From assembly GCF_024662215.1 (NCBI RefSeq), contig NZ_CP096115.1:1116001-1180000 (forward strand): a DNA stretch of 64,000 nt. The letters are read 5' to 3'. The notes below the pieces were generated by a model, which searched no databases, was not told where the DNA came from, and worked only from the letters and a program-made list of their open reading frames with translations. Made by a program: the position numbers and the translations under genes. Positions 1 through 64,000 of the stretch are shown here, one piece after another. Position 1 is the stretch's first letter. Each line of letters opens with the position of its first letter. Source of the stretch: Methanoplanus endosymbiosus. Lineage in GTDB: Archaea > Halobacteriota > Methanomicrobia > Methanomicrobiales > Methanomicrobiaceae.

Positions 1-1330
1 ATTGCCTGTTGCATAACAGTTTGTTATTTTGCCCTTATTATTTCTACCAACAAGACCACCGGCTTGTTCTGTTGTAGCAGTGGCACCGCCCGTTGCATAA
101 CAGTTTGTTAAGGTGCTATCTTTATTATAACCATTATAACCAACAAGACCACCGGCTTGCTTTGTAGCAGAAGCATTACCCGTTGCAGAACAATTCGTTA
201 GGGAGCCACCATTATTCACCCCAACAAGACCACCGGCTTGTTCTGTTGTAGCATTGGCACTGCCCGTTGCATAACATTTTGTTAAGGTGCCAGAATTATA
301 ACCGGCAAGACCGCCGGCACCAGATTCTGCAGTGGCATTACCCGTTGCATAACAGTTTGTTAAGAGGCCAGAATAAATATGACCAGCAAGACCGCCGGCA
401 CCAGATTCTGCGGCGGCATTACCCGTTGCATAACAATTTGTTAAGGTGGCATAATTATTAAGATCACCAACAAGACCGCCGGCACCAGATTCTGCGGTGG
501 CACTGCCCGTTGCAGAACAGTTTGTTAAGGTGCCCCTATCTTTAGAACCAACAAGACCGCCGGCATACTTATTTGCAGTGGCATTGCCTGTTGCATAACA
601 GTTTGTTAAGAGGCCACTACCATCATAACCAACAAGACCACCGGCAGATTCTGTTGTAGCATTGGCACTGCCCGTTGCATAACTATCTGTTATGGTACTG
701 GTATCAGATTTAGAACTAGAACCAACAAGACCGCCGGCATACTTATTTGCAGTGGCATTACCTGTTGCATAACAGTTTGTTAAGGTGTTAGCCAAATCAT
801 AACCAGCAAGACCACCGGCATGTTCTATTGTAGCAGTGGCACTGCCTGTTGCAGAACAGTTTGTTAAGGTGCTATAATAACTAATACCAACAAGACCACC
901 GGCATAATCACGTCCCGCAATGACATTCCCGGTTGCAGAACAGTTGGTTATTTTGCCATTTCGATTATAACCAGCAAGACCACCGGCTTGCTTTGTAGCA
1001 GAAGCATTACCCGTTGCAGAACAATTCGTTAGGGAGCCACCATCATTCTTCCCAACAAGACCACCGGCAGAACCACCAGCAGCAGTGGCATTGCATGCTG
1101 CAGAACAGTTGATTATTGTACCGGAATTCCATCCAACAAGACCGCCGGCATAATTACGTCCCGCAATGACATTCCCGGTTGCAGAACAGTTGGTTATTGT
1201 ACCGGAATTCCATCCAACAAGACAGCTTGCATTATCAACCACAGATGTGGAGTCACCTGTTGCAGAACAGTTTTCAATTAAACCACAATTCCAGCCGGCA
1301 AGAATACCAACACTATTATTTCCTTTTACT
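1..1330 (-). repeat. GLUG-coding tandem repeats, fourth block
   Basis: At least 15 repeats of about 78-87 bp occur in codon phase, each carrying a CAAGACCACCGGC-like segment (plus-strand view) that encodes AGGLVG. Some copies are nearly identical. The roughly 100 bp at 139-238 recur at about 970-1069 with few changes (offset 831 bp), and 903-958 recurs at about 1149-1204. This points to recent duplication or gene conversion inside the gene. Confidence 0.8.
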
Positions 1331-4300
1331 CCAACACCGGCAGTTTCAATATTTAAATCTCTTATAGCTCCGCCGGAACCGACATATCCAAATAGACCAA
1401 GATTATCTGAACCACTTTCATCCAGCGTAAAATTAAAGATTGAATATACCTGACCGTCAAAACTCCCGGTGAAATAAGTACTAATATTACCTATCGTCTC
1501 AGTAGGTCCGCTTTCATTAAGAGCTATATCATTGACCAGACTAAAATTACTGCCCCAGTCTTCAGAATGTCCGGACAGATAAATCAGATCTTCCTCTGTG
1601 CTGATATTATAAGGGTCATCTGAAGTGCCGCTGCCCCCGCTGTATTTCTGAATCGAAATTAAAGTAAAGTCAAGAGTTTCAGTCTCACCTGATTCAAGCA
1701 CCACAACCGAAAATGCAGGACTGGAAGTATAACCACTATGGGATATTGTTACATTATACATCCCTTCCGGAATCTCAGAGAGAGTTGCATTGGTAGTCCT
1801 GATGGTATCAACACCGTTCAGGAAAACTTCTGCACCCGCCGGAGTCGAGTTTACATTAATAGTGCCAGTACCAAAAGACTGCCACTGAAATATTGGATAG
1901 TGTCCTTTGTAACTAAATGCCCTCCAGACTTTTGCTGAGTCAGCATCAGTGCTTATAATACCCGAAGACCAATTCAGACCATTATTTTCCGTAGTTCCGG
2001 TTAGGAATTCATAGTCCTTAAACTTAGTAATATCTGAAATATGGGTGCCTGAATCACCTTCATTCCCGGTATAACGATAACAATTATCAATAGTTCCGCT
2101 ATTAACCCCAACAAGTCCGCCGGAATTACTATCTCCAACACCTCTTCCGGTTGCATAACAATTGACAATATCTCCTTTATTATCACCAACAAGTCCACCG
2201 GAATGACTATTGCCAATACCACTTCCGGTTGCATAACAATTGGTTATGGTGCCATCAAAATCGTTATTTCCAACAAGACCGCCGACATAATTATCAGATG
2301 TGGCATTACCAACTGAGTAACTGTCTGTAATTGTACCATGATTAACTCCAGCAAGACCACCGACATTAAAGTGGTCTGAAGAACTGGCGATTGCATCACC
2401 CGTAGAATAACAATATATTATTTCACTGCCGTCGGCATTCTCTCCAACAAGACCTCCGGCGTTATTAGAAAAGAGAGTAGTGGCATTACCAGTAGCAAAA
2501 CTATTTATAATCTTACCATTATTACGCCCGACAAGAGCACCAACATTATAATGAGAGATCTCGGCATAAACGGAGGCACTACAATTATTTATAATACTGT
2601 TGTCATTAGTGCCAACAAGTCCACCGCCGTAATTTCTACTACAGGTTGCACTACCGGTAGCTGTACAGTTTATTAACTGGCTGTTTCCCTCATTAAAACC
2701 AATAAGACCACCGACATAATCAACGGCAGCAGTTGAATCACCAGTAACAGAACAATTTGTTATTATGCCCCCGCTGTTTTTTCCGGCAAGAATACCAACA
2801 GAGGTATTCCCATTAACGCCACCTGCTCCTGCTTCAACTCCCAGGTTTTTAATTTCTCCACCGGAAATGTAACCAAAAAGACCAATATTATCAGAGCTAC
2901 TCTTATCAATTGTAAAATTGCTTATGGTATAACCCTGGCCGTCAAAACTGCCGGTAAACTTGGTAATTGAATTACCAATGGTCTCAGCCGGACTGCTGAC
3001 AAGGGCAATATTATTAATCACACTGAAATTACTGCCCCAGTCTTCAGAATGTCCGGAGAGGTAGATCAGGTCTTCTTCTGTGCTGATATTGTAAGGGTCA
3101 TCTGAAGTACCGCTGCCGCCGCTGTATTTCTGATCCAAAGTTAAAGTAAAGTCAACAGTTTCAGTCTCACCTGATTCAAGTGTCACTTCATCGCTGGCGT
3201 TGTCATAGCCGTCAAGTTCAACGGTTATGTTGTAGGTGCCAGCCAGATAATTGGTGAAAGTAAAATTGGTGTAATTGCCCGTGCTCTCGCCGTCTATGTA
3301 GATCAGAGCACTGGAAGGTGTAGAGTTTACCTGTAGTGTTCCAACATCTCTTTCCAGTGTGAAGTCGGCATATGCTGTTGTACCATCGGCAAGCATAATT
3401 GTCTGATATTTTGTCCCATAACCGTCTTTTGTTACTGATACATTATAATACCCTTCCGGAATCTCAGAGATAGTTGTATTAGTAACTACCTCAGTATCAG
3501 CCCCGTTTAAGTAAACTGTCGCTCCGTCAGGATCTGAATTAATCCGAAGAGTTCCATTTCCAAAAGACTGCCACTGGAAGAAAGGATACTGGCACTTATA
3601 TGTGGATACTCTCCATGTTTTCGACAAATCAGCATCAGTGCTGATTATGCCTGTTGACCAGTTCAGACCGTTATTTACCGTACTTCCGGTAAGGAAATCA
3701 TAGTCCCTGAATTTCGTCATATCAGAAATATAGGTGCCGTAACTATTGCCGTTGTCAGCATAACGATAACAATTATTTATGTTACCGTTATAGTTCTTGT
3801 CCCCAATAAGACCACCGGCATATGTATCAGCAGTGGCATTGCCTGTTGCATAACAGTTGGTTAAGTCGCCTCCAAAATTATAACCAATAAGACCACCGGC
3901 ATATGTATCAGCAGTGGCATTGCCTGTTGCATAACAGTTGGTTAAGGCATCACAATTAGTATAACCAACAAGACCACCGGCATGTGTAGCAGCAGTGGCA
4001 TTGCCTGTTGCATAACAGTTTGTTAAGGTGCTAATATCATAACCAACAAGACCACCGGCATCCTTATTTGCAGTGGCACTGCCAGTTGCATAACAGTTTG
4101 TTAAGGTGCCGAAATTATAACTAACAAGACCACCGGCATAGTCACCAGCAGCAGTGGCACTGCCAGTTGCGGAACAATTAGTTATTGTGCCTTCATTAAC
4201 ACCAACAAGACCACTGACATATCCTTTTGCAGTGGCACTGCCAGTTGCATAACAGTTTGTTAAGGTGCCTAAATTATAACTAACAAGACCACCGGCAAAA

Positions 4301-5940
4301 TTCATTGTTGCAGAAGTATTACCAGTTGCATAACAGTTTGTTAAAGTGCCAGAATTAAAACCAACAAGTACACCAACATAACTCTTCCCTGTTACACCAT
4401 CATCACAAGCTTCAACTCCAAGGTTCTTAATATCTCCACCAGTATGGACATAACCAAACAGACCAACATTATCAGAATCACTTTTATCCATCGTGAAATT
4501 GCTTATGGTATAATCCTGACCGTCAAAACTGCCGGTAAACCTGGTACTCGAATTACCAATCGTCTCAGTCGGACTTCCGGAAGAGAGGGAGATGTTATCT
4601 GTCAGAATAAAGTAATTACCCGGACCCCAGTTCCCGGAATCAGTTGATAATTCAATAAGATCCTCTTTAGTGCTTATCTGATAAGGATTCAAGGAGGAAC
4701 CATCCCCCCCGCTGTATTTTATTTCAGTTAAAGTAAAATCAACCGCTTTGGTTTCATCCGATCCAAGCGTCAGCAGCAAAAATTCCGGTGAGGAAGCATA
4801 ACCATCACGTACAACTGTGACATTATATTCACCCTCAGCTATATCAGATAAAACTGCATTGGTTGTAACCCCGGTATCAACCCCATTTAGGTAAACTTTC
4901 GCCCCATCAGGATCTGAATTTACCTGAAGAGTTCCGGTTTTAAAAGTCTGCCACTGGAACACCGGGAACTGGCTTTTATCTGCAAACGCCTTCCAAATCT
5001 TTGAATGATCGGCATCATTACTGATAATGTCAGGTGACCATGCAAGACCTTCATTGGGTGTCGTTCCGGTGAGGAATGCAATGTCCATGAACTTCGTCAG
5101 ATTAGATACATATATGCCGTTAAGATTTCCTCCGTTATAATGCCTGTAACAGTTTGTTAAGGTGCTAATATCATAACCAACAAGACCACCGCCATTGGCA
5201 TCACCAGTAGCATAACAGTTTGTTATTGGGCCTTCATTACATCCTACAAGACCACCGGCATCCTTATTTGCAGTGGCACTGCCCGTTGCATAACAGTTTG
5301 TTAAGGTGACGCCTTGATTATGACCAACAAGACCACCGGCAGAGTCCGTTGCAGTGACATTGCCAGTTGCATAACAGTTTGTTAAGGTGCCTAAATTATA
5401 ACCAACAAGACCACCAACATTAACTGAACCAGTTGCATCACCCGTTGCAGAGCAGTTAATAATTCTGCCCAAATTTGCTCCGGCAAGAACACCAACATGA
5501 CTCTTCCCTGTTACACCATCACACCCAGCCTCAACACCAAGATTTTTAATTTCTGCAACGGAATTAAGACAACCAAAAAGACCAACACAATCAGAACCAC
5601 TTTTATCCATCGTAAAATCACTTATGATATAACCCTGGCCGTCAAAACTACCGGCGAAATTATCACCAAAATTACCAATTGTCTCAGTCGGACTGTTGAC
5701 AAGGGCAATGTCATTGGCCAGGATGAAATATTTATCTCCGCCCCAGTTTCCGGAGTCTGTTGAAAGGGAGATGATGTCCGCCCCTGTACTTATCTGATAG
5801 GGATTACCGGAGGAACCATCTCCACCGCTGTAAGCACTCACAGTTCCCGTCAATACAAGTATTGCCACAAATAATGACAATAAAAAAACTCTAAAGTAAG
5901 AGAAACCTACTACGCCCGAATAAAAACGCTGACACTCCAT
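1..5940 (-). CDS. Giant secreted GLUG/PEGA repeat surface protein (3' end outside window)
   Basis: This frame is open from the ATG at 5940 to the window edge, so 1980 codons are visible and the C-terminus is missing. Residues 1-27 form a signal peptide (hydrophobic run, then VSA). The mature protein has four blocks. Each opens with a YSGGDGSS/NPYQIST-like segment and continues with GLUG-type repeats of about 26-29 residues (consensus GGLVGYN, GTLTNCYATG). PEGA domains separate the blocks: one near 4950-4720, two in tandem near 3550-3150, one near 1860-1640. Repeat number rises towards the C-terminus, roughly 5, 8, 9 and at least 15. GLUG and PEGA domains are typical of extracellular adhesins and S-layer-associated proteins; an adhesive or cell-surface role is inferred. 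A GGGGAG ribosome-binding site lies about 10 nt upstream. A membrane or sorting signal would be expected beyond position 1. Confidence 0.85.
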   Translation of the reverse strand, partial: MECQRFYSGVVGFSYFRVFLLSLFVAILVLTGTVSAYSGGDGSSGNPYQISTGADIISLSTDSGNWGGDKYFILANDIALVNSPTETIGNFGDNFAGSFDGQGYIISDFTMDKSGSDCVGLFGCLNSVAEIKNLGVEAGCDGVTGKSHVGVLAGANLGRIINCSATGDATGSVNVGGLVGYNLGTLTNCYATGNVTATDSAGGLVGHNQGVTLTNCYATGSATANKDAGGLVGCNEGPITNCYATGDANGGGLVGYDISTLTNCYRHYNGGNLNGIYVSNLTKFMDIAFLTGTTPNEGLAWSPDIISNDADHSKIWKAFADKSQFPVFQWQTFKTGTLQVNSDPDGAKVYLNGVDTGVTTNAVLSDIAEGEYNVTVVRDGYASSPEFLLLTLGSDETKAVDFTLTEIKYSGGDGSSLNPYQISTKEDLIELSTDSGNWGPGNYFILTDNISLSSGSPTETIGNSSTRFTGSFDGQDYTISNFTMDKSDSDNVGLFGYVHTGGDIKNLGVEACDDGVTGKSYVGVLVGFNSGTLTNCYATGNTSATMNFAGGLVSYNLGTLTNCYATGSATAKGYVSGLVGVNEGTITNCSATGSATAAGDYAGGLVSYNFGTLTNCYATGSATANKDAGGLVGYDISTLTNCYATGNATAATHAGGLVGYTNCDALTNCYATGNATADTYAGGLIGYNFGGDLTNCYATGNATADTYAGGLIGDKNYNGNINNCYRYADNGNSYGTYISDMTKFRDYDFLTGSTVNNGLNWSTGIISTDADLSKTWRVSTYKCQYPFFQWQSFGNGTLRINSDPDGATVYLNGADTEVVTNTTISEIPEGYYNVSVTKDGYGTKYQTIMLADGTTAYADFTLERDVGTLQVNSTPSSALIYIDGESTGNYTNFTFTNYLAGTYNITVELDGYDNASDEVTLESGETETVDFTLTLDQKYSGGSGTSDDPYNISTEEDLIYLSGHSEDWGSNFSVINNIALVSSPAETIGNSITKFTGSFDGQGYTISNFTIDKSSSDNIGLFGYISGGEIKNLGVEAGAGGVNGNTSVGILAGKNSGGIITNCSVTGDSTAAVDYVGGLIGFNEGNSQLINCTATGSATCSRNYGGGLVGTNDNSIINNCSASVYAEISHYNVGALVGRNNGKIINSFATGNATTLFSNNAGGLVGENADGSEIIYCYSTGDAIASSSDHFNVGGLAGVNHGTITDSYSVGNATSDNYVGGLVGNNDFDGTITNCYATGSGIGNSHSGGLVGDNKGDIVNCYATGRGVGDSNSGGLVGVNSGTIDNCYRYTGNEGDSGTHISDITKFKDYEFLTGTTENNGLNWSSGIISTDADSAKVWRAFSYKGHYPIFQWQSFGTGTINVNSTPAGAEVFLNGVDTIRTTNATLSEIPEGMYNVTISHSGYTSSPAFSVVVLESGETETLDFTLISIQKYSGGSGTSDDPYNISTEEDLIYLSGHSEDWGSNFSLVNDIALNESGPTETIGNISTYFTGSFDGQVYSIFNFTLDESGSDNLGLFGYVGSGGAIRDLNIETAGVGVKGNNSVGILAGWNCGLIENCSATGDSTSVVDNASCLVGWNSGTITNCSATGNVIAGRNYAGGLVGWNSGTIINCSAACNATAAGGSAGGLVGKNDGGSLTNCSATGNASATKQAGGLAGYNRNGKITNCSATGNVIAGRDYAGGLVGISYYSTLTNCSATGSATATIEHAGGLAGYDLANTLTNCYATGNATANKYAGGLVGSSSKSDTSTITDSYATGSANATTESAGGLVGYDGSGLLTNCYATGNATANKYAGGLVGSKDRGTLTNCSATGSATAESGAGGLVGDLNNYATLTNCYATGNAAAESGAGGLAGHIYSGLLTNCYATGNATAESGAGGLAGYNSGTLTKCYATGSANATTEQAGGLVGVNNGGSLTNCSATGNASATKQAGGLVGYNGYNKDSTLTNCYATGGATATTEQAGGLVGRNNKGKITNCYATGN

Positions 5941-6040
5941 TATAACCCAACTCCCCGAAACTTATGAGTAGAACCACCTACCCAGATTTGCAAATTAATA
6001 TCGCATTTATGGTAACTTTTGACGGCCCCGCCATCCGGAA

Positions 6041-6056
6041 ATAATATATAATATAT
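6041..6056 (-). promoter_or_regulatory. Probable TATA box of the GLUG/PEGA gene
   Basis: An AT-only stretch, read on the minus strand as GATATATTATATATTATT, lies about 100 nt upstream of the ATG at 5940. It is the strongest archaeal TATA candidate in the 5' region and implies a leader of roughly 75 nt. Identified by eye only. Confidence 0.45.
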
Positions 6057-6753
6057 CCTTTGCACCGATGAAAAAAATAAACAAGATTTACGGATACAAA
6101 AACTTCACTCATATCAGCCTCCAACCGACACCATAATGAAGTATATTACAAAGTCATCCTTACCAATCAGACCATAATTAAATTATACTGAATTATGTCT
6201 CCAATGAGTTATAATAATATTCACCAATAAATCATTAAAATCTGAAAAATTGTGAATAATATTGCCACATTACAGAGATTATTACAAAATATTTCGACAC
6301 ATCATAAATCAAACCCGGACGGATCATTTCAGCGATTACAGAATCTATCATCCAAATAACCAGATACACATATTATCCGGAATAAATAGATTGAATATTT
6401 ACACATTATATTTGTTTATATTTCGCAACAAAAAAGTAGAAGATAAACAATCTGACAGAACAGTCAGCATCAAAGCCCCGCATAAAACCCGGAAATTCCC
6501 ATACTGATTTAATCCCCATTAACGAAAAAAATTGTATGATAAACCAATCCGACATAAACCACATACGGGTTTATAAATATTTTAAGAACTGAATCATACC
6601 CTGCCTAATACCCGGACATTTCAGATATTTCCAGTAAAAAATTATAAAGACTAAAAAGGCAAATTATTCATAGAGTTCATTAACCGGTATGAAATGAACA
6701 CAAAAGTCATATTGACGTAAATATGTCAAAGATGATGTAAAGAACACATAACA

Positions 6754-6774
6754 GGAAATAATTTTGATATTTCC
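6754..6774 (+). promoter_or_regulatory. Inverted repeat in the leader of the PEGA-protein gene
   Basis: GGAAATA (6754-6760) and TATTTCC (6768-6774) are perfect 7-bp arms around a 7-nt loop, ending 17 nt before the ATG at 6792. A second palindrome, TTGAC/GTCAA (6712-6716 and 6725-6729), lies further upstream. Either could be an operator or a leader hairpin. Confidence 0.35.
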
Positions 6775-6791
6775 TAACTATGGTGATTAAG

Positions 6792-7469
6792 ATGAGAAAG
6801 GTATGTTTATCAGGAATTTTACTGCTATCCGTAATTCTCCTCGCAGGTGCAGCATCAGCCGCATCTGTAGGCGGAGATCAGGGATGGTATAATATCCACT
6901 GCAATGTGGACGGTGCAGCAGTCTATATGGACGGAGAATACAAAGGCGAGATTGTAAACGGAATACTTACAGTGCCTGTGTACTCCACCGGAACTCCGTA
7001 CAAAACAATTTCAGTTGAAATGCCGGGCTACACAACATGGTTTGAGAACATTGACACAAACCCGGCAATGGGCGAGCAGGAAGATATCTATGCTACATTG
7101 AACCCTTCCACTGAACCGACTCCGGCACCAATAGGCGGCGACACAGGATACTACGTTGTGTACTGCAATGTTGACGGTGCTGACGTTTACTTTGGTTCAG
7201 ACTACAAAGGACAGACAGCAAACGGCGAACTCACAGTTGAGATTTACACAACCGGAACCCCGTACACAACATATTCTGTTCAGAAGAGTGGATATACACC
7301 ATTTACAGCACAGATTTCAGACTATCCTGCAAAGGGCGAGACTGTAAAGCTTCATGCAACCTTAAACCCTGCACCACAGCCAACAAAGTCGCCTGTCGCA
7401 CCCGGAATCATCATGATCTCAGTTATGGGTGCCCTCCTCTGCGGATTCTTAATCTCCAGAAGAGAATAA
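6792..7469 (+). CDS. Secreted, membrane-anchored protein with two PEGA-like repeats
   Basis: The product is about 225 residues. It has an N-terminal signal peptide (MRKVCLSGILLLSVILLAG, cut near ASA) and two tandem PEGA-like repeats (about residues 25-107 and 115-197), each starting GGDxGWY/YY with CNVDGAxVYxxxxYKG. A Pro/Thr/Ser linker and a C-terminal membrane helix ending in RRE follow. The two repeats are clearly homologous, so they arose by internal duplication. I chose the ATG at 6792 because GGTGAT sits 4 nt upstream of it; an in-frame ATG at 6780 precedes that site. The C-terminal anchor suggests display on the cell surface. Function is unknown. It lies head to head with the GLUG/PEGA giant, which shares the PEGA fold. 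Confidence 0.8.
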   Translation: MRKVCLSGILLLSVILLAGAASAASVGGDQGWYNIHCNVDGAAVYMDGEYKGEIVNGILTVPVYSTGTPYKTISVEMPGYTTWFENIDTNPAMGEQEDIYATLNPSTEPTPAPIGGDTGYYVVYCNVDGADVYFGSDYKGQTANGELTVEIYTTGTPYTTYSVQKSGYTPFTAQISDYPAKGETVKLHATLNPAPQPTKSPVAPGIIMISVMGALLCGFLISRRE

Positions 7470-7475
7470 TTCAGA

Positions 7476-7515
7476 ATTTATGATCATTTGAAATGATCAT
7501 AAATCAACTTTTTTT
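7476..7515 (+). terminator. Hairpin plus T-run downstream of the PEGA gene
   Basis: Perfect 14-bp inverted arms (7476-7489 and 7491-7504, around a single G) begin six bases after the stop codon. They are followed by an eight-nucleotide spacer region and a run of seven T from 7509. An oligo-T end is the usual archaeal termination signal; the AT-rich palindrome may add stability. Confidence 0.55.
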
Positions 7516-7926
7516 AAAAAACGGAAATATTCCGGATTTCTTAAATAACCAGGCTATATAAGCAGGCCGGCAGTCAGTAACCAAAAAGTTCCGGCTGACA
7601 GAATAATTCATCCTACTCATCAGAAATTTTAGCCTTCCTGCCGGCCAATGAGACCGAAAAGCAGAGTTCAACAAAAATATTATTTCGCAAAACCCCAATA
7701 TCAGTACTTTAAAGATTCCGCAAATTTCATCACATAAGACCCCGGAGTTTTCTGCCTAAACTCAAATAGTTAAGTACTTCTCAATATTATATTGTGTCAA
7801 AACCTCTGCTGCGTGCCGTGGAATGTTTGCACAATCTGAATCAGACAAATGTTCAATATGATCTTGTTTTTTTGATGTACCAATTGCCAATCAATAGATA
7901 TATATTGCCTCCAAAACATCATCCTT
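7516..7926. other. Non-coding stretch before the transposase
   Basis: About 410 bp without a supported gene. The left end of the insertion sequence must lie here, but I could not find a terminal inverted repeat matching the other side. A 66-codon frame at 7794-7994 overlaps the transposase in another frame and looks spurious. Confidence 0.4.
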
Positions 7927-9084
7927 GTGGCAATATTTGGTCAAAAAAACAGCAAAATCCAGTCAGATACAGGACTGAAGCTTGGAAAACTTGAATTGAT
8001 CTGTGATATTATTGAGGATCATATCTCCTTTCCAGATGGCAGATATTATGATTCAAAAACAATTGTAAGAGGAACAATAGCAGCGGCATGTTCTAAAAAT
8101 TCGATTTCAGGACTTGTAAAAATGACAGATGGTTTGCCATCCCATACAACCTGTCTGAAATATTTACATAATATTGACATGGAGAAATTAGAATCAGATT
8201 CCTCTAAAATACTTTTATTGGCAGGGGAAGGCATAATTATAGAAGGCAGGGCTTACAATTTTGCTATTGATAAAACCCTCAAGCCATATTATGGGGTTAA
8301 AGACGAAGAAGAAGATCCTAATATTATACGCAACAAGAAGAAAGCATCGACAACCAAGTTCTTTGCTTACATGACTTTATCGATTGTGGACCAGGATAAG
8401 CACCTCACCCTTCTTGTTATTCCCTGGAAAGATAATGATAATAATTTTGATGGAATAAAAACATGTGTTGAGTTAATTCGGAGTTTAGGTCTGAAAATAA
8501 AATGTTTAATGTTAGACAGGGAGTTCTACACAGGTAAAATCTTTAGCTACCTAAAAGAATCAGATGTCCCACACCTCATGCCGGTGAAGCAACATGGTGA
8601 GGAACTCAAAAAGAATCTAAAAGGTAAAAAATCAAAATCCTTTAAACACACCCTAAATTCAAAATCAAAGTTCCCATTGGAGATAGAAATAGTTGACTGT
8701 ATTGTCTATCAAATGGGAAAGAAAGGCAAAAATGGTGTACTTCATCGAGCATTTGTAGTTTATAAGGTATGTAAATCTCCAAAATCGATTAGAAGATTGT
8801 ATAAACACAGATTTGCCATTGAGTCCACATATGTCCTTGCTAATAAAAGTGGTGCAAGGACATCCACTAAGGATCCGGTAGTTAGGTTTTATTATTTTTT
8901 AATCTCTTTTATAATACAGAACCATTGGGTTTCAATCAAATGGAAGAGATTTGCAAAACTTCAGAGGGGACCAAAGGTAATTTATAGAGATCGATTTCCC
9001 TTGCACCATTTTATCACTATCTTAATTAAAGAGGCTTGGGAGCATTTCCATTTATTGAGCCTTAATGAAATTGCCATAAGCTGA
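7927..9084 (+). CDS. IS4-like DDE transposase, probably ISH3 family
   Basis: This 385-residue protein has the layout of ISH3/IS4-type DDE transposases. The presumed catalytic residues are Asp in FAIDKTLKPYYG (about residue 113), Asp in MLDREFYTG (about residue 199) and Glu in YKHRFAIESTY (about residue 299), the last matching the YxxRFxIE signature. The frame starts at GTG 7927 and is intact with no frameshift, so it may be active. Codon use is AT-richer and Lys-richer than in neighbouring genes, fitting a mobile gene. I could not define terminal inverted repeats or a target duplication, so the element's boundaries are open. It lies in an intergenic space and interrupts no gene that I can recognise. 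Confidence 0.8.
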   Translation: MAIFGQKNSKIQSDTGLKLGKLELICDIIEDHISFPDGRYYDSKTIVRGTIAAACSKNSISGLVKMTDGLPSHTTCLKYLHNIDMEKLESDSSKILLLAGEGIIIEGRAYNFAIDKTLKPYYGVKDEEEDPNIIRNKKKASTTKFFAYMTLSIVDQDKHLTLLVIPWKDNDNNFDGIKTCVELIRSLGLKIKCLMLDREFYTGKIFSYLKESDVPHLMPVKQHGEELKKNLKGKKSKSFKHTLNSKSKFPLEIEIVDCIVYQMGKKGKNGVLHRAFVVYKVCKSPKSIRRLYKHRFAIESTYVLANKSGARTSTKDPVVRFYYFLISFIIQNHWVSIKWKRFAKLQRGPKVIYRDRFPLHHFITILIKEAWEHFHLLSLNEIAIS

Positions 9085-9511
9085 TATTCAGACATCTTCA
9101 TGAATTGAGTATGCAGATGGCCAGGTTTAGCGGTAGCTATTTTAAATTTTACAATATCTTTACTGGAAACGGTATAATTTCGATTCAAACTCATTTATTC
9201 AGACATTTATTCATGAAATATGAAGCAGTGTGTTGTGGTTCAAGTGGGATAAAATGGTGTTAACCAAAATCGGTTTACAAAATACATTTTTATCCCTCAA
9301 ATTTGAAATGCAGGACATTTGGATATAATATTCAATTTAGGGGCATACAGTAAGACATTTTTAAAACAATATTCATCAATTTTAAATATTAATCGAGCAC
9401 TTAATTTAAAGTACTGAATATATTAAATATTATTTCAAAGATAGATGGTGTAAATCAATAAAGACTATTAAATGAGAGAATCAATAAGTGTACCATAATT
9501 ATAAATGACCT
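9085..9511. other. Intergenic region after the transposase, right IS end and response-regulator promoter
   Basis: About 430 bp without a gene. Two similar segments of about 30 bp start TTCAGACAT near 9088 and 9197 and continue with TTCATGAA and a purine-rich end; they may belong to the IS terminus. The AT-rich stretch near 9418-9435 (AATATATTAAATATTATT) is a plausible TATA region for the gene at 9512. Confidence 0.4.
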
Positions 9512-9889
9512 ATGTCAAGAATAATGATAGTTGATGATGAGGAAGCGATAAGGGAGATCATGACCCTTTTCCTAAAAAGAGACGGACACGACATAACTGC
9601 GATTTCATCCGGAAGTGAAGCAGTCATAAACTTCAAATCCAGTCTGAATTCAGGCACACCTTTCGATCTTGTAATACTTGATGCAAATATACCCGGGGAT
9701 ATCGGTGCAATCGAGATTATAAAATCAATAAAAGAGCATGACCCGGAGATATCAGCGGTAATTACAAGCGGAGATTCAGTAGGCGGGGCAATGAAAAAAC
9801 CAGAGGATTTTGGATTTGCCAGGGCACTTAAAAAACCATTTAAATCCGCAGATTTGATAAACCTGGTTAAAAGTCTGGTCCACACTTAA
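9512..9889 (+). CDS. Stand-alone response regulator receiver domain (CheY-like)
   Basis: A single REC domain of 125 residues with all the usual residues: acidic pair Asp8-Asp9, phospho-acceptor Asp57 (VILDANIPGD), Thr85 and Lys108 (LKKPF). No output domain is attached, so it must act through protein contacts, as a CheY-like or phosphorelay component. The IPGDIGAIE loop after the phospho-Asp resembles receivers attached to hybrid histidine kinases. No kinase or chemotaxis gene is adjacent; the nearest sensor kinases in the window are far away. No clear ribosome-binding site precedes the ATG, so translation may be leaderless or weak. Confidence 0.9.
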   Translation: MSRIMIVDDEEAIREIMTLFLKRDGHDITAISSGSEAVINFKSSLNSGTPFDLVILDANIPGDIGAIEIIKSIKEHDPEISAVITSGDSVGGAMKKPEDFGFARALKKPFKSADLINLVKSLVHT

Positions 9890-10011
9890 TACCTCCGGAA
9901 TCCGGAAAAATAATAGACTTTTCTTTGCAGCATTATTTTGGGATCTGTACATCCCCTACAAATATAACTCCCATTTAAGCTTCAAATTCACAAAAAACGG
10001 AATTTTGGCCA

Positions 10012-12222
10012 CTAAACCATCCTACCCGCATATACACACTGTCCATATGAGATACATCCGTCACCAAGCGGAAATTCACTGTTCAGAACAGGAATAAAAC
10101 CTTCCCTCCTGATAATTCCGACAATGGTCTCCCGAATCATCTTATTATATGCAACCCCGCCGGAGACTGCAACCCTCTCATAACCTAAAATTCCGGCAGA
10201 CTCCACAGCCATCTCAGCAATGCCTGCCGCAAGATTATACTGAAATGATGCCGCAATATCTGAAACATTCATACCGGAGAGGTAATCAGCACGTGCACGC
10301 CTGAGAAGTGATGAAGTCATAAAAACCCTGCACCCGGAATCGGTTTTAAACTCCCTCTCCCATTCCGCCGGAGTTCCGGCAGACGCAGAGGCTTCAAGCT
10401 TCATCGCAGGTTCACCATCATAGGTCTTCTCACGGCAGATACCAAGAAGAGCAGATGCAGCATCAAGCACTCTTCCCGTGCTGCTTGTTTTTGCAACATT
10501 AATTCCGGTCTTAACCTGCCTCCCTAAAACATTCAGCTCAAGATCAGACATACCCCGTCCGGCTAAAATTCCGGCAGTCAGATCATCGGGCAGAATTCCG
10601 TACAGCATTCTCTCAGGGAACCGTGTGGCAAGATCACCACCAGGCATATTAACAGTCTCAAGATGGCCAACCCTCTCAAGCTCAGGCACACATCCGGCAA
10701 AGACCTCACCGCCCCACACAGTTCCGTCATCACCAAGACCAACCCCGTCAATAGCAATGCCGACACATGGATCAGTGCATGCCGCAGCAATATGTGCACG
10801 GTGGTGCTGAACCGGGATAAGTTCAGCACCGGAAATCTCAGAGAGTTCCTTTGCATACCGTGTAGATAAGAACTGCGGGTGCATATCATGGGCAATAATA
10901 TCATATTCAGCACCTGTAATAGCAGCCATCTTCTGAACAGTCTCTGTGAGATACTCAAGGGTTGATGGATTTCTCACATTGCCCACATGCGGCGATGTAT
11001 AGCAAAAACCCTCTTTGTAGATTGTAATATTTGAATTCAGCTCAGGACCGACAGCAAGAATACAACCGTCACCCAGATCAGCAGACGTTCTCTTAGGAGC
11101 ATAGCCGCGTGACATCCGGATGATATAACCATCCCGTACAACCGAATCATCACAGCGGTTGTTTATAACCCTGTTATGTGTCAGGAAATAATCAACTGAT
11201 GAAGACAGCTTATCAATAGCAGTTTCATATTCGGTGATCATCGGATTTCCGGGTGAATTCGCACTGGTCATTATCAGAAACGGCGCTTTCAGGTTATCAA
11301 AGATGAGATGATGAAGGCCGGAATAGGGAAGCATAATGCCGATTGTATCCAGATTTGACACTTCAGAGAGCAGGTCCCGATCACGCTTCACAAGAACAGC
11401 AATCGGATGCTCAGGCCCTCTTAAAACATCCCTCTCCTCATCAGAGACAAAAGCTACAGAGTCGATAAAACTCATCCTCCCGGCCATCATCGCAAGTGCC
11501 TGCTCAGTCCGCCCAAGCCTCTCCTTTAAGAGTAAAGCCGACCGCTCAGTGCAGGCAATATGAAACCCGCCAATACCCCGGATTGCCATAATATGCCCGG
11601 CATCAAGCAGCTCGGCAGCCATCATTACAGGATCAGTGCAGTCAACCGGATCTCCGCATCTGTCATACAAAAACAGTCCGGGCCCGCAATTCCGGCACGC
11701 AATAGTCTGCGCATGATGCCTTCTTGAGAGTGGATCTTCGTACTCTGCCCTGCAACACCCACACATTGGAAATTCATCCATAGTCGTCCTCTCACGGTCA
11801 TACGGAATCTCCGAAATTATGCTGTACCTCGGCCCGCAGTTTACACAGGAAGTAGCCCAGTACCTGTAATACCGGCCACCCACCTCCCTGATATCAGCAA
11901 TACAGTCATCACAGATTGAGACATCAGCCGGAATAAAACCGGAAAGAGTGCCTGTACTGCTCTTATCAATATAAAATCCGGGACCTACTGTGCCGGAGTA
12001 ATCCTCAGTCTCAACCGAGTCTATCTTTGAAAGAGGTGTACCCCTCCGGATCTCAGATAAGAAAAGACCAAAATTTTCTCCGGATGCGACAACCCTCACC
12101 TCACTACCAAGATTCTGTACTGAACCGTCAATGTCATATTTCTTTGCAAGAGAATAGACAAAAGGCCGGAACCCAACACCCTGCACAATACCTTTTACAA
12201 TAATCCTGCCGCATTTTTGCAT
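10012..12222 (-). CDS. hypF: Carbamoyltransferase HypF, [NiFe]-hydrogenase maturation
   Basis: HypF makes the carbamoyl group, from carbamoyl phosphate and ATP, that becomes the cyanide ligands of the hydrogenase Ni-Fe centre. The 736-residue protein is full length. It has an N-terminal acylphosphatase domain (GVGFRPF), two CxxC-x18-CxxC zinc-finger pairs (about residues 100-175, with the HHAQT segment), a YrdC-like nucleotide-binding domain and a C-terminal Kae1-like domain (HHRAHIAAA, VAVSGGVAYNKMI). A GAGGAG site lies 6 nt before the ATG. It is a single-gene unit, with no other hyp gene or hydrogenase nearby. Its presence implies [NiFe]-hydrogenases elsewhere in the genome, as expected for a hydrogen-using methanogen. 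Confidence 0.95.
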   Translation of the reverse strand: MQKCGRIIVKGIVQGVGFRPFVYSLAKKYDIDGSVQNLGSEVRVVASGENFGLFLSEIRRGTPLSKIDSVETEDYSGTVGPGFYIDKSSTGTLSGFIPADVSICDDCIADIREVGGRYYRYWATSCVNCGPRYSIISEIPYDRERTTMDEFPMCGCCRAEYEDPLSRRHHAQTIACRNCGPGLFLYDRCGDPVDCTDPVMMAAELLDAGHIMAIRGIGGFHIACTERSALLLKERLGRTEQALAMMAGRMSFIDSVAFVSDEERDVLRGPEHPIAVLVKRDRDLLSEVSNLDTIGIMLPYSGLHHLIFDNLKAPFLIMTSANSPGNPMITEYETAIDKLSSSVDYFLTHNRVINNRCDDSVVRDGYIIRMSRGYAPKRTSADLGDGCILAVGPELNSNITIYKEGFCYTSPHVGNVRNPSTLEYLTETVQKMAAITGAEYDIIAHDMHPQFLSTRYAKELSEISGAELIPVQHHRAHIAAACTDPCVGIAIDGVGLGDDGTVWGGEVFAGCVPELERVGHLETVNMPGGDLATRFPERMLYGILPDDLTAGILAGRGMSDLELNVLGRQVKTGINVAKTSSTGRVLDAASALLGICREKTYDGEPAMKLEASASAGTPAEWEREFKTDSGCRVFMTSSLLRRARADYLSGMNVSDIAASFQYNLAAGIAEMAVESAGILGYERVAVSGGVAYNKMIRETIVGIIRREGFIPVLNSEFPLGDGCISYGQCVYAGRMV

Positions 12223-12458
12223 AATATTCTCCTCTTATTGGTGAAAGACTCCGGCAAAGAATAAACCAGGTCTTATTTATTATCCGGTTATGTTTGCAAC
12301 ATCCCATAAACTGACGATGTATTGCCTTATAAACGACGCATTAACAGACAAAAAGCAGTACACCTCTGCCGGAATATGATACTTATTTAAAAGAAAATTC
12401 CCTGTTCAATCCTTAAAATCACTAAATAGTTTTATTTTTTTTAAAGTCAATATATGTA

Positions 12459-12983
12459 TTGGGTTTTACTTTGACGGGACATATTAGAATTGTTAATGAT
12501 CCTCTGGATCTAGTTCCGCTTCTGATTACATTCAATGATCCGGATTTTAAGCTGGTTTACAGCCAGTTAAGCAAAAACTGGATGACTGAAGAAGAACTGT
12601 CTGAAGAAGCTGATTCTGAGAAAGTACGTGAATGTATTATTCTCTTAAAGAAAGGAAATCTGATTGAAGAGAAGTGGAGAATGCCAAAACCCGGTGGAAA
12701 ACCGGCAATGGAATTTAAAACAACATACAGCAAATTCAGGGCAAATTTCCAGTGCCCTATGGATGACCTTGGAGATATAATATACATATCCGTCTCAAAC
12801 AACGGGGACCTCAGAAACAGGGCAGACGAAATAATAAAAGATGTACGCGCAGGAAATAATTCTGTCAATGACATCGGAAGAAAATACGGGATAAGTCCTG
12901 TGTTTGTGAAAGGTCTTGCAAAAAGAATATCAAATCTTGAAGTAAAGGGGCAGGGGCTGATCTTTGTTGAAAAACCAGAATGA
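12459..12983 (+). CDS. ArsR-like winged-helix protein
   Basis: A 174-residue protein, the first gene of a three-gene overlapping unit. The N-terminal half (about residues 25-95) looks like a winged helix-turn-helix (MTEEELSEEADSEKVRECIILLKKGNLIEE, then a wing around KPGGKPAMEF). The C-terminal part has a second helical HTH-like segment (SVNDIGRKYGISPVFVKGLAKRI). The frame starts at TTG 12459; a second TTG at 12471 would also give a sensible start (TGHIRIVND). No ribosome-binding site is seen, and T-rich TATA-like sequence at 12430-12446 is about the distance expected for a leaderless mRNA. It is probably a DNA-binding regulator; the target is unknown. Confidence 0.7.
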   Translation: MGFTLTGHIRIVNDPLDLVPLLITFNDPDFKLVYSQLSKNWMTEEELSEEADSEKVRECIILLKKGNLIEEKWRMPKPGGKPAMEFKTTYSKFRANFQCPMDDLGDIIYISVSNNGDLRNRADEIIKDVRAGNNSVNDIGRKYGISPVFVKGLAKRISNLEVKGQGLIFVEKPE

Positions 12984-13773
12984 TCCCCTATATATTATTC
13001 TAAGAAGCAAAAAAGAAGCAACACGTTTTCAGATTCTCGTTGAAATTGCAGAGAATCAGCCGGCCTTAAGGCAGCAGGAGATCGCTGCAAAACTAGGCGT
13101 AACTCCGCAGGCAGTCTCCGAATACATAAGAGAACTTGTCGATGACGAGATGGTGGCATCACAGGGCAGGGGAAGTTACACAATCACACCAAAAGGAGTG
13201 GAGTGGGTCACAAACAATGCCGAAGCTCTTGAATCCTACTCCAGACATATTACAAGGGACATTATCCAGAAGGTCTCAGTCTGGACTGCAATAGCTGAGT
13301 GCGACATACAGAAAGGTGATATTGCAGGTGTCGTTATGAAAGACGGCTACCTCCGCGCAAATCTCAGCAAAGAAGATGCCAGGGGAGAGGCAGTTTCAGA
13401 TGCCAAAGCCGGCATGGATATAGGAATTTCCGGCCTTAAAGGAATAATTAATCACCACAGAGGAATCGTACACGTCTGCAAGGTACCAAGAATAGAGAGA
13501 GGAGGGTCAAAAAATGTCAGACCTGAACTATTACGGGATATTCTTGAGAAGAGCAGATTTATTGGTGCGATAGGTATAGAAGCAGATATTGCTATAATAA
13601 ATGCCGGAGGAAAGGCAGACGCATTCTTTGGTGCACGCGAAGGAGTAATAGAAGCAGCAGTTCACGGGCTTGAATGTGCAGTCGTCATTGTTGATGAAGA
13701 ATTCACAGACTATTTAAAAAGGCTTGAAACCGCGAACCTGAGATATGTGATTCATGACCTGATATCACGATGA
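12964..13773 (+). CDS. Winged-helix regulator with a large conserved C-terminal domain
   Basis: This 269-residue protein overlaps the preceding gene by 20 bp and uses a TTG start (12964, or TTG at 12967). Residues about 18-80 form a clear MarR/ArsR-like winged helix (QQEIAAKLGVTPQAVSEYIRELVDDEMV, then GRGSYTITPKGVEWV). The remaining 180 residues, starting near ITRDIIQKVSVWTAIAECDIQKGD, form a Gly/Ala-rich domain with IINAGGKADAFFGAREG and AVVIVDEEF. I read this as a ligand-sensing or partner-binding domain, but I cannot name the ligand. It is translationally coupled to the helicase downstream through a 4-bp overlap, suggesting a joint role in DNA or RNA transactions. Confidence 0.7.
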   Translation: MLKNQNDPLYIILRSKKEATRFQILVEIAENQPALRQQEIAAKLGVTPQAVSEYIRELVDDEMVASQGRGSYTITPKGVEWVTNNAEALESYSRHITRDIIQKVSVWTAIAECDIQKGDIAGVVMKDGYLRANLSKEDARGEAVSDAKAGMDIGISGLKGIINHHRGIVHVCKVPRIERGGSKNVRPELLRDILEKSRFIGAIGIEADIAIINAGGKADAFFGAREGVIEAAVHGLECAVVIVDEEFTDYLKRLETANLRYVIHDLISR

Positions 13774-15773
13774 AAATTATTATTTACCCTAAAAAAAGCC
13801 AGTATAGCCTTTTTTTTTACAACAAGCTTTCTGTTACAGCAACAGGAACGGTTGAGCTTTCAAAGACCTCAAGAGGTTACCGGCCGAAAAATTTCCGGAT
13901 CAGGCATGCCGGCGGCAGGCATTACAAAAATACACCGACAAAAGAGCTGATCAACTTAATCAGGCACGCTGACATCAGAATAACATCAGAAGACAAAAAA
14001 ATAGAATCATTTCTCTCAGATCTTCAGATTAAATTCACTCCTCTTACAGCATGCAGAATCTGCCTGGTTGAGGACAGGATAACACCGCTTAAGAATAAAA
14101 ATTCAGTCAGTTACGGAAAGGAGAAGATCTGCCTTGACTGTGCAAAGAAGGAGCTTAGAAGAGAACTTGGCTTCATGGGCGGCATGGGGATTATGTCCAC
14201 CGACCACCTTGAAAGGCTTCTGGAACTGTATATGGATCTTGACAGGGTTTTAGCGATAGTTCAGCCTGAAAATCCGGAAAAATCAAATACCCTCTTTGAC
14301 ACACTCCAGGCACATGAGATAAAGGAGACAACGGCGTTAAAAGACCTGCCACTCCCCAAAAAATTCATTGAGGCATCAGGTGTAGAAAATCTTATGCCTG
14401 TACAGGAGTTATGCGTCAAAAGCGGCCTTTTATCTGGGCGTGACATCCTCGCCGTTGCGGCGACTGCAAGCGGAAAGACGTTCATAGGTGAGATGGCAGG
14501 CATAAAAAACCATTCCGAAGGCAGGGGAAATATGCTCTTCTTAGTGCCACTGGTAGCCCTTGCAAACCAGAAATACTCAAGGTTTACCAAAAGATACCCT
14601 TACCTGAATGTCGCCCTTAAAACCGGAGTTTCAAGGCTCAATATTCCTGAAACGAAGGTAAAGGCACGCAGAAATATAGAATCATCAATAATTGTCGGGA
14701 CATATGAGGGAATAGATCATCACCTGAGGCTTGGAAGGGAGTTAAAAAATATCGGTACGGTTGTGATTGATGAAGTTCAGACCCTTGAAGACCCTGAAAG
14801 GGGGCACAGGCTTGACGGACTGATTGCAAGGCTGAAAACAGTTGCACCGCAGGCGCAGTATCTCTACCTCAGCGCCACAATCGGCCTGCCGCATCTCCTT
14901 GCAAAGAAACTCAATGCAGAACTTGTCAGTTATGCGGAACGGCCGGTTGCCCTTGAGAGGCATCTAATCTTTCTGGAGAAGAAGCAGAAAGTGCCGACCA
15001 TAAAGAGGATGGTGACAATTGAATTTCAGAAGAAGTCATCCAAAGGCTACAGGGGTCAGACGATAGTCTTCACGAATTCAAGGGCAAAATGCCATGAAAT
15101 TGCTGAGGCTATCGGAAAAAATGCCGCGCCATACCATGCAGGACTTACTGCAAAGGAGAAGCACGAGGTTGAGGATAAGTTTGAGAACGGAAAAATCTCT
15201 TCCGTTGTAACGACTGCGGCACTTGCTGCCGGTGTTGACTTTCCGGCATCACAGGTCATCTTTGAATCGCTTGCAATGGGTATTGAGTGGCTCAAGGTGC
15301 AGGAGTTCTTACAGATGATGGGAAGGGCCGGAAGACCTGATTACCATGACATCGGAAAGGTTGTAATTCTTGCAGAGCCGGGTGCATCATACTCAAGAGA
15401 GACAAAGATCACTGAAGAGGAAGTTGCAATAAACCTTCTTAAGGGTGAGATGTTTGAAGTCGCCCCTGTCTATGACGATGAACAGTCTTCAGAGGAATTC
15501 GCCGCCAATGCAATCATCTGCAAAGGAAATATAAAGGATATTGAGAAGATGCAGAATACAATGGTCGGGGAGATGCAGGATATTGAAGGGGTTTTAAGGA
15601 AAGAAGGGCTGATCTCATACAACAGGGACAGGATAACAGTATCCCCGCTTGCAAGGATAATGGCTGAGCATTTCATAGGTATTGAAAGGCTCAGAATGAT
15701 AACAAAACTTGTTAAAGTTAAAAAAGATCCTCTTGATATTGTAGCCGAACTTGACTGCCCTGAAGATGACTGA
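13770..15773 (+). CDS. Archaeal DEAD/DEAH-box (superfamily 2) helicase with N-terminal zinc finger
   Basis: A 667-residue SF2 helicase, last gene of the overlapping unit (ATGA overlap). The N-terminal 200 residues contain a CxxC...CxxC zinc-binding motif (CRICLVED and CLDCAKKEL, about residues 95-130) absent from ordinary Hel308 enzymes. The helicase core follows: motif I ATASGKT (about 230), motif II DEVQ (about 333), motif III SAT (about 368), the TTAALAAGVDFP segment and motif VI QMMGRAGRP (about 515). The core resembles Hel308/Ski2-like helicases. Several archaeal helicases of this type carry an extra domain of unknown function. Whether the substrate is DNA or RNA cannot be told from the sequence. 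Confidence 0.85.
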   Translation: MKIIIYPKKSQYSLFFYNKLSVTATGTVELSKTSRGYRPKNFRIRHAGGRHYKNTPTKELINLIRHADIRITSEDKKIESFLSDLQIKFTPLTACRICLVEDRITPLKNKNSVSYGKEKICLDCAKKELRRELGFMGGMGIMSTDHLERLLELYMDLDRVLAIVQPENPEKSNTLFDTLQAHEIKETTALKDLPLPKKFIEASGVENLMPVQELCVKSGLLSGRDILAVAATASGKTFIGEMAGIKNHSEGRGNMLFLVPLVALANQKYSRFTKRYPYLNVALKTGVSRLNIPETKVKARRNIESSIIVGTYEGIDHHLRLGRELKNIGTVVIDEVQTLEDPERGHRLDGLIARLKTVAPQAQYLYLSATIGLPHLLAKKLNAELVSYAERPVALERHLIFLEKKQKVPTIKRMVTIEFQKKSSKGYRGQTIVFTNSRAKCHEIAEAIGKNAAPYHAGLTAKEKHEVEDKFENGKISSVVTTAALAAGVDFPASQVIFESLAMGIEWLKVQEFLQMMGRAGRPDYHDIGKVVILAEPGASYSRETKITEEEVAINLLKGEMFEVAPVYDDEQSSEEFAANAIICKGNIKDIEKMQNTMVGEMQDIEGVLRKEGLISYNRDRITVSPLARIMAEHFIGIERLRMITKLVKVKKDPLDIVAELDCPEDD

Positions 15774-16036
15774 TTAACAGAAAAACTAACATAACAAAAC
15801 TATTTCCTTTTTTAAGCACATATTCTGCCGGATTAATCAGTGCAGAACGACCACAGGATAATATCAGCTATTCAGATCTGTTGCAGAATTTCCGGACAAT
15901 TTATATCCGGAATTTTATCTCTTCATATTCTCATGAAATATTATCATCAAACGTCCTGATATTTCATCCATTCTGTGTGCAGGCAGAAATGCCGGCATAT
16001 GTGTGACTCTTAAGACTGCATAAAAGTTGGGGCACA

Positions 16037-16055
16037 CATTTAAATTATATTATAT
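16037..16055 (+). promoter_or_regulatory. Probable TATA region of the oxygen-defence operon
   Basis: In the 340-bp gap 15774-16113 the only strong promoter-like sequence is the AT-only run here (CATTTAAATTATATTATAT). It lies about 60 nt upstream of the rubredoxin ATG, whose GAGGTG site is at 16102-16107. A near-palindrome, GGGAAATTCC, at 16071-16080 lies where a repressor could act. The rest of the gap shows no gene. Confidence 0.45.
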
Positions 16056-16113
16056 TGTATAGAAATCACAGGGAAATTCCATATGGGATTTTTCACATAA
16101 TGAGGTGTTAATC

Positions 16114-16275
16114 ATGACAAAATGGAAATGCAGAATGTGCGGATATGTGTACAACCCTGAAGCAGGAGATGAAAAAAGTGGAATCAAACCAGGTACAGCA
16201 TTTGAAGATCTGCCCGAAGAATGGATCTGCCCCAAGTGCGGTGCAGCGAAATCAAAGTTTATAAAGGTCGGCTAA
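16114..16275 (+). CDS. rub: Rubredoxin 1
   Basis: A 53-residue rubredoxin with the two iron-binding motifs CRMCGY and CPKCGA (Cys6, Cys9, Cys39, Cys42) and the conserved YNPEAGD, PGT and LPEEWICP segments. It carries single electrons through one Fe(S-Cys)4 centre. The ATG at 16114 has a GAGGTG site 6 nt upstream. It is the first gene of a four-gene operon with a second rubredoxin, a flavodiiron protein and superoxide reductase, so its likely partners are the two terminal reductases downstream. Confidence 0.95.
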
Positions 16276-16276
16276 A

Positions 16277-16435
16277 ATGGCTGAAAAGATGAAATGCTCA
16301 GTATGCGGCCACATCTACAATTCAGAAAAAGGTGATGCCGGAATCAAACCCGGCACTTTGTTCAGTGAAGTGCCGGAAGACTGGAGATGCCCGGTCTGCG
16401 GAGCAAATAAAAGTGATTTCGTAAAAACAGAATAA
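16277..16435 (+). CDS. rub: Rubredoxin 2
   Basis: A 52-residue rubredoxin starting 1 bp after the stop of rubredoxin 1. It has CSVCGH and CPVCGA metal sites and the same core ([15 protein letters not shown]). The two copies are diverged (for example [10 protein letters not shown] against [10 protein letters not shown]), so the duplication is not recent and the two may serve different partners. The ATG has little spacing from the previous stop, so translation is probably coupled. Confidence 0.95.
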
Positions 16436-16437
16436 GC

Positions 16438-17622
16438 ATGACTGTAAGAACGATTAAGGAAAATATCTACTCAGTAGGTGTTACTGACTGGGACAGGCAG
16501 ATCTTTGATGAAATGCTGCCGCTTCCCGACGGAACAAGTTACAATTCATATCTTATCACAGGGTCTGAAAAGACTGCACTCATTGATGCAGTAGATTCTG
16601 ATTTTGAAGAGGAATTTATCACAAACCTTGCAAAATCTGACGCAACCGCAATTGATTACATCATTGTCAATCACGCTGAACAGGACCATTCAGGTGCGCT
16701 GGGGATATTTATTGAGCTTTTTCCACAGGCAAAGATAATCACATCAGAGAAAGGAAAAGAACTCTTAAAAAGTATGCTTGGAATTCCGGATTTCAGGATG
16801 CAGACCGTATCTGACATGGAAGAGTTGTCCCTCGGAGATAAAACCCTCCGGTTCAGAATTACGCCCTGGGTACACTGGCCGGATACGATGATGACATATT
16901 TAAAAGAGGATAAAATTCTCTTCTCATGCGACTTCTTTGGAGCACATTATGCAACATCATCCCTCTTTATTGACGACTATCATTTACACTATATACTCTC
17001 AAAGCGTTACTTTGCCGAGATTATGATGCCTTTCAGAAAGAAGGTTTCAGAATATCTTGACATGCTAAAAGAGTATGATATTGATATTGTCGCGCCAAGC
17101 CACGGCCCTCTCTGCAACAGTCCGGAGATACTATTCGACCAGTACAGGGAATGGTCTTCTGATGATGTAAAAAACCGTGTAATCATCCCTTATGTATCCA
17201 TGCACGGAAGCACAAAGAAGATGGTCTTATACTTAACTGACGCGCTTATCAGAAGAGGAATTGAGGTAAGGCCGTATGATCTTGGCCGGGCTGACTCAGG
17301 CGCAATTGCAATGGATCTGCTGGATGCCGCAACTATCGTTATTGCAACCCCGACAGTCCTCTTCGGTCCGCACCCAAAAGCAGCCAATATCGCATTTATT
17401 GCAAACATCTTAAAGCCAAAGGCAAAATTTGTCAGCATAATAGGTTCTTACGGATGGGGCGGAAAGACAGTGACTGATCTTCAGGCAATGACTGCAAAAC
17501 TTGATGCAGAGGTTATAGAGCCGGTTTACATCAAAGGAACTCCGGCTGAGGATAATTTCCTCGCGCTGGACAGTCTTGCCGACGAAATATTAAAGAAGCA
17601 TAAAGAGAAGAATATCGCATAA
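16438..17622 (+). CDS. fprA: Flavodiiron protein FprA (F420H2 oxidase type)
   Basis: A 394-residue A-type flavoprotein. The N-terminal metallo-beta-lactamase domain keeps all diiron ligands: H-x-E-x-D-H (NHAEQDH, about residues 78-84), His in PWVHWPD, Asp in SCDFFGA and His in PSHGP. The C-terminal flavodoxin domain starts near residue 250 with the FMN-binding SMHGSTKKM segment. In methanogens this family reduces O2 to water using reduced F420, protecting the cell during air exposure. The rubredoxin genes 2 bp upstream may offer an additional electron route. No rubredoxin or flavin reductase domain is fused. Confidence 0.93.
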   Translation: MTVRTIKENIYSVGVTDWDRQIFDEMLPLPDGTSYNSYLITGSEKTALIDAVDSDFEEEFITNLAKSDATAIDYIIVNHAEQDHSGALGIFIELFPQAKIITSEKGKELLKSMLGIPDFRMQTVSDMEELSLGDKTLRFRITPWVHWPDTMMTYLKEDKILFSCDFFGAHYATSSLFIDDYHLHYILSKRYFAEIMMPFRKKVSEYLDMLKEYDIDIVAPSHGPLCNSPEILFDQYREWSSDDVKNRVIIPYVSMHGSTKKMVLYLTDALIRRGIEVRPYDLGRADSGAIAMDLLDAATIVIATPTVLFGPHPKAANIAFIANILKPKAKFVSIIGSYGWGGKTVTDLQAMTAKLDAEVIEPVYIKGTPAEDNFLALDSLADEILKKHKEKNIA

Positions 17623-17639
17623 TAACAGAGGTGCAGGAA

Positions 17640-18020
17640 ATGCCAGAAAAATTTGAATTTTATAAAGGTAAGGAATGTAACGGAATTGTGATGCCCATCA
17701 ATCCATATGAGGGAGACCTCTCATGCTGTGGCAGTGAAATGGAGCTTTTGGAAGAGAAAACAGCAGACTTTAAAAATGAGAAGCATGTCCCGGTGATTGA
17801 GAAGGTGGACGGCGGAATTAAGGTGACTGTCGGCTCGACACTGCATCCAATGGCAGAGGAGCACCACATTGAATGGATAGCAATAGCTGACGGGGACTGC
17901 TTCATGCTGAAATACCTAAAGCCCGGAGATGAACCTTCAGCCATATTTCCGGTGGACAACATCGCAGTAAAAGCTTTTGAACACTGTAATGTCCACGGCC
18001 TGTGGACAAACAAAAAGTAA
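17640..18020 (+). CDS. Superoxide reductase (desulfoferrodoxin-like), N-terminal iron site incomplete
   Basis: A 126-residue desulfoferrodoxin family protein that reduces superoxide to peroxide. The catalytic domain is intact, with His ligands in EKHVPV, LHPM and EEHHIEWI and the Cys/His pair in EHCNVHGLW. In the small N-terminal domain the usual CxxC...CC centre is damaged: the first Cys is replaced by Gly10 (YKGKEC), while Cys13, Cys29 and Cys30 remain. Centre I is therefore probably not a normal Fe(S-Cys)4 site, as in class III enzymes. I start at ATG 17640, which has GAGGTG 6 nt upstream, rather than at GTG 17631. It is the last gene of the operon; an oligo-T run follows the stop. Confidence 0.9.
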   Translation: MPEKFEFYKGKECNGIVMPINPYEGDLSCCGSEMELLEEKTADFKNEKHVPVIEKVDGGIKVTVGSTLHPMAEEHHIEWIAIADGDCFMLKYLKPGDEPSAIFPVDNIAVKAFEHCNVHGLWTNKK

Positions 18021-18114
18021 TTTTTATCACACAACCCCTTTTTTTCCGGAAAAACAGGTGAACTGAGATTCACTGCAATATGGAAAAGGTTTTAACTATG
18101 CCCTGATGATCTGA

Positions 18115-19584
18115 ATGGTATTCAGGATGAATCGTCTGGAACAGTTTTCAATAATAGCAGATGATCTGGGGACAGTCTTCAGATTTTTAAGTGTCGGAAC
18201 AATATTTCCGCTGCTTATTGCACTTTATTATCAGGAATGGGATATGCTTGTCCCGATGGCTCTTGTGCCGGTTGCCCTCTTCATTCTGGGAACAGTACTG
18301 TTACATTTCCCGGAGAACAAAAGAGAGGCAAAAGTAAGCCAGGCGCTCTTTTCAGTTGCATTCATATGGCTGGTATGTGCCTTTATCGGTGCAATACCAT
18401 TCTCACTCGGCATTGACATGCCCTATCTTGATGCAGTCTTTGAATCAATGTCAGGATGGACAGATACCGGCATTACCATGCTTCATGACGTGGATTCAAC
18501 ACCACATACCCTACTCTTCTGGAGATCGCTTATGCAGTGGCTGGGCGGTCTTGGCATTGTTGCATTTACGGTTGTGATGCTCTCAAAGACAGGACTGAAC
18601 CAGTCAAGATTTTACAGATCTGAAGGCAGAACCGAGGCATTTATGCCAAGTGTCGTGCAGCAGGGTCTTCAGATGTGGAAGATATATCTTATCCTAACCG
18701 GAATTTCAATAGTTGTTATTCTCTTATCAGGTGTGCCGCTGTGGGATTCTGTAAATATTGCCATGGTTGCAATTGCAACCGGAGGTTTTTCAGTGCATAC
18801 CGCCGGAATTCCGTACTACAACAATGCACTGCTTGAAATGCTCATAATTCCGGTGATGATTGCAGGTGCCCTTCCCTTTAAAATATATTATACCATGTAT
18901 TACAGGAGAAAATCCGGATTTTTAAAGGATGAACAGATAAAACTTCTGTTAATGCTCATACTGATCGGCTGCATAATAATCACTGCCGATCTCATCATGT
19001 ACAGGGGGCTTTCAGGTTTTGATGCCCTGAGAAAAGGTCTTTTTATGGCAGTTGCAGGTGCAACAAGCACAGGTTTTCAGACAGCAGCAGTCAGTCTCTG
19101 GGCACCGGTTACTGTCCTCACCCTGATATTTCTTATGTTCATCGGCGGATCTTCAGGCAGTACAGCCGGAGGAATTAAACTGTCAAGGGCAGCTATGGCA
19201 TACAGGGGGATTCTCTGGTGGTTCAGACGGAGCTATGTCAGCAGCAAAGTAATTGTTCCTTTCAGGTACGGCGGAAAGATAATTCCAAAGGCACAGGCAG
19301 AGACCGAAGTGTCCAGAAATATGATTATAATTCTGCTCTACATAATGACCATATTTATTGCTGTGGTGCTGATAATGCATTTTGAGACACCTGACCATGA
19401 CACCAGTATGGTTCTCTTTGATGTCGTATCAGCTTCATGCAACAACGGGATAAGCACAGGATTTGCAGGGCCGGATTTAAGCCCTTTCAGCAAGGTTGTC
19501 TATATATTTATCATGTGGATTGGCCGCCTTGAGATATTCCCGGTGATAATGCTCTTTATGGGTCTTTTCAAAGGGTTTGAATGA
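18115..19584 (+). CDS. trkH: Trk-type potassium transporter membrane subunit TrkH
   Basis: A 489-residue polytopic membrane protein of the TrkH/KtrB family. The four pore loops are recognisable: SMSGWTDTGITML, AIATGGFSVHTAG, AGATSTGFQTA and SASCNNGISTGF, each with the selectivity-filter Gly. It takes up K+ together with a TrkA-type nucleotide-binding subunit, which is not present in this window. The start may be ATG 18115 or ATG 18127. No ribosome-binding site is clear, and TTTTAACTAT about 20-26 nt upstream suggests a leaderless transcript. It is a single-gene unit convergent with the acyl-CoA synthetase. Confidence 0.93.
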   Translation: MVFRMNRLEQFSIIADDLGTVFRFLSVGTIFPLLIALYYQEWDMLVPMALVPVALFILGTVLLHFPENKREAKVSQALFSVAFIWLVCAFIGAIPFSLGIDMPYLDAVFESMSGWTDTGITMLHDVDSTPHTLLFWRSLMQWLGGLGIVAFTVVMLSKTGLNQSRFYRSEGRTEAFMPSVVQQGLQMWKIYLILTGISIVVILLSGVPLWDSVNIAMVAIATGGFSVHTAGIPYYNNALLEMLIIPVMIAGALPFKIYYTMYYRRKSGFLKDEQIKLLLMLILIGCIIITADLIMYRGLSGFDALRKGLFMAVAGATSTGFQTAAVSLWAPVTVLTLIFLMFIGGSSGSTAGGIKLSRAAMAYRGILWWFRRSYVSSKVIVPFRYGGKIIPKAQAETEVSRNMIIILLYIMTIFIAVVLIMHFETPDHDTSMVLFDVVSASCNNGISTGFAGPDLSPFSKVVYIFIMWIGRLEIFPVIMLFMGLFKGFE

Positions 19585-19609
19585 TATAAATTATAAAATA
19601 AAAAAAGGA

Positions 19610-21670
19610 TTAAAAGAGTCCCTGACCCTTTGCACGGAATTTGCTCTGAAGTGTCCTGCCGACTACACGGAAGGCGGTCTCAAGCTCCTCAAACGGAGGC
19701 ACTTTATTCTCTCTTAGGATCTCACGCCCTCCTGTCATCTCTGCACCTCCAAGAAGCACTGAAACTATGCGCTTGTCAGTGTCATCCGAGAGCTGCATAA
19801 TCTGCTTTGCAAACCTCTCCGAGGTGAGCACAAGGTTAGGGAATCCTATTACCACACAGATGTCCCAGAGATCGTCATGCTTTGCAAGGACATTGAAGGT
19901 TCTTGCAAACCTCTCTCCGTCAGCATCACCCAGAAGATCGACAGGGTTGCCTTTGTTCCAGAATTCCGGCAGGAAAGTGTTCAGCTCGTCAATAACATTC
20001 TGCGGCAGATCAACTATCTCAATACCATAGCGCTCTGCATAATCGGTTGAGAGAACTGCAAAACCGCCTGCATTTGTAACCACTACAGCCCGTCTGCCAA
20101 GCGGATAGTGCTTGTGATGTGAGAGGAATTCAGCTGCAAGGAAGGCATCTTCAAGGTTTGTAACCGAAAGAATGCCTGCTTCCCGGAAGGCCTCCATATA
20201 GACCTCATAACTTCCTGCAAGAGATCCTGTATGTGATGCAGCGGCGGCACGGCCCCTTGCTGATGAACCGGATTTGATTGCAACAACAGGCTTTATCTTT
20301 GCAACCTCACTTACCCGCTTCATGAATTCCCTCCCGTTGTTTATCTCCTCGATATACATGATGATGGCATCGGTGTTCTCATCAGACTCTGCCCAGTGGA
20401 GATAATCAAGGAAGGTTAAATCACTCTGGTTGCCTACAGAAACGACAGATGAAAATCCGACATCATGCGTAAGACTCCAGTCCACAACAGCATTTACAAT
20501 CGCACCGCTCTGTGACAGGAAGGCAATGTTTCCGGGAGTCGGAGATCTCTGGACATAGGTGGTATCATATCCCTTGTGGGGGCTGATAAGTCCAAGGCAG
20601 TTAGGGCCGACAATTCTTGTGCCATGCCTCTTTGCAATGGCAACCATCTTATCTTCAAGCTTTTTGCCCTCCTCGCTCATCTCCTTAAATCCGGCAGTGA
20701 TTACAACCGCAATCTTTACACCCTTCTTGCCGCACTCCTCCATTACTCCGGGCACAAGCCTTGACGGAACTGTAATTACAGCCATATCGACATCCCCTTC
20801 AACGTCAAGAATGCTTGGATATGTCTTAAAGCACATAATGCGATCCCTGTTTGGATTGACAGGATAGAGTTTGCCTGGGAATGATGACAGTTTGTGCATA
20901 ACAGCATAACCCATCTTTCCGGGAGTCTCGGATGCGCCTATGACTGCGATGGATGATGGATTGAAATATTCAACCGGAACAAGTTCATGCTCCTCCTCAC
21001 TGCCATTGTGCTCATCACTGAAGATGAAGGCTGTGTCCACCGCACATGCACCATTTTCATACAGCCTGAGCGGGTTAATGTCAAACTCCTTTAAGTCTTC
21101 AGTCTCTTCAAAGGCTTTGCAGACATTCATTATAATCTTTACAAGTCCGTCCTCGTCCTTTGGTGTTGAACCCCTGTAACCGGAGATCAGTTTGTAGGAG
21201 TTGATCTCCCTGACCATCTTCCTGACCTCATCTTCAGTTAAAGGCAGGATTCTGAGCGAGACATCTTTTAAGAATTCGACAAGAGTTCCACCGATTCCGA
21301 ATGTTATGGTCTTTCCAAAGGATGGATCAGTATTTCCGCCGATGATAAGCTCAACACCGGGTTCAGCCATCTCTTCAACAATAACACCCTCAATCTCCGC
21401 ATCCGGATTCGCAGATGAAATGTTTGAGATTATCCTCTCATATGCCTTTGATGCCTCTTCTGCACTGCTCACACCAACGATGACACCTCCGGCATCGCTC
21501 TTGTGGATGATCTGCGGTGAGACGATCTTCATGACTACCGGAAATCCAATCTCAGTTGCAGACTCTGCTGCATCATCTGCGGATTTTACAATTTTGTATT
21601 CAGGTACCGGCACATCATATTTTTTGAGGAAATCATATCCCTCTGCTTCACTTAATAACCATTCTGCCAT
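19610..21670 (-). CDS. ADP-forming acetate/acyl-CoA ligase, fused beta-alpha subunits
   Basis: A 686-residue fused NDP-forming acyl-CoA synthetase that interconverts acyl-CoA + ADP + Pi and acid + CoA + ATP. The ATP-grasp (beta) part is N-terminal (residues 1-225, with GFPVVMKIVSPQIIHKSDAGGV). The CoA-binding Rossmann (alpha) part starts near residue 240 (SSIAVIGASETPGKMGY). The phospho-His in SHTGSLAGS (about residue 481) is kept. The order is beta-alpha, the reverse of many fused enzymes. Substrate (acetate or an aryl/branched acid) cannot be read from sequence. It is transcribed alone and divergently from tbp. Confidence 0.9.
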   Translation of the reverse strand: MAEWLLSEAEGYDFLKKYDVPVPEYKIVKSADDAAESATEIGFPVVMKIVSPQIIHKSDAGGVIVGVSSAEEASKAYERIISNISSANPDAEIEGVIVEEMAEPGVELIIGGNTDPSFGKTITFGIGGTLVEFLKDVSLRILPLTEDEVRKMVREINSYKLISGYRGSTPKDEDGLVKIIMNVCKAFEETEDLKEFDINPLRLYENGACAVDTAFIFSDEHNGSEEEHELVPVEYFNPSSIAVIGASETPGKMGYAVMHKLSSFPGKLYPVNPNRDRIMCFKTYPSILDVEGDVDMAVITVPSRLVPGVMEECGKKGVKIAVVITAGFKEMSEEGKKLEDKMVAIAKRHGTRIVGPNCLGLISPHKGYDTTYVQRSPTPGNIAFLSQSGAIVNAVVDWSLTHDVGFSSVVSVGNQSDLTFLDYLHWAESDENTDAIIMYIEEINNGREFMKRVSEVAKIKPVVAIKSGSSARGRAAAASHTGSLAGSYEVYMEAFREAGILSVTNLEDAFLAAEFLSHHKHYPLGRRAVVVTNAGGFAVLSTDYAERYGIEIVDLPQNVIDELNTFLPEFWNKGNPVDLLGDADGERFARTFNVLAKHDDLWDICVVIGFPNLVLTSERFAKQIMQLSDDTDKRIVSVLLGGAEMTGGREILRENKVPPFEELETAFRVVGRTLQSKFRAKGQGLF

Positions 21671-21913
21671 ATTTTAATCCTCTTTTTTTATAAAGGGGGC
21701 TTTGGAGAGGCCCGAAAATGCACCTGTATCAGTTCAGATATTATTACAGAATCTGCATTTTCCGGCACAGACATACCCTTCAACAAATGACGAAAAAACA
21801 TTCGTTAGGATTTGCTTACCATTAATTGATCTAATTTATAGATAAAATTTTGTAACAGTTAATCGTGTAGAATATAGAACACTTTAAATATGCATCCGGG
21901 TTGCGCATTCATC

Positions 21914-21957
21914 TGTCGAATTTGACAACCAAGCAATCATTTATATAACATATAAAT
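21914..21957 (+). promoter_or_regulatory. tbp promoter with upstream palindrome
   Basis: TTTATATA (21940-21947) is centred about 27 nt before the ATG at 21971, and no Shine-Dalgarno sequence precedes the ATG, so the mRNA is probably leaderless. An imperfect palindrome, TGTCGAATTTGACA (21914-21927), sits just upstream of the TATA box and could be an operator. The remaining part of the 300-bp gap shows nothing else. Confidence 0.5.
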
Positions 21958-21970
21958 CCTTTTTATAAAC

Positions 21971-22531
21971 ATGAAGGTGAATCCTGAAGATTCTTTAAAG
22001 ATAGAAAATATTGTGGCCTCCGCAAAGGTCGCTGACAAACTTGATCTTCAGATGATAAATGAAGAGATCAAAGATGCCGAGTATAATAAGAAGAGATTTC
22101 CCGGCGTTGTACTGAGGATGCAGGACCCGAAGATAGCAGCGCTTGTTTTTGGTTCCGGAAAGGTAGTACTTACGGGTGCGAAGAGTGTTGACAATCTCTC
22201 AAAAGGTCTTGAGATCCTTGGAGAGAAACTCAGGGCACTAAAACTTGACATACCTGACAACCTTGAGTACAAAATCCAGAATATTGTGACATCAGCAGAC
22301 CTTGGATCGCCAATAAATCTTAATAAAATAGCAGTCGGATTTAATCTTGAAAAGATAGAATATGAACCTGAGCAGTTTCCGGGACTGGTGTACCGCCTTG
22401 ATGAGCCAAAAGTTGTTGTTCTCTTATTTGGTTCAGGAAAACTGATTATAACCGGAGGAAAACAGCCGAAAGACGCAAAAGCGGCAGTCATAAAAATCAT
22501 GTCAGACCTCTCAAATCTGGGTCTCATATAA
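21971..22531 (+). CDS. tbp: TATA-box-binding protein
   Basis: A 186-residue general transcription factor that binds the TATA box and recruits TFB and RNA polymerase. The two direct repeats of the TBP saddle are obvious: residues about 8-95 (KIENIVASAKV, FPGVVLRM, ALVFGSGKVVLTGAKS) and 98-186 (KIQNIVTSADLG, FPGLVYRLDEP, VLLFGSGKLIITGGK). The paired Phe-Pro-Gly and FGSGK segments are diagnostic. Length is normal for archaea. The ATG lies at leaderless distance from a strong TATA box. No TFB or second TBP copy is in the window. Confidence 0.97.
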   Translation: MKVNPEDSLKIENIVASAKVADKLDLQMINEEIKDAEYNKKRFPGVVLRMQDPKIAALVFGSGKVVLTGAKSVDNLSKGLEILGEKLRALKLDIPDNLEYKIQNIVTSADLGSPINLNKIAVGFNLEKIEYEPEQFPGLVYRLDEPKVVVLLFGSGKLIITGGKQPKDAKAAVIKIMSDLSNLGLI

Positions 22532-22672
22532 TATTTTTGGTAAAATAACAAATTTCATTTTTACAGTTCAATATTCTTAGTATTAATTTCAGTACTGGAA
22601 ATACCCTGATAAGGATAAACACCTATATATATCATTCTGACATAAATTCTAAGAAATAATTCTGGTGAAGAT

Positions 22673-23050
22673 ATGAAACTTGAAAGAGTACTGACATTTA
22701 CAGATGCAGAAGAAGAACTTGCCAATCTGCTTACAGAGATCGGCATGAAGAGAAATGTCTCAAAGGTCCTTGTATATCTTGCAAATACCAATGAAGCAAC
22801 ATCAAGAGATATTGAGAGAGGAACAGATCTCAGGCAGCCTGAAGTAAGCATTGCTATGAGGACACTCATGGAGAAGGAATGGATTGACAGCCGCGAGAGC
22901 AAAGCAGAGAGCAAAGGCAGGCCGGTTAAGATCTATTCACTCTCAAAGGACATCAATGACATTGTTGATATCATTGAAGTCGAAAAAGAGAAGGAAATTA
23001 ATATTCAGCTCAAACTTATTGAGAAGGTAAGAGGCTTAATCGCCAAGTAA
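22673..23050 (+). CDS. TrmB/ArsR-like HTH transcriptional regulator
   Basis: A 125-residue protein with a winged helix (about residues 22-95: IGMKRNVSKVLVYLANTNEATSRDIERGTDLRQPEVSIAMRTLMEKEWI) and a wing ending in GRPVKIYSL, followed by a Glu/Lys-rich helix suited to dimerisation (VEKEKEINIQLKLIEKVRGL). The fold resembles the DNA-binding domain of TrmB and related archaeal regulators, without a sugar-binding domain. GGTGA lies 4 nt before the ATG. Its 3' end overlaps the 3' end of convergent rpiA by 15 bp. The target genes are unknown. Confidence 0.8.
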   Translation: MKLERVLTFTDAEEELANLLTEIGMKRNVSKVLVYLANTNEATSRDIERGTDLRQPEVSIAMRTLMEKEWIDSRESKAESKGRPVKIYSLSKDINDIVDIIEVEKEKEINIQLKLIEKVRGLIAK

Positions 23051-23728
23051 AATAACCTCAACATCATTTTTCTTTCCGATTACAACTTTAGTTTTGGAAG
23101 AGTACTGTGTAAATAGTCCGCAGGATAATACTCCAGGTATATTATTCAGTCTGCTCTCAAGGTTTTCAGGATCAGATATTACTCCAAAAGAGCAGTCAAT
23201 CTCAAAATTACCACTGTCTGTTATCACCGGCCCGTCCTTCTTTACGCCTTCCCTTACAACCGGAACTCCGCCAAGTTTCCTTATTGTCTCCATCATGGTT
23301 GAGCAGGCAAATGGTATGACTTCAACAGGAACGACTGCGTCAAGTCTGTCAGAGAGCTTTGAAGGATCGCTTACAACAATGAAACTGTCTGCCGCATCGC
23401 ATACACATTTCTCCATGGTCTGTGCCGCACCTCTGCCTTTAATCATTCTGAGTTTAGGATCGATCTGATCTGCTCCGTCAATTGCCAGGTCAAGTGTAGG
23501 GTAATCATCAAGCGTCCCAAGCGGTATGCCATATTCCCTTGCACGCCTCATCGCCTGATAGGATGTCGGAACTCCTACTATGTCAAGGCCTTCGTTTATC
23601 ATAGCGGATATTTTTTCCATTGCAAAAAATACTGTTGAACCTGTGCCAAGTCCGACAATCATCCCGTCTTCAACAAGTTCTGCGGCATAATAACCGGCAT
23701 TCTTCTTCATAATATTAGCGTCAGTCAT
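23036..23728 (-). CDS. rpiA: Ribose-5-phosphate isomerase A
   Basis: A 230-residue RpiA, which interconverts ribose 5-phosphate and ribulose 5-phosphate. Motifs: GLGTGSTV (phosphate binding, about residues 26-33), DLAIDGADQID (catalytic Asp region, about 80-90) and KGRGAAQTMEK, where most family members have KGGGAA; the Gly-to-Arg change is noted but the catalytic Lys is kept. An AGGA site precedes the ATG at a normal distance. The enzyme would supply ribose phosphate for nucleotides. It overlaps the convergent HTH gene by 15 bp. Confidence 0.95.
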   Translation of the reverse strand: MTDANIMKKNAGYYAAELVEDGMIVGLGTGSTVFFAMEKISAMINEGLDIVGVPTSYQAMRRAREYGIPLGTLDDYPTLDLAIDGADQIDPKLRMIKGRGAAQTMEKCVCDAADSFIVVSDPSKLSDRLDAVVPVEVIPFACSTMMETIRKLGGVPVVREGVKKDGPVITDSGNFEIDCSFGVISDPENLESRLNNIPGVLSCGLFTQYSSKTKVVIGKKNDVEVILLGD

Positions 23729-23913
23729 GAAAATTCCTGATTATAATTGCATAGCCATCTGAATTAAATTATTCCGGGAATTTATGCAGAAGAACCGGAC
23801 AATGAGATCCGGAGAGTAAGAGATGACCGGAGATTCAGGCTTTAAAAGGTAAAAAATTTAAAAGATAATTGATTCCCGGAGAAATATACCAATATTGCCC
23901 CAAAAAATTCCGG

Positions 23914-24651
23914 TTACATTATCAGATAATCAATAGAGACCGATGCTGTAACATCAACGGTGTCAGGGCTTACCGGAGTAGGGGCAGCCATACCGCCCAC
24001 AGACTTCTCCATTACCGCATAGTCCATACTGTTGCTGTAACTGTACGGCGTGTAGCTCGAACCGACATTGACAGATTTCACACCGGAGATTTTTACGCCA
24101 AGCGCTGCTGATACTGCATCTGCATCAAGTTTTGCCTGCTCAACTGCCGCAGTAATTGCCTGTGATCTCAGTGACTGTGACTTTTCGTCACTGAGTGTGA
24201 AATAGATACTGTTTATCCGGTTTGCACCACTCAGAACACTTGCATCAATGATGTCCCCCGCAAGATCAATCTTGCCTGTCTCTACCAGAACTGTATTTGT
24301 AACCTTATAGATCTTCTTATCCTTGCCAAACGGAGAGTCTGAACCTGTGGTATAGGAGTAGATATTGTAGCCTGCTGTGCTTATCTCGTCATCGGTCAGG
24401 CCGATAGCTTTTAAGCTGTTTACAGTCTGTGTCATTCTCTCAGCATTCTCCTGCTGTGCCTTAACGGCATCTGTATTCTCAGTCTCAACGGCTATGGTTA
24501 TCTTCACAACATCCGGATCTGTCGTAACCTTACCTGTCCCTGAGACATGAATAAGCCTGTCATCCTCTGTAATCTCTGCCGATGCAGTGCCTGCCAGTGC
24601 CAGAACTGCAATGAGCATGACTGCGAGAATTATATTTTTTCCTGCCTTCAT
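23914..24651 (-). CDS. Secreted SIMPL-domain (DUF541) protein
   Basis: A 245-residue exported protein. I start at ATG 24651 (MKAGKNIILAVMLIAVLALAG...SAE), because this gives a signal peptide directly; the longer frame from 24732 adds 27 unlikely residues, and a TATA-like TTAATATTTTAAAG lies within that extension. The mature part is a SIMPL domain (formerly DUF541): VSGTGKVTTDPDVVKITIAVET near its start, the YNIYSYTT segment, then a long helix with QAITAAVEQAKLDADAVSAALGVKI. SIMPL proteins are periplasmic or outer-surface oligomers of uncertain function. There is no membrane anchor, so the protein is secreted or held at the surface. No operon partner. Confidence 0.88.
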   Translation of the reverse strand: MKAGKNIILAVMLIAVLALAGTASAEITEDDRLIHVSGTGKVTTDPDVVKITIAVETENTDAVKAQQENAERMTQTVNSLKAIGLTDDEISTAGYNIYSYTTGSDSPFGKDKKIYKVTNTVLVETGKIDLAGDIIDASVLSGANRINSIYFTLSDEKSQSLRSQAITAAVEQAKLDADAVSAALGVKISGVKSVNVGSSYTPYSYSNSMDYAVMEKSVGGMAAPTPVSPDTVDVTASVSIDYLIM

Positions 24652-24830
24652 AGTTATCAGAAGATAGTTGTTCTTTAAAATATTAACCCTATCTTTGACT
24701 TCGAAAAAGATCGAAGTTAAAATAGAGCACAATTTCCGGAAAAACAGGATTAAAAAGAGAATTAAACAGGAAAAATATGAAAAAAAGATGTCCGTAAATT
24801 ATTTCCGGAGTTAAATATAAATTTCCGGAG

Positions 24831-25787
24831 TCATTTCAGATTAACTGTGCCCATTACACGAAGTTTTCCTGAGTCAAGCTGGTGAATCACTGCCCGGTCA
24901 CCCGGAAGATAGACAATATTCTTATCAAGTTTCAGTGTTATTTCAGGTTTTTTAGGGTCATTGCCTGAGACAGACTCAATCCTGCCGGATACATACTGCA
25001 TCCAGTGGCCAAGATGAATCACCATTCCGGCTTCAATGGGTGCTGACCAGTATTTCACAATATCAGCCTCTCCGGAGAATGTATCTGTATATTTAACATT
25101 GTCATCTGTTGTCAGAACAAATCCGCGGTCGAGGTCATCTGCTGAGATATTTTTCAGAGCCAGACCGACACGGTCACCTGCATGTGCATCGGAGAAGTCA
25201 TCATCATGCTTCTGAATTGATCTTAGCTGTGCAGTCTTCTCATCCGGAAGAACATTCAGGGAATCATGAACTTTAATTGTACCTTTCACAACCGTGCCAA
25301 GAATAACCGTTCCTATCCCCTTTACATTGAAGTGGTGATCTATGGATACAGTGCCGGGACTGTCATCTTTGCTTAACTCAAGGGATGCAGCCTCCTTTAG
25401 CAGCATTTCACGGAGAAAGATCGGGTCATCCTCAGAGAATTCGTAGTTCTCAAGGACTGTGCCCTTAATGAGCGGGGCAATCTGGGATTTATCAATATAA
25501 TTTCTGAGAATGATACAGCCGGATATTATGCCGGCGCAGTCTGCCATCAGTACAGTCTCACCAAACTCAGCAGTGATGCCGTCAACAACAATGATGGCAT
25601 AATCTGCCATTGATGCAGTATAAAAGAGCGGTGCAAGTTTCTCAGGGTACTTCACAGGTTCGATTAGGGTTACGGTGTCCTCTCCCTTCTTAAGATTGTA
25701 TAATATTACATCGGACTGTGTTCCTTCCTTTCCGATGGTCTTTGCATACCCGGCACATCCGAGCACAGCTACATTAAGGTTTGGCAT
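24831..25787 (-). CDS. SelB-like translation factor (aSelBL type) with degenerate GTPase domain
   Basis: A 318-residue EF-Tu/SelB relative. Domain II (about residues 145-230: GTVSIDHHFNVKGIGTVILGTVVKGTIKVHDSLNVLP) and domain III (to 318) are well kept. The G domain has lost its nucleotide-binding motifs: the P-loop region reads LGCAGYAKTIGKEG (residues 9-22) without GxxxxGKS/T, the DxPG region reads IEPVKYPEK (42-50), and the NKxD region reads LRNYIDKSQ (94-102). The SelB C-terminal mRNA-binding domain is absent. Archaeal SelB-like proteins with disrupted GTPase domains are a known family in methanogens that are not limited to selenocysteine users. A role at the ribosome or with aminoacyl-tRNA is plausible but unproven. 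Confidence 0.8.
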   Translation of the reverse strand: MPNLNVAVLGCAGYAKTIGKEGTQSDVILYNLKKGEDTVTLIEPVKYPEKLAPLFYTASMADYAIIVVDGITAEFGETVLMADCAGIISGCIILRNYIDKSQIAPLIKGTVLENYEFSEDDPIFLREMLLKEAASLELSKDDSPGTVSIDHHFNVKGIGTVILGTVVKGTIKVHDSLNVLPDEKTAQLRSIQKHDDDFSDAHAGDRVGLALKNISADDLDRGFVLTTDDNVKYTDTFSGEADIVKYWSAPIEAGMVIHLGHWMQYVSGRIESVSGNDPKKPEITLKLDKNIVYLPGDRAVIHQLDSGKLRVMGTVNLK

Positions 25788-25884
25788 AGTGCCTTAATGT
25801 TAGAATCTATTGAATAATGATGCTTCTTATTGAGGGCGGTATCAGAGGATAAAATAGAGGGGAAATTTATGTATATAGATCTCA

Positions 25885-27110
25885 TCAGTCCTTAAGTTCC
25901 ATATCATAATGATTTCTAAGGACTCTTCTGATCTTGTCTGATTTGAGATAATTATTGTCAAGTTCATCAATTATCCGGTCAATTTCACCCGCCTGTTTCA
26001 GAATCTCTTTGTTATCCGGATTCTCATCAAGAGAGGAGATGGCCACAATAACAGATAATGGATTTCTGATATGGTCGTTTAAAATTGCCAGCTGTTCCAG
26101 ATTTTTTTCGATCTGTACAATTGACTTCTTCTCCCTCATATTGCTTTCAAATTCAGATGTCTTATCCCTTAAAAGCAGAATAAATCCGCAATTTACCGCT
26201 TCAGGTTCAAGAGGTGCACTCTGAAAGAGAATATATTTTTTCCCGCCATCACCGTCTGTCTCAATAATCTTTCTGACATTGTCTCTGTTTAAATCATATA
26301 CCATATCCTCTGAAATGTCCTGAAATATATCACTGACACGCAGACCAACCTTATCTTTCGATTTAATCTCCATTATAGTCTCTGCCGATGAATTGATGTC
26401 AATTATGACTCCATTTCTGTCTGCAACAATAACTCCCTCAATCATACTCCTGAATACTTTTTTGTAAGCCTCAGGAATTATCTCAGCAAGGGGAACTCTG
26501 AATACGCCAATATAGATCATAATTCCGGTTAAAAGAAAGAAGAATGGTGTCAGATCAAAAAGATTATCCGGCGCAAAACCTGTCACAAATATTATATTGC
26601 CGATAAACGGAATAAGGGCACCTGCCATAACATAAGAGATCTGCACCCTCTGATGACGCGGGGACGGGATATATGTCCATAACAGGAACAGAAATCCAAG
26701 AAATATAAGCAGGTAAGAGTAAAAAATATAGATATAATACCAGGGACCAAAAAATAACGAAATAAAACCAAAACCATCGATGCTATTATATGCAGCATTC
26801 ACAAAAAGGCCGTGATAACCGTTTGTCAGAATAACTGCCAGTGTCAGAACCGGAATTATGAGAAGGCATGCCAGATTTCTAAGAGAGATGCAACTTTTTC
26901 TGCCGGTATAATCAAGGACAAAACAGAGCCATAAAATGGGAACAAATACCCCGGCAAAGAAGGGAAAGACATTGAATAGCATCATAAATGCATAATTAGA
27001 ATAGTTATATTCAACAGCATAAAATAAAGACCAAAGGGATACAAAGACCATCAGTACTGAAAAAGGAACAGCACCAAGAACATGCTTTTTAGAGGCCGAA
27101 AGGTAAGCAA
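25885..27110 (-). pseudogene. Membrane PAS sensor (7TM histidine-kinase-like), 3' part of a gene split by a TnpB element
   Basis: This frame holds a seven-helix N-terminal sensor region of histidine-kinase type (its consensus KHVLGAVPFSVLMVFVSLWSLFYAVE lies at the cut end), a PAS domain (about residues 200-300: GVIVADRNGVIIDINSSAETIMEI) and a short helical region with the HisKA-like LNDHIRNPLSVI. No ATPase domain follows, so it was never a complete kinase, or it works with another protein. The first in-frame ATG is 27051, but coding similarity continues upstream to 27110, where the IS605-type element begins. The missing first helix lies beyond the element at 28465-28512. Residual expression from ATG 27051 cannot be excluded. 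Confidence 0.8.
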
Positions 27111-27330
27111 GTGAACTACCTCTGGGCTAAAGACCCAGAGGCTTCCTGCTTCATACCCCAAACCATTGTTCGTAAGTCCACAGGCCCTTCCCCTCGTTCC
27201 AAGGGTGTAAAGATATTATATTCCAATTAGATTCTGTTTATCAAAAGCAAATTTCCTGATATTTATTGCGGCATTTATATCCCGGTCATGATGTACCCCA
27301 CAATCCGGACAAATCCAGTCTCTATCAGAT
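27111..27330 (-). ncRNA. Predicted omega (reRNA) guide RNA scaffold of TnpB
   Basis: In this family the guide RNA scaffold overlaps the 3' end of tnpB and runs to the right end of the element; the bases just past the end act as the guide. The 105 nt after the tnpB stop are G-rich and end with the hairpin at 27119-27141 followed by AGTTCAC. The 5' limit given is only a guess from family knowledge. The guide would read into the sensor gene from 27110 downwards (TTGCTTACCTTTCGG). Confidence 0.6.
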
Positions 27331-28328
27331 AAAGTCAAATCCCTGTTGTAATATCCACATTCACTACAGATTTTTGTAGATGGTTCAAATTGTCCTATCC
27401 GTAAGATAGTTTTACCGTGTTTCTGTGCCTTATATTCTAATTGAGTAACAAATGAACTCCATGATGCATCAGCAATATGTTGTGCCAATTTATGATTTTT
27501 TAACATCCCTTCAACATTCAAAGTTTCCAGTGCAATTGCTTGGTTCTCGCATACTAATCTAAAAGAGAGTTTGTGCTGGAAATCGCTTCTTTGATTGTGA
27601 ATTTTTTCATGAATTTTTGCTACTGCATTTTTTGCTTTATTTCTGTTGTTAGAACCTTTTTGTTTTCTACTCAATCGTTTTTGTAACACTTTCAGTCGGA
27701 GAAGTGACTGCTTCAAATATCGGGGATTCTCAATCTTTTCACCATTGGAGAGTATTGCAAAATCTTTGATACCTACATCAATACCCACAGTTGTATCTGC
27801 ATCAAAATGTTGTACAGGAAGTTGTTCCTGTCCATCATCTATCAGAATACTAATAAAAAATTTGCCCGTTGATGTGACTGACACAGTTGCTGTTTTTTCA
27901 GCTCCCTCATATTTCCTGTGTAATTTTGCTTTAACCCATCCAATTTTAGGTAATTTAATTTTATGGGTATCAAAATTCACAATGTAGTGTTGTGGAACTG
28001 AAAATGACTGCACTGGATTTTTCCGGGATTTGAATTTTGGAAATCCTTTCTTTTCCCGGAAGAAACGAGTAAATGCATTTTCAAGATTTAACAATGCACT
28101 CTGTATTGATTGCGAATTAACATCTTTTATCCAATCATGCTCTGATTTCAAATCAGGTAGCATTTTTTGTAATGCAAATCTCGATATTGATTTTCCATCT
28201 GTTTCATAAGTTCGGATTTTATTTTCCAGACCCCAATTGTAGATAAACCTACAGGCACCGAAATGCTGAAAGAACATTTTCTCCTGTTCTTTGTTAGGAT
28301 AGATTCGGTATTTGTAGGCCCTCAACAT
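27216..28328 (-). CDS. tnpB: TnpB RNA-guided nuclease of an IS605/IS1341-type element
   Basis: TnpB is an RNA-guided DNA endonuclease related to Cas12. All RuvC-like catalytic residues appear present: Asp in VGIDVGIKDFAI, Glu in ALETLNVEGM and Asp in HHDRDINAA. The C-terminal zinc finger is complete (CSECGYY and CPDCGVH). I start at ATG 28328 (MLRAYKYRIYPNKEQ, the usual family start), giving 370 residues; TTG 28349 would add seven. The gene is uninterrupted and probably functional. No TnpA transposase is present, so movement would need one supplied elsewhere. Its 3' end and the following 105 bp should encode the guide RNA. Confidence 0.92.
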   Translation of the reverse strand: MLRAYKYRIYPNKEQEKMFFQHFGACRFIYNWGLENKIRTYETDGKSISRFALQKMLPDLKSEHDWIKDVNSQSIQSALLNLENAFTRFFREKKGFPKFKSRKNPVQSFSVPQHYIVNFDTHKIKLPKIGWVKAKLHRKYEGAEKTATVSVTSTGKFFISILIDDGQEQLPVQHFDADTTVGIDVGIKDFAILSNGEKIENPRYLKQSLLRLKVLQKRLSRKQKGSNNRNKAKNAVAKIHEKIHNQRSDFQHKLSFRLVCENQAIALETLNVEGMLKNHKLAQHIADASWSSFVTQLEYKAQKHGKTILRIGQFEPSTKICSECGYYNRDLTLSDRDWICPDCGVHHDRDINAAINIRKFAFDKQNLIGI

Positions 28329-28422
28329 ATAGATTTGGTTTGATTTCAACCCCCCATATATTTTCTTGTAAAACTACAATTACGAAATATATATATGAGA
28401 ACAAAGATGATGTCGCTTACAT

Positions 28423-28445
28423 CCCCTTGGCTAAAGACCAAGGGG
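28423..28445 (-). repeat. Left-end hairpin of the TnpB element
   Basis: Stem CCCCTTGG/CCAAGGGG with loop TCTTTAG on the minus strand. The right-end hairpin (27119-27141) has the same loop and a different 8-bp stem (CCTCTGGG/CCCAGAGG). Such hairpins are recognised by the TnpA transposase in IS200/IS605 elements. Confidence 0.75.
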
Positions 28446-28464
28446 ATTTACGCTAAATTTTTAA

Positions 28465-28512
28465 AAGTGAAATTAATGATGTAAATATTAAAAATAAGTA
28501 CAGATAGATTAT
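28465..28512 (-). pseudogene. 5' fragment of the split membrane sensor gene (first membrane helix)
   Basis: Sixteen codons read IIYLYLFLIFTSLISL, a membrane helix that continues in frame into AYLSASKKH on the far side of the TnpB element. GGGGGAG ends 6 nt before codon 1, the same spacing as the ribosome-binding site of hypF, but codon 1 is ATA rather than ATG and no ATG, GTG or TTG exists in this frame after the preceding stop. Either ATA is used as a rare start or the start codon has mutated. TTATATACT near 28560-28568 is a TATA candidate. Confidence 0.65.
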
Positions 28513-28578
28513 ACTATTCTCCCCCTTAACAGTCCTCCCCGGATGTTAATACAGTAAAATAGTATATAATATTATTGT

Positions 28579-30267
28579 TCACCGGTGGGTGAAGTATGCA
28601 GTTACATTGTCACCACTGACAGAATCAATCCTTACAAAACCAACTCTCTCAAACTGCACTTCCTCTCCTGCCATATCCTTAACACCTTCTTCACACAACC
28701 CTTCAATGTCACCGTCAGGTCTCTTCATCCGGCAGGGCACAGAAGCCCTGCCATAGGGCAGCCACTGAATAATTGATGCATGCTTCTCCTTTGCCTCTTC
28801 AAGTGAATCTCCGGCATAAGTGATGAGGATCACTCCATCTTTCTCTGTAATTGTTACATTGAAGAGATCCTTAAGCCTGACAAAGGATTTTCCTGCAATA
28901 TCTCCTGGTGAGAGATGAAGCTTGCCTGTAAAATCAAGCTTTCTGACACCTCTTGAACTGTCATTCGGATAAAGGGGAATTTCAGCGGTTTTTGAAGGTG
29001 CACCGGAGATCTCAAATGTCACAGGTTCAGGGACAAAAAAATAACGGTTTGCAACCGGATCAATTATCGCCTTATTTTCGGCAAAGAGATTCTCCCATGA
29101 GAAGTTTATATCAGTCTGGCCGACTCCGAGATCAACCATCGCCTTCCTGACAGCTTCAGGCTTAATACCCCTTCGTGCAATTGCCTTTAAGGTTCCAAGC
29201 CTGATATCGTCCCATCCGGTATAAGTGCCATCCGAAATTCCGGCCTTCATCGCTGAAGTTGACAGTACCACATCTCCGACTGACATACGCCCATAGTGGT
29301 AGTACTCCGGCTGTTTCCACCCGAAATAATCATAGATATAGCCCTGCCGTCTGGTATTGGCGATGTGATCCTTGCCCCTGATGACATGGGTCATCCCAAG
29401 CAGGTGGTCATCCACAACGACTGATAAGTTCATCATCGGATAGACAGTTACATCTTTTCTGGGATGAGGTGGAGAATCCACAACCCTGAATATTGAAAAG
29501 TCCCTCATTGCAGGATCAGGATGCTCAACGTCAGTCTTAACCCTGACTGTAACAGTGCCTTCAGCAAATCCTCCGGCAAGCATCTTATCCCACTGCCTGA
29601 GATTTTCCTCAACGGAGTTGTCCCTGCACGGGCAGGGTTTCTTACTGTTTTTAAGCTCCCTGAAACTTTCGGCATCACAGGTGCAGATATAGGCACCGCC
29701 TATCTCAATCAGTTTCCGGCCGTGCTCATAATATATATCAAACCTGTCGCTCTGATAGACAATATCTGTAATATTTAAGCCAAGCCATGTGATGTCATCC
29801 AGGAGAAGTTTATAATTTTCAGGCTCAACACGCCTCGGATCAGTATCCTCAATTCTCAGAACATACTTTCCGCCATATTTCCGGACGTAATAATCATTGA
29901 GATATGCAGCCCTTGCATGACCAAGGTGAAGAGGCCCGCTTGGATTGGGTGCAAAACGCATCACAACGCCATTGTCACCAACATTCTTAAGCTCACGGAG
30001 AGGTTCCTTCTCCTTCTTCTCCTTCTTTTCGGTGAGGAGCTCAGGAGCAATAGCCATCAGCTTCTCCTTTCTCTCTTCCGGCGGGAGAGCCTCAACTTCG
30101 GATAAGACATCCTTAAGGATGGCAGACATCTCCTTTGCCTGCGTTCGGAATTCCGGATGTTTACCCATAAGCATGCCAAGAACAGTGCCGGCTTTTGGCA
30201 CATTCTCATGCTGGACGGCATTTAAGAGGGCATGCCTGAAAAAAAAATCGCGTGGATCTAAAGACAT
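28579..30267 (-). CDS. gltX: Glutamyl-tRNA synthetase, archaeal type
   Basis: A 562-residue class I synthetase that charges tRNA-Glu (in archaea often tRNA-Gln too, with later amidation). The catalytic HIGH motif is in PNPSGPLHLGHARAA (about residue 110). The second signature corresponds to LSTSAMKAGISDG, and the anticodon-binding C-terminal part is the beta-barrel type found in archaea and eukaryotes. A helical N-terminal extension of about 95 residues is also archaeal in style. It follows the prenyl diphosphate synthase by 3 bp and is the last gene of the superoperon. Confidence 0.95.
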   Translation of the reverse strand: MSLDPRDFFFRHALLNAVQHENVPKAGTVLGMLMGKHPEFRTQAKEMSAILKDVLSEVEALPPEERKEKLMAIAPELLTEKKEKKEKEPLRELKNVGDNGVVMRFAPNPSGPLHLGHARAAYLNDYYVRKYGGKYVLRIEDTDPRRVEPENYKLLLDDITWLGLNITDIVYQSDRFDIYYEHGRKLIEIGGAYICTCDAESFRELKNSKKPCPCRDNSVEENLRQWDKMLAGGFAEGTVTVRVKTDVEHPDPAMRDFSIFRVVDSPPHPRKDVTVYPMMNLSVVVDDHLLGMTHVIRGKDHIANTRRQGYIYDYFGWKQPEYYHYGRMSVGDVVLSTSAMKAGISDGTYTGWDDIRLGTLKAIARRGIKPEAVRKAMVDLGVGQTDINFSWENLFAENKAIIDPVANRYFFVPEPVTFEISGAPSKTAEIPLYPNDSSRGVRKLDFTGKLHLSPGDIAGKSFVRLKDLFNVTITEKDGVILITYAGDSLEEAKEKHASIIQWLPYGRASVPCRMKRPDGDIEGLCEEGVKDMAGEEVQFERVGFVRIDSVSGDNVTAYFTHR

Positions 30268-30270
30268 TGC

Positions 30271-31236
30271 CTAAAATCCTCTGTTAATAAAATAATCTGT
30301 AATCTGGCAGAGGAGATCCTTCTCCTCACAGTCATCAAAGACTAAAAGCATCTGTTTTGCCTTCTTAACGTGCTCCATTGCAGTATTTCTGGTCTCCTCA
30401 ATGACACCTGATTCAGTTAGTATGTCAATGGCCTCCTGAATCTCTTCATCGGTTAAGGATTCCTTCCTGTACTTTGAGAGATCAATGCCCTTCTCCTTTG
30501 CAAGAATTGCAATGAGTGTTTTTTTACCCTCGCGAAGATCCGAAGCCCTGTCCTTTCCGGTCTTCTCAGTCTCACCCATAAAGTCAATTAAGTCATCCTG
30601 GATCTGAAAGGCAATGCCACTGTGATAGCCCCAGTCATAAAGGGCCGAAACCTCTTTTTTACTGCCGCCTGCAAGCGTTGCACCTATTGATGCAGCAGCA
30701 GCATATAATTTTCCGGTCTTCTTGCCGACCATATCGATATATTCAAAGGAATCCACATCATCACGTGACTCAAATGACATATCCTCATGCTGACCCTGGC
30801 AGATCTCAACACAGGTTCTTGCAAGAATAGCAACACTGTGAACCTTTGCAAGATTGTCAGCAAGGCAGTTTGTGATAAGCTCAAATGCCTCAGCATAGAG
30901 AACATCCCCGGCAAGAATTGCTGTAGGTTCATCCCATTTTACATGAACAGTAGGTGCACCTCTCCTGACGGAATCGCCATCCATTATATCATCATGGACA
31001 AGGGTGAAAGTATGCGTAACCTCAAGGGCAAGAGCTGCCGGGAGTATATCCAGTGATCTGCCTTTAGAAACGAGATCAGCTGCAAGTAATGTCACCGCAG
31101 GCCTTAGCCTCTTGCCGCCCGCAAGAAGTAGATGGCTGCTTGCTTTCCCAAGCTGAGTAGGAAGCCCTCCAAATTGCCTGTTCAGTTCAAGATCCACAAG
31201 TTCAGCAGTTTTATCAAGATATTCTTCAAGTTTCAT
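30271..31236 (-). CDS. idsA: Short-chain isoprenyl diphosphate synthase (GGPP/FPP synthase)
   Basis: A 321-residue trans-prenyltransferase that elongates dimethylallyl diphosphate with isopentenyl diphosphate, probably to geranylgeranyl diphosphate for archaeal ether lipids. The two Asp-rich motifs are present: DDIMD in LVHDDIMDGDSVRRG (about residues 76-90) and DDLID in QIQDDLIDFMG (about 213-223), plus GGKRLRP near residue 40. Product length cannot be decided by eye. The gene sits between RNase J and gltX with short gaps, in one transcription unit with the other isoprenoid genes. Confidence 0.93.
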   Translation of the reverse strand: MKLEEYLDKTAELVDLELNRQFGGLPTQLGKASSHLLLAGGKRLRPAVTLLAADLVSKGRSLDILPAALALEVTHTFTLVHDDIMDGDSVRRGAPTVHVKWDEPTAILAGDVLYAEAFELITNCLADNLAKVHSVAILARTCVEICQGQHEDMSFESRDDVDSFEYIDMVGKKTGKLYAAAASIGATLAGGSKKEVSALYDWGYHSGIAFQIQDDLIDFMGETEKTGKDRASDLREGKKTLIAILAKEKGIDLSKYRKESLTDEEIQEAIDILTESGVIEETRNTAMEHVKKAKQMLLVFDDCEEKDLLCQITDYFINRGF

Positions 31237-31255
31237 GGGATTTCCTCACATCAAA

Positions 31256-32602
31256 TTATTTACTGACATTTACTCTCATACCGTTTCTTAAGATGTGTAT
31301 ATCATTATTTAAGGTATATCCGCAATCCTCTGCAAACCGGACATATGCCCCGGTCATATCAATATCACCGTGGGACGGGATGATATGCTGCGGATTGAAG
31401 AGATGAATCACCTCATAATGATCTTCCTTCTGGGCGTGACCGCTCACGTGAAGCTCTTCAAAGATACGTGCACCCTTCATCTTCAGGAATGTCTCCTGAT
31501 GATATCTCTGACCATAGTTCATCGGATTAGGAATAATCTTTGCACTGTACATGATCTTATCACCTTTATCGACCCTGTAAGGCGTATTTCCGGCTGCAAG
31601 CCTTGTTAATATTGCACCCGGCTCACCCTGATGTCCGGTGACGATTGGCACGTACTTGTCCTTGCCCTCCTTCATAATCCTTCTGAACATCCGGTCAACA
31701 GTCTTCCTGTTGCCATACATTGAGACAGTATCCGGAAATCCTACCAGCTTCATCTGCTCTGCTGTTGAGGAATATCTCTCCATTGACCGTCCGAGCAGCA
31801 CAGGTTTTCTGCCGATCTCATGGGCACACTCTGCAATGGTCTTTACACGGGCGATATGGGATGAAAAAGTGCTGACCATCATGGCGCATTTATCATCCTC
31901 ATAACTTGTCATAACATCCCTGACAAGCTTATGGGCAACCTTCTCACTTGGGCATCTTCCCGGAAGGCTTACATTTGTACTCTCAACAATGAGTGCTAAA
32001 ACACCCTCACGCCCAAGTTCTGCCATTCTGGCAAAGTCCGGCGGGTTTCCAAGCACTGGTGTTCTGTCAAGCTTGAAATCGTTTGCATATACAATAATTC
32101 CGGCAGGGGTATGTAAAACCGCCATTGCAGTATCAATTATACTGTGCTGGACATTGACAAATTCAAGGCTTATATCCGGAGTTATCTGGTACCTGTACTT
32201 CTTTCCGGCATTCAGCGCGAATACCTTATTATTGACACCAAACTTCTTCTCGCCTTCAATCTGCTGTTCGATAAGTTTTGCTGTGTAGGGTGTTCCGATG
32301 ATTGGGGCATTATAGCGGTGCGCAAGCTTTGGAATTGCACCGATATGGTCAAGATGTCCGTGTGTGCAGACTATAGCCTTCACACTGCCCTCGACAGTAT
32401 TCATAATAGTGTCATCAGGAATAGCCTTCATCTCAATGAGATCAAGGGAATGCATATTTTCTACTTCAGCATCCTCATGAATCATTATCTGGTCAAGGCG
32501 AAGACCCATATCAAAAATTACTATATCCTTTCCTACGCGGACGGCTGTCATATTACGTCCGACTTCTCCATAACCGCCCACGGCAATTATTTCTACTTCC
32601 AT
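31256..32602 (-). CDS. rnj: Ribonuclease J family (metallo-beta-lactamase/beta-CASP)
   Basis: A 448-residue beta-CASP nuclease. The metal-binding HxHxDH motif appears as CTHGHLDHIGAIPKL (about residues 80-90). The beta-CASP part includes VSTFSSHIARV and VTGHQGEPGAIL, and the C-terminal SGHAQKEDH and PSHGD motifs carry the further His residues. Archaeal RNase J acts as a 5'-3' exoribonuclease. The gene lies between IDI-2 (gap 3 bp) and the prenyl synthase, an arrangement shared by many methanogens; this ties it transcriptionally, not evidently functionally, to lipid synthesis. Confidence 0.92.
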   Translation of the reverse strand: MEVEIIAVGGYGEVGRNMTAVRVGKDIVIFDMGLRLDQIMIHEDAEVENMHSLDLIEMKAIPDDTIMNTVEGSVKAIVCTHGHLDHIGAIPKLAHRYNAPIIGTPYTAKLIEQQIEGEKKFGVNNKVFALNAGKKYRYQITPDISLEFVNVQHSIIDTAMAVLHTPAGIIVYANDFKLDRTPVLGNPPDFARMAELGREGVLALIVESTNVSLPGRCPSEKVAHKLVRDVMTSYEDDKCAMMVSTFSSHIARVKTIAECAHEIGRKPVLLGRSMERYSSTAEQMKLVGFPDTVSMYGNRKTVDRMFRRIMKEGKDKYVPIVTGHQGEPGAILTRLAAGNTPYRVDKGDKIMYSAKIIPNPMNYGQRYHQETFLKMKGARIFEELHVSGHAQKEDHYEVIHLFNPQHIIPSHGDIDMTGAYVRFAEDCGYTLNNDIHILRNGMRVNVSK

Positions 32603-32605
32603 ATT

Positions 32606-33667
32606 TTATTCATCTCCATATATTTTCATCTGAGCCGTCTTTCCCGTAATATAAGTCCTGACCTCTGACAGTTCAGCTAAATTTTCTGAGCCGGTCAGGT
32701 ACATGGCAACGGTAAGTTCACGGTTTATAAGTTCAATCTCTTCAAAGAGCGCCTCACGCGATTTCATGGCCGGTTTTAAAAGCTTTAACGCCATGCCGCC
32801 GAGTGCTGCCCCCAGTGCAACTGATTTTGCAATATCTATTCCGGACTTTAAACCTCCGGTTGCTATAACAGGCACACCACAGTCCGCAACTTCCATTAAG
32901 GAGACTGCAGTCGGAATGCCCCAGTTATTAAAGTCATCACCCATACGGGCCAGAAGTTTCTCAGCCCTGAGCGCTTCAACAGCTGCCCACGATGTGCCTC
33001 CAAGTCCTCCGGTATCTATGGCAGAGACTCCTGCGTCACAGAGCAGTTTTGCAGACTCACCTGATATTCCACATCCTGTCTCCTTAACGATGACAGGATA
33101 TTTAGAAGACAGGCAGAGATCCCTGACAGCCTGAAGGCATCCGCCGGAATCATGATCACCCTCTGGCTGAATTGCCTCCTGAAGCGGATTTAAGTGAATA
33201 CATAAAGCCTGTGCATCAATCATCTCCACAGCACGATCTGCCCACTCAGGGCCTTTGTCTGCAAGCTGAACTGCACCAAGATTCCCGCATAAAAATGCAT
33301 GGGGTGCACTCTCACGGACTATTGTAAAACTGTCCTCAAGTTCCGGGTTTTCAAGCGCAGCACGCTGAGAACCGACACCCATGCCAATATTAAAATGCTC
33401 TGCCGCCTCTGCAAACCTTGCGTTCACCTCAGCGGTATCACTATGCCCGCCAGTCATTGCGGCAATAAACAGCGGCGATGAAAGACTATAACCAAGAAAT
33501 TCAGTGCCTCTGTCAATCTTATCCATATCACACTCAGGGAGTGCATTATGAACAAGCCTTATGTCCTCAAAACCTGAAAAACCTGATTCAACCGGTTTTT
33601 CACAGCATATCTCAAGATGCTCCCTCTTCCTTGAGGACGTATATCCGGATTTATCTATTATTGTCAC
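32606..33667 (-). CDS. fni: Type 2 isopentenyl-diphosphate delta-isomerase (FMN-dependent)
   Basis: A 353-residue FMN/NADPH-dependent isomerase that interconverts isopentenyl and dimethylallyl diphosphate. Family motifs: SRKREHLEI at the N-terminus, FIAAMTGGH, MGVGSQRAAL, QLADKGPEWADRAVEMIDAQALCIHLNPLQEAIQPEGD (the HLNPLQE substrate/metal site) and the Gly-rich phosphate sites DTGGLGGTSWAAVE and VIATGGLKSG. Its product feeds the prenyl diphosphate synthase two genes downstream. The upstream gap to the kinase gene is about 150 bp, and no terminator is evident. Confidence 0.95.
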   Translation of the reverse strand: MTIIDKSGYTSSRKREHLEICCEKPVESGFSGFEDIRLVHNALPECDMDKIDRGTEFLGYSLSSPLFIAAMTGGHSDTAEVNARFAEAAEHFNIGMGVGSQRAALENPELEDSFTIVRESAPHAFLCGNLGAVQLADKGPEWADRAVEMIDAQALCIHLNPLQEAIQPEGDHDSGGCLQAVRDLCLSSKYPVIVKETGCGISGESAKLLCDAGVSAIDTGGLGGTSWAAVEALRAEKLLARMGDDFNNWGIPTAVSLMEVADCGVPVIATGGLKSGIDIAKSVALGAALGGMALKLLKPAMKSREALFEEIELINRELTVAMYLTGSENLAELSEVRTYITGKTAQMKIYGDE

Positions 33668-33820
33668 CTCTTATATCTCCGGATTATTGGCATTATTGCG
33701 GCTGAAAAGCCGAATTTTCCGGATATTTGCGGATATATTACTGTGATAAGACCTGAACCGGATTAGCCGGGATCAAATCCTTCCCTGATCCCTTAACATA
33801 TTACTGCTGCAATGCAAATG

Positions 33821-34585
33821 CTAACGGCTTTTGGTCACCACAGTTCCGCCATGGCTGCGCCCGTCCAGGAAATCACCGAGGCGATCTATATGGAATATAC
33901 TGGAAGTTATCCCGGCTTCAGAAAGCAGAAGAAGTTCTTCTATTTTACCTTTCATCCCACCAGTCACATCGGTATTTCCTGAATCATTGAATGTCAGATC
34001 TGCAATTGACTCTGAGTCTATTGTCTCTATTACACTGCCGTCTTTGAGAACACCAGAGACATTGGTTGCAAGCCCGATCCTGTCAACTGCCATATTCCCT
34101 GCAAGGTAACTGACAAGTTGATCGCCTGATACAATACAGGCACCCTGACCCAGGTCCATCACAACATCCCCATGCAGAACAGGGACAATGCCATGACGAA
34201 CCAGCATTTCAACAGGACCAAGCTCAAATGATATTAGACGTCCGTTTTTTGCGGTACATGCATCAAGCGGGTGAATGCCTACTGCCTCCACTCCACTGGC
34301 ACGAAGCGCATCTACCACTCTCTCATTCAGTTTCCTGACTGCCGCATGAGTGATAAATATACCTGATTTATTATTAGGATCCAGGCCTTTATCAATATGA
34401 TGTTCCTTCGCTTCCGGATGACCACATGATCCTGCACCGTGGATGATAACCGGAAAGATCTCCTTTCTGACGGAAATCTCTTTTGCAACCGCAGAAATCC
34501 TCTCTTCATCGATCATGCATCGCCCGGATTTGTCAGTGATGACACTGCCACCCAGTTTCAGAATAATCACTTCTCTAACTGTCAT
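33821..34585 (-). CDS. ipk: Isopentenyl phosphate kinase
   Basis: A 254-residue amino-acid-kinase-fold enzyme that phosphorylates isopentenyl phosphate to isopentenyl diphosphate, the final step of the archaeal mevalonate route. Motifs: LKLGGSVITDK (residues 9-19), IHGAGSCGHPEAKEH (the catalytic His/Gly region, about residues 48-62), VPVLHGDVVMD and the ATNVSGVL plus DVTGGMKGKI segments. Start ATG 34585 overlaps the end of mevalonate kinase by 11 bp, so translation is coupled. Confidence 0.95.
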   Translation of the reverse strand: MTVREVIILKLGGSVITDKSGRCMIDEERISAVAKEISVRKEIFPVIIHGAGSCGHPEAKEHHIDKGLDPNNKSGIFITHAAVRKLNERVVDALRASGVEAVGIHPLDACTAKNGRLISFELGPVEMLVRHGIVPVLHGDVVMDLGQGACIVSGDQLVSYLAGNMAVDRIGLATNVSGVLKDGSVIETIDSESIADLTFNDSGNTDVTGGMKGKIEELLLLSEAGITSSIFHIDRLGDFLDGRSHGGTVVTKSR

Positions 34586-35444
34586 TCTCTGTCCTCACTC
34601 CGTCTGTATCTATTGACGTAATTATCGCCCTGCCTTCTGCCGCCTCTATCGCCTTTGCAATACGGTTCTTTGATCTCTTTGGACAGAGTGCAATCATGCA
34701 ACCGCCACCTCCGGCACCGGTCATCTTTGCGCCATATGCGCCCGATGTACGTGCGGCAGTCACAAGGCGGGTGAGCATTGGATGGCCGACTCCGAGTGCC
34801 TCAAGGAGAGCATGATTGACATCCATATAACGCCCAAGAGTCTTCTGGTTATGGAAATTATGCAGTGATCTGATAGTGACCGCCTCAATGGCATCAAGTA
34901 TTGGATCAACCACATACGGATTGTTCCGCCTGAATTCACCAACCATAGCAACAAGTTCAGCTGTCTTATGGGACACCATGGTGTTGCCGATGACAAGATT
35001 GAGGTTTTCAGGCGGAAGGATTCTCCTTTTATTGTCCTTCACCAGAACAAGGCCGCCATATGTGGAGACAAAGGTATCAGTGGGACTGGCTCTCCCGCGC
35101 TGTACCTTCTTCTCTATCTTAAAGGCAGTTGAGGCAATATGTGACCTGTCCATGCCAAGGTTATACTCCTCATTAATTGCTGAAAGTGTCGCAACAGTAA
35201 CAGCAGCAGATGATCCAAGTCCTGAAGATGACGGCAGCTGCGAATGTATATAAGCACTCCCGTTAACTCCGGTGAGATCAAAACAGTTCTCAATATAGGG
35301 AGAATTTACCCTGGGAGGGTTTTTGCCCCTTCTGACCGTAACAAAGACTCTGGGTTTAATACCCATCGCAATGCCGGGTTTACCAAAGACTACTGCATGT
35401 TCACCAAAAAGAAATACCTTGCCGGGTGCGCTGCAGGTAGCCAT
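34575..35444 (-). CDS. mvk: Mevalonate kinase
   Basis: A 289-residue GHMP kinase that phosphorylates mevalonate. Motifs: PGKVFLFGEHAVVFGKP (residues 7-23), the ATP loop PSSSGLGSSAAVTVATL (about 70-87), SPTDTFVSTYGG (with the catalytic Asp region) and the C-terminal GAKMTGAGGGGCMIAL. The gap to the Memo gene is 4 bp, and it overlaps ipk at the 3' end. With ipk, fni and idsA, the unit covers mevalonate to prenyl diphosphate except the phosphomevalonate steps, which are not in the window. Confidence 0.95.
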   Translation of the reverse strand: MATCSAPGKVFLFGEHAVVFGKPGIAMGIKPRVFVTVRRGKNPPRVNSPYIENCFDLTGVNGSAYIHSQLPSSSGLGSSAAVTVATLSAINEEYNLGMDRSHIASTAFKIEKKVQRGRASPTDTFVSTYGGLVLVKDNKRRILPPENLNLVIGNTMVSHKTAELVAMVGEFRRNNPYVVDPILDAIEAVTIRSLHNFHNQKTLGRYMDVNHALLEALGVGHPMLTRLVTAARTSGAYGAKMTGAGGGGCMIALCPKRSKNRIAKAIEAAEGRAIITSIDTDGVRTENDS

Positions 35445-35448
35445 ACTG

Positions 35449-36255
35449 TTAAACCACCGCTAATGAAGCATAACCTACGACCTGACTGCGATCGCCGTTA
35501 ATATCGCCGCTTGTACTGTAATGAAGCTTAATTGCTCTCTTTGCACCAAGCCTCTTTGAAACCTCAGCCATAACCGTAATCGGGCCATAACCGCATGCCG
35601 AGATGCCTTCATCAATAATTCTCTGATAAAATTCAGCAGTATCAAGATTTAAGAGTGCATCAATGGCATAGTTGTCAAGCATTCTGGCCTCCTTATCAGG
35701 GATATAATGGGAAAAATCCGACGAAGCGATTATTTTCACAGGACTTTCTGACAACTCAACAGCTCTGAAAACCTTCTCTGCAACAGACAGTGAATTCCTG
35801 CGTGTCTGACTGCCCATAAGGATTGGCACAATTTTGCAGTCCGGAAAACGGTACTTGATGAACTGCATCTGGACCTCAAGAGAATTCTCCTTCTTCCTGT
35901 GTGCGTAATTGTCCACCGGAATGTCAAGATTTTTTATGAAATCGTTGTCATTTTTAAGTGTCCCAAGAGGTGTCTCCCAGTTTTCAGAGGATACACAGTC
36001 AGGATAACCGGTATGGCTCGGCCCTATAACAACAAAAGTACCCGTAAATTCTTTGGGGATTGCTGAAAAGGCGTATGCTGATGTCTGTCCGGAGAATATA
36101 ATTCCTGCGTGCGGTGATACAACGCCGAAGGGTTCGGGAAGTGCGGAAAGTGATTTATCAGGAATATTTGCAAAAAAAGATTTCAGTTGTTTTCTCAGAA
36201 CAGAAGATTCCGCCGGATAAAAACTGCCGGCAAGAGTGCTCCTGCGTAATTCCAT
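35449..36255 (-). CDS. Memo family protein (AmmeMemoRadiSam protein B)
   Basis: A 268-residue Memo-like protein of the dioxygenase LigB fold. The metal-type His residues occur in VVSPHAGIIFSGQTSAYAF (about residue 48), VIGPSHTGYP and SSDFSHYIP, and the C-terminus has YGPITVMAEV. The biochemical role in archaea is unknown. It is consistently found beside mevalonate genes and ribosomal protein S2, as here, and is sometimes associated with AMMECR1 and radical SAM proteins. Neither partner is adjacent in this window. Confidence 0.9.
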   Translation of the reverse strand: MELRRSTLAGSFYPAESSVLRKQLKSFFANIPDKSLSALPEPFGVVSPHAGIIFSGQTSAYAFSAIPKEFTGTFVVIGPSHTGYPDCVSSENWETPLGTLKNDNDFIKNLDIPVDNYAHRKKENSLEVQMQFIKYRFPDCKIVPILMGSQTRRNSLSVAEKVFRAVELSESPVKIIASSDFSHYIPDKEARMLDNYAIDALLNLDTAEFYQRIIDEGISACGYGPITVMAEVSKRLGAKRAIKLHYSTSGDINGDRSQVVGYASLAVV

Positions 36256-36272
36256 TAGGCTTTTCCCCCGGA

Positions 36273-36881
36273 TTATAACTCTGCTTCAAAATCTTCAGGT
36301 GTAAGTGAAGTTGCAATGCCGCGTTTGCTCATTACTTCCTTTGCAAGGAGGTAATAGACAAGACTGAGGGCCTTTCTTCCCTTGTTGTTTGTCGGGATTA
36401 CAAGATCAATGTACTTGGTAATATTGTTTGTATCACAGAGTGCAACAATAGGCACGCCACACTGGACAGCCTCGTTTATTACCTGAAGATCTCCGATTGG
36501 ATCTGTTACTATTACAACATCAGGTTCGATGTATTCCCTGATGCTCTGATTGGTTAAAAGTCCCGGAATAAACCTTCCGACCTTTGAAACACCGCCGACA
36601 GCCTCTGCAAACTTTCTTGCAGGATACTGGCCGTACTGGCGTGATGTGACAACAAGCACCTTTGCAGGATCAAATTTAGCAATAAATTCTGCTGCGACTT
36701 TAATGCGCTCATCTGTCTGCTGAATGTCAAGGATGTAAAGTCCGTCTCCCCTTACGCGGTAAATGAACTTTTTCATATCCTGGCTCTTCTGCTGAGTTCC
36801 GATATGAACTCCGGCAGCCAGATATTCTTCTACAGGTACAAGTGATTCTTTCAGTTCAATCTCTATTTCATTTGAATTCAA
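36273..36881 (-). CDS. rps2: 30S ribosomal protein S2 (uS2)
   Basis: A 202-residue archaeal uS2. Recognisable segments: [99 protein letters not shown] and a [19 protein letters not shown] end. It assembles late into the small subunit head. In many archaea an enolase gene lies between rpoK and rps2; here the gap is only 19 bp and enolase is absent. Confidence 0.97.
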
Positions 36882-36900
36882 TATTACATCAGCTCCAGTA

Positions 36901-37071
36901 CTATTTTCTCTTTACGGTAATGGGAATGACACCTGTTTCATACTCCTCAAGAGCGATCTCAAGCGGATCAATCCTGTCTGTCTTAACCAGAAGAGGTGCG
37001 CCCATTGATATCTGAAGAGAGCGTGCACCTACAATTCTGGCTCTCTCATATCTGGTGTATGTTTCCATCAT
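36901..37071 (-). CDS. rpoK: DNA-directed RNA polymerase subunit K (Rpo6)
   Basis: A 56-residue subunit (ATG 37071 or the next codon, ATG 37068). It has the conserved Rpo6/RPB6 core: [22 protein letters not shown] and [17 protein letters not shown]. The subunit stabilises assembly of the largest polymerase subunit. GGGATT immediately upstream fits the second ATG slightly better. It lies between tRNA-Pro and rps2 in the superoperon. Confidence 0.95.
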
Positions 37072-37112
37072 AATCCCATAAAATCTGTATTTCTTTTTTT
37101 TAAATCTGACAA

Positions 37113-37185
37113 TGGGGTCGCTGAGATTCGAACTCAGGTTACAGCATCCCGAACGCCATAGGATTCCAGGCTACCCCACGACCCC
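37113..37185 (-). tRNA. tRNA-Pro(CGG)
   Basis: A 73-nt cloverleaf: acceptor GGGGTCG/CGACCCC is perfectly paired, T-arm CTGAG-TTCGAAT-CTCAG, anticodon loop TTCGGGA with CGG at 34-36 and G37. Discriminator A; CCA is not encoded. The anticodon stem TGGCG/TGCTG has three wobble pairs. There is no intron. It lies inside the superoperon between rpoN and rpoK. Confidence 0.9.
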
Positions 37186-37193
37186 TCATAAAT

Positions 37194-37382
37194 TTATTGG
37201 TAAGGGTTGAGATCATCAATGATCTCTTTATGGGTGAGCAGCATCCTCCTGCAACAGTAGCGCTCAAGCCCCAGATCATCAAGGATATCCCTGATCTCCT
37301 CACCGGCATCTCTTCTTTTCTTAAACTCTTCATAGTAAACGGAAACTACTCTTCCGCATGTAAAGCACCGGACCGGAATCAT
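37194..37382 (-). CDS. rpoN: DNA-directed RNA polymerase subunit N (Rpo10)
   Basis: A 62-residue subunit homologous to RPB10. The atypical zinc site is clear: CFTCG near the N-terminus (Cys6, Cys9) and RYCCRRM (Cys43, Cys44). [13 protein letters not shown] and [18 protein letters not shown] are family hallmarks. Full length for an archaeal Rpo10. It helps assemble the D-L-N-P platform of the polymerase; subunit D is encoded five genes upstream. Confidence 0.97.
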
Positions 37383-37414
37383 TTTTTGATCTCTCCCTTA
37401 TAATTTTATCTGTT

Positions 37415-37816
37415 CTAACGATAAGACTTCTGGAATTTCTTCCTTGCACCACGGCCGTGCGGCTTTTTGGCTTCTTTCTGGCGTGAGTCATTGACAAGGA
37501 GTGTTCTGTCATATACAAGATATGCATCCTTAATCCTTGGATCATTGTGCCAGTTTACAATTCCACGTGCAATTGCCGTCCTTACAGCTTCAGCCTGGCC
37601 CATGTAGCCCCCGCCTGAAACATCAATAGTTACATCAACATCATCTGTTGAACCGGGGAAGAGAAGGATTGGCTCTGAAATTTTCATACGTGCAATTTCA
37701 GTGCTGTAGATTTCAAGGGGGATGGAATTAATTCTGATTCTTCCTTTCCCTTCCTTAAAGGTAGCCCTTGCAATTGCAGTCTTCTTTTTTCCGCTTGTGT
37801 TAATAATCTTAGACAT
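37415..37816 (-). CDS. rps9: 30S ribosomal protein S9 (uS9)
   Basis: A 133-residue uS9 from ATG 37816 (MSKIINTSGKKKTAIARATFKEGKG). A longer frame from 37849 would overlap rpl13 and add 11 residues with no family counterpart. Signature segments are VSGGGYMGQAEAVRTAIARGIV and the basic C-terminus DSRQKEAKKPHGRGARKKFQKSYR, whose tail reaches the P-site tRNA. GGGGG precedes the ATG at about 10 nt. Confidence 0.96.
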   Translation of the reverse strand: MSKIINTSGKKKTAIARATFKEGKGRIRINSIPLEIYSTEIARMKISEPILLFPGSTDDVDVTIDVSGGGYMGQAEAVRTAIARGIVNWHNDPRIKDAYLVYDRTLLVNDSRQKEAKKPHGRGARKKFQKSYR

Positions 37817-37832
37817 ATTATTCAAAGCCCCC

Positions 37833-38255
37833 TTAGAACTTTGCTCCAAGAATACTGCTTATTGTTCCGACAGCCACATATTTTGGTGTTGAAAGACCAT
37901 CAATGTGGGCAGATTCAATAGTTTCGGCTTCTATGTCTGCAAACTCTTCAGGCACACCAACATAGACCTTGATACGGGCTAATGCCTCAATACCACGCTC
38001 TCTTTTATAAGGTACCATACCTCTGATGGTGCGTTTTACGATATGATCAGGCCTTCTTGGATAGAATGGTCCGCCTTCTCTGGAACCACGCTTCCTCTTC
38101 TGATCATAGTCTGCAAGAACACGGGCTTTTGCGCCGGAAATAACTGCAGATTCTGCATTGATTATTGCAAATTCCTCACCCTGAAGTGAACGTTTTGCAA
38201 CAGTGCTTGCAAGTCTTCCAAGGCGCAGACCGGCTGCATCGATTACTGTAACCAT
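37833..38255 (-). CDS. rpl13: 50S ribosomal protein L13 (uL13)
   Basis: A 140-residue archaeal uL13, with [19 protein letters not shown] at the N-terminus and [38 protein letters not shown] in the centre. It lies 17 bp upstream of rps9 and 7 bp after rpl18e, the standard archaeal order L18e-L13-S9. Confidence 0.97.
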
Positions 38256-38262
38256 TCTTAAT

Positions 38263-38625
38263 TCACCTCAGAATCCTTACGCTTTTACCCTCGGGGTTTG
38301 ACTTTACGAGGTCTTCTATGGTCATGCAGGTGCCATTGGCATTTTTAATCTTGTCAATGGCTGATTCGCTGAAGTTTAGTGCCGCAACAGTAACTCCTGA
38401 TGAAAGCACACCGCTTCCAAGGACCTTGCCGGGAACTATTACAGTTTCGCCTTCGCGTGCGTATCTGCTGATTTTATTCAGATTAACTTCAGCGTGGTTT
38501 CTGGAGGGAGCCTCCAGCCTTTTTGCAATCTCACGCCATACACCTGCATCATTGGTCCTTGATGCATCCTTTAGAGTTGCAACCAGGGCAGAGTAGCGCG
38601 GATTTGTCTTAGTAGCTATCTTCAT
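38263..38625 (-). CDS. rpl18e: 50S ribosomal protein L18e (eL18)
   Basis: A 120-residue eL18, found in archaea and eukaryotes only. Segments: [74 protein letters not shown]. Full length, 1 bp from the end of rpoD, so probably translated in a coupled way. Confidence 0.96.
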
Positions 38626-38626
38626 T

Positions 38627-39451
38627 TTAGATCGCTCCTGAAATGTCGCTTAATACATCCACCAGGCCACGTGATTTATTCCCGATTATATCCAGTGCAC
38701 GGGTCATAATTTCCTTTACAGGCATTGAACCGTCACTTTCAACTACAAATATATATTTGCTGTCATGGGGATTAACACGTATCGCCGGCTCGTCTCCGAT
38801 ATCACTTGCCATACAGGCCTTTTCACAAAGCCTGCACATGGAACAGTCTTCCAGTCTGCTGTCAATGACTGACACTGCCTTACTACCGGCTTTAAGGACA
38901 CTTCTCGGGCACTGCTCTATGCATTTCCCGCACCCGTCACAGTGATCGCTCACTTCAATGACAGGATATGCCTTATATCCACATGCAAGTGTCGGCTGCC
39001 ACTTTGCATGTTCCATACCGGTATTCAGTTCTGCCCTTGCTTCAAGGACAACCTTCTGATCTTCGTCCAGTTTTACAATAGGAATGTCGGGGCTGACAGG
39101 GACTGCACGCGGATTCTGGGGAACCAAATCTCCGGACATTACAATTCCCGGACCTTCAACACTCAGGGTAAATACTGCCTGGCACTGTGAGCATCCTGCG
39201 CCTTCGCAGGAGCACTCGTCTCTTCTGACATATTCTGAAAGGTCTGTTGTAATCGGAATCAGGCCAAGGCGGTGAGTGAGAATTTCATCGAAGAGTGCAC
39301 TGTTGTTGTCATACAGAAACACATCTTCGATTGCAAGTGTAGGCACATCTGTGATCATTGCCCTTCTGAAGGAATTTGCAAAAGCAAATGTAGTACCTTT
39401 CAGAATAAATTTTGCAGCATTCTCATCAAGCCTGCTGAATGTGATTTCCAT
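38627..39451 (-). CDS. rpoD: DNA-directed RNA polymerase subunit D (Rpo3) with ferredoxin domain
   Basis: A 274-residue Rpo3, the alpha-like assembly subunit. The alpha-like dimerisation parts (FANSFRRAMITDVPTLAIEDV and the C-terminal PVKEIMTRALDIIG) flank the insert. A CSCEGAGCSQCQ cysteine cluster lies near residue 85. Residues about 165-220 form a ferredoxin-like domain with two sets of cysteines, CDGCGKCIEQCP and CSMCRLCEKACM, enough for two [4Fe-4S] clusters. Many methanogen Rpo3 subunits bind such clusters, and they influence assembly. The cluster-binding residues are complete here, so polymerase assembly may respond to oxygen or iron. Confidence 0.96.
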   Translation of the reverse strand: MEITFSRLDENAAKFILKGTTFAFANSFRRAMITDVPTLAIEDVFLYDNNSALFDEILTHRLGLIPITTDLSEYVRRDECSCEGAGCSQCQAVFTLSVEGPGIVMSGDLVPQNPRAVPVSPDIPIVKLDEDQKVVLEARAELNTGMEHAKWQPTLACGYKAYPVIEVSDHCDGCGKCIEQCPRSVLKAGSKAVSVIDSRLEDCSMCRLCEKACMASDIGDEPAIRVNPHDSKYIFVVESDGSMPVKEIMTRALDIIGNKSRGLVDVLSDISGAI

Positions 39452-39454
39452 TAA

Positions 39455-39853
39455 TCAGACTCTCCTGCCCCTTCTTCCACCTTTAGCACGAATGCTGTCG
39501 TGTGGAACAGGTGTTACATCCTCAATACGGCCGATTCTCATTCCGGCACGTGCAAGAGCACGGATTGCTGCCTGTGCTCCGGGACCGGGACTGCGCTGTT
39601 TGCCACGTCCAGGTGCACGCACCTTTACATGGACACCGACAATACCCTTGTCCTTTGCTGCATTTGCAACATTGATTGCCATCTGCATTGCCGCATAGGG
39701 AGAGCTTTCATTACGTGCCTGCTTTACAACCATTCCACCACTTGATTTGGTGACGGTTTCTGCACCGGAAAGATCTGTAACTGTAATAACTGTATTGTTA
39801 AACGAAGCAAAAATATGAGCTACGCCCCATTTCTCTTTTGAATCTTCTGCCAT
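39455..39853 (-). CDS. rps11: 30S ribosomal protein S11 (uS11)
   Basis: A 132-residue uS11. It has [44 protein letters not shown] and the C-terminal [43 protein letters not shown] followed by RRGRRV. It shares one base with the preceding rps4 stop region and lies directly before rpoD, the conserved archaeal S13-S4-S11-RpoD order. Confidence 0.97.
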
Positions 39854-40401
39854 TACTGTCTGCCTCCGGACATGATGCGACCGCGCTCAGGGTGTGCTTC
39901 ACCAGTGAATGGAGAGTTGCCGTAATAAACTACTTCGGACTCCTCTGATTTCCTGATTCTGCATCCCGGAATTGTAACTTTTCTCCCGTTAACAGCCACA
40001 TGACCGTGTGTGATCATCTGACGTGCCTGTTTAGGCGAGCGTGCAAGACCTTTTCTGTACACGACAGTCTGAAGACGGCGTTCAAGTTCATTTTCGGTCT
40101 TCATTGCCAGCACATCGCCGATACCTGCTCCTTCAGGAAGAAGGCCGTATTTTGCAAGATGGCCAAGAAGCTCATCTTCCTTTCTTGCAATAAGTGCTTC
40201 ATCAGTCACACTTGATTTAAGAGCAAGAAGGTCACGGGCTGCACGGCGGTAGCGCCTTAATGTACTCTGGGCTTTCCAGAGTTCACGCTTGTTTCTGAGA
40301 CCGAATTCAATGACAAGACGGTTCTCATCATCAATACGGCTCTTCTCAAAGCGCCTCTTTGGTGTTTCATACTGCTTGTGATTTTTACCAGGATATACCA
40401 T
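39853..40401 (-). CDS. rps4: 30S ribosomal protein S4 (uS4)
   Basis: A 182-residue uS4, archaeal type. N-terminal [23 protein letters not shown] and the S4 RNA-binding domain [42 protein letters not shown] (about residues 105-150) are clear. It lies between rps13 and rps11 with gaps below 15 bp. It is a primary rRNA-binding protein of the small subunit. Confidence 0.97.
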
Positions 40402-40414
40402 TTAAACCACCCGA

Positions 40415-40864
40415 TTATTTCTTCTTCCTGCTGACACCGACAGTCGATCCTCTTCTTCCTGAGGACTTGGTGCGCTGTCCGCGTACTTTCTGACCGGTCT
40501 CGTGACGGATACCACGGTAACAGCGAATCTTGCGCATCCTGTTGATGTCATCCTCAAGAGTCAGGCTGAGATCTGAACCGAGAAGCTGTTTTGCCTCTCC
40601 GGTATAGACATCCTTCTGACGGTTGAGCATCCATACAGGAACAAGATTCTGATAATCTGTCACCACATTGCGAATGCGGCCCACAATCTCCTCATCGAGA
40701 AGACCAAGGGTTGCACGCGGATCCGCACCTGCCATATCTGAAATTACAGCAGATGTGTGCATGCCGATTCCCGGAAGGCCGGTAAGTGCAATCTGAACGG
40801 ATTTTGTTCCGTCAAGATCGGCATTTTCAATCCTTACAAAGTAATTAATCTCTTGTTCTTCCAT
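40415..40864 (-). CDS. rps13: 30S ribosomal protein S13 (uS13)
   Basis: A 149-residue archaeal uS13. Segments: [32 protein letters not shown] and the basic C-terminus [35 protein letters not shown]. It is the first protein gene of the long minus-strand superoperon and starts 33 bp after the end of tRNA-Ser, so the two may share a transcript. Confidence 0.97.
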
Positions 40865-40897
40865 TCAATAGCCTCACAATGAGATTTGCTCTAAAAG

Positions 40898-40982
40898 CGC
40901 TGAGGGAGGGATTTGAACCCTCGAGTCCCAGGGGGACACGGGGTTAGCAACCCCGCGCCATGCCAGGCTTGGCTACCTCAAC
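40898..40982 (-). tRNA. tRNA-Ser(GCT)
   Basis: An 85-nt class II tRNA: acceptor GTTGAGG/CCTCAGC (one G-U pair), anticodon loop TTGCTAA with GCT at 34-36 and a strong GGGG-containing stem, long variable arm GTGTCCCCCTGGGACTCG region, T-arm GAGGG-TTCAAAT-CCCTC. Discriminator G; CCA is not encoded. It is immediately upstream of rps13. Confidence 0.93.
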
Positions 40983-41097
40983 AGAGTAATCTCGCATCTT
41001 ACGACACTCGCGATAACAGGTATCGCTCCATGAATGTTGCTTAATTAGATATGACAAATATGTTATTAAGGGTTGTGGTATAGTGATACCGGATCAG

Positions 41098-42081
41098 CTA
41101 CTCAAAGAAGGATTTCATATCCGGAATACCGGCCCGGAGAGGTTTTCTCTCAGTAAGTGCCGAGACAATGAGCGGGAGCGCGATTGTGGCATCGGCAAAA
41201 CACTGGACGCGGAATGAGTCCGGCGCTTCCTTGCCCCAGCTGATGGCCTCTTCAAATGTGCAGCCCGAAAGTCCGCCCCAGTGCGGCGCATCTGTTGTGT
41301 ACTGGATGGCATACTGGTGGCCGTCGGTATTTCTCTCATGTATTCCTGCAATGACATGGGTCTGCTGAATAAAATTCTTCGGGACACCTCCGCCGACATA
41401 TATCACCCCTGTGCGAACCGAATTTTCGATGACTGTGGTTATCTCATCAACATCAGCGATCTGATCGACCGATATCTCAATGCCCCTTCTCCTCGCCATC
41501 AGAGCAGCTATCCCGACTGATGAATCACAGAGGGCCGGAATGAATACCGGAATTTTAGCTTTTGCACATTCATTTAACACAGACTCTCCGGCAGGGTTCT
41601 TACCTCCAAGCCAGACACCCAGTTTCTCCATCAGAACACGGGACGAGGCATTGAATGGAGAGATCTCTTCAATAAAAGAAGCTATTTCAGATTCAATACC
41701 ACGGAACTGGTCATCATATGCAAAGACATCGTAGATACGATCAATACCCTTTGAAAAGAGTTCACAGTCATCAGCATTGTGGTGGCCCATATAGTGGCGC
41801 ACACCCAGGTGTTCACAGGTATCATGAAACATATTCGCCCCGGTTGAGACAATACCATCAATATATCGGTTTTTAATAAGTTCTATGACGCATTTCTGCA
41901 TTCCCGCAGGGATCATTGCACCTGATAGTCCAAGAAGGATGATGCAGTCCGGATCATCTATCATTTTCTTCCAGACTTCAAGTGATTCCCCCAGTTTTCT
42001 GCCCTGAAAACCGGTTTTTCCCATCCCTTCGATCAGTCCGGCAACACTTCCGGACGGTGATACTGACGTTGCTCTTTTCAT
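41098..42081 (-). CDS. dys: Deoxyhypusine synthase
   Basis: A 327-residue NAD-dependent enzyme that transfers the aminobutyl group of spermidine to a lysine of archaeal IF5A, the first step of hypusine formation. Motifs: LLGLSGAMIPAGM, STGANMFHDTCEHLG, IPALCDSSVGIA, VGGGVPKNF and the active-site lysine region EEAISWGKEAPDS (Lys near residue 290). It is a single gene with about 115 bp on each side. IF5A itself is not in the window. Confidence 0.93.
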   Translation of the reverse strand: MKRATSVSPSGSVAGLIEGMGKTGFQGRKLGESLEVWKKMIDDPDCIILLGLSGAMIPAGMQKCVIELIKNRYIDGIVSTGANMFHDTCEHLGVRHYMGHHNADDCELFSKGIDRIYDVFAYDDQFRGIESEIASFIEEISPFNASSRVLMEKLGVWLGGKNPAGESVLNECAKAKIPVFIPALCDSSVGIAALMARRRGIEISVDQIADVDEITTVIENSVRTGVIYVGGGVPKNFIQQTHVIAGIHERNTDGHQYAIQYTTDAPHWGGLSGCTFEEAISWGKEAPDSFRVQCFADATIALPLIVSALTERKPLRAGIPDMKSFFE

Positions 42082-42197
42082 GATTCTGATAATTAATAAA
42101 GAGAGATATGATAAAAAAAGATTCGATTGAGACGGAGCACTAAATATTCAATTGTAATGAAATATAAAAAAAGAAAATAATTTAGATTATTCCGGAC

Positions 42198-43001
42198 TTA
42201 AAGCGCAACAATAAGGCTGTCCTTAGAGACCATACCTACAAGTTTGCCTTCCTTTGTTACCGGAACCGAGCTGATGTTTTTGCCGACAATAAGATCAATT
42301 GCTTTTGCAACATCTTCGGTTATCTCCATCGTAAGTGCAGGTGATGTCATTATATCACTGACATAAAGATTTCTGACCTGCTGCTCCTGATGCTTCTCAC
42401 CGACTGATTCTCTGAATTCCATCATGGATTTTGCCACGTCAGTCTCAGTAACAATACCGATGATATTGCCTTCCTCAGTTACAACGAACTTTGCAGCTTT
42501 CTCATCAATCATTCTCCTGCGGAGGTGAACGACACGCTCACCAGGGTTGATGCTGTGAGGGTTCTGCATCAGGCTCTCAACTGAACCTTCAGGAACCATG
42601 ACCTTTAACAGATCTGTTGAATCCACCTTTCCGACAGGTTTATGCTCTTCATCAAGTACAACAACGATCTTGTATCTCTGAAGCAGAGGGATGAGAATCT
42701 GTGCCTCTTCATCAGAATAGACTGAAGTGAAGTCATCATCTGCCCGGTTTACAACATGGATCTTTGTTGGCGGCAGGGAAGAGGTTTTTTTGCTTCCGAG
42801 AGTCTCTGCAATTGCCTTTCTTGAGATTGTACCTGTTACAACTCCGTTATTGGTTACGATCAGTGGATCGGCACCTTCAGATAACATTTTGTCTAGTGCT
42901 TCAGTTATTGGTGCTGATTTTGCTATTGTGACTGGCCTGGACATTACATCCTTTACAAGGGTTTTTTCATTCATTTTTTTAACCTCAAATCGGATTTGCA
43001 T
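42198..43001 (-). CDS. Four-CBS-domain protein 1
   Basis: A 267-residue protein made of four CBS domains (two Bateman modules) with no other domain. The domains begin near LVKDVMSRPVTI, FTSVYSDEEAQI, LMQNPHSINPGE and YVSDIMTSPALT, each with the usual GxxxxxD/K ending (GTISRKAIAE, GKVDSTDLLK, GIVTETDVAK, GMVSKDSLIV). CBS modules bind adenine nucleotides such as AMP, ATP or SAM and usually control a partner protein. No partner domain is attached, so it may be an energy or SAM sensor acting in trans. It is the last of three CBS genes in a row. Confidence 0.9.
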   Translation of the reverse strand: MQIRFEVKKMNEKTLVKDVMSRPVTIAKSAPITEALDKMLSEGADPLIVTNNGVVTGTISRKAIAETLGSKKTSSLPPTKIHVVNRADDDFTSVYSDEEAQILIPLLQRYKIVVVLDEEHKPVGKVDSTDLLKVMVPEGSVESLMQNPHSINPGERVVHLRRRMIDEKAAKFVVTEEGNIIGIVTETDVAKSMMEFRESVGEKHQEQQVRNLYVSDIMTSPALTMEITEDVAKAIDLIVGKNISSVPVTKEGKLVGMVSKDSLIVAL

Positions 43002-43164
43002 AAGTTATTGGTTATTTTTCATCATCCGTATCACAGGCATTTCAAAAATATGCCATTATGAAGGCAGATATATACTTTAACTCAGAGTATCATGGCGGAG
43101 AATTCATAGAATTCAGATTTCCGCAGATTTCCGGTATAGATCTGCCCGGTCATTCAATATATCG

Positions 43165-44028
43165 TTATTCTTTTGTCAGGGCTTTGACAAGATCAAACTC
43201 TGTAATTACACCAACCAGATGAGAATCCTCAATTACCGGAAGTGCACCTACATTTCTGCTGATCATCTCCTTTGCAACCTCACATATTGGTTTATCGGGG
43301 GTTGTTGTGTAGAGTTCACCATTGATTAGATCCCTGACCGGCACTGACATAAGATCAGATATATTACCTGTCACCATTCCTTTAAACAGATCACCTTTTC
43401 CGATGTATTTCATAATATCCATCGCAGTAATGATTCCAAATAAAACATCATCACTGACTACAGGCAGACGTCTGAATCTGCGGGCAATCATCTCTTTTGC
43501 GACATCAGTCATAAGCGCATCAGGGCTTGTGACATAGGGGTTAGGAGTCATAATCTCAGAGACAGACGTATAATTGTCTTCACACGATAGTGTCCTTAAT
43601 ATATCCCTCTCAGTAACAATTCCGACAACTACACTGGTATCAGAGATAATGGGAAGGCCGCCGCATTTCTTAACCACAATGGTTCCGACAACCTCATTGA
43701 CCTTCGCATTTTCCTTCAGGGTAATGAGGCGGGTCGTCATTATCTCCCGTACATTATCGTTTAATGCGGCTATAAGATTCCCTTTGTGCTTGCCGGAAAC
43801 GAGATTAAACTTCTCTCCGCCTCCTATAAAGTTCAGGATGTCCCCTGCTGTCACAATACCTATGATCTTTCCAGTACCTGAATCAGCAACAGGCAGACGC
43901 CTGAAACCTTTTTTTGTCATTATCTCAACTGCACCTATGATGCTCATCGTCGGTGAGACCGTGATGACATCTTTCGTTGCAATATCCTTTAAAATTATAT
44001 TGTTCTGATTTTTATGATTTTTTTGCAT
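43165..44028 (-). CDS. Four-CBS-domain protein 2
   Basis: A 287-residue protein with four CBS domains: IATKDVITVSPTMSIIGAVE, VREIMTTRLITLKENAKV, VSEIMTPNPYVTSPDALM and VRDLINGELYTTTPDKPI, each ending in GIVTAGDI, GIVTERDI, GIITAMDI or GVITEFDL. It differs from the neighbouring four-CBS protein in its linkers, and its domains look more alike to each other, so the two are old paralogues. No catalytic or membrane domain. The gaps of about 150 bp on either side suggest separate promoters. Confidence 0.9.
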   Translation of the reverse strand: MQKNHKNQNNIILKDIATKDVITVSPTMSIIGAVEIMTKKGFRRLPVADSGTGKIIGIVTAGDILNFIGGGEKFNLVSGKHKGNLIAALNDNVREIMTTRLITLKENAKVNEVVGTIVVKKCGGLPIISDTSVVVGIVTERDILRTLSCEDNYTSVSEIMTPNPYVTSPDALMTDVAKEMIARRFRRLPVVSDDVLFGIITAMDIMKYIGKGDLFKGMVTGNISDLMSVPVRDLINGELYTTTPDKPICEVAKEMISRNVGALPVIEDSHLVGVITEFDLVKALTKE

Positions 44029-44177
44029 GAAACCATTCCCATATTCAGACGCAGTATTTAAAATATTATACAGCGATATTCTCAGGAAATTTCTTATCTT
44101 ATCCTTAAATTATTATCTCCGGGCCTCTCCCGGCATATAAGGCGGGATATGGATATATCCGGAATTTTTCCGGATCT

Positions 44178-44759
44178 CTAATCCGTATCGTCGCTTATCC
44201 TGCAGACCGAACAGAGCATTCTGCCGTCAACGAAGACGAGATCATCTGACATAAGGTTGCAGTTGTCACAGACTCCCGATGTTGCAGAACCGTTTGAATC
44301 CTCATAGTTATGATTGACTTTTATGAGATCAGACATTATCTCGTTCATCTCATTGGAGACCGAAATAATATCCCTGACTGTTACGATGCCGACAACCTTG
44401 GATTTGTCCACTACAGGAAGCCTTCTTACTTTATTTTTCACCATCATGTGAGTTGCTTCACCGACGGTTTTGTCAATGTCAATGGTAATTAAAGGTGTAC
44501 TCATAATTTCACTTACATAAACATCTCCGGGTTTGCGATCTTTAGCTACTACTTTACAGTTAATATCCTCCTCGGTAACAATGCCCTTAGGCACATTATT
44601 CTGCAGTACTATACAACTTCCCACTCCTTTCTTGCACATCTTTGCGGCCGCTTTTGGAACGGTAGCTTCAGCGCCGATTGTGGCCGGATTGTACCTCATG
44701 ACCTCCTTTACAGGAACATCTATTTTGAAGTGATTTGCGTCCATTATATTTTCGCTCAC
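44178..44759 (-). CDS. CBS-pair protein with C-terminal zinc-ribbon-like domain
   Basis: A 193-residue protein with one CBS pair (VKEVMRYNPATIGAEATV and VSEIMSTPLITIDIDKTV, ending in GIVTEEDI and GIVTVRDI) and a C-terminal CDNCNLMSDD...MLCSVCRI segment with CxxC...CxxC spacing suited to zinc. The zinc ribbon makes it different from the two CBS neighbours and suggests binding to nucleic acid or to another protein. It starts at GTG 44759 with a strong GGAGGAGGTGG site just upstream. CTTTTATAG (minus strand, 44831-44839) is a good TATA candidate. Confidence 0.85.
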   Translation of the reverse strand: MSENIMDANHFKIDVPVKEVMRYNPATIGAEATVPKAAAKMCKKGVGSCIVLQNNVPKGIVTEEDINCKVVAKDRKPGDVYVSEIMSTPLITIDIDKTVGEATHMMVKNKVRRLPVVDKSKVVGIVTVRDIISVSNEMNEIMSDLIKVNHNYEDSNGSATSGVCDNCNLMSDDLVFVDGRMLCSVCRISDDTD

Positions 44760-45257
44760 ATGACCACCTCCTCCTCAGCAGGAAATACCCGCAGAAGAGA
44801 GGTCTACAGATTATCCTATGGTTTCCAGCACTATAAAAGGATATTCACTGACATTTTACATAAAACAGCCAATTATAATTCAGGTCAGCCATCAAGTATA
44901 TATTATCCGGATATTTTCCTCAGAAATTATATGACCAAAGGATTTTTTGGTAATATCAGAACTTTTCCGGCCATTCTTCTTTTTGCCATAACAGCCACAG
45001 TTATATGTCTTTGAGGTCATAATCTGAATATCAATCAATTTTACCGGAAATTCTGGGAGCAGCATACAATTTACTGAAAAAAACCTGAGAGGTTATTATT
45101 TTGTACCCACAGACCACAAATATCAGATATTTTAATTTTACAGCTTAAAAGAACTGATTTTGATAATTATGCAGGATAAATAAGAAATTTTACCCCTCCG
45201 GTGAAAAAGGATATTAATTTATACTGTACCAAAACCAACATTTCAGGAGAATACAAC
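44760..45257. other. Divergent promoter region between CBS and GTPase genes
   Basis: About 500 bp without a supported gene. Minus-strand TATA candidate at 44831-44839 for the CBS gene; plus-strand TATA candidate at 45214-45225 (TTAATTTATACT) for the GTPase. The latter lies inside the frame that would result from a GTG 45201 start, which argues for the later start at 45258. No palindromes or origin-recognition boxes were found by eye. Confidence 0.5.
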
Positions 45258-45899
45258 ATGAGCTTCTTCATCAGGACAAAAAAGAAATTAAAGAAAATAA
45301 TTTCCAGATTATTTAAGAAAAAACAGATGCGTATAGGCATTTACGGGCCTCCCAATGCAGGAAAGACAACACTCTCCAACCGTATTGTCAGAGACTGGAC
45401 AGGGGATGCAGTAGGGCCTGTAAGTGAAATACCACACGAAACACGCCGTGCCAGAAGAAAAGAGGGAGTCACAATTGCGGATGAAAAGGGCAATGCAATA
45501 ACAATTGATATTGTTGATACACCCGGAGTAACGACCAAGATTGACTACAAGGAATTCCTTGAATACGGCATTGAGTCTGAAGAGGCAGTCGTCAGGGCAC
45601 GTGAGGCAACCGAGGGGGTTGCTGAGGCTATGCACTGGTTAAGGGAGGATATTGAGGGTGTTATATACATGCTCGACTCAACTCAGGACCCTTTCATGCA
45701 GGTCAATATCATGCTTATCGGTATTATTGAGAGCAGGGGGCTGCCAGTAATAATTGTCGCCAATAAAAATGATCTGCCGGATGCATCCTCCACAAGAATA
45801 AAAAGCGCTTTCCCGCAGCACCCTGTAATTTCAATCTCAGGGCTTGAAGGCAATAATGTGGAAGAGCTGTACGAGAAAATGATCGATTTCTTCGGGTGA
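45258..45899 (+). CDS. Era-like GTPase (archaeal OapB-type)
   Basis: A 213-residue GTP-binding protein starting at ATG 45258, which has AGGAG 8 nt upstream; GTG 45201 would add 19 residues. A basic N-terminus (RTKKKLKKIISRLFKKKQ) precedes the G domain: G1 GPPNAGKTT, G3 DTPG, G4 NKND. Between G3 and G4 is an archaeal insertion (IDYKEFLEYGIESEEAVVRAREATEGVAEAMHWLR). It is followed by DUF2073 and zinc-ribbon genes in the same order as the haloarchaeal origin-associated oap genes, from recollection of that annotation. No orc1/cdc6 gene is visible here, so a link with replication is not supported locally. Confidence 0.85.
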   Translation: MSFFIRTKKKLKKIISRLFKKKQMRIGIYGPPNAGKTTLSNRIVRDWTGDAVGPVSEIPHETRRARRKEGVTIADEKGNAITIDIVDTPGVTTKIDYKEFLEYGIESEEAVVRAREATEGVAEAMHWLREDIEGVIYMLDSTQDPFMQVNIMLIGIIESRGLPVIIVANKNDLPDASSTRIKSAFPQHPVISISGLEGNNVEELYEKMIDFFG

Positions 45900-45904
45900 T
45901 TTGT

Positions 45905-46285
45905 ATGATTCAGGGAGTCCAGATAGATTTAATTTCTTCAGAACGTCTTGAGAATCTCACATCACTTGAAAAAATAAGGATGATTCTTGAAAAGGTTATC
46001 GATGGAAATGTTATCGTTCTTGAAAAAGGGCTTACGCCCGACGAGCAGAGTTTACTGATAGAGACAACTATGCGTGAGATAAAGCCGGACGGTTTTGCAG
46101 GAATTGAAATGGAGACTTATTCCAGTGAATCGGGTACACATCAGAAGAGCGGAGGGCTTTTCAGTGGACTTTTCGGGAAAAAAGATCACACTTCAGGCAG
46201 AATGACAGTAATCGGTCCTGCAAACCAGATGAAGACTCTGAAGAAGGACAAAAACCTTATAAGCGCCTGGGTATCATCCAGATAA
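45905..46285 (+). CDS. DUF2073 protein (OapA-type)
   Basis: A 126-residue protein of the DUF2073 family: IQGVQIDLISSERLENLTSLEKIRMILEKV and GNVIVLEKGLTPDEQSLLIETTMREIKPDGFAGIEMETY, then a Gly/Ser-rich loop and a C-terminal RMTVIGPANQMKTLKKD segment. I start at ATG 45905, with GGTGAT 4 nt upstream, rather than at GTG 45896. It overlaps or abuts the GTPase stop, so the two are translated together. Function is unknown; co-occurrence with the Era-like GTPase suggests a partner or regulator. Confidence 0.85.
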   Translation: MIQGVQIDLISSERLENLTSLEKIRMILEKVIDGNVIVLEKGLTPDEQSLLIETTMREIKPDGFAGIEMETYSSESGTHQKSGGLFSGLFGKKDHTSGRMTVIGPANQMKTLKKDKNLISAWVSSR

Positions 46286-46337
46286 CAGGAAGCATAATGA
46301 TCAGAGGTCCGGTAAAATTAAGGTGGATATTGTAAAG

Positions 46338-46775
46338 ATGCCTCATAAATGCACACAATGCGGAAGAGAATTTAAGGACGGCTCAACTGAAATCCTTAAT
46401 GGGTGCCCAAGCTGCGGCGGCAAAAAATTCCTTTACATAAATCCTGAAAACCTTCACCGGGATGTTTTGGAAGAGAAGAGTATAGAAGAAATTGCTGCCG
46501 AGACAGGTCAGGAGATCATTGAGATCAAAGAGCCGGAAGAGAAGAGAAATACAGATAGTAAAGACAGCGTAGAGAATGAGAACAGGAAGAACAGAAAGAA
46601 GATTGAACTCTACGACCGTGTTGAGAGCATCCGTGTGTTAAATCCGGGAACATATGAGCTGAATCTTGAAAAACTCGCCTCAAGCGATGGTATGGTCATG
46701 AAGATGGGAACGGATGGCAAATATGTTGTCGATATAATGTCAATGTCCAAATCCAAAAAGAAGAAGAAGAAGTGA
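46338..46775 (+). CDS. Zinc-ribbon protein with charged linker (OapC-type)
   Basis: A 145-residue protein starting at ATG 46338 (MPHKCTQCGREF), with AGGTGG about 11 nt upstream; GTG 46323 is an alternative. It has an N-terminal zinc ribbon (CTQCG...CPSCGG, Cys5, Cys8 and two later Cys), a highly charged Glu/Lys/Asn linker, then a conserved C-terminal domain VESIRVLNPGTYELNLEKLASSDGMVMKMGTDGKYVVDI and a poly-lysine tail. The tail and ribbon suggest nucleic-acid binding. It is the last gene of the Era/DUF2073 operon. Confidence 0.85.
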   Translation: MPHKCTQCGREFKDGSTEILNGCPSCGGKKFLYINPENLHRDVLEEKSIEEIAAETGQEIIEIKEPEEKRNTDSKDSVENENRKNRKKIELYDRVESIRVLNPGTYELNLEKLASSDGMVMKMGTDGKYVVDIMSMSKSKKKKKK

Positions 46776-46913
46776 CAGAACGATTAAATCACTATTAAAA
46801 ATATCAATATCTCTCTTTTACGAAATTTTCATACATTCTCCGGGCAGTATGTATATCATTCTAAGAGAAACTGTCACCTTAAAACTATAAAAAAAATAAA
46901 AGAACGGAGTTAT

Positions 46914-49900
46914 TTATTTATCCAGAGAATAACTGCTGATTCCACCATCGAAATAAGAATCACTGTTTTTGATCAGTCTGAGATTAAACACCCCTGAACC
47001 TTCAGACTGTGTAAGTCCGTTAAGAGTTACCTCTCTGCCATCATAGTCGAATATTATGGTTTCTCCATCGTATGACAACTGTGTCCATCCCACCTTATTT
47101 TTGGTTTCCAGAACAAGTGTGCTCTTTAGACCGCTGAATTTCGGGACATAGGGCTTTGGGAGACCCTCTTTCCCGATAGAATTGCCGTTTACATAGACAT
47201 CCACATCAGTAATGTTAAAACCATCCTGCCAGAGGCTTGTTCCGGAGATGAAAACACTTCCGTCTCTTATGTCTTTTGAAAGCTCAAACCTGACAATATC
47301 CCCGGATTCAAGAATATAACCATCAACTATGGTCTTCCCGTTATCTGTGTTTTCAATACTTATTGTAGGTATGATATACTGATCGCCTGTATCTTCCACA
47401 GTGAACTCAAGGTAATAATCCTTCTTAAGGGTAGCATCCTTGCTGTTATCAGAAATAAAGACTACATCATGAATATCTGAGGAAGTCGGATTTACAGTTA
47501 TCATATCAGCATATGTTTTTGTGGACTGCCCACCGGTTCCCGTTACAGTCAGTGTGACATCATAAGTTCCCGCACTGCTGTAGGTATGTGAAGGGTTCTC
47601 TTCCGTTGATGTCTCACCGTCACCAAAGTCCCAGAGCCATGAAGCTGGTGAATTTGTTGAACTGTCTGTGAAGGTTACTGTAAGTGGTGCATTGCCACTG
47701 GTTGTATCTGCCGTAAAGTCTGCAACAGGAGCAGGCGGTGGAGTGCAGGTATCATAGATCTCTCTGACCTGGTCATCTGTAAGGGCAATTGTATAGAGCA
47801 TCACTTCGTCCATCACACCTTTGTATCTGAAAAGATACGGAGAGTACATCTGCTGCATACCTATCGTCAGGGCATCGTCATTGGTGTCAAATGAATCCGG
47901 CAGGGATGAGGTGACAGTTCCGGCAGATTCACCGTTGATATACAGTTTAGCCACCCCGGTGTCAGTATCAGCAACAAAGGCAACATGCTGCCACTGTCCG
48001 TATTCATAGCCAAAACCTGTTGTACTGTACTCTTTATATCCTCCGTATTCTGTCTCAAATGATAACTCTGTACCTCCGTTAAGATTTCTTATGAATAATT
48101 CATAATTGTCCTCATCCTGAGATCCCTTGCATATAAGCGAGGTGAAATTCAGGAACTTAGTGACATCCATATCATCAGGGATTACCGGTGGTTCAGGCAT
48201 AAGCCATGCAGCATATGAGAGATAATCCGGTGCATCAAGGGTATCGTCATTGGGGACAAGCACATAGGTACTTGTTCCGTCAAAATACAGACCGTCACCG
48301 CAGGCACCGTCCACACGGGAATATGTACCCTTAATAGATCCGTCATTGTCATTGCCGGAGGAATCAGTGGCTGTGCCTCCTGAACCTTCATCAAACTTCC
48401 ACCATCCGGCAGGTGACGGAAGTCCGGTCACTGTGATAAATGAAGTCTTAACTTCTGTATCATAGCCACCCGCATTTCCGGCTCTCAGGCTTACATTATA
48501 CACTCCGTTTAAAGTATATTTGTGCTGCGGATTCTCTTCAATTGAGACAGTTCCGTCACCAAAGTCCCAGAACCATGTGTCAGGGGCATTTGTGGAGAGG
48601 TCAGTAAAGGTTACTGTCAGAGGAGCAGAACCGGTTGTTGTATCTGCCGAAAAGTCTGCAACAGGAGCAGGCACAGGTGTGCATTTACCATAGATCTCCT
48701 GCACCTGACCTGCTGTAAGAGCCGTTGTATAGAGCATCACTTCGTCAAGTTTCCCTTTGAAGTTAAAGGTCGCCCAGTCAGGATAACCACCAGAAATCTT
48801 CTGCATACCTATGTACACCGGCTCATCATTAGGAACTAATGAAGACGGCGTGTCAAAGGTACCCACACTGGCCCCGTCAATATATACTGTCCCGGTTCCG
48901 GCTCCTGTATCCACAACACATGCCAGATGCTGCCAGCGGTTGTATTCATACGGAACACCGGTAAGATGATCAAGACGCTCATTAACGGATTCAAATGTGA
49001 AACGACTTACAGTATCGGTTTTTTTCATGAAGAATTCATAATTGCCGTCTCCATTGTCTCCTTTGTCAAGAACAGAGATAGTATTCCTGTATTCATCCCA
49101 AATTCCTGATTTATTTATGGGCAGTTCAGGATATATCCATGCACACAGAGTCACCTTATCAGACGCATCAAGCGTTGCACTGTCAGGTACTGAGATATAG
49201 GTAGTCACACCATCAAAGTAGAGCGCATCTCCACAGGCTCCGGCCATGCGAGAGTACGTGCCCTGTATAGATCCGTCATTGTCATTGCCGGATGAATCAA
49301 TGGCTGTACTTCCTGAGGCTTCATCAAATGTCCACCATGCAGCAGGTGCAGGCCCTGACTGACACGCATCATCCTGGCAGAGAGGGATATCGTAGGTTCT
49401 TGCAATTGCTGACGATGACCATTCAAGGTGCAGGACTGCCATGCCGTTATTCTCAAACATCTTTACTTTTACCGGATGGCAACCTGCCGCCAGATATGTT
49501 GTTGCAGACTTTTCCTCAGGAATATGGTAACCGCCGTTATCTATGAGAGGAGGATCGGCATCGTCAGTATTATCAATCCAGAGATATGAACCGTCATCAG
49601 ATGTAAGATAGAATGTGTAATCACCCGCTTCTTCTATTATCAGGTACCCATCATATATCACACTGAACTGCTCAGTCTGACCTATAATTCCCTCAGGCCA
49701 GCCGGTTATATCAGTTCCATATCCACGCCATGAAACTCCGTTCGGATCAGCAAATCTGAGTCTTTCATCCGATCTTTCAACAGGTGTCCCTTCAAAGTTC
49801 CGGTTATCGAAATAATAACCTGTCAGTCCCGGCCTTGTGCATACCGGCACAGCACTCACGATAATATCTTCAGAGTGGGATTCTGATTCACCATATATAT

Positions 49901-51308
49901 CTGTAACTGTCAGGTTTACGGTATAACTGCCCGGATCTGTGAATATATGAACAGGGTTCTGCACAGTTGATGTTGTCCCGTCACCAAAGTCCCAGGACCA
50001 TCCGGTAACTGAGCCTGTCGAGGTATCTGTGAAGCTTACATTCAGCGGAGCCAAACCTAAGATAGGGTCTGCTGTAAATCCGGCATTTAACGGCCTGCAG
50101 CATTCATCCACACAGAATGAATCAACAAATATCCTGTCAAAGTCACTTGATTCCCACTCAAGCTGAAGCACTGCATGAACTTTTTTCTCATACATTTTAA
50201 TCTTCAGGGGATGGAAACCAACTGTCAGGTGTCTGTTACCGGATTTTTCTTCAGGGGAATGATCATCCCAGTTGTCAACAACCGGAGTATCCCCGTCACC
50301 CGTATTGTCAATCCAGAGCCTTGAACCATCATCTGATGTAAGATAGAATGTATAATCTGCCTCTTTGTCGATCATCAGGTAACCTTCATAGATTACACTG
50401 AAATCATCATCCCTGCCAATTATAGGATTTGGCCAGTCTGCAATATCGCTTACATAACCATAACGGTCTATGGCTTCCTGATCTGCAAATCTTATCACCT
50501 GATCAGTTCTTAATACCGGATTTCCGGTGAAATCATTGCTCCTGTAATAATATCCGGTAAGTCCCGAAACTTCACACGACTGTGAAGGCAGAACCGTAAT
50601 GTACCCGGATTTTGTCTTTGTCCCGTCACCATGAGCATTGGTGGCAGTAAGAGTTACTGTAAATGTCCCAAACGATGAGTAAATATGTGTTGGGTTCTGT
50701 TCTGATGATGTTGCACCGTCACCGAAATCCCACTGCCAGGACGATGGTTCATTTGATGATGAATCTGTAAAGTTAACAATCAGTGGTGCACCTCCGGAGA
50801 GCGGGGTTGCTGTAAAGTCTGCCACAGGAGGATTACCCGGTACATCAGTTGGTACCGGAGTTGGAATTTCTGTAACTACTTCAATCGGCTTACCTGCATC
50901 AGATCCCAAAAGATAAATGACACTGGGTTCTTCATAATTCTGATAACTGACAATCTGTATATCGTCCGGTTTTTCAGAAACATCCAGATAAATTTCTCCT
51001 CCGGTATCCCATTCACCCCAGTCTGAAGAACCATCATTATTTACAAACTGATCAGTAACATCCTCTCCTTCAACAATGATCTGTAATTTATCTTTCTCAA
51101 GGAAATCTCCGCCATCATTTCTCAGAACCAGTTTCAGCTGATCACCATCATAATAAGCACCAGTACTTATCACAACCGCAGGTGCCTGATCATCGCCGGA
51201 ATCTGTAACCATCGTTATTCCAATAAATCCTGCAATAACAACAAAAACAGCTACAAGCAATACAAATCCAATAGTTTCTGAAGCCGCTGCTTCTTCCCGG
51301 TAATACAT
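46914..51308 (-). CDS. Giant pilin-signal adhesin with PKD, PA14 and LamG domains
   Basis: A 1464-residue surface protein. The N-terminus (MYYREEAAASETIGFVLLVAVFVVIAGF) is a class III pilin-like signal and helix, so it is probably processed by the prepilin peptidase. Order of domains, in approximate residues: PKD 160-243, PA14 245-400, PKD 402-488, PA14 490-645, LamG-like 652-875, PKD 877-965, LamG-like 967-1190, PKD 1193-1280, unnamed beta domain to 1464. PKD copies show WDFGDG; PA14 copies show LTGYYYxxxxFxG and YTFYLTSDDGSxLWIDN. PA14 and LamG domains often bind carbohydrates. It follows two smaller pilin-like genes, so it may be a tip adhesin. Confidence 0.88.
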   Translation of the reverse strand: MYYREEAAASETIGFVLLVAVFVVIAGFIGITMVTDSGDDQAPAVVISTGAYYDGDQLKLVLRNDGGDFLEKDKLQIIVEGEDVTDQFVNNDGSSDWGEWDTGGEIYLDVSEKPDDIQIVSYQNYEEPSVIYLLGSDAGKPIEVVTEIPTPVPTDVPGNPPVADFTATPLSGGAPLIVNFTDSSSNEPSSWQWDFGDGATSSEQNPTHIYSSFGTFTVTLTATNAHGDGTKTKSGYITVLPSQSCEVSGLTGYYYRSNDFTGNPVLRTDQVIRFADQEAIDRYGYVSDIADWPNPIIGRDDDFSVIYEGYLMIDKEADYTFYLTSDDGSRLWIDNTGDGDTPVVDNWDDHSPEEKSGNRHLTVGFHPLKIKMYEKKVHAVLQLEWESSDFDRIFVDSFCVDECCRPLNAGFTADPILGLAPLNVSFTDTSTGSVTGWSWDFGDGTTSTVQNPVHIFTDPGSYTVNLTVTDIYGESESHSEDIIVSAVPVCTRPGLTGYYFDNRNFEGTPVERSDERLRFADPNGVSWRGYGTDITGWPEGIIGQTEQFSVIYDGYLIIEEAGDYTFYLTSDDGSYLWIDNTDDADPPLIDNGGYHIPEEKSATTYLAAGCHPVKVKMFENNGMAVLHLEWSSSAIARTYDIPLCQDDACQSGPAPAAWWTFDEASGSTAIDSSGNDNDGSIQGTYSRMAGACGDALYFDGVTTYISVPDSATLDASDKVTLCAWIYPELPINKSGIWDEYRNTISVLDKGDNGDGNYEFFMKKTDTVSRFTFESVNERLDHLTGVPYEYNRWQHLACVVDTGAGTGTVYIDGASVGTFDTPSSLVPNDEPVYIGMQKISGGYPDWATFNFKGKLDEVMLYTTALTAGQVQEIYGKCTPVPAPVADFSADTTTGSAPLTVTFTDLSTNAPDTWFWDFGDGTVSIEENPQHKYTLNGVYNVSLRAGNAGGYDTEVKTSFITVTGLPSPAGWWKFDEGSGGTATDSSGNDNDGSIKGTYSRVDGACGDGLYFDGTSTYVLVPNDDTLDAPDYLSYAAWLMPEPPVIPDDMDVTKFLNFTSLICKGSQDEDNYELFIRNLNGGTELSFETEYGGYKEYSTTGFGYEYGQWQHVAFVADTDTGVAKLYINGESAGTVTSSLPDSFDTNDDALTIGMQQMYSPYLFRYKGVMDEVMLYTIALTDDQVREIYDTCTPPPAPVADFTADTTSGNAPLTVTFTDSSTNSPASWLWDFGDGETSTEENPSHTYSSAGTYDVTLTVTGTGGQSTKTYADMITVNPTSSDIHDVVFISDNSKDATLKKDYYLEFTVEDTGDQYIIPTISIENTDNGKTIVDGYILESGDIVRFELSKDIRDGSVFISGTSLWQDGFNITDVDVYVNGNSIGKEGLPKPYVPKFSGLKSTLVLETKNKVGWTQLSYDGETIIFDYDGREVTLNGLTQSEGSGVFNLRLIKNSDSYFDGGISSYSLDK

Positions 51309-51349
51309 AACATCACTCCCACTTAACAGAAAATTTTGTCAGAAAATTT

Positions 51350-52207
51350 TTATTTATTGTTCCTTGAAACCAAAAACATACCATTGGTCATGTAAGTCGT
51401 CCCTTCCGTCTCATTATAGCCAATAATAGAAAGGGATACATTTGCGGGCAGATCACTAGTTGACAATAGTACCTGTAATCCGCTAATCACAGCCTGATAA
51501 TCCACATTGTCTGTGGTATCCATGGTCTGAGCAATTGCATCCTTTGCACCACCATCACCGGTATGGTCATAATCATAATACACAATATCAACACGATCCG
51601 CAACAAATACTGACTTATCGATTGTAACATTAAGAACAGGCTCATTCATTCGGACCTCAAATTCAACTGCAAGTTCGTCTTCATCATTTGTTATTTCAAT
51701 TGGAGACTCAGTAATATTTATATCATCACCACCCGTTGAGGTTCCAATATCACCAATTACTGATACATTCGCAACCGTCTGATTGGAATATAATACAGGC
51801 GATGACGACAGCAGAGTCTCAGTATCACCGCCGATATAGACAATCTTTGTACCAATGGGCATTCCCGGACCTACATATTTTATGCCATCACCCGGAGACC
51901 ACGTCCCGCCGGAGGGTGCTGAAAAATCACCCGGCACATATCCATTACCGTCATTAAGATCAACCAAAACCCTGTATTCTCCAGACTTAAGGGAGTCACC
52001 CCCGTTATTATAAAGGTAAAATTCACCGGTTCCGGATTTACCTGCCAAAATATCAACTACAGGTACCACTTCAGATGGTGCCGATGAAAAAAGCATTACT
52101 GATATTACTGCAATCCCTATTACCGAGAGAGATACAAGTAGTATCGCCCCGATTACTTCACTTACGCCCTCATCAGAGACCGGTTCCGGACATTTTTTTA
52201 TCATCAC
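51350..52207 (-). CDS. Type IV pilin-like protein
   Basis: A 285-residue protein with an archaeal class III signal: DEGVSEVIGAILLVSLSVIGIAVISVML (about residues 12-40), typical of archaeal adhesive pilins. The rest is a secreted beta-rich domain with many Asp, Gly and Asn residues and several potential N-glycosylation sites (NVS, NIT, NVT). It is the second gene of a three-gene pilin-like cluster, between a similar gene upstream and the giant adhesin 41 bp downstream. No pilus assembly ATPase or prepilin peptidase gene is in the window. Confidence 0.85.
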   Translation of the reverse strand: MMIKKCPEPVSDEGVSEVIGAILLVSLSVIGIAVISVMLFSSAPSEVVPVVDILAGKSGTGEFYLYNNGGDSLKSGEYRVLVDLNDGNGYVPGDFSAPSGGTWSPGDGIKYVGPGMPIGTKIVYIGGDTETLLSSSPVLYSNQTVANVSVIGDIGTSTGGDDINITESPIEITNDEDELAVEFEVRMNEPVLNVTIDKSVFVADRVDIVYYDYDHTGDGGAKDAIAQTMDTTDNVDYQAVISGLQVLLSTSDLPANVSLSIIGYNETEGTTYMTNGMFLVSRNNK

Positions 52208-52254
52208 AGCACCTCACACAATAATTAATATATTGTATATCATAAATCAGCAGA

Positions 52255-53223
52255 TCACTCCAGAGAAGAAGCAACATTCTGGAGTGTAACCGAGAAATTC
52301 GCATTATAGATACTCAACTGAACATCGTCTCCCGTACTGCCGGGCGGACCTAATATATCAATCTTTACAGAGCGGGAACCCGGAAAGGTAATATCATACC
52401 AGTCCGGATTATAAACTCCCTCCCGCCAGAGAGCACTTTGAAACACTTTCTTCCAGACTACAGCCTCAAGACTGTCCTTAACAGTCAGCTCAATCTGAAC
52501 ACTCTGAGCACTCACAGTACCGGGAGGATACTGGCCCTCATTTTTATACCTTGTATCGGCCATAACCGGTCCTGAACCCCCGACACTCTGGCTGATAGTA
52601 GGGCACTTTACTGATACAGGAATTATATATACACCCAGTTTAGTTCCACCATCCAGCCCATAAAATGAAACAGTAGGATCAACCCTTGCAGTCACACCAT
52701 CTGTCTGTTTCAGGAAAACGCCACCCATCTGATAATAGTATTCCTGATCGAGCCAGTAATTATTCTGAGAATTATAACTCATTTTTCCGATATCCTTGTC
52801 AAATACAGGATTTGCAGCATCATTATTTTTAGTAATTAATATATGACCGTCACTCTGGTTAACAGTCATATAACCTGCTGAGGGTACCGGGAAAAAAAGA
52901 GGCGCAATACCACTCCCCCCAGTCTTAAATCCGCCTCCTGTGCCCATTACAAAAGATGTACCAAGGTTTATGCCATAGGGACTGAAATTTACATTAGCTC
53001 CGGAGTTCTCAACTCCAAGAGAATTTATCCACAATGAATCAAGAGATATCTTATAATCGACAAAACGGTCTTTTATCCCGTTCATATGGTCTATTTCATC
53101 CATCTCTCCCTGGACCGGCACTTCATAAACAACATACATAGACATAGCTATAGTTAAAAGACCAAGTATCAGAATAAAACCTACAACCTCAGAGAGTGCC
53201 TCTTCCCGGACAAAAAATTTCAT
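52255..53223 (-). CDS. Pilin-like secreted protein, first gene of the cluster
   Basis: A 322-residue protein with a class III-type N-terminus: REEALSEVVGFILILGLLTIAMSMYVVY (about residues 6-33). The remaining extracellular domain is rich in Gly, Ser and Asn and contains YKISLDSLWINSLGVENSGANVNFSPYGINLG. I recognise the architecture as an archaeal pilin-like protein found beside other such genes, but not a specific family with known function. The short gap (47 bp) to the next gene supports one transcript for all three. Confidence 0.8.
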   Translation of the reverse strand: MKFFVREEALSEVVGFILILGLLTIAMSMYVVYEVPVQGEMDEIDHMNGIKDRFVDYKISLDSLWINSLGVENSGANVNFSPYGINLGTSFVMGTGGGFKTGGSGIAPLFFPVPSAGYMTVNQSDGHILITKNNDAANPVFDKDIGKMSYNSQNNYWLDQEYYYQMGGVFLKQTDGVTARVDPTVSFYGLDGGTKLGVYIIPVSVKCPTISQSVGGSGPVMADTRYKNEGQYPPGTVSAQSVQIELTVKDSLEAVVWKKVFQSALWREGVYNPDWYDITFPGSRSVKIDILGPPGSTGDDVQLSIYNANFSVTLQNVASSLE

Positions 53224-53451
53224 GATCCCGTTATCTCCGTAATATTATCTTATTTTATAATAAACCATCCCTAAATGCAAGAATTATGGATCATAACCCA
53301 ATTCAGACCATAAAGAATCCCATTATATTAATCAGATCTTACAACTATCATACATATAATATCAATACCCAATAATGATACAGCACCGATCTTCAGACGT
53401 AATGATCAAACCTACATATTGTTAATCTTAAACTGATAATATATAAGCGAC

Positions 53452-54999
53452 ATGCAGAAACAAGGTGACAATTCAACAGATAAAATACAGATACACTGGG
53501 CAGATGTGATTGCATCAAAGGTTGATGCAACCGTCCCGCACAGAATTGCAACGGGCATCACCCCGTCCGGGCCTATACACATAGGAAATATGCGCGAGGT
53601 GCTCACCGGAGATATAGTATATAAGGCAATGACTGACAGGGGAATTGATGCCGAACTTATATACAATGCAGACGATTTTGACCCTCTAAGGAAGGTCTAT
53701 CCTTTCCTCCCGGAAAGTTATACAGAATATATCGGAATGCCAATATGTGACATACCATGCCCCTGCGGAAAGCATGAGAGTTACGCAGACCATTTCCTCG
53801 AACCATTCCTGAAATCACTTGAGGAACTTGATGTAAAGCCAAAAGTTCTGAAATCAAGTGAATTATACAGAACAGGAAAATATACAGAACAGGTAAAGAC
53901 TGTCCTTGGAAAGAGCACTGAAATTAAGGAAATTCTTGAGCGCGTATCCGGCAGGACGCTTCCGGACTCATGGGTGCCATTCTACCCAATATGCAAAGGG
54001 TGCAGAAAAATAAGCAATGCAGAGATCCTTGAGCATATTCCGGAGAAGAACCTTGTCAAATATAAATGTGAATGCGGACACGTTGACTACTGCGACTACT
54101 CCAAAGGCGAGGGAAAACTTGTATGGCGTGTTGACTGGCCGATGAGATGGTCAGCACTCGGAGTAACCGTTGAACCGTTCGGAAAGGATCACTCCGCAGC
54201 CGGAGGTTCATATGACACCGGAAAAGAGATTGTAGAGAAGATCTTTGGCGGCAGTGCACCTTTCCCAATCCAGTATGAATGGATCAGCCTTAAGGGTAAG
54301 GGCGCAATGGCATCATCAACAGGCGTTGCAATATCAATAGAGTCAATGCTTGAGATAGTGCCGCCCGATGTGCTAAGGTACCTGATAGTCAGAACAAAAC
54401 CTGAAAAGGCAATCAGCTTTGATCCGGGAATGGGACTTCTGACACTTATAGATGAATATGCAAGATTATCCGATAAGGGAGAAGGACGCGAATATGAACT
54501 ATCCGCAATATCAGATGTGGCAACCGACATACCGTTCAAGCACCTTGTAACAGTCGTGCAGATTGCACAGGATAACGATGCAATATTTGATATACTGAAG
54601 AGAAGCGGATATGATGTCAAAAACCGGGATGCTGTCCTTAGAAGAGCAGAGAGGGCAAAGATCTGGGTTGGAAAATACGCACCTGACATGGTAAAATTCA
54701 CAGTAAGAAAAGAGCTTCCTGAAGAAGTACTCTCATTCAGTGCGGCAGACATTGATGCACTGACCCTGCTTATTGAAAAATACGCAGCACTGAAGGAATG
54801 GAAAGCCGAATTCCTCCATAATGCAATATACGATCTCGGCAATGAAACAGGTGCAAACCCGAAAGATATCTTCACATGCATTTACATGGCAATTCTCGGA
54901 CAGAAGAGAGGCCCGCGTGCAGGATGGTTTATTGAGGCACTCGGACAGGATTTCGTTATGAAAAGGCTTCTTGAGACGGTGAATGCAGGTGCTCAGTAA
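53452..54999 (+). CDS. lysK: Lysyl-tRNA synthetase, class I
   Basis: A 515-residue class I LysRS, the archaeal type rather than the bacterial and eukaryotic class II enzyme. HIGH-like motif: ITPSGPIHIGNMRE (about residues 36-49). The second signature is in ISLKGKGAMASSTG (about 280-293). Cysteine pairs (CPCGKHE, CKGC, CECGH) suggest a zinc-binding insert. No Shine-Dalgarno sequence is clear before ATG 53452. It is the first gene of an overlapping unit with a radical SAM protein and UppS. It lies opposite the pilin cluster across a 228-bp gap. Confidence 0.95.
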   Translation: MQKQGDNSTDKIQIHWADVIASKVDATVPHRIATGITPSGPIHIGNMREVLTGDIVYKAMTDRGIDAELIYNADDFDPLRKVYPFLPESYTEYIGMPICDIPCPCGKHESYADHFLEPFLKSLEELDVKPKVLKSSELYRTGKYTEQVKTVLGKSTEIKEILERVSGRTLPDSWVPFYPICKGCRKISNAEILEHIPEKNLVKYKCECGHVDYCDYSKGEGKLVWRVDWPMRWSALGVTVEPFGKDHSAAGGSYDTGKEIVEKIFGGSAPFPIQYEWISLKGKGAMASSTGVAISIESMLEIVPPDVLRYLIVRTKPEKAISFDPGMGLLTLIDEYARLSDKGEGREYELSAISDVATDIPFKHLVTVVQIAQDNDAIFDILKRSGYDVKNRDAVLRRAERAKIWVGKYAPDMVKFTVRKELPEEVLSFSAADIDALTLLIEKYAALKEWKAEFLHNAIYDLGNETGANPKDIFTCIYMAILGQKRGPRAGWFIEALGQDFVMKRLLETVNAGAQ

Positions 55000-55954
55000 G
55001 GCCTGCCGGCAATGCCGTGAAGGTGCAAAGATGGTGCTCTTTGTAACCGGAATGTGCAGTAAGAAATGCTGGTACTGCCCGATATCAGATGAGAGAAGAG
55101 GCAAAGACCGTGCCTATGCAAATGACAGGGTAATAATCCGGCCGGAAGATATGATCGAAGAGGCACGGATTATGTCAGCGCTCGGCACAGGGGTTACAGG
55201 AGGAGAGGCACTATTAGAGATGGACAGAGTCATGTCATTCTGCCGCCTCCTAAAACGTGAATTTGGTGAAGAACACCACATACACCTCTATACCGGAACT
55301 GCGCCCGATGAAGAGTGCTTAAAAAACCTTAAGGGACTTGTTGACGAGATAAGGATGCACCCGCCGCATGAAGTGTGGAAGGAGATTCTGAGTACTGACT
55401 ATATCAAATCAGCAAAGAAAGCAAAAGAGATGGGTTTTGAGGTAACCATTGAGGTACCGTCACTTCCGGGACTAAAATATCTCATACCCGCTCTGCCTTA
55501 TCTTGACTATATGAACATCAATGAGCTGGAATGGTCTGAGACCAATGCTGAAGAGATGAGAATACGTGGGTACAGCCTTGAGGATAACTACCACAATGCA
55601 GTACCAGGAGCAAAGGCATGGGCAGAGGAGATTTTAAAAGATCCTAAGGTTCACTGGTGCTCATCAACCTTCAAAGACTCAGTCCAGCTAAGAGAGCGCC
55701 TCAAAAGAATAGCAAATAATACAGCAAGACCCTTTGAGGAGATAACAGATGACGGAACAGTCGTGTACGGAGTATGGTATCCGGAATGTGACATACCGGA
55801 AGATCTCGAAGAAGACCAGTATGAAAAGTATGATGACAGGATAGAGACCTCATGGTGGATCTTAGCTGATTTTCCGGATGACTTCCCCGGCAGAAAAGAG
55901 ATCATCGAGAGATACCCGAACAACGGAATGGTTGTAGAGGTTACACCTTTATGA
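54983..55954 (+). CDS. Radical SAM protein of unknown function
   Basis: A 323-residue radical SAM enzyme. The [4Fe-4S]-binding motif is CSKKCWYC (CxxxCxxC, about residues 25-32), followed by GTGVTGGEALL, which corresponds to the SAM-binding GGE motif. Two further Cys at the N-terminus (ACRQC) could bind metal. It resembles archaeal proteins described as related to pyruvate-formate-lyase activating enzymes, but the substrate is unknown. It overlaps lysK by 17 bp and uppS by 4 bp, so all three are translationally coupled. The operon places it between tRNA charging and polyprenol synthesis without a clear hint of function. Confidence 0.85.
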   Translation: MQVLSKACRQCREGAKMVLFVTGMCSKKCWYCPISDERRGKDRAYANDRVIIRPEDMIEEARIMSALGTGVTGGEALLEMDRVMSFCRLLKREFGEEHHIHLYTGTAPDEECLKNLKGLVDEIRMHPPHEVWKEILSTDYIKSAKKAKEMGFEVTIEVPSLPGLKYLIPALPYLDYMNINELEWSETNAEEMRIRGYSLEDNYHNAVPGAKAWAEEILKDPKVHWCSSTFKDSVQLRERLKRIANNTARPFEEITDDGTVVYGVWYPECDIPEDLEEDQYEKYDDRIETSWWILADFPDDFPGRKEIIERYPNNGMVVEVTPL

Positions 55955-56730
55955 AGAGAGCAAAAGCATATTTTGAATCGCTCTATGAGAAATACCTGCT
56001 GAGGCAGTGCAGGCATGTCCCAAAACATATAGCCATAATACAGGATGGCAACCGGAGATTTGCCAGAGAGTCCGGCATTGAGGTTGCACTGGGGCACAGG
56101 CTTGGTGCTGAGAAGACCGAAGCTGTCATGGACTGGGCACACGACATCGGTGTTACAGATATGACACTGTACTGTTTTTCAACGGAAAATTTCAGAAGAA
56201 CCAAAGATGAACTTGGGGAACTATTTACCCTGTTTACCGAAAAAGCGATTGGCATTGTCTCTGACGAGAGAGTGCATAAGAATAAGATAAAATTCCAGAT
56301 GGTCGGTGACAGAACCCTTCTTCCAGAGGATTTCCTCAGGAAGATTGAGAGAGTTGAGGAACTTACAAAGGACTATGACCATTTTACAATAAACCTTGCC
56401 ATTGCATACGGCGGAAGAAATGAGATTGTCCTTGCAGCAAAGTCAATCCTTCAGGAAGCTCATAATGGAGAACTATCACCGGAAGAGATCGACATCAAAA
56501 CAATCGAGGCTCACCTCTACAGGGAACAGAATATCCCGCCCGTAGATCTGATTATAAGAACAGGCAATGATAAAAGAACCTCTAATTTCCTGCCGTGGCT
56601 TGCAAACGGCAACGAATCAGCAGTATATTTCTGTGCGCCATACTGGCCGATGTTTCGAAAGATAGATCTCTTAAGGGGAATTCGGATGTATGACCAGAGA
56701 ATTAAAAACGATTCTACCTACCTGCCATAA
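55951..56730 (+). CDS. uppS: cis-Prenyltransferase (UppS family), catalytic-type subunit
   Basis: A 259-residue cis-prenyltransferase that makes long polyprenyl diphosphate for glycan carrier lipids. Catalytic motifs are kept: IQDGNRRFAR with Asp32, the YCFSTENFRR segment and DLIIRTGNDKRTSNFLPW with both Arg residues and Ser. The C-terminus ends RMYDQRIKNDSTYLP and lacks the RxG motif found at the end of homodimeric enzymes. The convergent neighbour has RxG but lost the catalytic Asp. It overlaps the radical SAM gene (ATGA) and the convergent gene by 13 bp. Confidence 0.93.
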   Translation: MKRAKAYFESLYEKYLLRQCRHVPKHIAIIQDGNRRFARESGIEVALGHRLGAEKTEAVMDWAHDIGVTDMTLYCFSTENFRRTKDELGELFTLFTEKAIGIVSDERVHKNKIKFQMVGDRTLLPEDFLRKIERVEELTKDYDHFTINLAIAYGGRNEIVLAAKSILQEAHNGELSPEEIDIKTIEAHLYREQNIPPVDLIIRTGNDKRTSNFLPWLANGNESAVYFCAPYWPMFRKIDLLRGIRMYDQRIKNDSTYLP

Positions 56731-57311
56731 CGCCTTTTACGGGTCTGATAATCCCTTAAGGCACGAAGGAATTCTGTTTTTCTAAACTGCTTCCAGTTTA
56801 CATCTGAGAAGAAAAGTTCCGAGTACACAGACTGCCATATAAGAAAGTCAGTCAGGTAACTTCCACCGGTTTTAATGACAAGATCCGGCTCGTAATTGAA
56901 AGTCAGATATGACTCAATCATCTTTTCATCGACATCATCCGGATTTATTCCATCCTCTGCCATCTTCCTGACACACCTTACAATCTCATCGCGTCCGCTC
57001 ATTCCTATAACAATATATACTTCCACTCCGTTTCCGGATACTTCGGTTTTATCACCGTAAGTGAGAGTAAGTTTTGCAAAAGAAGATATTTCACGAAGAA
57101 ACGGGAGATAATTATCAGGATCATCCAGATTATCCGTATTTATATGGAAAATAACATTTTTGATGCCGCATTTAATGCACCATCCGGCAACTTCCTGAAT
57201 TTTCTCCGGGGCATCCGTCAAATCACGGCCGGTAAGCATAAAACAAAGTGAATCTGGAAGGTACTTTAGTTCCCTCTCCAGTCTCCATTCGTAATACCTG
57301 TGCACCAGCAT
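56718..57311 (-). CDS. Degenerate cis-prenyltransferase paralogue, NgBR/Nus1-like subunit
   Basis: A 197-residue protein whose C-terminal half is clearly UppS-like (PDLVIKTGGSYLTDFLIWQSVYSELFFSDVNWKQFRKTEFLRALRDYQ). The N-terminal catalytic motif DGNRRxA is absent: the corresponding region reads LPDSLCFMLTGRDLTD. In the IRTGG region the first Arg is Lys, and the second is missing. The C-terminus RKRRYGR contains RxG (Arg194-Tyr-Gly196). This is the pattern of the non-catalytic subunit of eukaryotic heteromeric cis-prenyltransferases (NgBR/Nus1), and a heteromeric enzyme has been reported in Methanosarcina mazei. It faces uppS with overlapping 3' ends. Assignment as partner is inference. Confidence 0.82.
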   Translation of the reverse strand: MLVHRYYEWRLERELKYLPDSLCFMLTGRDLTDAPEKIQEVAGWCIKCGIKNVIFHINTDNLDDPDNYLPFLREISSFAKLTLTYGDKTEVSGNGVEVYIVIGMSGRDEIVRCVRKMAEDGINPDDVDEKMIESYLTFNYEPDLVIKTGGSYLTDFLIWQSVYSELFFSDVNWKQFRKTEFLRALRDYQTRKRRYGR

Positions 57312-57513
57312 ATTTCAAGATGCCCCAAAGACATTCCAGTCGTTCGGATGTATGTCTGCAATTGAAAAACCCGAAAAAACCCAAAGGGTATTTCGTAAAG
57401 CTGTCATGCAGATATTCTGCATAACAAACAGTCTTCCAACTACAAACTAACTTAATCTTTTTTCCTTCATAACATAAATATATACTAATTTAATCCGGAG
57501 AAATGATAACAAC

Positions 57514-58266
57514 ATGCTGATTTTTATAGGGCTTGGACTCTTTGATGAGCGAGATATATCAATAAAAGGGCTTGAAACAGTGAAAAGCGCAGACAGAGTA
57601 TTCCTCGAGGCATATACTTCACGCTTAATGGGGGCAGGCACCGCAAAGCTTGAAGAATACTATGGAAAGGAAATAACTGTCCTGTACAGAGAGAATGTGG
57701 AAAACAATCCGGAAGAGATTCTTCTGGCTGCTGAGAGTGGAACTGCGGCATTCCTGACCGCAGGCGACCCTATGGTATCAACAACACATTCTGATCTTAG
57801 AATCCGTGCTGAGGAGAGGGGCATCAAAACCGGAATTATACACGGGGCATCAATACAGAGCGCTGTCTGCGGACTTTCCGGCCTTCAGAATTACAGGTTC
57901 GGCAAGTCATGTTCGGTGCCGTATCCGGAGAAGGGATGGTTTCCTCTGACACCGGCAGAGACTATAATGTCCAATATGAAACAGGGGCTTCACACCCTTG
58001 TCTATCTGGATATTAAGCCTGACAGGTTTATGACTGTCAATGAGGGTATAGAGATCATAACTGAGATGTGTAAGAGGAGGGAGGAAGAGCCGCCGGAACT
58101 CTTTGTCGGCATTGCAAGGGCGGGATCAGAGAATCCTGCTGTAAGAGCAGGAAAGGGGAGTGATCTTATAAGTTACGACTTCGGCGGACCGCTTCAGATT
58201 CTGATAGTGCCGGCAGAACTGCATATGATGGAAGAAGAATACCTGAAAGTATTTGCCGGTCTGTAA
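57514..58266 (+). CDS. dphB: Diphthine synthase
   Basis: A 250-residue SAM-dependent methyltransferase that methylates the modified His of elongation factor 2 on the way to diphthamide. Motifs of the tetrapyrrole-methylase fold: [21 protein letters not shown] at the N-terminus, [33 protein letters not shown] (about residue 85-105), [22 protein letters not shown] and [12 protein letters not shown]. Upstream TATA candidate near 57474-57486. The next gene starts 3 bp after the stop, so the two form an operon. Confidence 0.95.
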
Positions 58267-58269
58267 GAG

Positions 58270-58842
58270 ATGAATGCTGAGAGTCTTGGAAATTTCCTTG
58301 AAGAGAAACTTATCAGCAGCCATGTGTTCGCCGTAAAGGGTTCATATGCTGAAAAAACTGCCCTGGAATGCAAAAATATGGCAGATTCATACCTGCATGA
58401 CGGGAGAGGATTTTATAATTCCGGCGATGATGTCAATGCAGCTGCATCATTTACATATGCTATGGGCTGGCTTGATGCAGGAAGGTTTATCGGTATTATT
58501 GATGCTGATGGCAAATATTTCAATGAGTCAGGAGATGAGATCATTATAAGACCGGGGCTTGACGAACACCTCAATGAGAAGACAGGCCGTTATAAGAGGA
58601 TGCTTACATCTGCCCTTGAATCTGTCAGACCCGGCCCGGACACTGAAAGCACAATGTACAATGCCTCAGAAAAAATAATCAGAAACGCAGAAGAACACCT
58701 TATTTCCGGGGATGAATTTCAGAACCGGAAGATGACTGTCAATGCGCTTGCTGAATTCAGTTACGGATATGGCTGGCTGGACTGCGGTGTCCGGGCAGGG
58801 ATTATAATAATTTTAAAAAACAGAGGGCTTTTTACGGTATAA
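58270..58842 (+). CDS. Protein with two DUF357-like repeats
   Basis: A 190-residue protein made of two homologous halves. Each half ends in the DUF357-type motif: YNSGDDVNAAASFTYAMGWLDAGRFIGI (about residues 55-83) and RKMTVNALAEFSYGYGWLDCGVRAGII (about 155-181). Each is preceded by a helical stretch with Tyr/Met/Asn. DUF357 proteins are short archaeal helical proteins of unknown function; a tandem duplicate in one chain is the visible oddity. It is cotranscribed with dphB, 3 bp downstream, a neighbourhood shared by other euryarchaea. Confidence 0.82.
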   Translation: MNAESLGNFLEEKLISSHVFAVKGSYAEKTALECKNMADSYLHDGRGFYNSGDDVNAAASFTYAMGWLDAGRFIGIIDADGKYFNESGDEIIIRPGLDEHLNEKTGRYKRMLTSALESVRPGPDTESTMYNASEKIIRNAEEHLISGDEFQNRKMTVNALAEFSYGYGWLDCGVRAGIIIILKNRGLFTV

Positions 58843-58904
58843 AAACCTGAAATGGTTTATATTTTGCAGACTTATGTTTTTTAGAGAATTAAGGATTTAT
58901 TAAT

Positions 58905-59960
58905 ATGGATAAAAGTCAGGTAAAATGGCTGGCCATTTCAGTAGCCTTCAGTATCATTGTACTGGTCATTGTCCTTTATTTTACAATAGATGAAAATACA
59001 ATTACCTATCTTAAGGAGCTTCAGCCACAGTTCCTTGTAGCAGCAATACTGCTTCATGTACTGTCTATGGGATTCTGGGCAGCAAGAATAAAGCTGATGT
59101 CACGTTCTCTAGGATACAAAGTTCCATTTATGCACTGCCTCAATATGGTATTTGCAAATCTGTTAATTGCTGCTGTAACTCCTTCACAGGCAGGCGGAGA
59201 GCCGGTGAGGATACATGAGCTGTACAGGGCGGATGTTCCGCTTGGCGATGCAACGGCGATAGTTATACTGGAGAGGGTTTTAGATGGCATTCTGCTGGGC
59301 TTAATAGGCGGAATTGCCGTTCTTATGCTCTGGCTTGGCAGTGAGGAGCTTGGCCTTGGCCTTGGAATTACACTGCCACTTGCATTCATGTGGATTATGA
59401 TTATGGGATTTGTAATTCTATTTGCATATTCTGTCAAAAACCCGAATTTTCTCAAAAATCTTGTCAAGAAGATATCAGGATTTCTGACAAAGAGATGGCA
59501 TGCCGAGAAGGCTGAAAAACTGATGAATAATATAGATTCTGAGGTTGACAACTTTCACGGAGCGCTCAAAAATTATATTGGCCATTCCAAGATCGGACTT
59601 TTATGGGGCGGAATTTTCACCATCTTATACTGGTTCAATGAATTCTTTATTGCATCACTTATACTGATGGGACTTGGACAGGCACCTCATATCATTGAAT
59701 CCTTTGTTGCACAGATAATAATTGCAATCATTATGATGATACCGCTCACACCCGGAAGTTCAGGTATTGCAGAGCTTTCTGCGACATCACTGTACAGTCT
59801 GTTCATTCCGTCATCCATTGTCGGAATATTTGTGGTACTGTGGCGTATAATTCTATATTATATGAATATCTTTATGGGAGTATTTGCAACGGTTATAATC
59901 GTAAAAAGAGAAGTGTTAAGAAAAGCAATCAAGAAAAGAATATCAAAAAACAGGGATTAA
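58905..59960 (+). CDS. Flippase-like membrane protein (lysylphosphatidylglycerol synthase TM region/UPF0104)
   Basis: A 351-residue integral membrane protein with about eight helices, matching the flippase-like domain seen in the membrane part of bacterial LPG synthases and in archaeal glycan-related proteins. Typical segments: WAARIKLMSRSLGYKVPFMHCLNMVFANLLIAAVTPSQAGGEPVRIHEL (the TPSxxGGEP signature) and IPLTPGSSGIAELSATSLYSLF. A basic tail (KKRISKNRD) follows the last helix. It may move a lipid-linked substrate across the membrane; the substrate is unknown. AAGGATT lies upstream of the ATG. Its end is 2 bp from that of convergent ppcA. Confidence 0.87.
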   Translation: MDKSQVKWLAISVAFSIIVLVIVLYFTIDENTITYLKELQPQFLVAAILLHVLSMGFWAARIKLMSRSLGYKVPFMHCLNMVFANLLIAAVTPSQAGGEPVRIHELYRADVPLGDATAIVILERVLDGILLGLIGGIAVLMLWLGSEELGLGLGITLPLAFMWIMIMGFVILFAYSVKNPNFLKNLVKKISGFLTKRWHAEKAEKLMNNIDSEVDNFHGALKNYIGHSKIGLLWGGIFTILYWFNEFFIASLILMGLGQAPHIIESFVAQIIIAIIMMIPLTPGSSGIAELSATSLYSLFIPSSIVGIFVVLWRIILYYMNIFMGVFATVIIVKREVLRKAIKKRISKNRD

Positions 59961-59962
59961 AA

Positions 59963-61441
59963 TTATCCCAGAAATTTCCTCTTTTCAGCGGCTCTCAGAA
60001 TACCGGTCTCAAGGTCATCCGTCCTGTTATCTGCCAGATTACCTATAATTCCGGATGTTATAGCCATATGCTCATCATCAGTATCAAATTCACCTAAAAT
60101 ATCCTTTGCAAATTCAAGATCTTCAGCCGGAAGGTATGGAGAGTCGGGATTGACAAACATCAGGGCATCCCTTAGATCTATCTCAAAATTGAGATATACT
60201 TCATTCAGGTACTCACAATCCTCCTCTGATAATGTGGATATACCCAGTATTTCGGGAGGAACGCCAAGGGAGTAACAGGCAGCTGTGAAAGTGATAGCTC
60301 TTGGCAGATTCAGCCCTTCGTGATCTCTTGAATAACCAAAGAGGCCGATATGCAGCTTTCTGAGCCTTCTTTTAGGGACATAGCCTGCTACTTTGTTGAT
60401 CACAGGTGCAAGTCCGGTCAGGCGGTTATGGTAAGCTGACGAACATTTTTCAAACAACTCCAGGGACCTTTCAGTGTCAACAGTCTGAGAAATCCCGGTT
60501 TCTCTTCCTTCAAGTTTTTTAATTCCTTCACAGACAATATCCACAGGAAAATCATATTTAAAGGCAGACTGTATTGTAAATGTATGAACGCCCGGATATT
60601 CCCTCACAAAACTGTCCACATTATCCGGCCTGAGATTACCCCTGAAAGGTGCGGATCCCACACCAAGTATTGGATATATTGGGACACCGGAATTATCTGA
60701 GAGTTCTTTCATCTTCATCAGGGCAATTTTATTGAGAATTACCGCACCTATATTTCCGTAATTTATGGCAGGGTCAGAGCGTGCGAAGAATACGCGCTGA
60801 TATTCGAGATTCTTGTCTTCTATATATCTCCCGACAATTTCTCCGGAATTCAGCATCCCGTCCCTGTCTTCAAAGAGGGGAATTACATTTATCTTTTCAG
60901 GTTTAAATTCCCCAATCCAGTCGGATATTGTAATATCACGCCCACCAAGTCTCCCGTGCTGCTTTCCTATCACATAATCACAGTAATACTGATAGATGTT
61001 ATCCACCGAGACATATGATGTTGTCATCGGAAGTATAACCTCAAATATCGGAGCTGTTTCATTTCCATAAAAAAGTTTTGCCAGGTCAAAAGAGCGTGGA
61101 ATACTTTCGAGGGTTTCAAGGAGAATTTTTGCCTCGGCCTTCTCTACTTCCGGGTTTGGAAGTCTTAAAGTCAGAAAGAGATCCTTTCCAATCTGTTTCT
61201 CTGAGAAGTAGGATTTATATCGCGAGAGAAGTTTTTTTATGACAAAATTATCAACTTCTTTCCCTTCGCAGTCCCACATCTGTTCACCACATTTGAGATG
61301 AGAATAAGCATAATATGCCTCAAGAACTTCTTCTTCGCCACCCAGAAGAGAATTCCGCGAAAAAAACGGCATATTTACATTGTCCGGATGCTGTGTGCTC
61401 ATCGTCTTTGGCACTCTGAAGTTACAATGATCTTTAATCAT
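59963..61441 (-). CDS. ppcA: Phosphoenolpyruvate carboxylase, archaeal type
   Basis: A 492-residue archaeal PEP carboxylase, about half the size of the bacterial enzyme. It makes oxaloacetate from PEP and bicarbonate, feeding the incomplete citric acid cycle. Family segments: PKTMSTQHPDNVNMPFF at the N-terminus, YAYSHLKCGEQMWDCEGKEVDNFV, RLPNPEVEKAEAKILLETLESIPRS, FARSDPAINYG and GVGSAPFRGNLRP (active-site Arg region). The long gap upstream (about 220 bp) should contain its promoter. No operon partner. Confidence 0.94.
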   Translation of the reverse strand: MIKDHCNFRVPKTMSTQHPDNVNMPFFSRNSLLGGEEEVLEAYYAYSHLKCGEQMWDCEGKEVDNFVIKKLLSRYKSYFSEKQIGKDLFLTLRLPNPEVEKAEAKILLETLESIPRSFDLAKLFYGNETAPIFEVILPMTTSYVSVDNIYQYYCDYVIGKQHGRLGGRDITISDWIGEFKPEKINVIPLFEDRDGMLNSGEIVGRYIEDKNLEYQRVFFARSDPAINYGNIGAVILNKIALMKMKELSDNSGVPIYPILGVGSAPFRGNLRPDNVDSFVREYPGVHTFTIQSAFKYDFPVDIVCEGIKKLEGRETGISQTVDTERSLELFEKCSSAYHNRLTGLAPVINKVAGYVPKRRLRKLHIGLFGYSRDHEGLNLPRAITFTAACYSLGVPPEILGISTLSEEDCEYLNEVYLNFEIDLRDALMFVNPDSPYLPAEDLEFAKDILGEFDTDDEHMAITSGIIGNLADNRTDDLETGILRAAEKRKFLG

Positions 61442-61663
61442 CTTTAAAATTCACAGTAAATATATGTGGTCAACCACCTAGAAATATGCGGTTGACAGGA
61501 GCAGGAAATATATCAGCCAGTAAAAATTAATATTCATTCAGGTGCGGCAACTGTCATCCGGAGATTCAGAAAAAAGGACATTTATCTCTTCCCGGACGGA
61601 GAAATAGCTACGTAAACAGGGTGGATAAAAAAAATGAGAAGACAATTCATAAGTAAATGTAAT

Positions 61664-63841
61664 TCACTCCATCCTGTAACCGCCCTTTGGCACAGTAATC
61701 TCAAAGCGTGCTCCACTGCCTTCTGTACCTGTTTCTGAAATCGAAATTCCGGTAATATCAAGAATTTCTTTCACCAGAAAGAGTCCTAAACCGGTGTTTG
61801 AACCGACGCCATGCTCAAAAATCCTGTTCTTCATATTGACAGCAACCCCTTTGCCGTTGTCTTCAACCACAACAACACCAAAACCATCTTTCTCATGGAA
61901 TGAAACCTTAATTTCGGTCACATTCTCACCATGCCAGAAAGCATTCTCAAAGAGATTGTAAAATACCTTTTCAAGCATGGGGTCTGCATAAATTTCAAGG
62001 GTTCCAGTATCAGATTTCACTTTTATCAGGGTACTGCAGATCTGCTGCATGACTGACTGAACCACAGATTCGATATTCTGCCATGCCGGAACATGAACAC
62101 CAAGATCCTGATAGTCACTGGTAAACCTGATCTTCTTTTCAATCACCGCAGTTGCTTTTATCATCGGCTCAAGATATTCCCTGACTTTTTCTTCATCAAT
62201 CTCACCTTTCAGCAGTTCCTGGTATGCCCTTATGCCGGAGAGCTGGTTGATGATATCGTGCCGTGTGACTGAGGATAGAAGGTTAAGTTTCTTATTCAGT
62301 GCCTTCAGTGCCTCTTCTGTCTGTTTCCGGTAGGTGACATCCACATGTGTCCCGACTGCCCTGTGAGGAATTCCCTCGTCATCTACTTCATATGACTTTC
62401 CCCTGCCCGATATCCACATCCAGCTTCCGTCCTTTTTCCGGAGACGAAAATCCTCCCGGTATGGCCTTGCTTCCTGTACATAACCATAAATTCTTGGCAC
62501 AACCTCCCCACGATCCTCCGGGTGCATCAGATCAACCCATGTTGAGAGCGACATCGGCAATTCTTCCGGTTCATACCCAAGCATTGTATAATAACGCGGG
62601 CTGAAGTAAATCTCATCTGTATCAAGGTTCCAGTCCCATAACCCGTGTTCACTGGCATCCACAGCCAGTTCAAAGCGATTACGGATTTTTTGCAGTTCTT
62701 CTTCTGCATTCTTTCTGGCAGTAATGTCAACCATAGTTGTAAGAAGGCAGGGGATTTTCCCAAAGATAATGTAATCAACAGAGAAGAAACCATACATAAT
62801 TTCGCCATTCTTTTTGCGTACCGGAATTTCGATATCTGTGACCCTGCCCTCCTCTTCAAGTATCTGGAATGCATTCAGCCTGTCCTCAGGATAAACAAAG
62901 AGATTCAGATCATTTGCAGTTTTACCCAGAACCTCATTCCGCGGATACCCGATCTTCCGGACGAAGGAATCATTGACATCTATATATCTGCCATCCTCTT
63001 TTGTCGAGACTGCCATAATGGATGCACTTGAATTAAAAACCGCTGAAAATTTATCCTCAGATAATCTGAGCTGTGATATATCCTTACTGATACCAAATAT
63101 TGCAGGTTGCCCATCCCATTCACCCCATGAGACCTTTGTCTCAACCAGGATTTTATGCCCGTTCTTTGTCACAAGCGGAACCTGGTGGGAATCATATTTT
63201 CCGGCCAGTATATCATTCATGATGCAATCTGCTTTGTCTCTCTCTTCTTCCGGATGGAGCATAAGCACACTTTGCCCAAAGATCTCTTCTTTATTGTAGC
63301 CAAGACAATTTATGACCGCATCATTGACATTCAGGATAAAACCACGTTCGTCAAGCACAAATAAGAGAAGATCAATATTATTGAATAATGCCTCAATATT
63401 TTTCCTGGACTCTAATATTTTATTTTTATCCAGATTCTCCTCTGCACGCCTCTTTTCAACTAATTTAATAATATAATTCCGAAGTTCACCAAACCGGACC
63501 TTCGGTACGCCAGATTTTCGGAGATAATAGTCAGCACCGGCATTCAGGGCCTCCATTGCAACTTCTTCACTGCCTTTTCCGGTAAAGATGATAAAAGGAA
63601 TATTGTTTCCACTGCCGCGAATATTTTTCAGGAATTCAATACCATCCATACCGTACAAAAAGTAATCAGAGACAATTATATCATATCTCCGGTTATGAAG
63701 CTTATCAAGCCCCTCTTCCGCAGATGACACAGTATCCACTTTAAAACCTAAGTCAGATTCCGAATATAATTCTGATAATTCAGAAGATGTTTCCTCACCA
63801 TCAACATATAACAGATTAATCTGATTGATATTCTCCTCCAT
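61664..63841 (-). CDS. Hybrid sensor histidine kinase: REC-PAS-PAS-PAS-HisKA-HATPase
   Basis: A 725-residue soluble protein from ATG 63841 (MEENINQINLLYVDGEE); a longer frame to 63898 adds 19 hydrophobic residues without family support. Order of domains: receiver (about residues 1-125, phospho-acceptor Asp in SDYFLYGMDG, Lys in YLRKSG), three PAS domains with PAC segments (about 150-510; for example GFILNVNDAVINCLGYNKEEI and HGLWDWNLDTDEIYFSPRYYTMLGYEPEEL), dimerisation helix with phospho-His in VTRHDIINQLSGIRAY, and ATPase domain (LFENAFWHGE, VEDNGKGV, NTGLGLFLVKEI). No membrane segment, so it senses a cytoplasmic signal. The N-terminal receiver could be fed by another kinase. Confidence 0.93.
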   Translation of the reverse strand: MEENINQINLLYVDGEETSSELSELYSESDLGFKVDTVSSAEEGLDKLHNRRYDIIVSDYFLYGMDGIEFLKNIRGSGNNIPFIIFTGKGSEEVAMEALNAGADYYLRKSGVPKVRFGELRNYIIKLVEKRRAEENLDKNKILESRKNIEALFNNIDLLLFVLDERGFILNVNDAVINCLGYNKEEIFGQSVLMLHPEEERDKADCIMNDILAGKYDSHQVPLVTKNGHKILVETKVSWGEWDGQPAIFGISKDISQLRLSEDKFSAVFNSSASIMAVSTKEDGRYIDVNDSFVRKIGYPRNEVLGKTANDLNLFVYPEDRLNAFQILEEEGRVTDIEIPVRKKNGEIMYGFFSVDYIIFGKIPCLLTTMVDITARKNAEEELQKIRNRFELAVDASEHGLWDWNLDTDEIYFSPRYYTMLGYEPEELPMSLSTWVDLMHPEDRGEVVPRIYGYVQEARPYREDFRLRKKDGSWMWISGRGKSYEVDDEGIPHRAVGTHVDVTYRKQTEEALKALNKKLNLLSSVTRHDIINQLSGIRAYQELLKGEIDEEKVREYLEPMIKATAVIEKKIRFTSDYQDLGVHVPAWQNIESVVQSVMQQICSTLIKVKSDTGTLEIYADPMLEKVFYNLFENAFWHGENVTEIKVSFHEKDGFGVVVVEDNGKGVAVNMKNRIFEHGVGSNTGLGLFLVKEILDITGISISETGTEGSGARFEITVPKGGYRME

Positions 63842-64000
63842 TACGAATAAACCCCAACTGTACAGTATAATTAAGACACTATTACAAATAAAATACAATG
63901 GATTATTAGTAAGTTAAATAGTACAATAATCCATAAAAAAACATTCTGATGGCTCAAAGTCCAATGTAATTGTTGGATAGTATAATTTAAACAAAATAAC
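63842..64000. other. Upstream region of the hybrid kinase, window end
   Basis: AT-rich sequence with several TATA-like runs (for example ATAATTTAAAC near 63980 and AGTTAAATAGTA near 63911). GGGGTTT upstream of ATG 63841 is a weak ribosome-binding site. No gene is visible on either strand before the window ends. Confidence 0.4.

What the first reader, a model, noticed from the sequence alone, without database searches (positions are those of the whole stretch)
25885..28512. TnpB element inserted exactly inside a membrane sensor gene; empty site can be reconstructed in frame
The sensor frame (25885-27110) lacks its first membrane helix and continues upstream into typical family sequence until the element. 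On the far side, 28465-28512 encodes a membrane helix (IIYLYLFLIFTSLISL). Both borders carry TTCACTT (minus strand). Collapsing the two copies into one joins LISL to AYLSASKKHVLG in frame and recreates a normal 7TM N-terminus of about 423 residues. The element is therefore an insertion into a real gene, and its borders and target are defined to within a few bases.
Basis: partly seen in the sequence, partly recalled or inferred. Interest (0 to 1): 0.8.

Follow-up and report, generated by a model that had tools for sequence, protein, structure and literature searches.

The report
TnpB insertion sequence splits sensor gene

Summary
The insertion is real and otherwise ordinary. A 1,350-bp TnpB-only IS200/IS605-type element (27111-28460, minus strand) interrupts a HisKA_7TM/PAS sensor gene inside its first membrane helix. 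A same-genus genome (G001) carries the uninterrupted, syntenic orthologue (81% protein identity, helix present). TTCACTT is not a target repeat: TTCAC at 27111-27115 is the element's own invariant right end (36 of 36 detected right ends), and the left TTCAC is chance flank, abutting none of 31 other left ends. The near-identical copies follow TTTAA, and filled/empty pairs at other loci show TTTAA is what excision leaves. The 5' piece has no ATG/GTG/TTG start (GAG where G001 has TTG). TnpB is intact, and the right end has a covarying RNA-like structure. The family's only tnpA copy found in this genome carries a stop codon. New member of a known kind; low interest.

The parts
27111..28460 (-). 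TnpB-only IS200/IS605-type element, 1,350 bp
   Evidence: Multicopy family with the same ends; border set by filled/empty pairs in G001
28461..28465 (-). TTTAA target motif, retained in the left flank and left behind on excision (predicted TnpB TAM)
   Evidence: Conserved at the left ends of the family; kept in the empty sites
27216..28328 (-). tnpB, 370 aa; OrfB_IS605 and Cas12f1-like TNB domains; RuvC motifs GIDVG, ALETLN, HDRDI and zinc ribbon CSECG/CPDCG
   Evidence: Pfam, alignment to solved TnpB chains, positions
28423..28445 (-). Left-end hairpin CCCCTTGGTCTTTAGCCAAGGGG; AAAT just 5' of it (28446-28449) is the possible left guide
   Evidence: guide role inferred from IS608
27119..27141 (-). 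Right-end hairpin CCTCTGGGTCTTTAGCCCAGAGG; GAAG just 5' of it (27142-27145) is the possible right guide
   Evidence: guide role inferred from IS608
27111..27115 (-). TTCAC, invariant right terminus of the element (right cleavage site); not a target duplication
   Evidence: 36 of 36 detected right ends
27111..27225 (-). Predicted omega/reRNA scaffold, conserved right end
   Evidence: Consensus fold with 29 pairs, 9 with changes on both sides; transcription not tested
27091..27110 (-). Predicted guide segment of the RNA: sensor-gene flank TTGCTTACCTTTCGGCCTCT
   Evidence: Inferred from the ISDra2 arrangement
25885..27110 (-). 3' part of the interrupted sensor gene (6 of 7 membrane helices, PAS, HisKA-like C-terminus); first in-frame ATG at 27051
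   Evidence: orthologue in G001
28466..28521 (-). 5' part of the interrupted sensor gene (first helix); GAG where G001 has its TTG start

Best explanation
A TnpB-only element of the IS200/IS605 type inserted immediately 3' of a TTTAA motif that lies in codons of the first membrane helix of a sensor gene (7TM, PAS, HisKA-like C-terminus). No target bases were duplicated. Shown: the uninterrupted orthologue, the borders, the shared TTTAA target, the invariant TTCAC right end, the multicopy family. Inferred: a Y1 TnpA acting in trans on the end hairpins moved it, with short guides pairing to TTT at the left site and TTC at the right; the right-end RNA would guide TnpB to the excised TTTAA|TTGCTTACC junction so that the element is copied back; the sensor is probably inactive because its first helix is cut off.
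For: G001, the only other genome of the genus held, has an open syntenic orthologue with 81% protein identity and the helix. Family copies share exact ends: right ends all stop at GTAGTTCAC, left ends begin at TTTAA or TTTAT. Filled/empty pair L018/L092 scores best with exactly T+TTTAA retained (389 against 381 and 383 for one base fewer or more), and L015/L091 agrees apart from one extra T in a T-run. At the sensor the TTTAA join aligns to G001 without a gap at the junction, the TTCAC join leaves a 6-bp gap. TnpB domains and motifs; covarying right-end structure. Same target motif as a characterised archaeal TnpB (PMC10640517).
Against: The G001 sensor site reads CTTAT at the motif, so the ancestral TTTAA at this one locus is inferred. 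A tnpA of this family without a stop was not found in this genome. Guide RNA, nuclease activity and loss of sensor function were not tested.
Confidence: 0.93

Rival explanations
1. One reading: the target is TTCAC(TT), present at both borders, and excision collapses the two copies into one.
For: TTCACTT is present at both borders and the collapsed frame is open.
Against: TTCAC abuts none of 31 other left ends but ends all 36 right ends; empty sites keep TTTAA; the join leaves a 6-bp gap against the orthologue.
Confidence: 0.03
2. No insertion into a gene: the sensor naturally starts at ATG 27051 and the upstream helix is chance.
For: ATG 27051 is the first standard start codon in frame in this genome, and no standard start lies in the 5' piece.
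Against: G001 continues the same frame through the helix without the element, and the sequence is conserved across the junction; relatives have an N-terminal segment there; the Pfam 7TM profile is cut short at 27051.
Confidence: 0.02
3. The sensor gene had already lost its start codon and was decaying before the element landed, so the insertion broke nothing.
For: GAG in place of the G001 TTG, and a 6-bp in-frame difference in helix 1.
Against: The other 407 codons are open, and dN 0.106 and dS 0.65 against G001 show constraint for most of the history. The order of events cannot be read from one genome.
Confidence: 0.2

Closest known systems
Sulfolobus islandicus IS200/IS605 elements with SisTnpB1 (PMC10640517)
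   Same: Archaeal TnpB element; TTTAA and TTTAT motifs next to the left end; copies with tnpB alone and copies with tnpA plus tnpB; conserved right-end RNA region
   Different: Different lineage; in S. islandicus TTTAA goes with tnpA+tnpB and TTTAT with solo tnpB, whereas here TTTAA goes with solo tnpB copies as well; nuclease activity untested here
ISDra2 of Deinococcus radiodurans (PMC8612924)
   Same: TnpB related over its whole length (solved chains 8h1j, 8bf8); insertion 3' of a pentanucleotide without duplication; right-end RNA layout
   Different: Motif TTTAA instead of TTGAT; no tnpA in this copy
IS608 of Helicobacter pylori (PMC5934647)
   Same: End hairpins with a short guide just 5' of each stem (IS608 AAAG and GAAT; here AAAT and GAAG) and unequal left and right cleavage sites
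   Different: TTTAA and TTCAC instead of TTAC and TCAA; pairing is inferred here

Membership tests
IS200/IS605 family (TnpB only) | Insertion 3' of a fixed short motif, no target duplication | tested here: met
   TTTAA at left ends, empty sites keep it once
IS200/IS605 family (TnpB only) | Subterminal hairpins at both ends, fixed right terminus | tested here: met
IS200/IS605 family (TnpB only) | TnpB with RuvC motifs and zinc ribbon | tested here: met
IS200/IS605 family (TnpB only) | Y1 TnpA able to move it | tested here: inconclusive
   None in this copy; one family copy in the genome has tnpA with an in-frame TGA; a related tnpA without a stop lies beside a family left end in G021
IS200/IS605 family (TnpB only) | Right-end guide RNA and RNA-guided cleavage | not testable with these tools
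   Only a covarying consensus fold was found
HisKA_7TM sensor proteins (PF16927) | 7TM region above the curated cut-off | tested here: met
   179.9 bits against 28.6
Full histidine kinase | HATPase_c catalytic domain | tested here: not met
   No such match in the window protein or its orthologue; only a weak HisKA match in G001

The most novel reading that the evidence does not exclude
The element works as a reversible switch of the sensor: a TnpA supplied in trans excises it and restores the frame, while its own TnpB RNA, whose guide is sensor sequence, selects against the restored allele. The missing start codon and the stop in tnpA argue against this.
Probability: 0.03. Interest if true: 0.6.

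Novelty: new member of a known kind. Interest (0 to 1): 0.2.

Why it matters
It defines an archaeal TnpB family with a TTTAA target, several near-identical copies and empty sites in a sister species, so that target, right terminus and guide can be read from sequence. It also shows why a flanking repeat seen at one copy should not be used to set the borders of such elements.

Tried and rejected
The TTCACTT collapse was tested against the other left ends and the empty sites and rejected. Rfam gave only chance matches in the region. A protein-pattern scan of public species genomes found no named orthologue, so the organism was not identified by name. The G001 counterparts of L021, L022 and L025 are too diverged or ambiguous at the junction to set the boundary alone. 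A paper search for insertion sequences in Methanoplanus, a guess at the genus from genome size and relatives, gave nothing relevant.

Full report
What is there. On the minus strand a 370-residue TnpB gene (27216-28328) lies between two hairpins with the shared core GGTCTTTAGCC. Downstream of it a frame open to 25885 encodes a HisKA_7TM/PAS protein that lacks the first part of the 7TM profile. On the far side, 28512-28465 encodes a hydrophobic helix.

The insertion is real. The only other genome of the genus that is held, G001, has an uninterrupted open frame with 81% protein identity in the same neighbourhood: the sequence on the upstream side of the element is 83% identical and that on the downstream side 82.5%. 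The G001 protein begins (M)NSILYLFLIFTSLISILIAYLSASKK; the window, with the element left out, reads ENSIIYLYLFLIFTSLISLLIAYLSASKK. Most of the more distant relatives examined have an N-terminal segment before this point, with possible starts about 20-40 residues upstream.

The element is multicopy: eight full-length near-identical copies counting this one (96-98% identity), a copy with tnpA, interrupted and partial copies, a diverged subfamily and very short copies. All 36 right ends detected stop at GTAGTTCAC and then diverge, so TTCAC at 27111-27115 is element sequence. None of the 31 other left ends has TTCAC against the element; conservation begins with TTTAA (main group) or TTTAT (second group), with a few decayed variants.

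Filled and empty sites agree. Flank pairs of twelve copies, joined with the six bases T+TTTAA kept, were searched in G001. L018/L092 is gap-free at the junction and scores best with exactly these six bases (389 against 381 and 383). L015/L091 agrees apart from one extra T in a T-run. L021, L022 and L025 are ambiguous. At the sensor the TTTAA join aligns with G001 without a gap at the junction, while the TTCAC join leaves a gap of 6 bp; the simple score at this locus is 218 for five and 216 for six retained bases, but five would break the frame. G001 itself reads CTTAT at the motif, so its allele lacks TTTAA.

How it most likely works. The arrangement matches IS200/IS605 elements, which insert 3' of a fixed motif without duplication (ISDra2 TTGAT, IS608 TTAC; PMC8612924 and PMC5934647). 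In IS608 four bases 5' of each hairpin (AAAG left, GAAT right) pair with the cleavage sites. At the same places here stand AAAT and GAAG, which can pair with TTT of TTTAA and TTC of TTCAC; this is inference. The last 115 bases have a consensus fold with 29 pairs, 9 of them with changes on both sides in at least one sequence, as expected of a right-end guide RNA. The guide would be the sensor sequence that follows the right end, and the target the excised junction TTTAA|TTGCTTACC, after the ISDra2 model. TnpB of Sulfolobus islandicus, also archaeal, cleaves next to TTTAA (PMC10640517).

State of the parts. TnpB is full length with its catalytic motifs. This copy has no tnpA. One family copy in the genome has tnpA with an in-frame TGA. 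A related tnpA without a stop lies beside a family left end in G021; the other TnpA of this genome is about 30% identical and none of this family's ends was found beside it. The 5' piece of the sensor has no ATG/GTG/TTG in frame: where G001 has TTG the window has GAG. Whether the start was lost before or after the insertion cannot be decided here. Downstream of the junction dN is 0.106 and dS 0.65 against G001, so the gene was under constraint for most of its history.

Verdict. A confirmed but ordinary insertion-sequence event, with the target and junction corrected. Loss of sensor function, the guide RNA and nuclease activity remain inferences.

Noticed in passing
G000 loci L035, L036, L037, L038, L039, L041, L044, L045, L047 (outside the window): Nine 52-bp remnants made of the left part of the left end fused to the right part of the right end. 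In most the switch falls inside the shared GGTCTTTAGCC (two match 52 of 52), as if copies collapsed by recombination between their two hairpins and left a solo scar.
   Followed up: partly
G000 loci L031, L032, L033 (outside the window): Short elements that keep about 55 bp of the left end and about 105 bp of the right end, that is the ends and the predicted guide RNA scaffold without tnpB.
   Followed up: partly
G001:C1:2592113-2593468 (L073) versus window 27111-28466: The element is 97% identical between the two species whereas the DNA around the sensor is only about 83% identical, which suggests recent exchange or recent activity rather than descent.
   Followed up: no
G000:C1:1761644-1763358 (L051): The one copy of the family with tnpA (divergent from tnpB) has an in-frame TGA in tnpA, and its tnpB is frame-shifted, so the family may now be without a working transposase of its own here.
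   Followed up: partly
window 28501-28540 (minus strand): A G-rich ribosome-binding-like stretch ahead of the sensor helix is shared with G001, but the start codon is not (TTG in G001, GAG here).
   Followed up: partly

Follow-up and report, generated by a model that had tools for sequence, protein, structure and literature searches.

A convergent gene pair of Methanoplanus endosymbiosus that very probably encodes a two-subunit cis-prenyltransferase of the kind reported in Methanosarcina mazei

Homodimeric UppS enzymes, such as those of E. coli and the Asgard archaea, unite the RxG motif, the Y-x-E loop and the catalytic Asp of the cis-prenyltransferase (cPT) in a single chain. In the human DHDDS/NgBR enzyme (Rer2/Nus1 in yeast), a catalytic chain that has no RxG is joined by a catalytically dead chain that ends in it; the C-terminus of NgBR crosses the dimer interface, L291 and G292 bind the phosphate at the IPP site through their backbone nitrogens, and the R290H substitution in NgBR lowers activity (PMC7573591). 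A heteromeric archaeal cPT, formed by MM_0618 and MM_1083 of Methanosarcina mazei and giving C45-50 products, is reported in PMC8131916, which cites Emi et al. 2019. M. mazei also has MM_0014, a cPT that lacks RxG, ends in TLGG and needs no such partner for activity (PMC8131916); the absence of RxG alone is therefore no proof that a partner is required. In this study, we describe two adjoining genes of Methanoplanus endosymbiosus, here called A and B, whose sequences clearly place them in the type already reported in M. mazei; the pair is not new in kind. We propose that their products very probably act together as one heteromeric cPT for a glycosyl-carrier lipid, in which the tail of B would complete the active site of A.

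The window, that is the whole stretch of DNA analysed, comprised 64,000 nucleotides of the M. endosymbiosus genome. The features of the locus, in window coordinates, are as follows.

54983..55954, + strand: radical SAM protein gene, immediately 5' of A and sharing 4 bases with the start of A
55951..56730, + strand: subunit A, UppS homologue (MM_0618-type), predicted catalytic cis-prenyltransferase, 259 aa, without C-terminal RxG
56044..56058, + strand: D32-G-N-R-R36 of A, putative site for the allylic diphosphate and Mg, the role being taken from DHDDS D34/R37/R38 (PMC7573591)
56557..56583, + strand: R203...R209-T-S211 of A, putative IPP-diphosphate site, equivalents of E. coli R194, R200 and S202
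56718..56730, no strand assigned: overlap of the 3' ends of A and B, 13 bases
56718..57311, - strand: subunit B, NgBR-like cis-prenyltransferase homologue (MM_1083-type), predicted non-catalytic, 197 aa
56724..56732, - strand: R194-Y-G196 of B, the RxG tail, proposed to reach into the active site of A by analogy with NgBR R290-L-G292 (PMC7573591)
56817..56825, - strand: Y163-S-E165 of B, equivalent of E. coli Y211-A-E213

Reading frames in the window placed A and B in convergent orientation with shared bases at their 3' ends, and the location, convergent orientation and 3' overlap that a first-pass annotation of this DNA had given for the adjoining pair were all correct, the overlap measuring 13 bases. 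Since the two genes are transcribed convergently they have no shared mRNA, and this orientation is counted against a heteromer, as is the fact that some families encode A and B far apart. The genes around the pair are lysS, the radical SAM gene, dph5, and those for a DUF357 protein, a flippase-like LPG_synthase_TM protein and an archaeal PEP carboxylase. The radical SAM gene lay directly 5' of A, in the same orientation, in all 30 Methanomicrobiales loci read (30/30), and its product matched no NCBIfam equivalog above the cut-off; it is a conserved neighbour of A, for which we make no claim as a part of the enzyme. A radical SAM gene was also seen upstream of A in 7 loci from other families. 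A scan for sigma-70-type promoters and terminators, with a model ill-suited to archaea, returned nothing above chance.

Comparison with the PF01255 profile gave a match to A over model positions 1-215 of 219 (E 6e-65) and a match to B over the C-terminal half only (107-219, E 1.2e-28); B additionally gave a full-length phmmer match to human NUS1/NgBR (E about 1e-4). The complete genome (3.16 Mb) holds no PF01255 genes other than A and B, so that no further complete enzyme is available in it, and a paralogue of the MM_0014 type is absent. The best matches in M. mazei showed 48% identity to A (E 3e-85) and 35% identity to B (E 2e-40). The genome concerned (G406) was taken as M. mazei because its third PF01255 protein is almost identical to PDB 7caq, MM_0014; A was then assigned to the MM_0618 type and B to the MM_1083 type by elimination (three PF01255 genes, one of them MM_0014) and from gene spacing. 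The two-subunit M. mazei enzyme to which the first-pass annotation referred corresponds to the heteromeric pair reported in PMC8131916, and both of its genes have a match here. The two systems agree by sequence in both subunits, share the same motif partition and belong to the same phylum, but the M. mazei genes lie about 550 kb apart and its A has a longer C-terminal extension, whereas in M. endosymbiosus the genes are adjacent, convergent and overlapping. MM_0014 and MA1831 of M. acetivorans are of the cPT family and lack RxG as A does, but represent a distinct single-gene paralogue.

Alignment with E. coli UppS revealed that A has the active-site residues DGNRR (D32, N34, R35, R36), S77/N80/R83 and R203/R209/S211 and a C-terminus of ...RIKNDSTYLP, without RxG. 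The original description of A, as a UppS with the catalytic Asp and Arg residues and no C-terminal RxG, applied at every active-site residue checked. Both D32-G-N-R-R36 and the residues R203, R209 and S211 were invariant across 48 A proteins; equivalents of E. coli D26/N28/R30/S71/N74/R77/R194/R200/S202 were present in 42/42 A proteins, and an RxG end was found in none of the 42 examined. Past the last helix the tail of A is not conserved, its length and sequence varying among families. The loop of A that matches E. coli W207-E213 has a 2-residue insertion, located after a conserved Glu, and a G in place of Y211; the alignment is ambiguous as to whether the Glu of A still sits at the E213 position, and loss of that Glu was dropped as a clean fourth hallmark. 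The fold and the catalytic residues of A are shared with homodimeric UppS, whose RxG and Y-x-E loop are here divided from the catalytic Asp between A and B.

In B, the DGNRR position is occupied by T-G-R-D-L in the same type of alignment, and K147, Y and T stand in place of E. coli R194, R200 and S202. The W-Q-x-x-Y-S-E loop (E. coli W207-E213) is retained, and the protein ends in R193-R-Y-G-R197. The loss of DGNRRxA and the RRYGR end had thus been read correctly at first, but not the IRTGG motif, of which only the second Arg was said to be lost: both are gone, the first having become Lys and the second Tyr. A Lys at the R194 position is found in B and human NgBR alike. Among 37 B proteins, the RxG motif kept its Arg in 36 and its Gly in all 37, and the Y and E of the Y-S-E loop were likewise present in 37/37, while neither DGN nor R30 was found in any (0/37). 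Loss was uneven at single positions, with an Asp aligned at D26 in 3/37 and R200 kept in 14/37. Two genomes of one family carry a B of about 165 aa (L113:257-760, + strand; L114:386-877, - strand) in which much of the N-terminal half is gone and YAE or YSE, followed by an RRFG end, is retained.

Structures were predicted for the single chains. The model of A (pLDDT 91.7) had human DHDDS as its top fold match (7pb1_A, Z 31.6, rmsd 2.0 over 246 residues), but other cPTs scored within 1 Z unit, and the fold match is therefore not specific to DHDDS. A cPT fold was also obtained for B (pLDDT 86.8; best Z 15.9, rmsd 2.9, 186 residues). The third, or tunnel, helix comprised 20 residues in the model of A (85-104) and 9 in that of B (69-77). 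Two segments of B were modelled with the lowest confidence, residues 151-170 and the final block of residues; ordering of these segments upon contact with a partner would be expected.

The survey of distribution covered this phylum and the Asgard group. That all Methanomicrobiales have the pair, a point raised when the pair was first noted, was found to be so to within genome completeness: 192/199 genomes gave a match, about 182 of the 192 with exactly two copies, and the genomes without a match were mostly incomplete. A and B lay tail-to-tail in 39/40 Methanomicrobiales genomes compared, and fewer than 400 bases separated the two matches in 29/40. Across the phylum, a B profile matched 238/246 genomes and 200/202 of the near-complete ones. 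When one genome per family of the phylum was read, nearly every family had a single A and a single B with their motifs divided in the same way, a split that recurred in 42 A and 37 B proteins from about 30 families; the convergent arrangement was present in about ten further families, the genes being apart in others. The convergent pair is therefore, we infer, probably ancestral in the phylum. Stop-to-stop spacing in the loci read ranged from a 186-base overlap to a gap of more than 900 bases. At one locus (L090:1288-1473), about 186 bases are shared by the tail-to-tail frames of A and B, and the sequence for the C-terminus of B lies opposite an extension of A. A chance neighbourhood of the two genes was ruled out by the recurrence of the split in about 30 families and by the tail-to-tail order in 39/40 genomes.

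The residues conserved in A and in B agree with the division of labour described for DHDDS/NgBR. In the proposed mechanism, A would bind the allylic primer diphosphate and Mg via D32, R35, R36, S77, N80 and R83, would bind IPP via R203, R209 and S211, and would perform repeated cis condensation. B, in which the cPT fold and the W-Q-x-x-Y-S-E loop are kept, the catalytic Asp is missing and the tunnel helix is greatly reduced, would pair with A; its R-Y-G-R tail would cross the interface, close the active site of A and hold the IPP diphosphate, a role that RxG plays across a homodimer and that NgBR plays for DHDDS. The product would most likely be a polyprenyl diphosphate of medium length, about C45-C60, serving as glycosyl-carrier precursor for N-glycosylation; a shorter product is expected for the archaeal pair than for DHDDS/NgBR. 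Further differences concern the ends of the chains. NgBR has an N-terminal membrane anchor, whereas B has none and places a charged helix (MLVHRYYEWRLERELKYLPD) ahead of the domain; DHDDS has a C-terminal helix-turn-helix domain that makes tetramers, whereas A ends 3 residues past the last helix of the domain.

The first-pass annotation had called the pair an enzyme of NgBR/DHDDS type. The complementary loss on which that label was based is real, extending through the order and the phylum, and the mechanism is probably alike; common descent of the two-subunit state with the eukaryotic one, however, is the less likely reading, in view of the single-gene enzymes of the Asgard archaea. In the Asgard group, taken around a Baldrarchaeota genome, 137/148 genomes gave a match, of which 127 had a single copy, and most matches spanned the whole profile. 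DGN.R, Y-[SA]-E and RxG stood in one chain in 30/30 Asgard proteins read. The homodimer type is thus that of the presumed relatives of the eukaryotic host, and the simplest account of the two-subunit enzyme of eukaryotes is a separate event. A tree built from 68 proteins set A and B each on one side of a branch (support 86/59 and 91/100), which is consistent with a single old duplication. Most likely, a homodimeric enzyme was duplicated once, early in this phylum, independently of the DHDDS/NgBR split. We also consider it fairly probable that the split arose at least twice by the same partition of motifs, early in the phylum and in eukaryotes, with the Asgard archaea remaining single-gene and the archaeal pair originally tail-to-tail.

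Descent of the pair from the same two-subunit ancestor as DHDDS and NgBR, which would be compatible with a heteromeric function, is unlikely. It would account for the same division of motifs and for the K at R194 in both B and NgBR, it agrees with the full-length match of B to NgBR, and AU tests rejected neither a clade of B with NgBR (p 0.43) nor one of A with DHDDS (p 0.29). That sequence data do not reject a shared origin is partly due to the strong divergence of NgBR, whose branch is very long (about 6 changes per site). Against such an ancestor stand the Asgard genomes, almost all of which hold a single PF01255 gene, the enzymes read being complete and of homodimer type, and the free tree, in which DHDDS and NgBR grouped weakly with those of the Asgard archaea (74/89). 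Parallel origin is accordingly preferred here. As a separate observation, near-eukaryotic actin genes (53-93% to human) occur at loci L116-L121 and L123-L127, in records whose titles name bacteria or bacterial MAGs; these are probably, for the most part, eukaryotic contamination of the assemblies.

It is quite improbable that A is a self-sufficient homodimeric synthase, its own C-terminus replacing RxG as in MM_0014, and that B only modulates chain length or amount. In favour of this reading, MM_0014 is active with a TLGG end, DHDDS by itself is able to form homodimers of weak activity (PMC7573591), and the conserved remodelled loop of A could compensate. Yet the tail of A is unconserved past the last helix, while the RxG of B is nearly invariant, and the matching M. 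mazei pair is reported as heteromeric (PMC8131916). That B is a decaying paralogue with no role in prenyl transfer, as its missing DGNRR, shortened N-terminal half and long branches in some families might suggest, is hardly credible for a protein that is intact, kept in nearly all genomes of the phylum and best conserved at the interface loop and RxG, even its most reduced copies still ending in RRFG; this retention and the conserved motifs also ruled out a pseudogene.

The heteromeric reading of A and B takes a two-subunit synthase of glycosyl carriers beyond the single methanogen studied and extends it to almost an entire archaeal phylum. It would also provide small, anchor-free partners for studying how a non-catalytic subunit completes an active site, the step that is impaired in human disease due to NgBR R290H. 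Should the origin prove to be parallel, the pair would represent a clean natural repeat of the evolution from homodimer to heterodimer.
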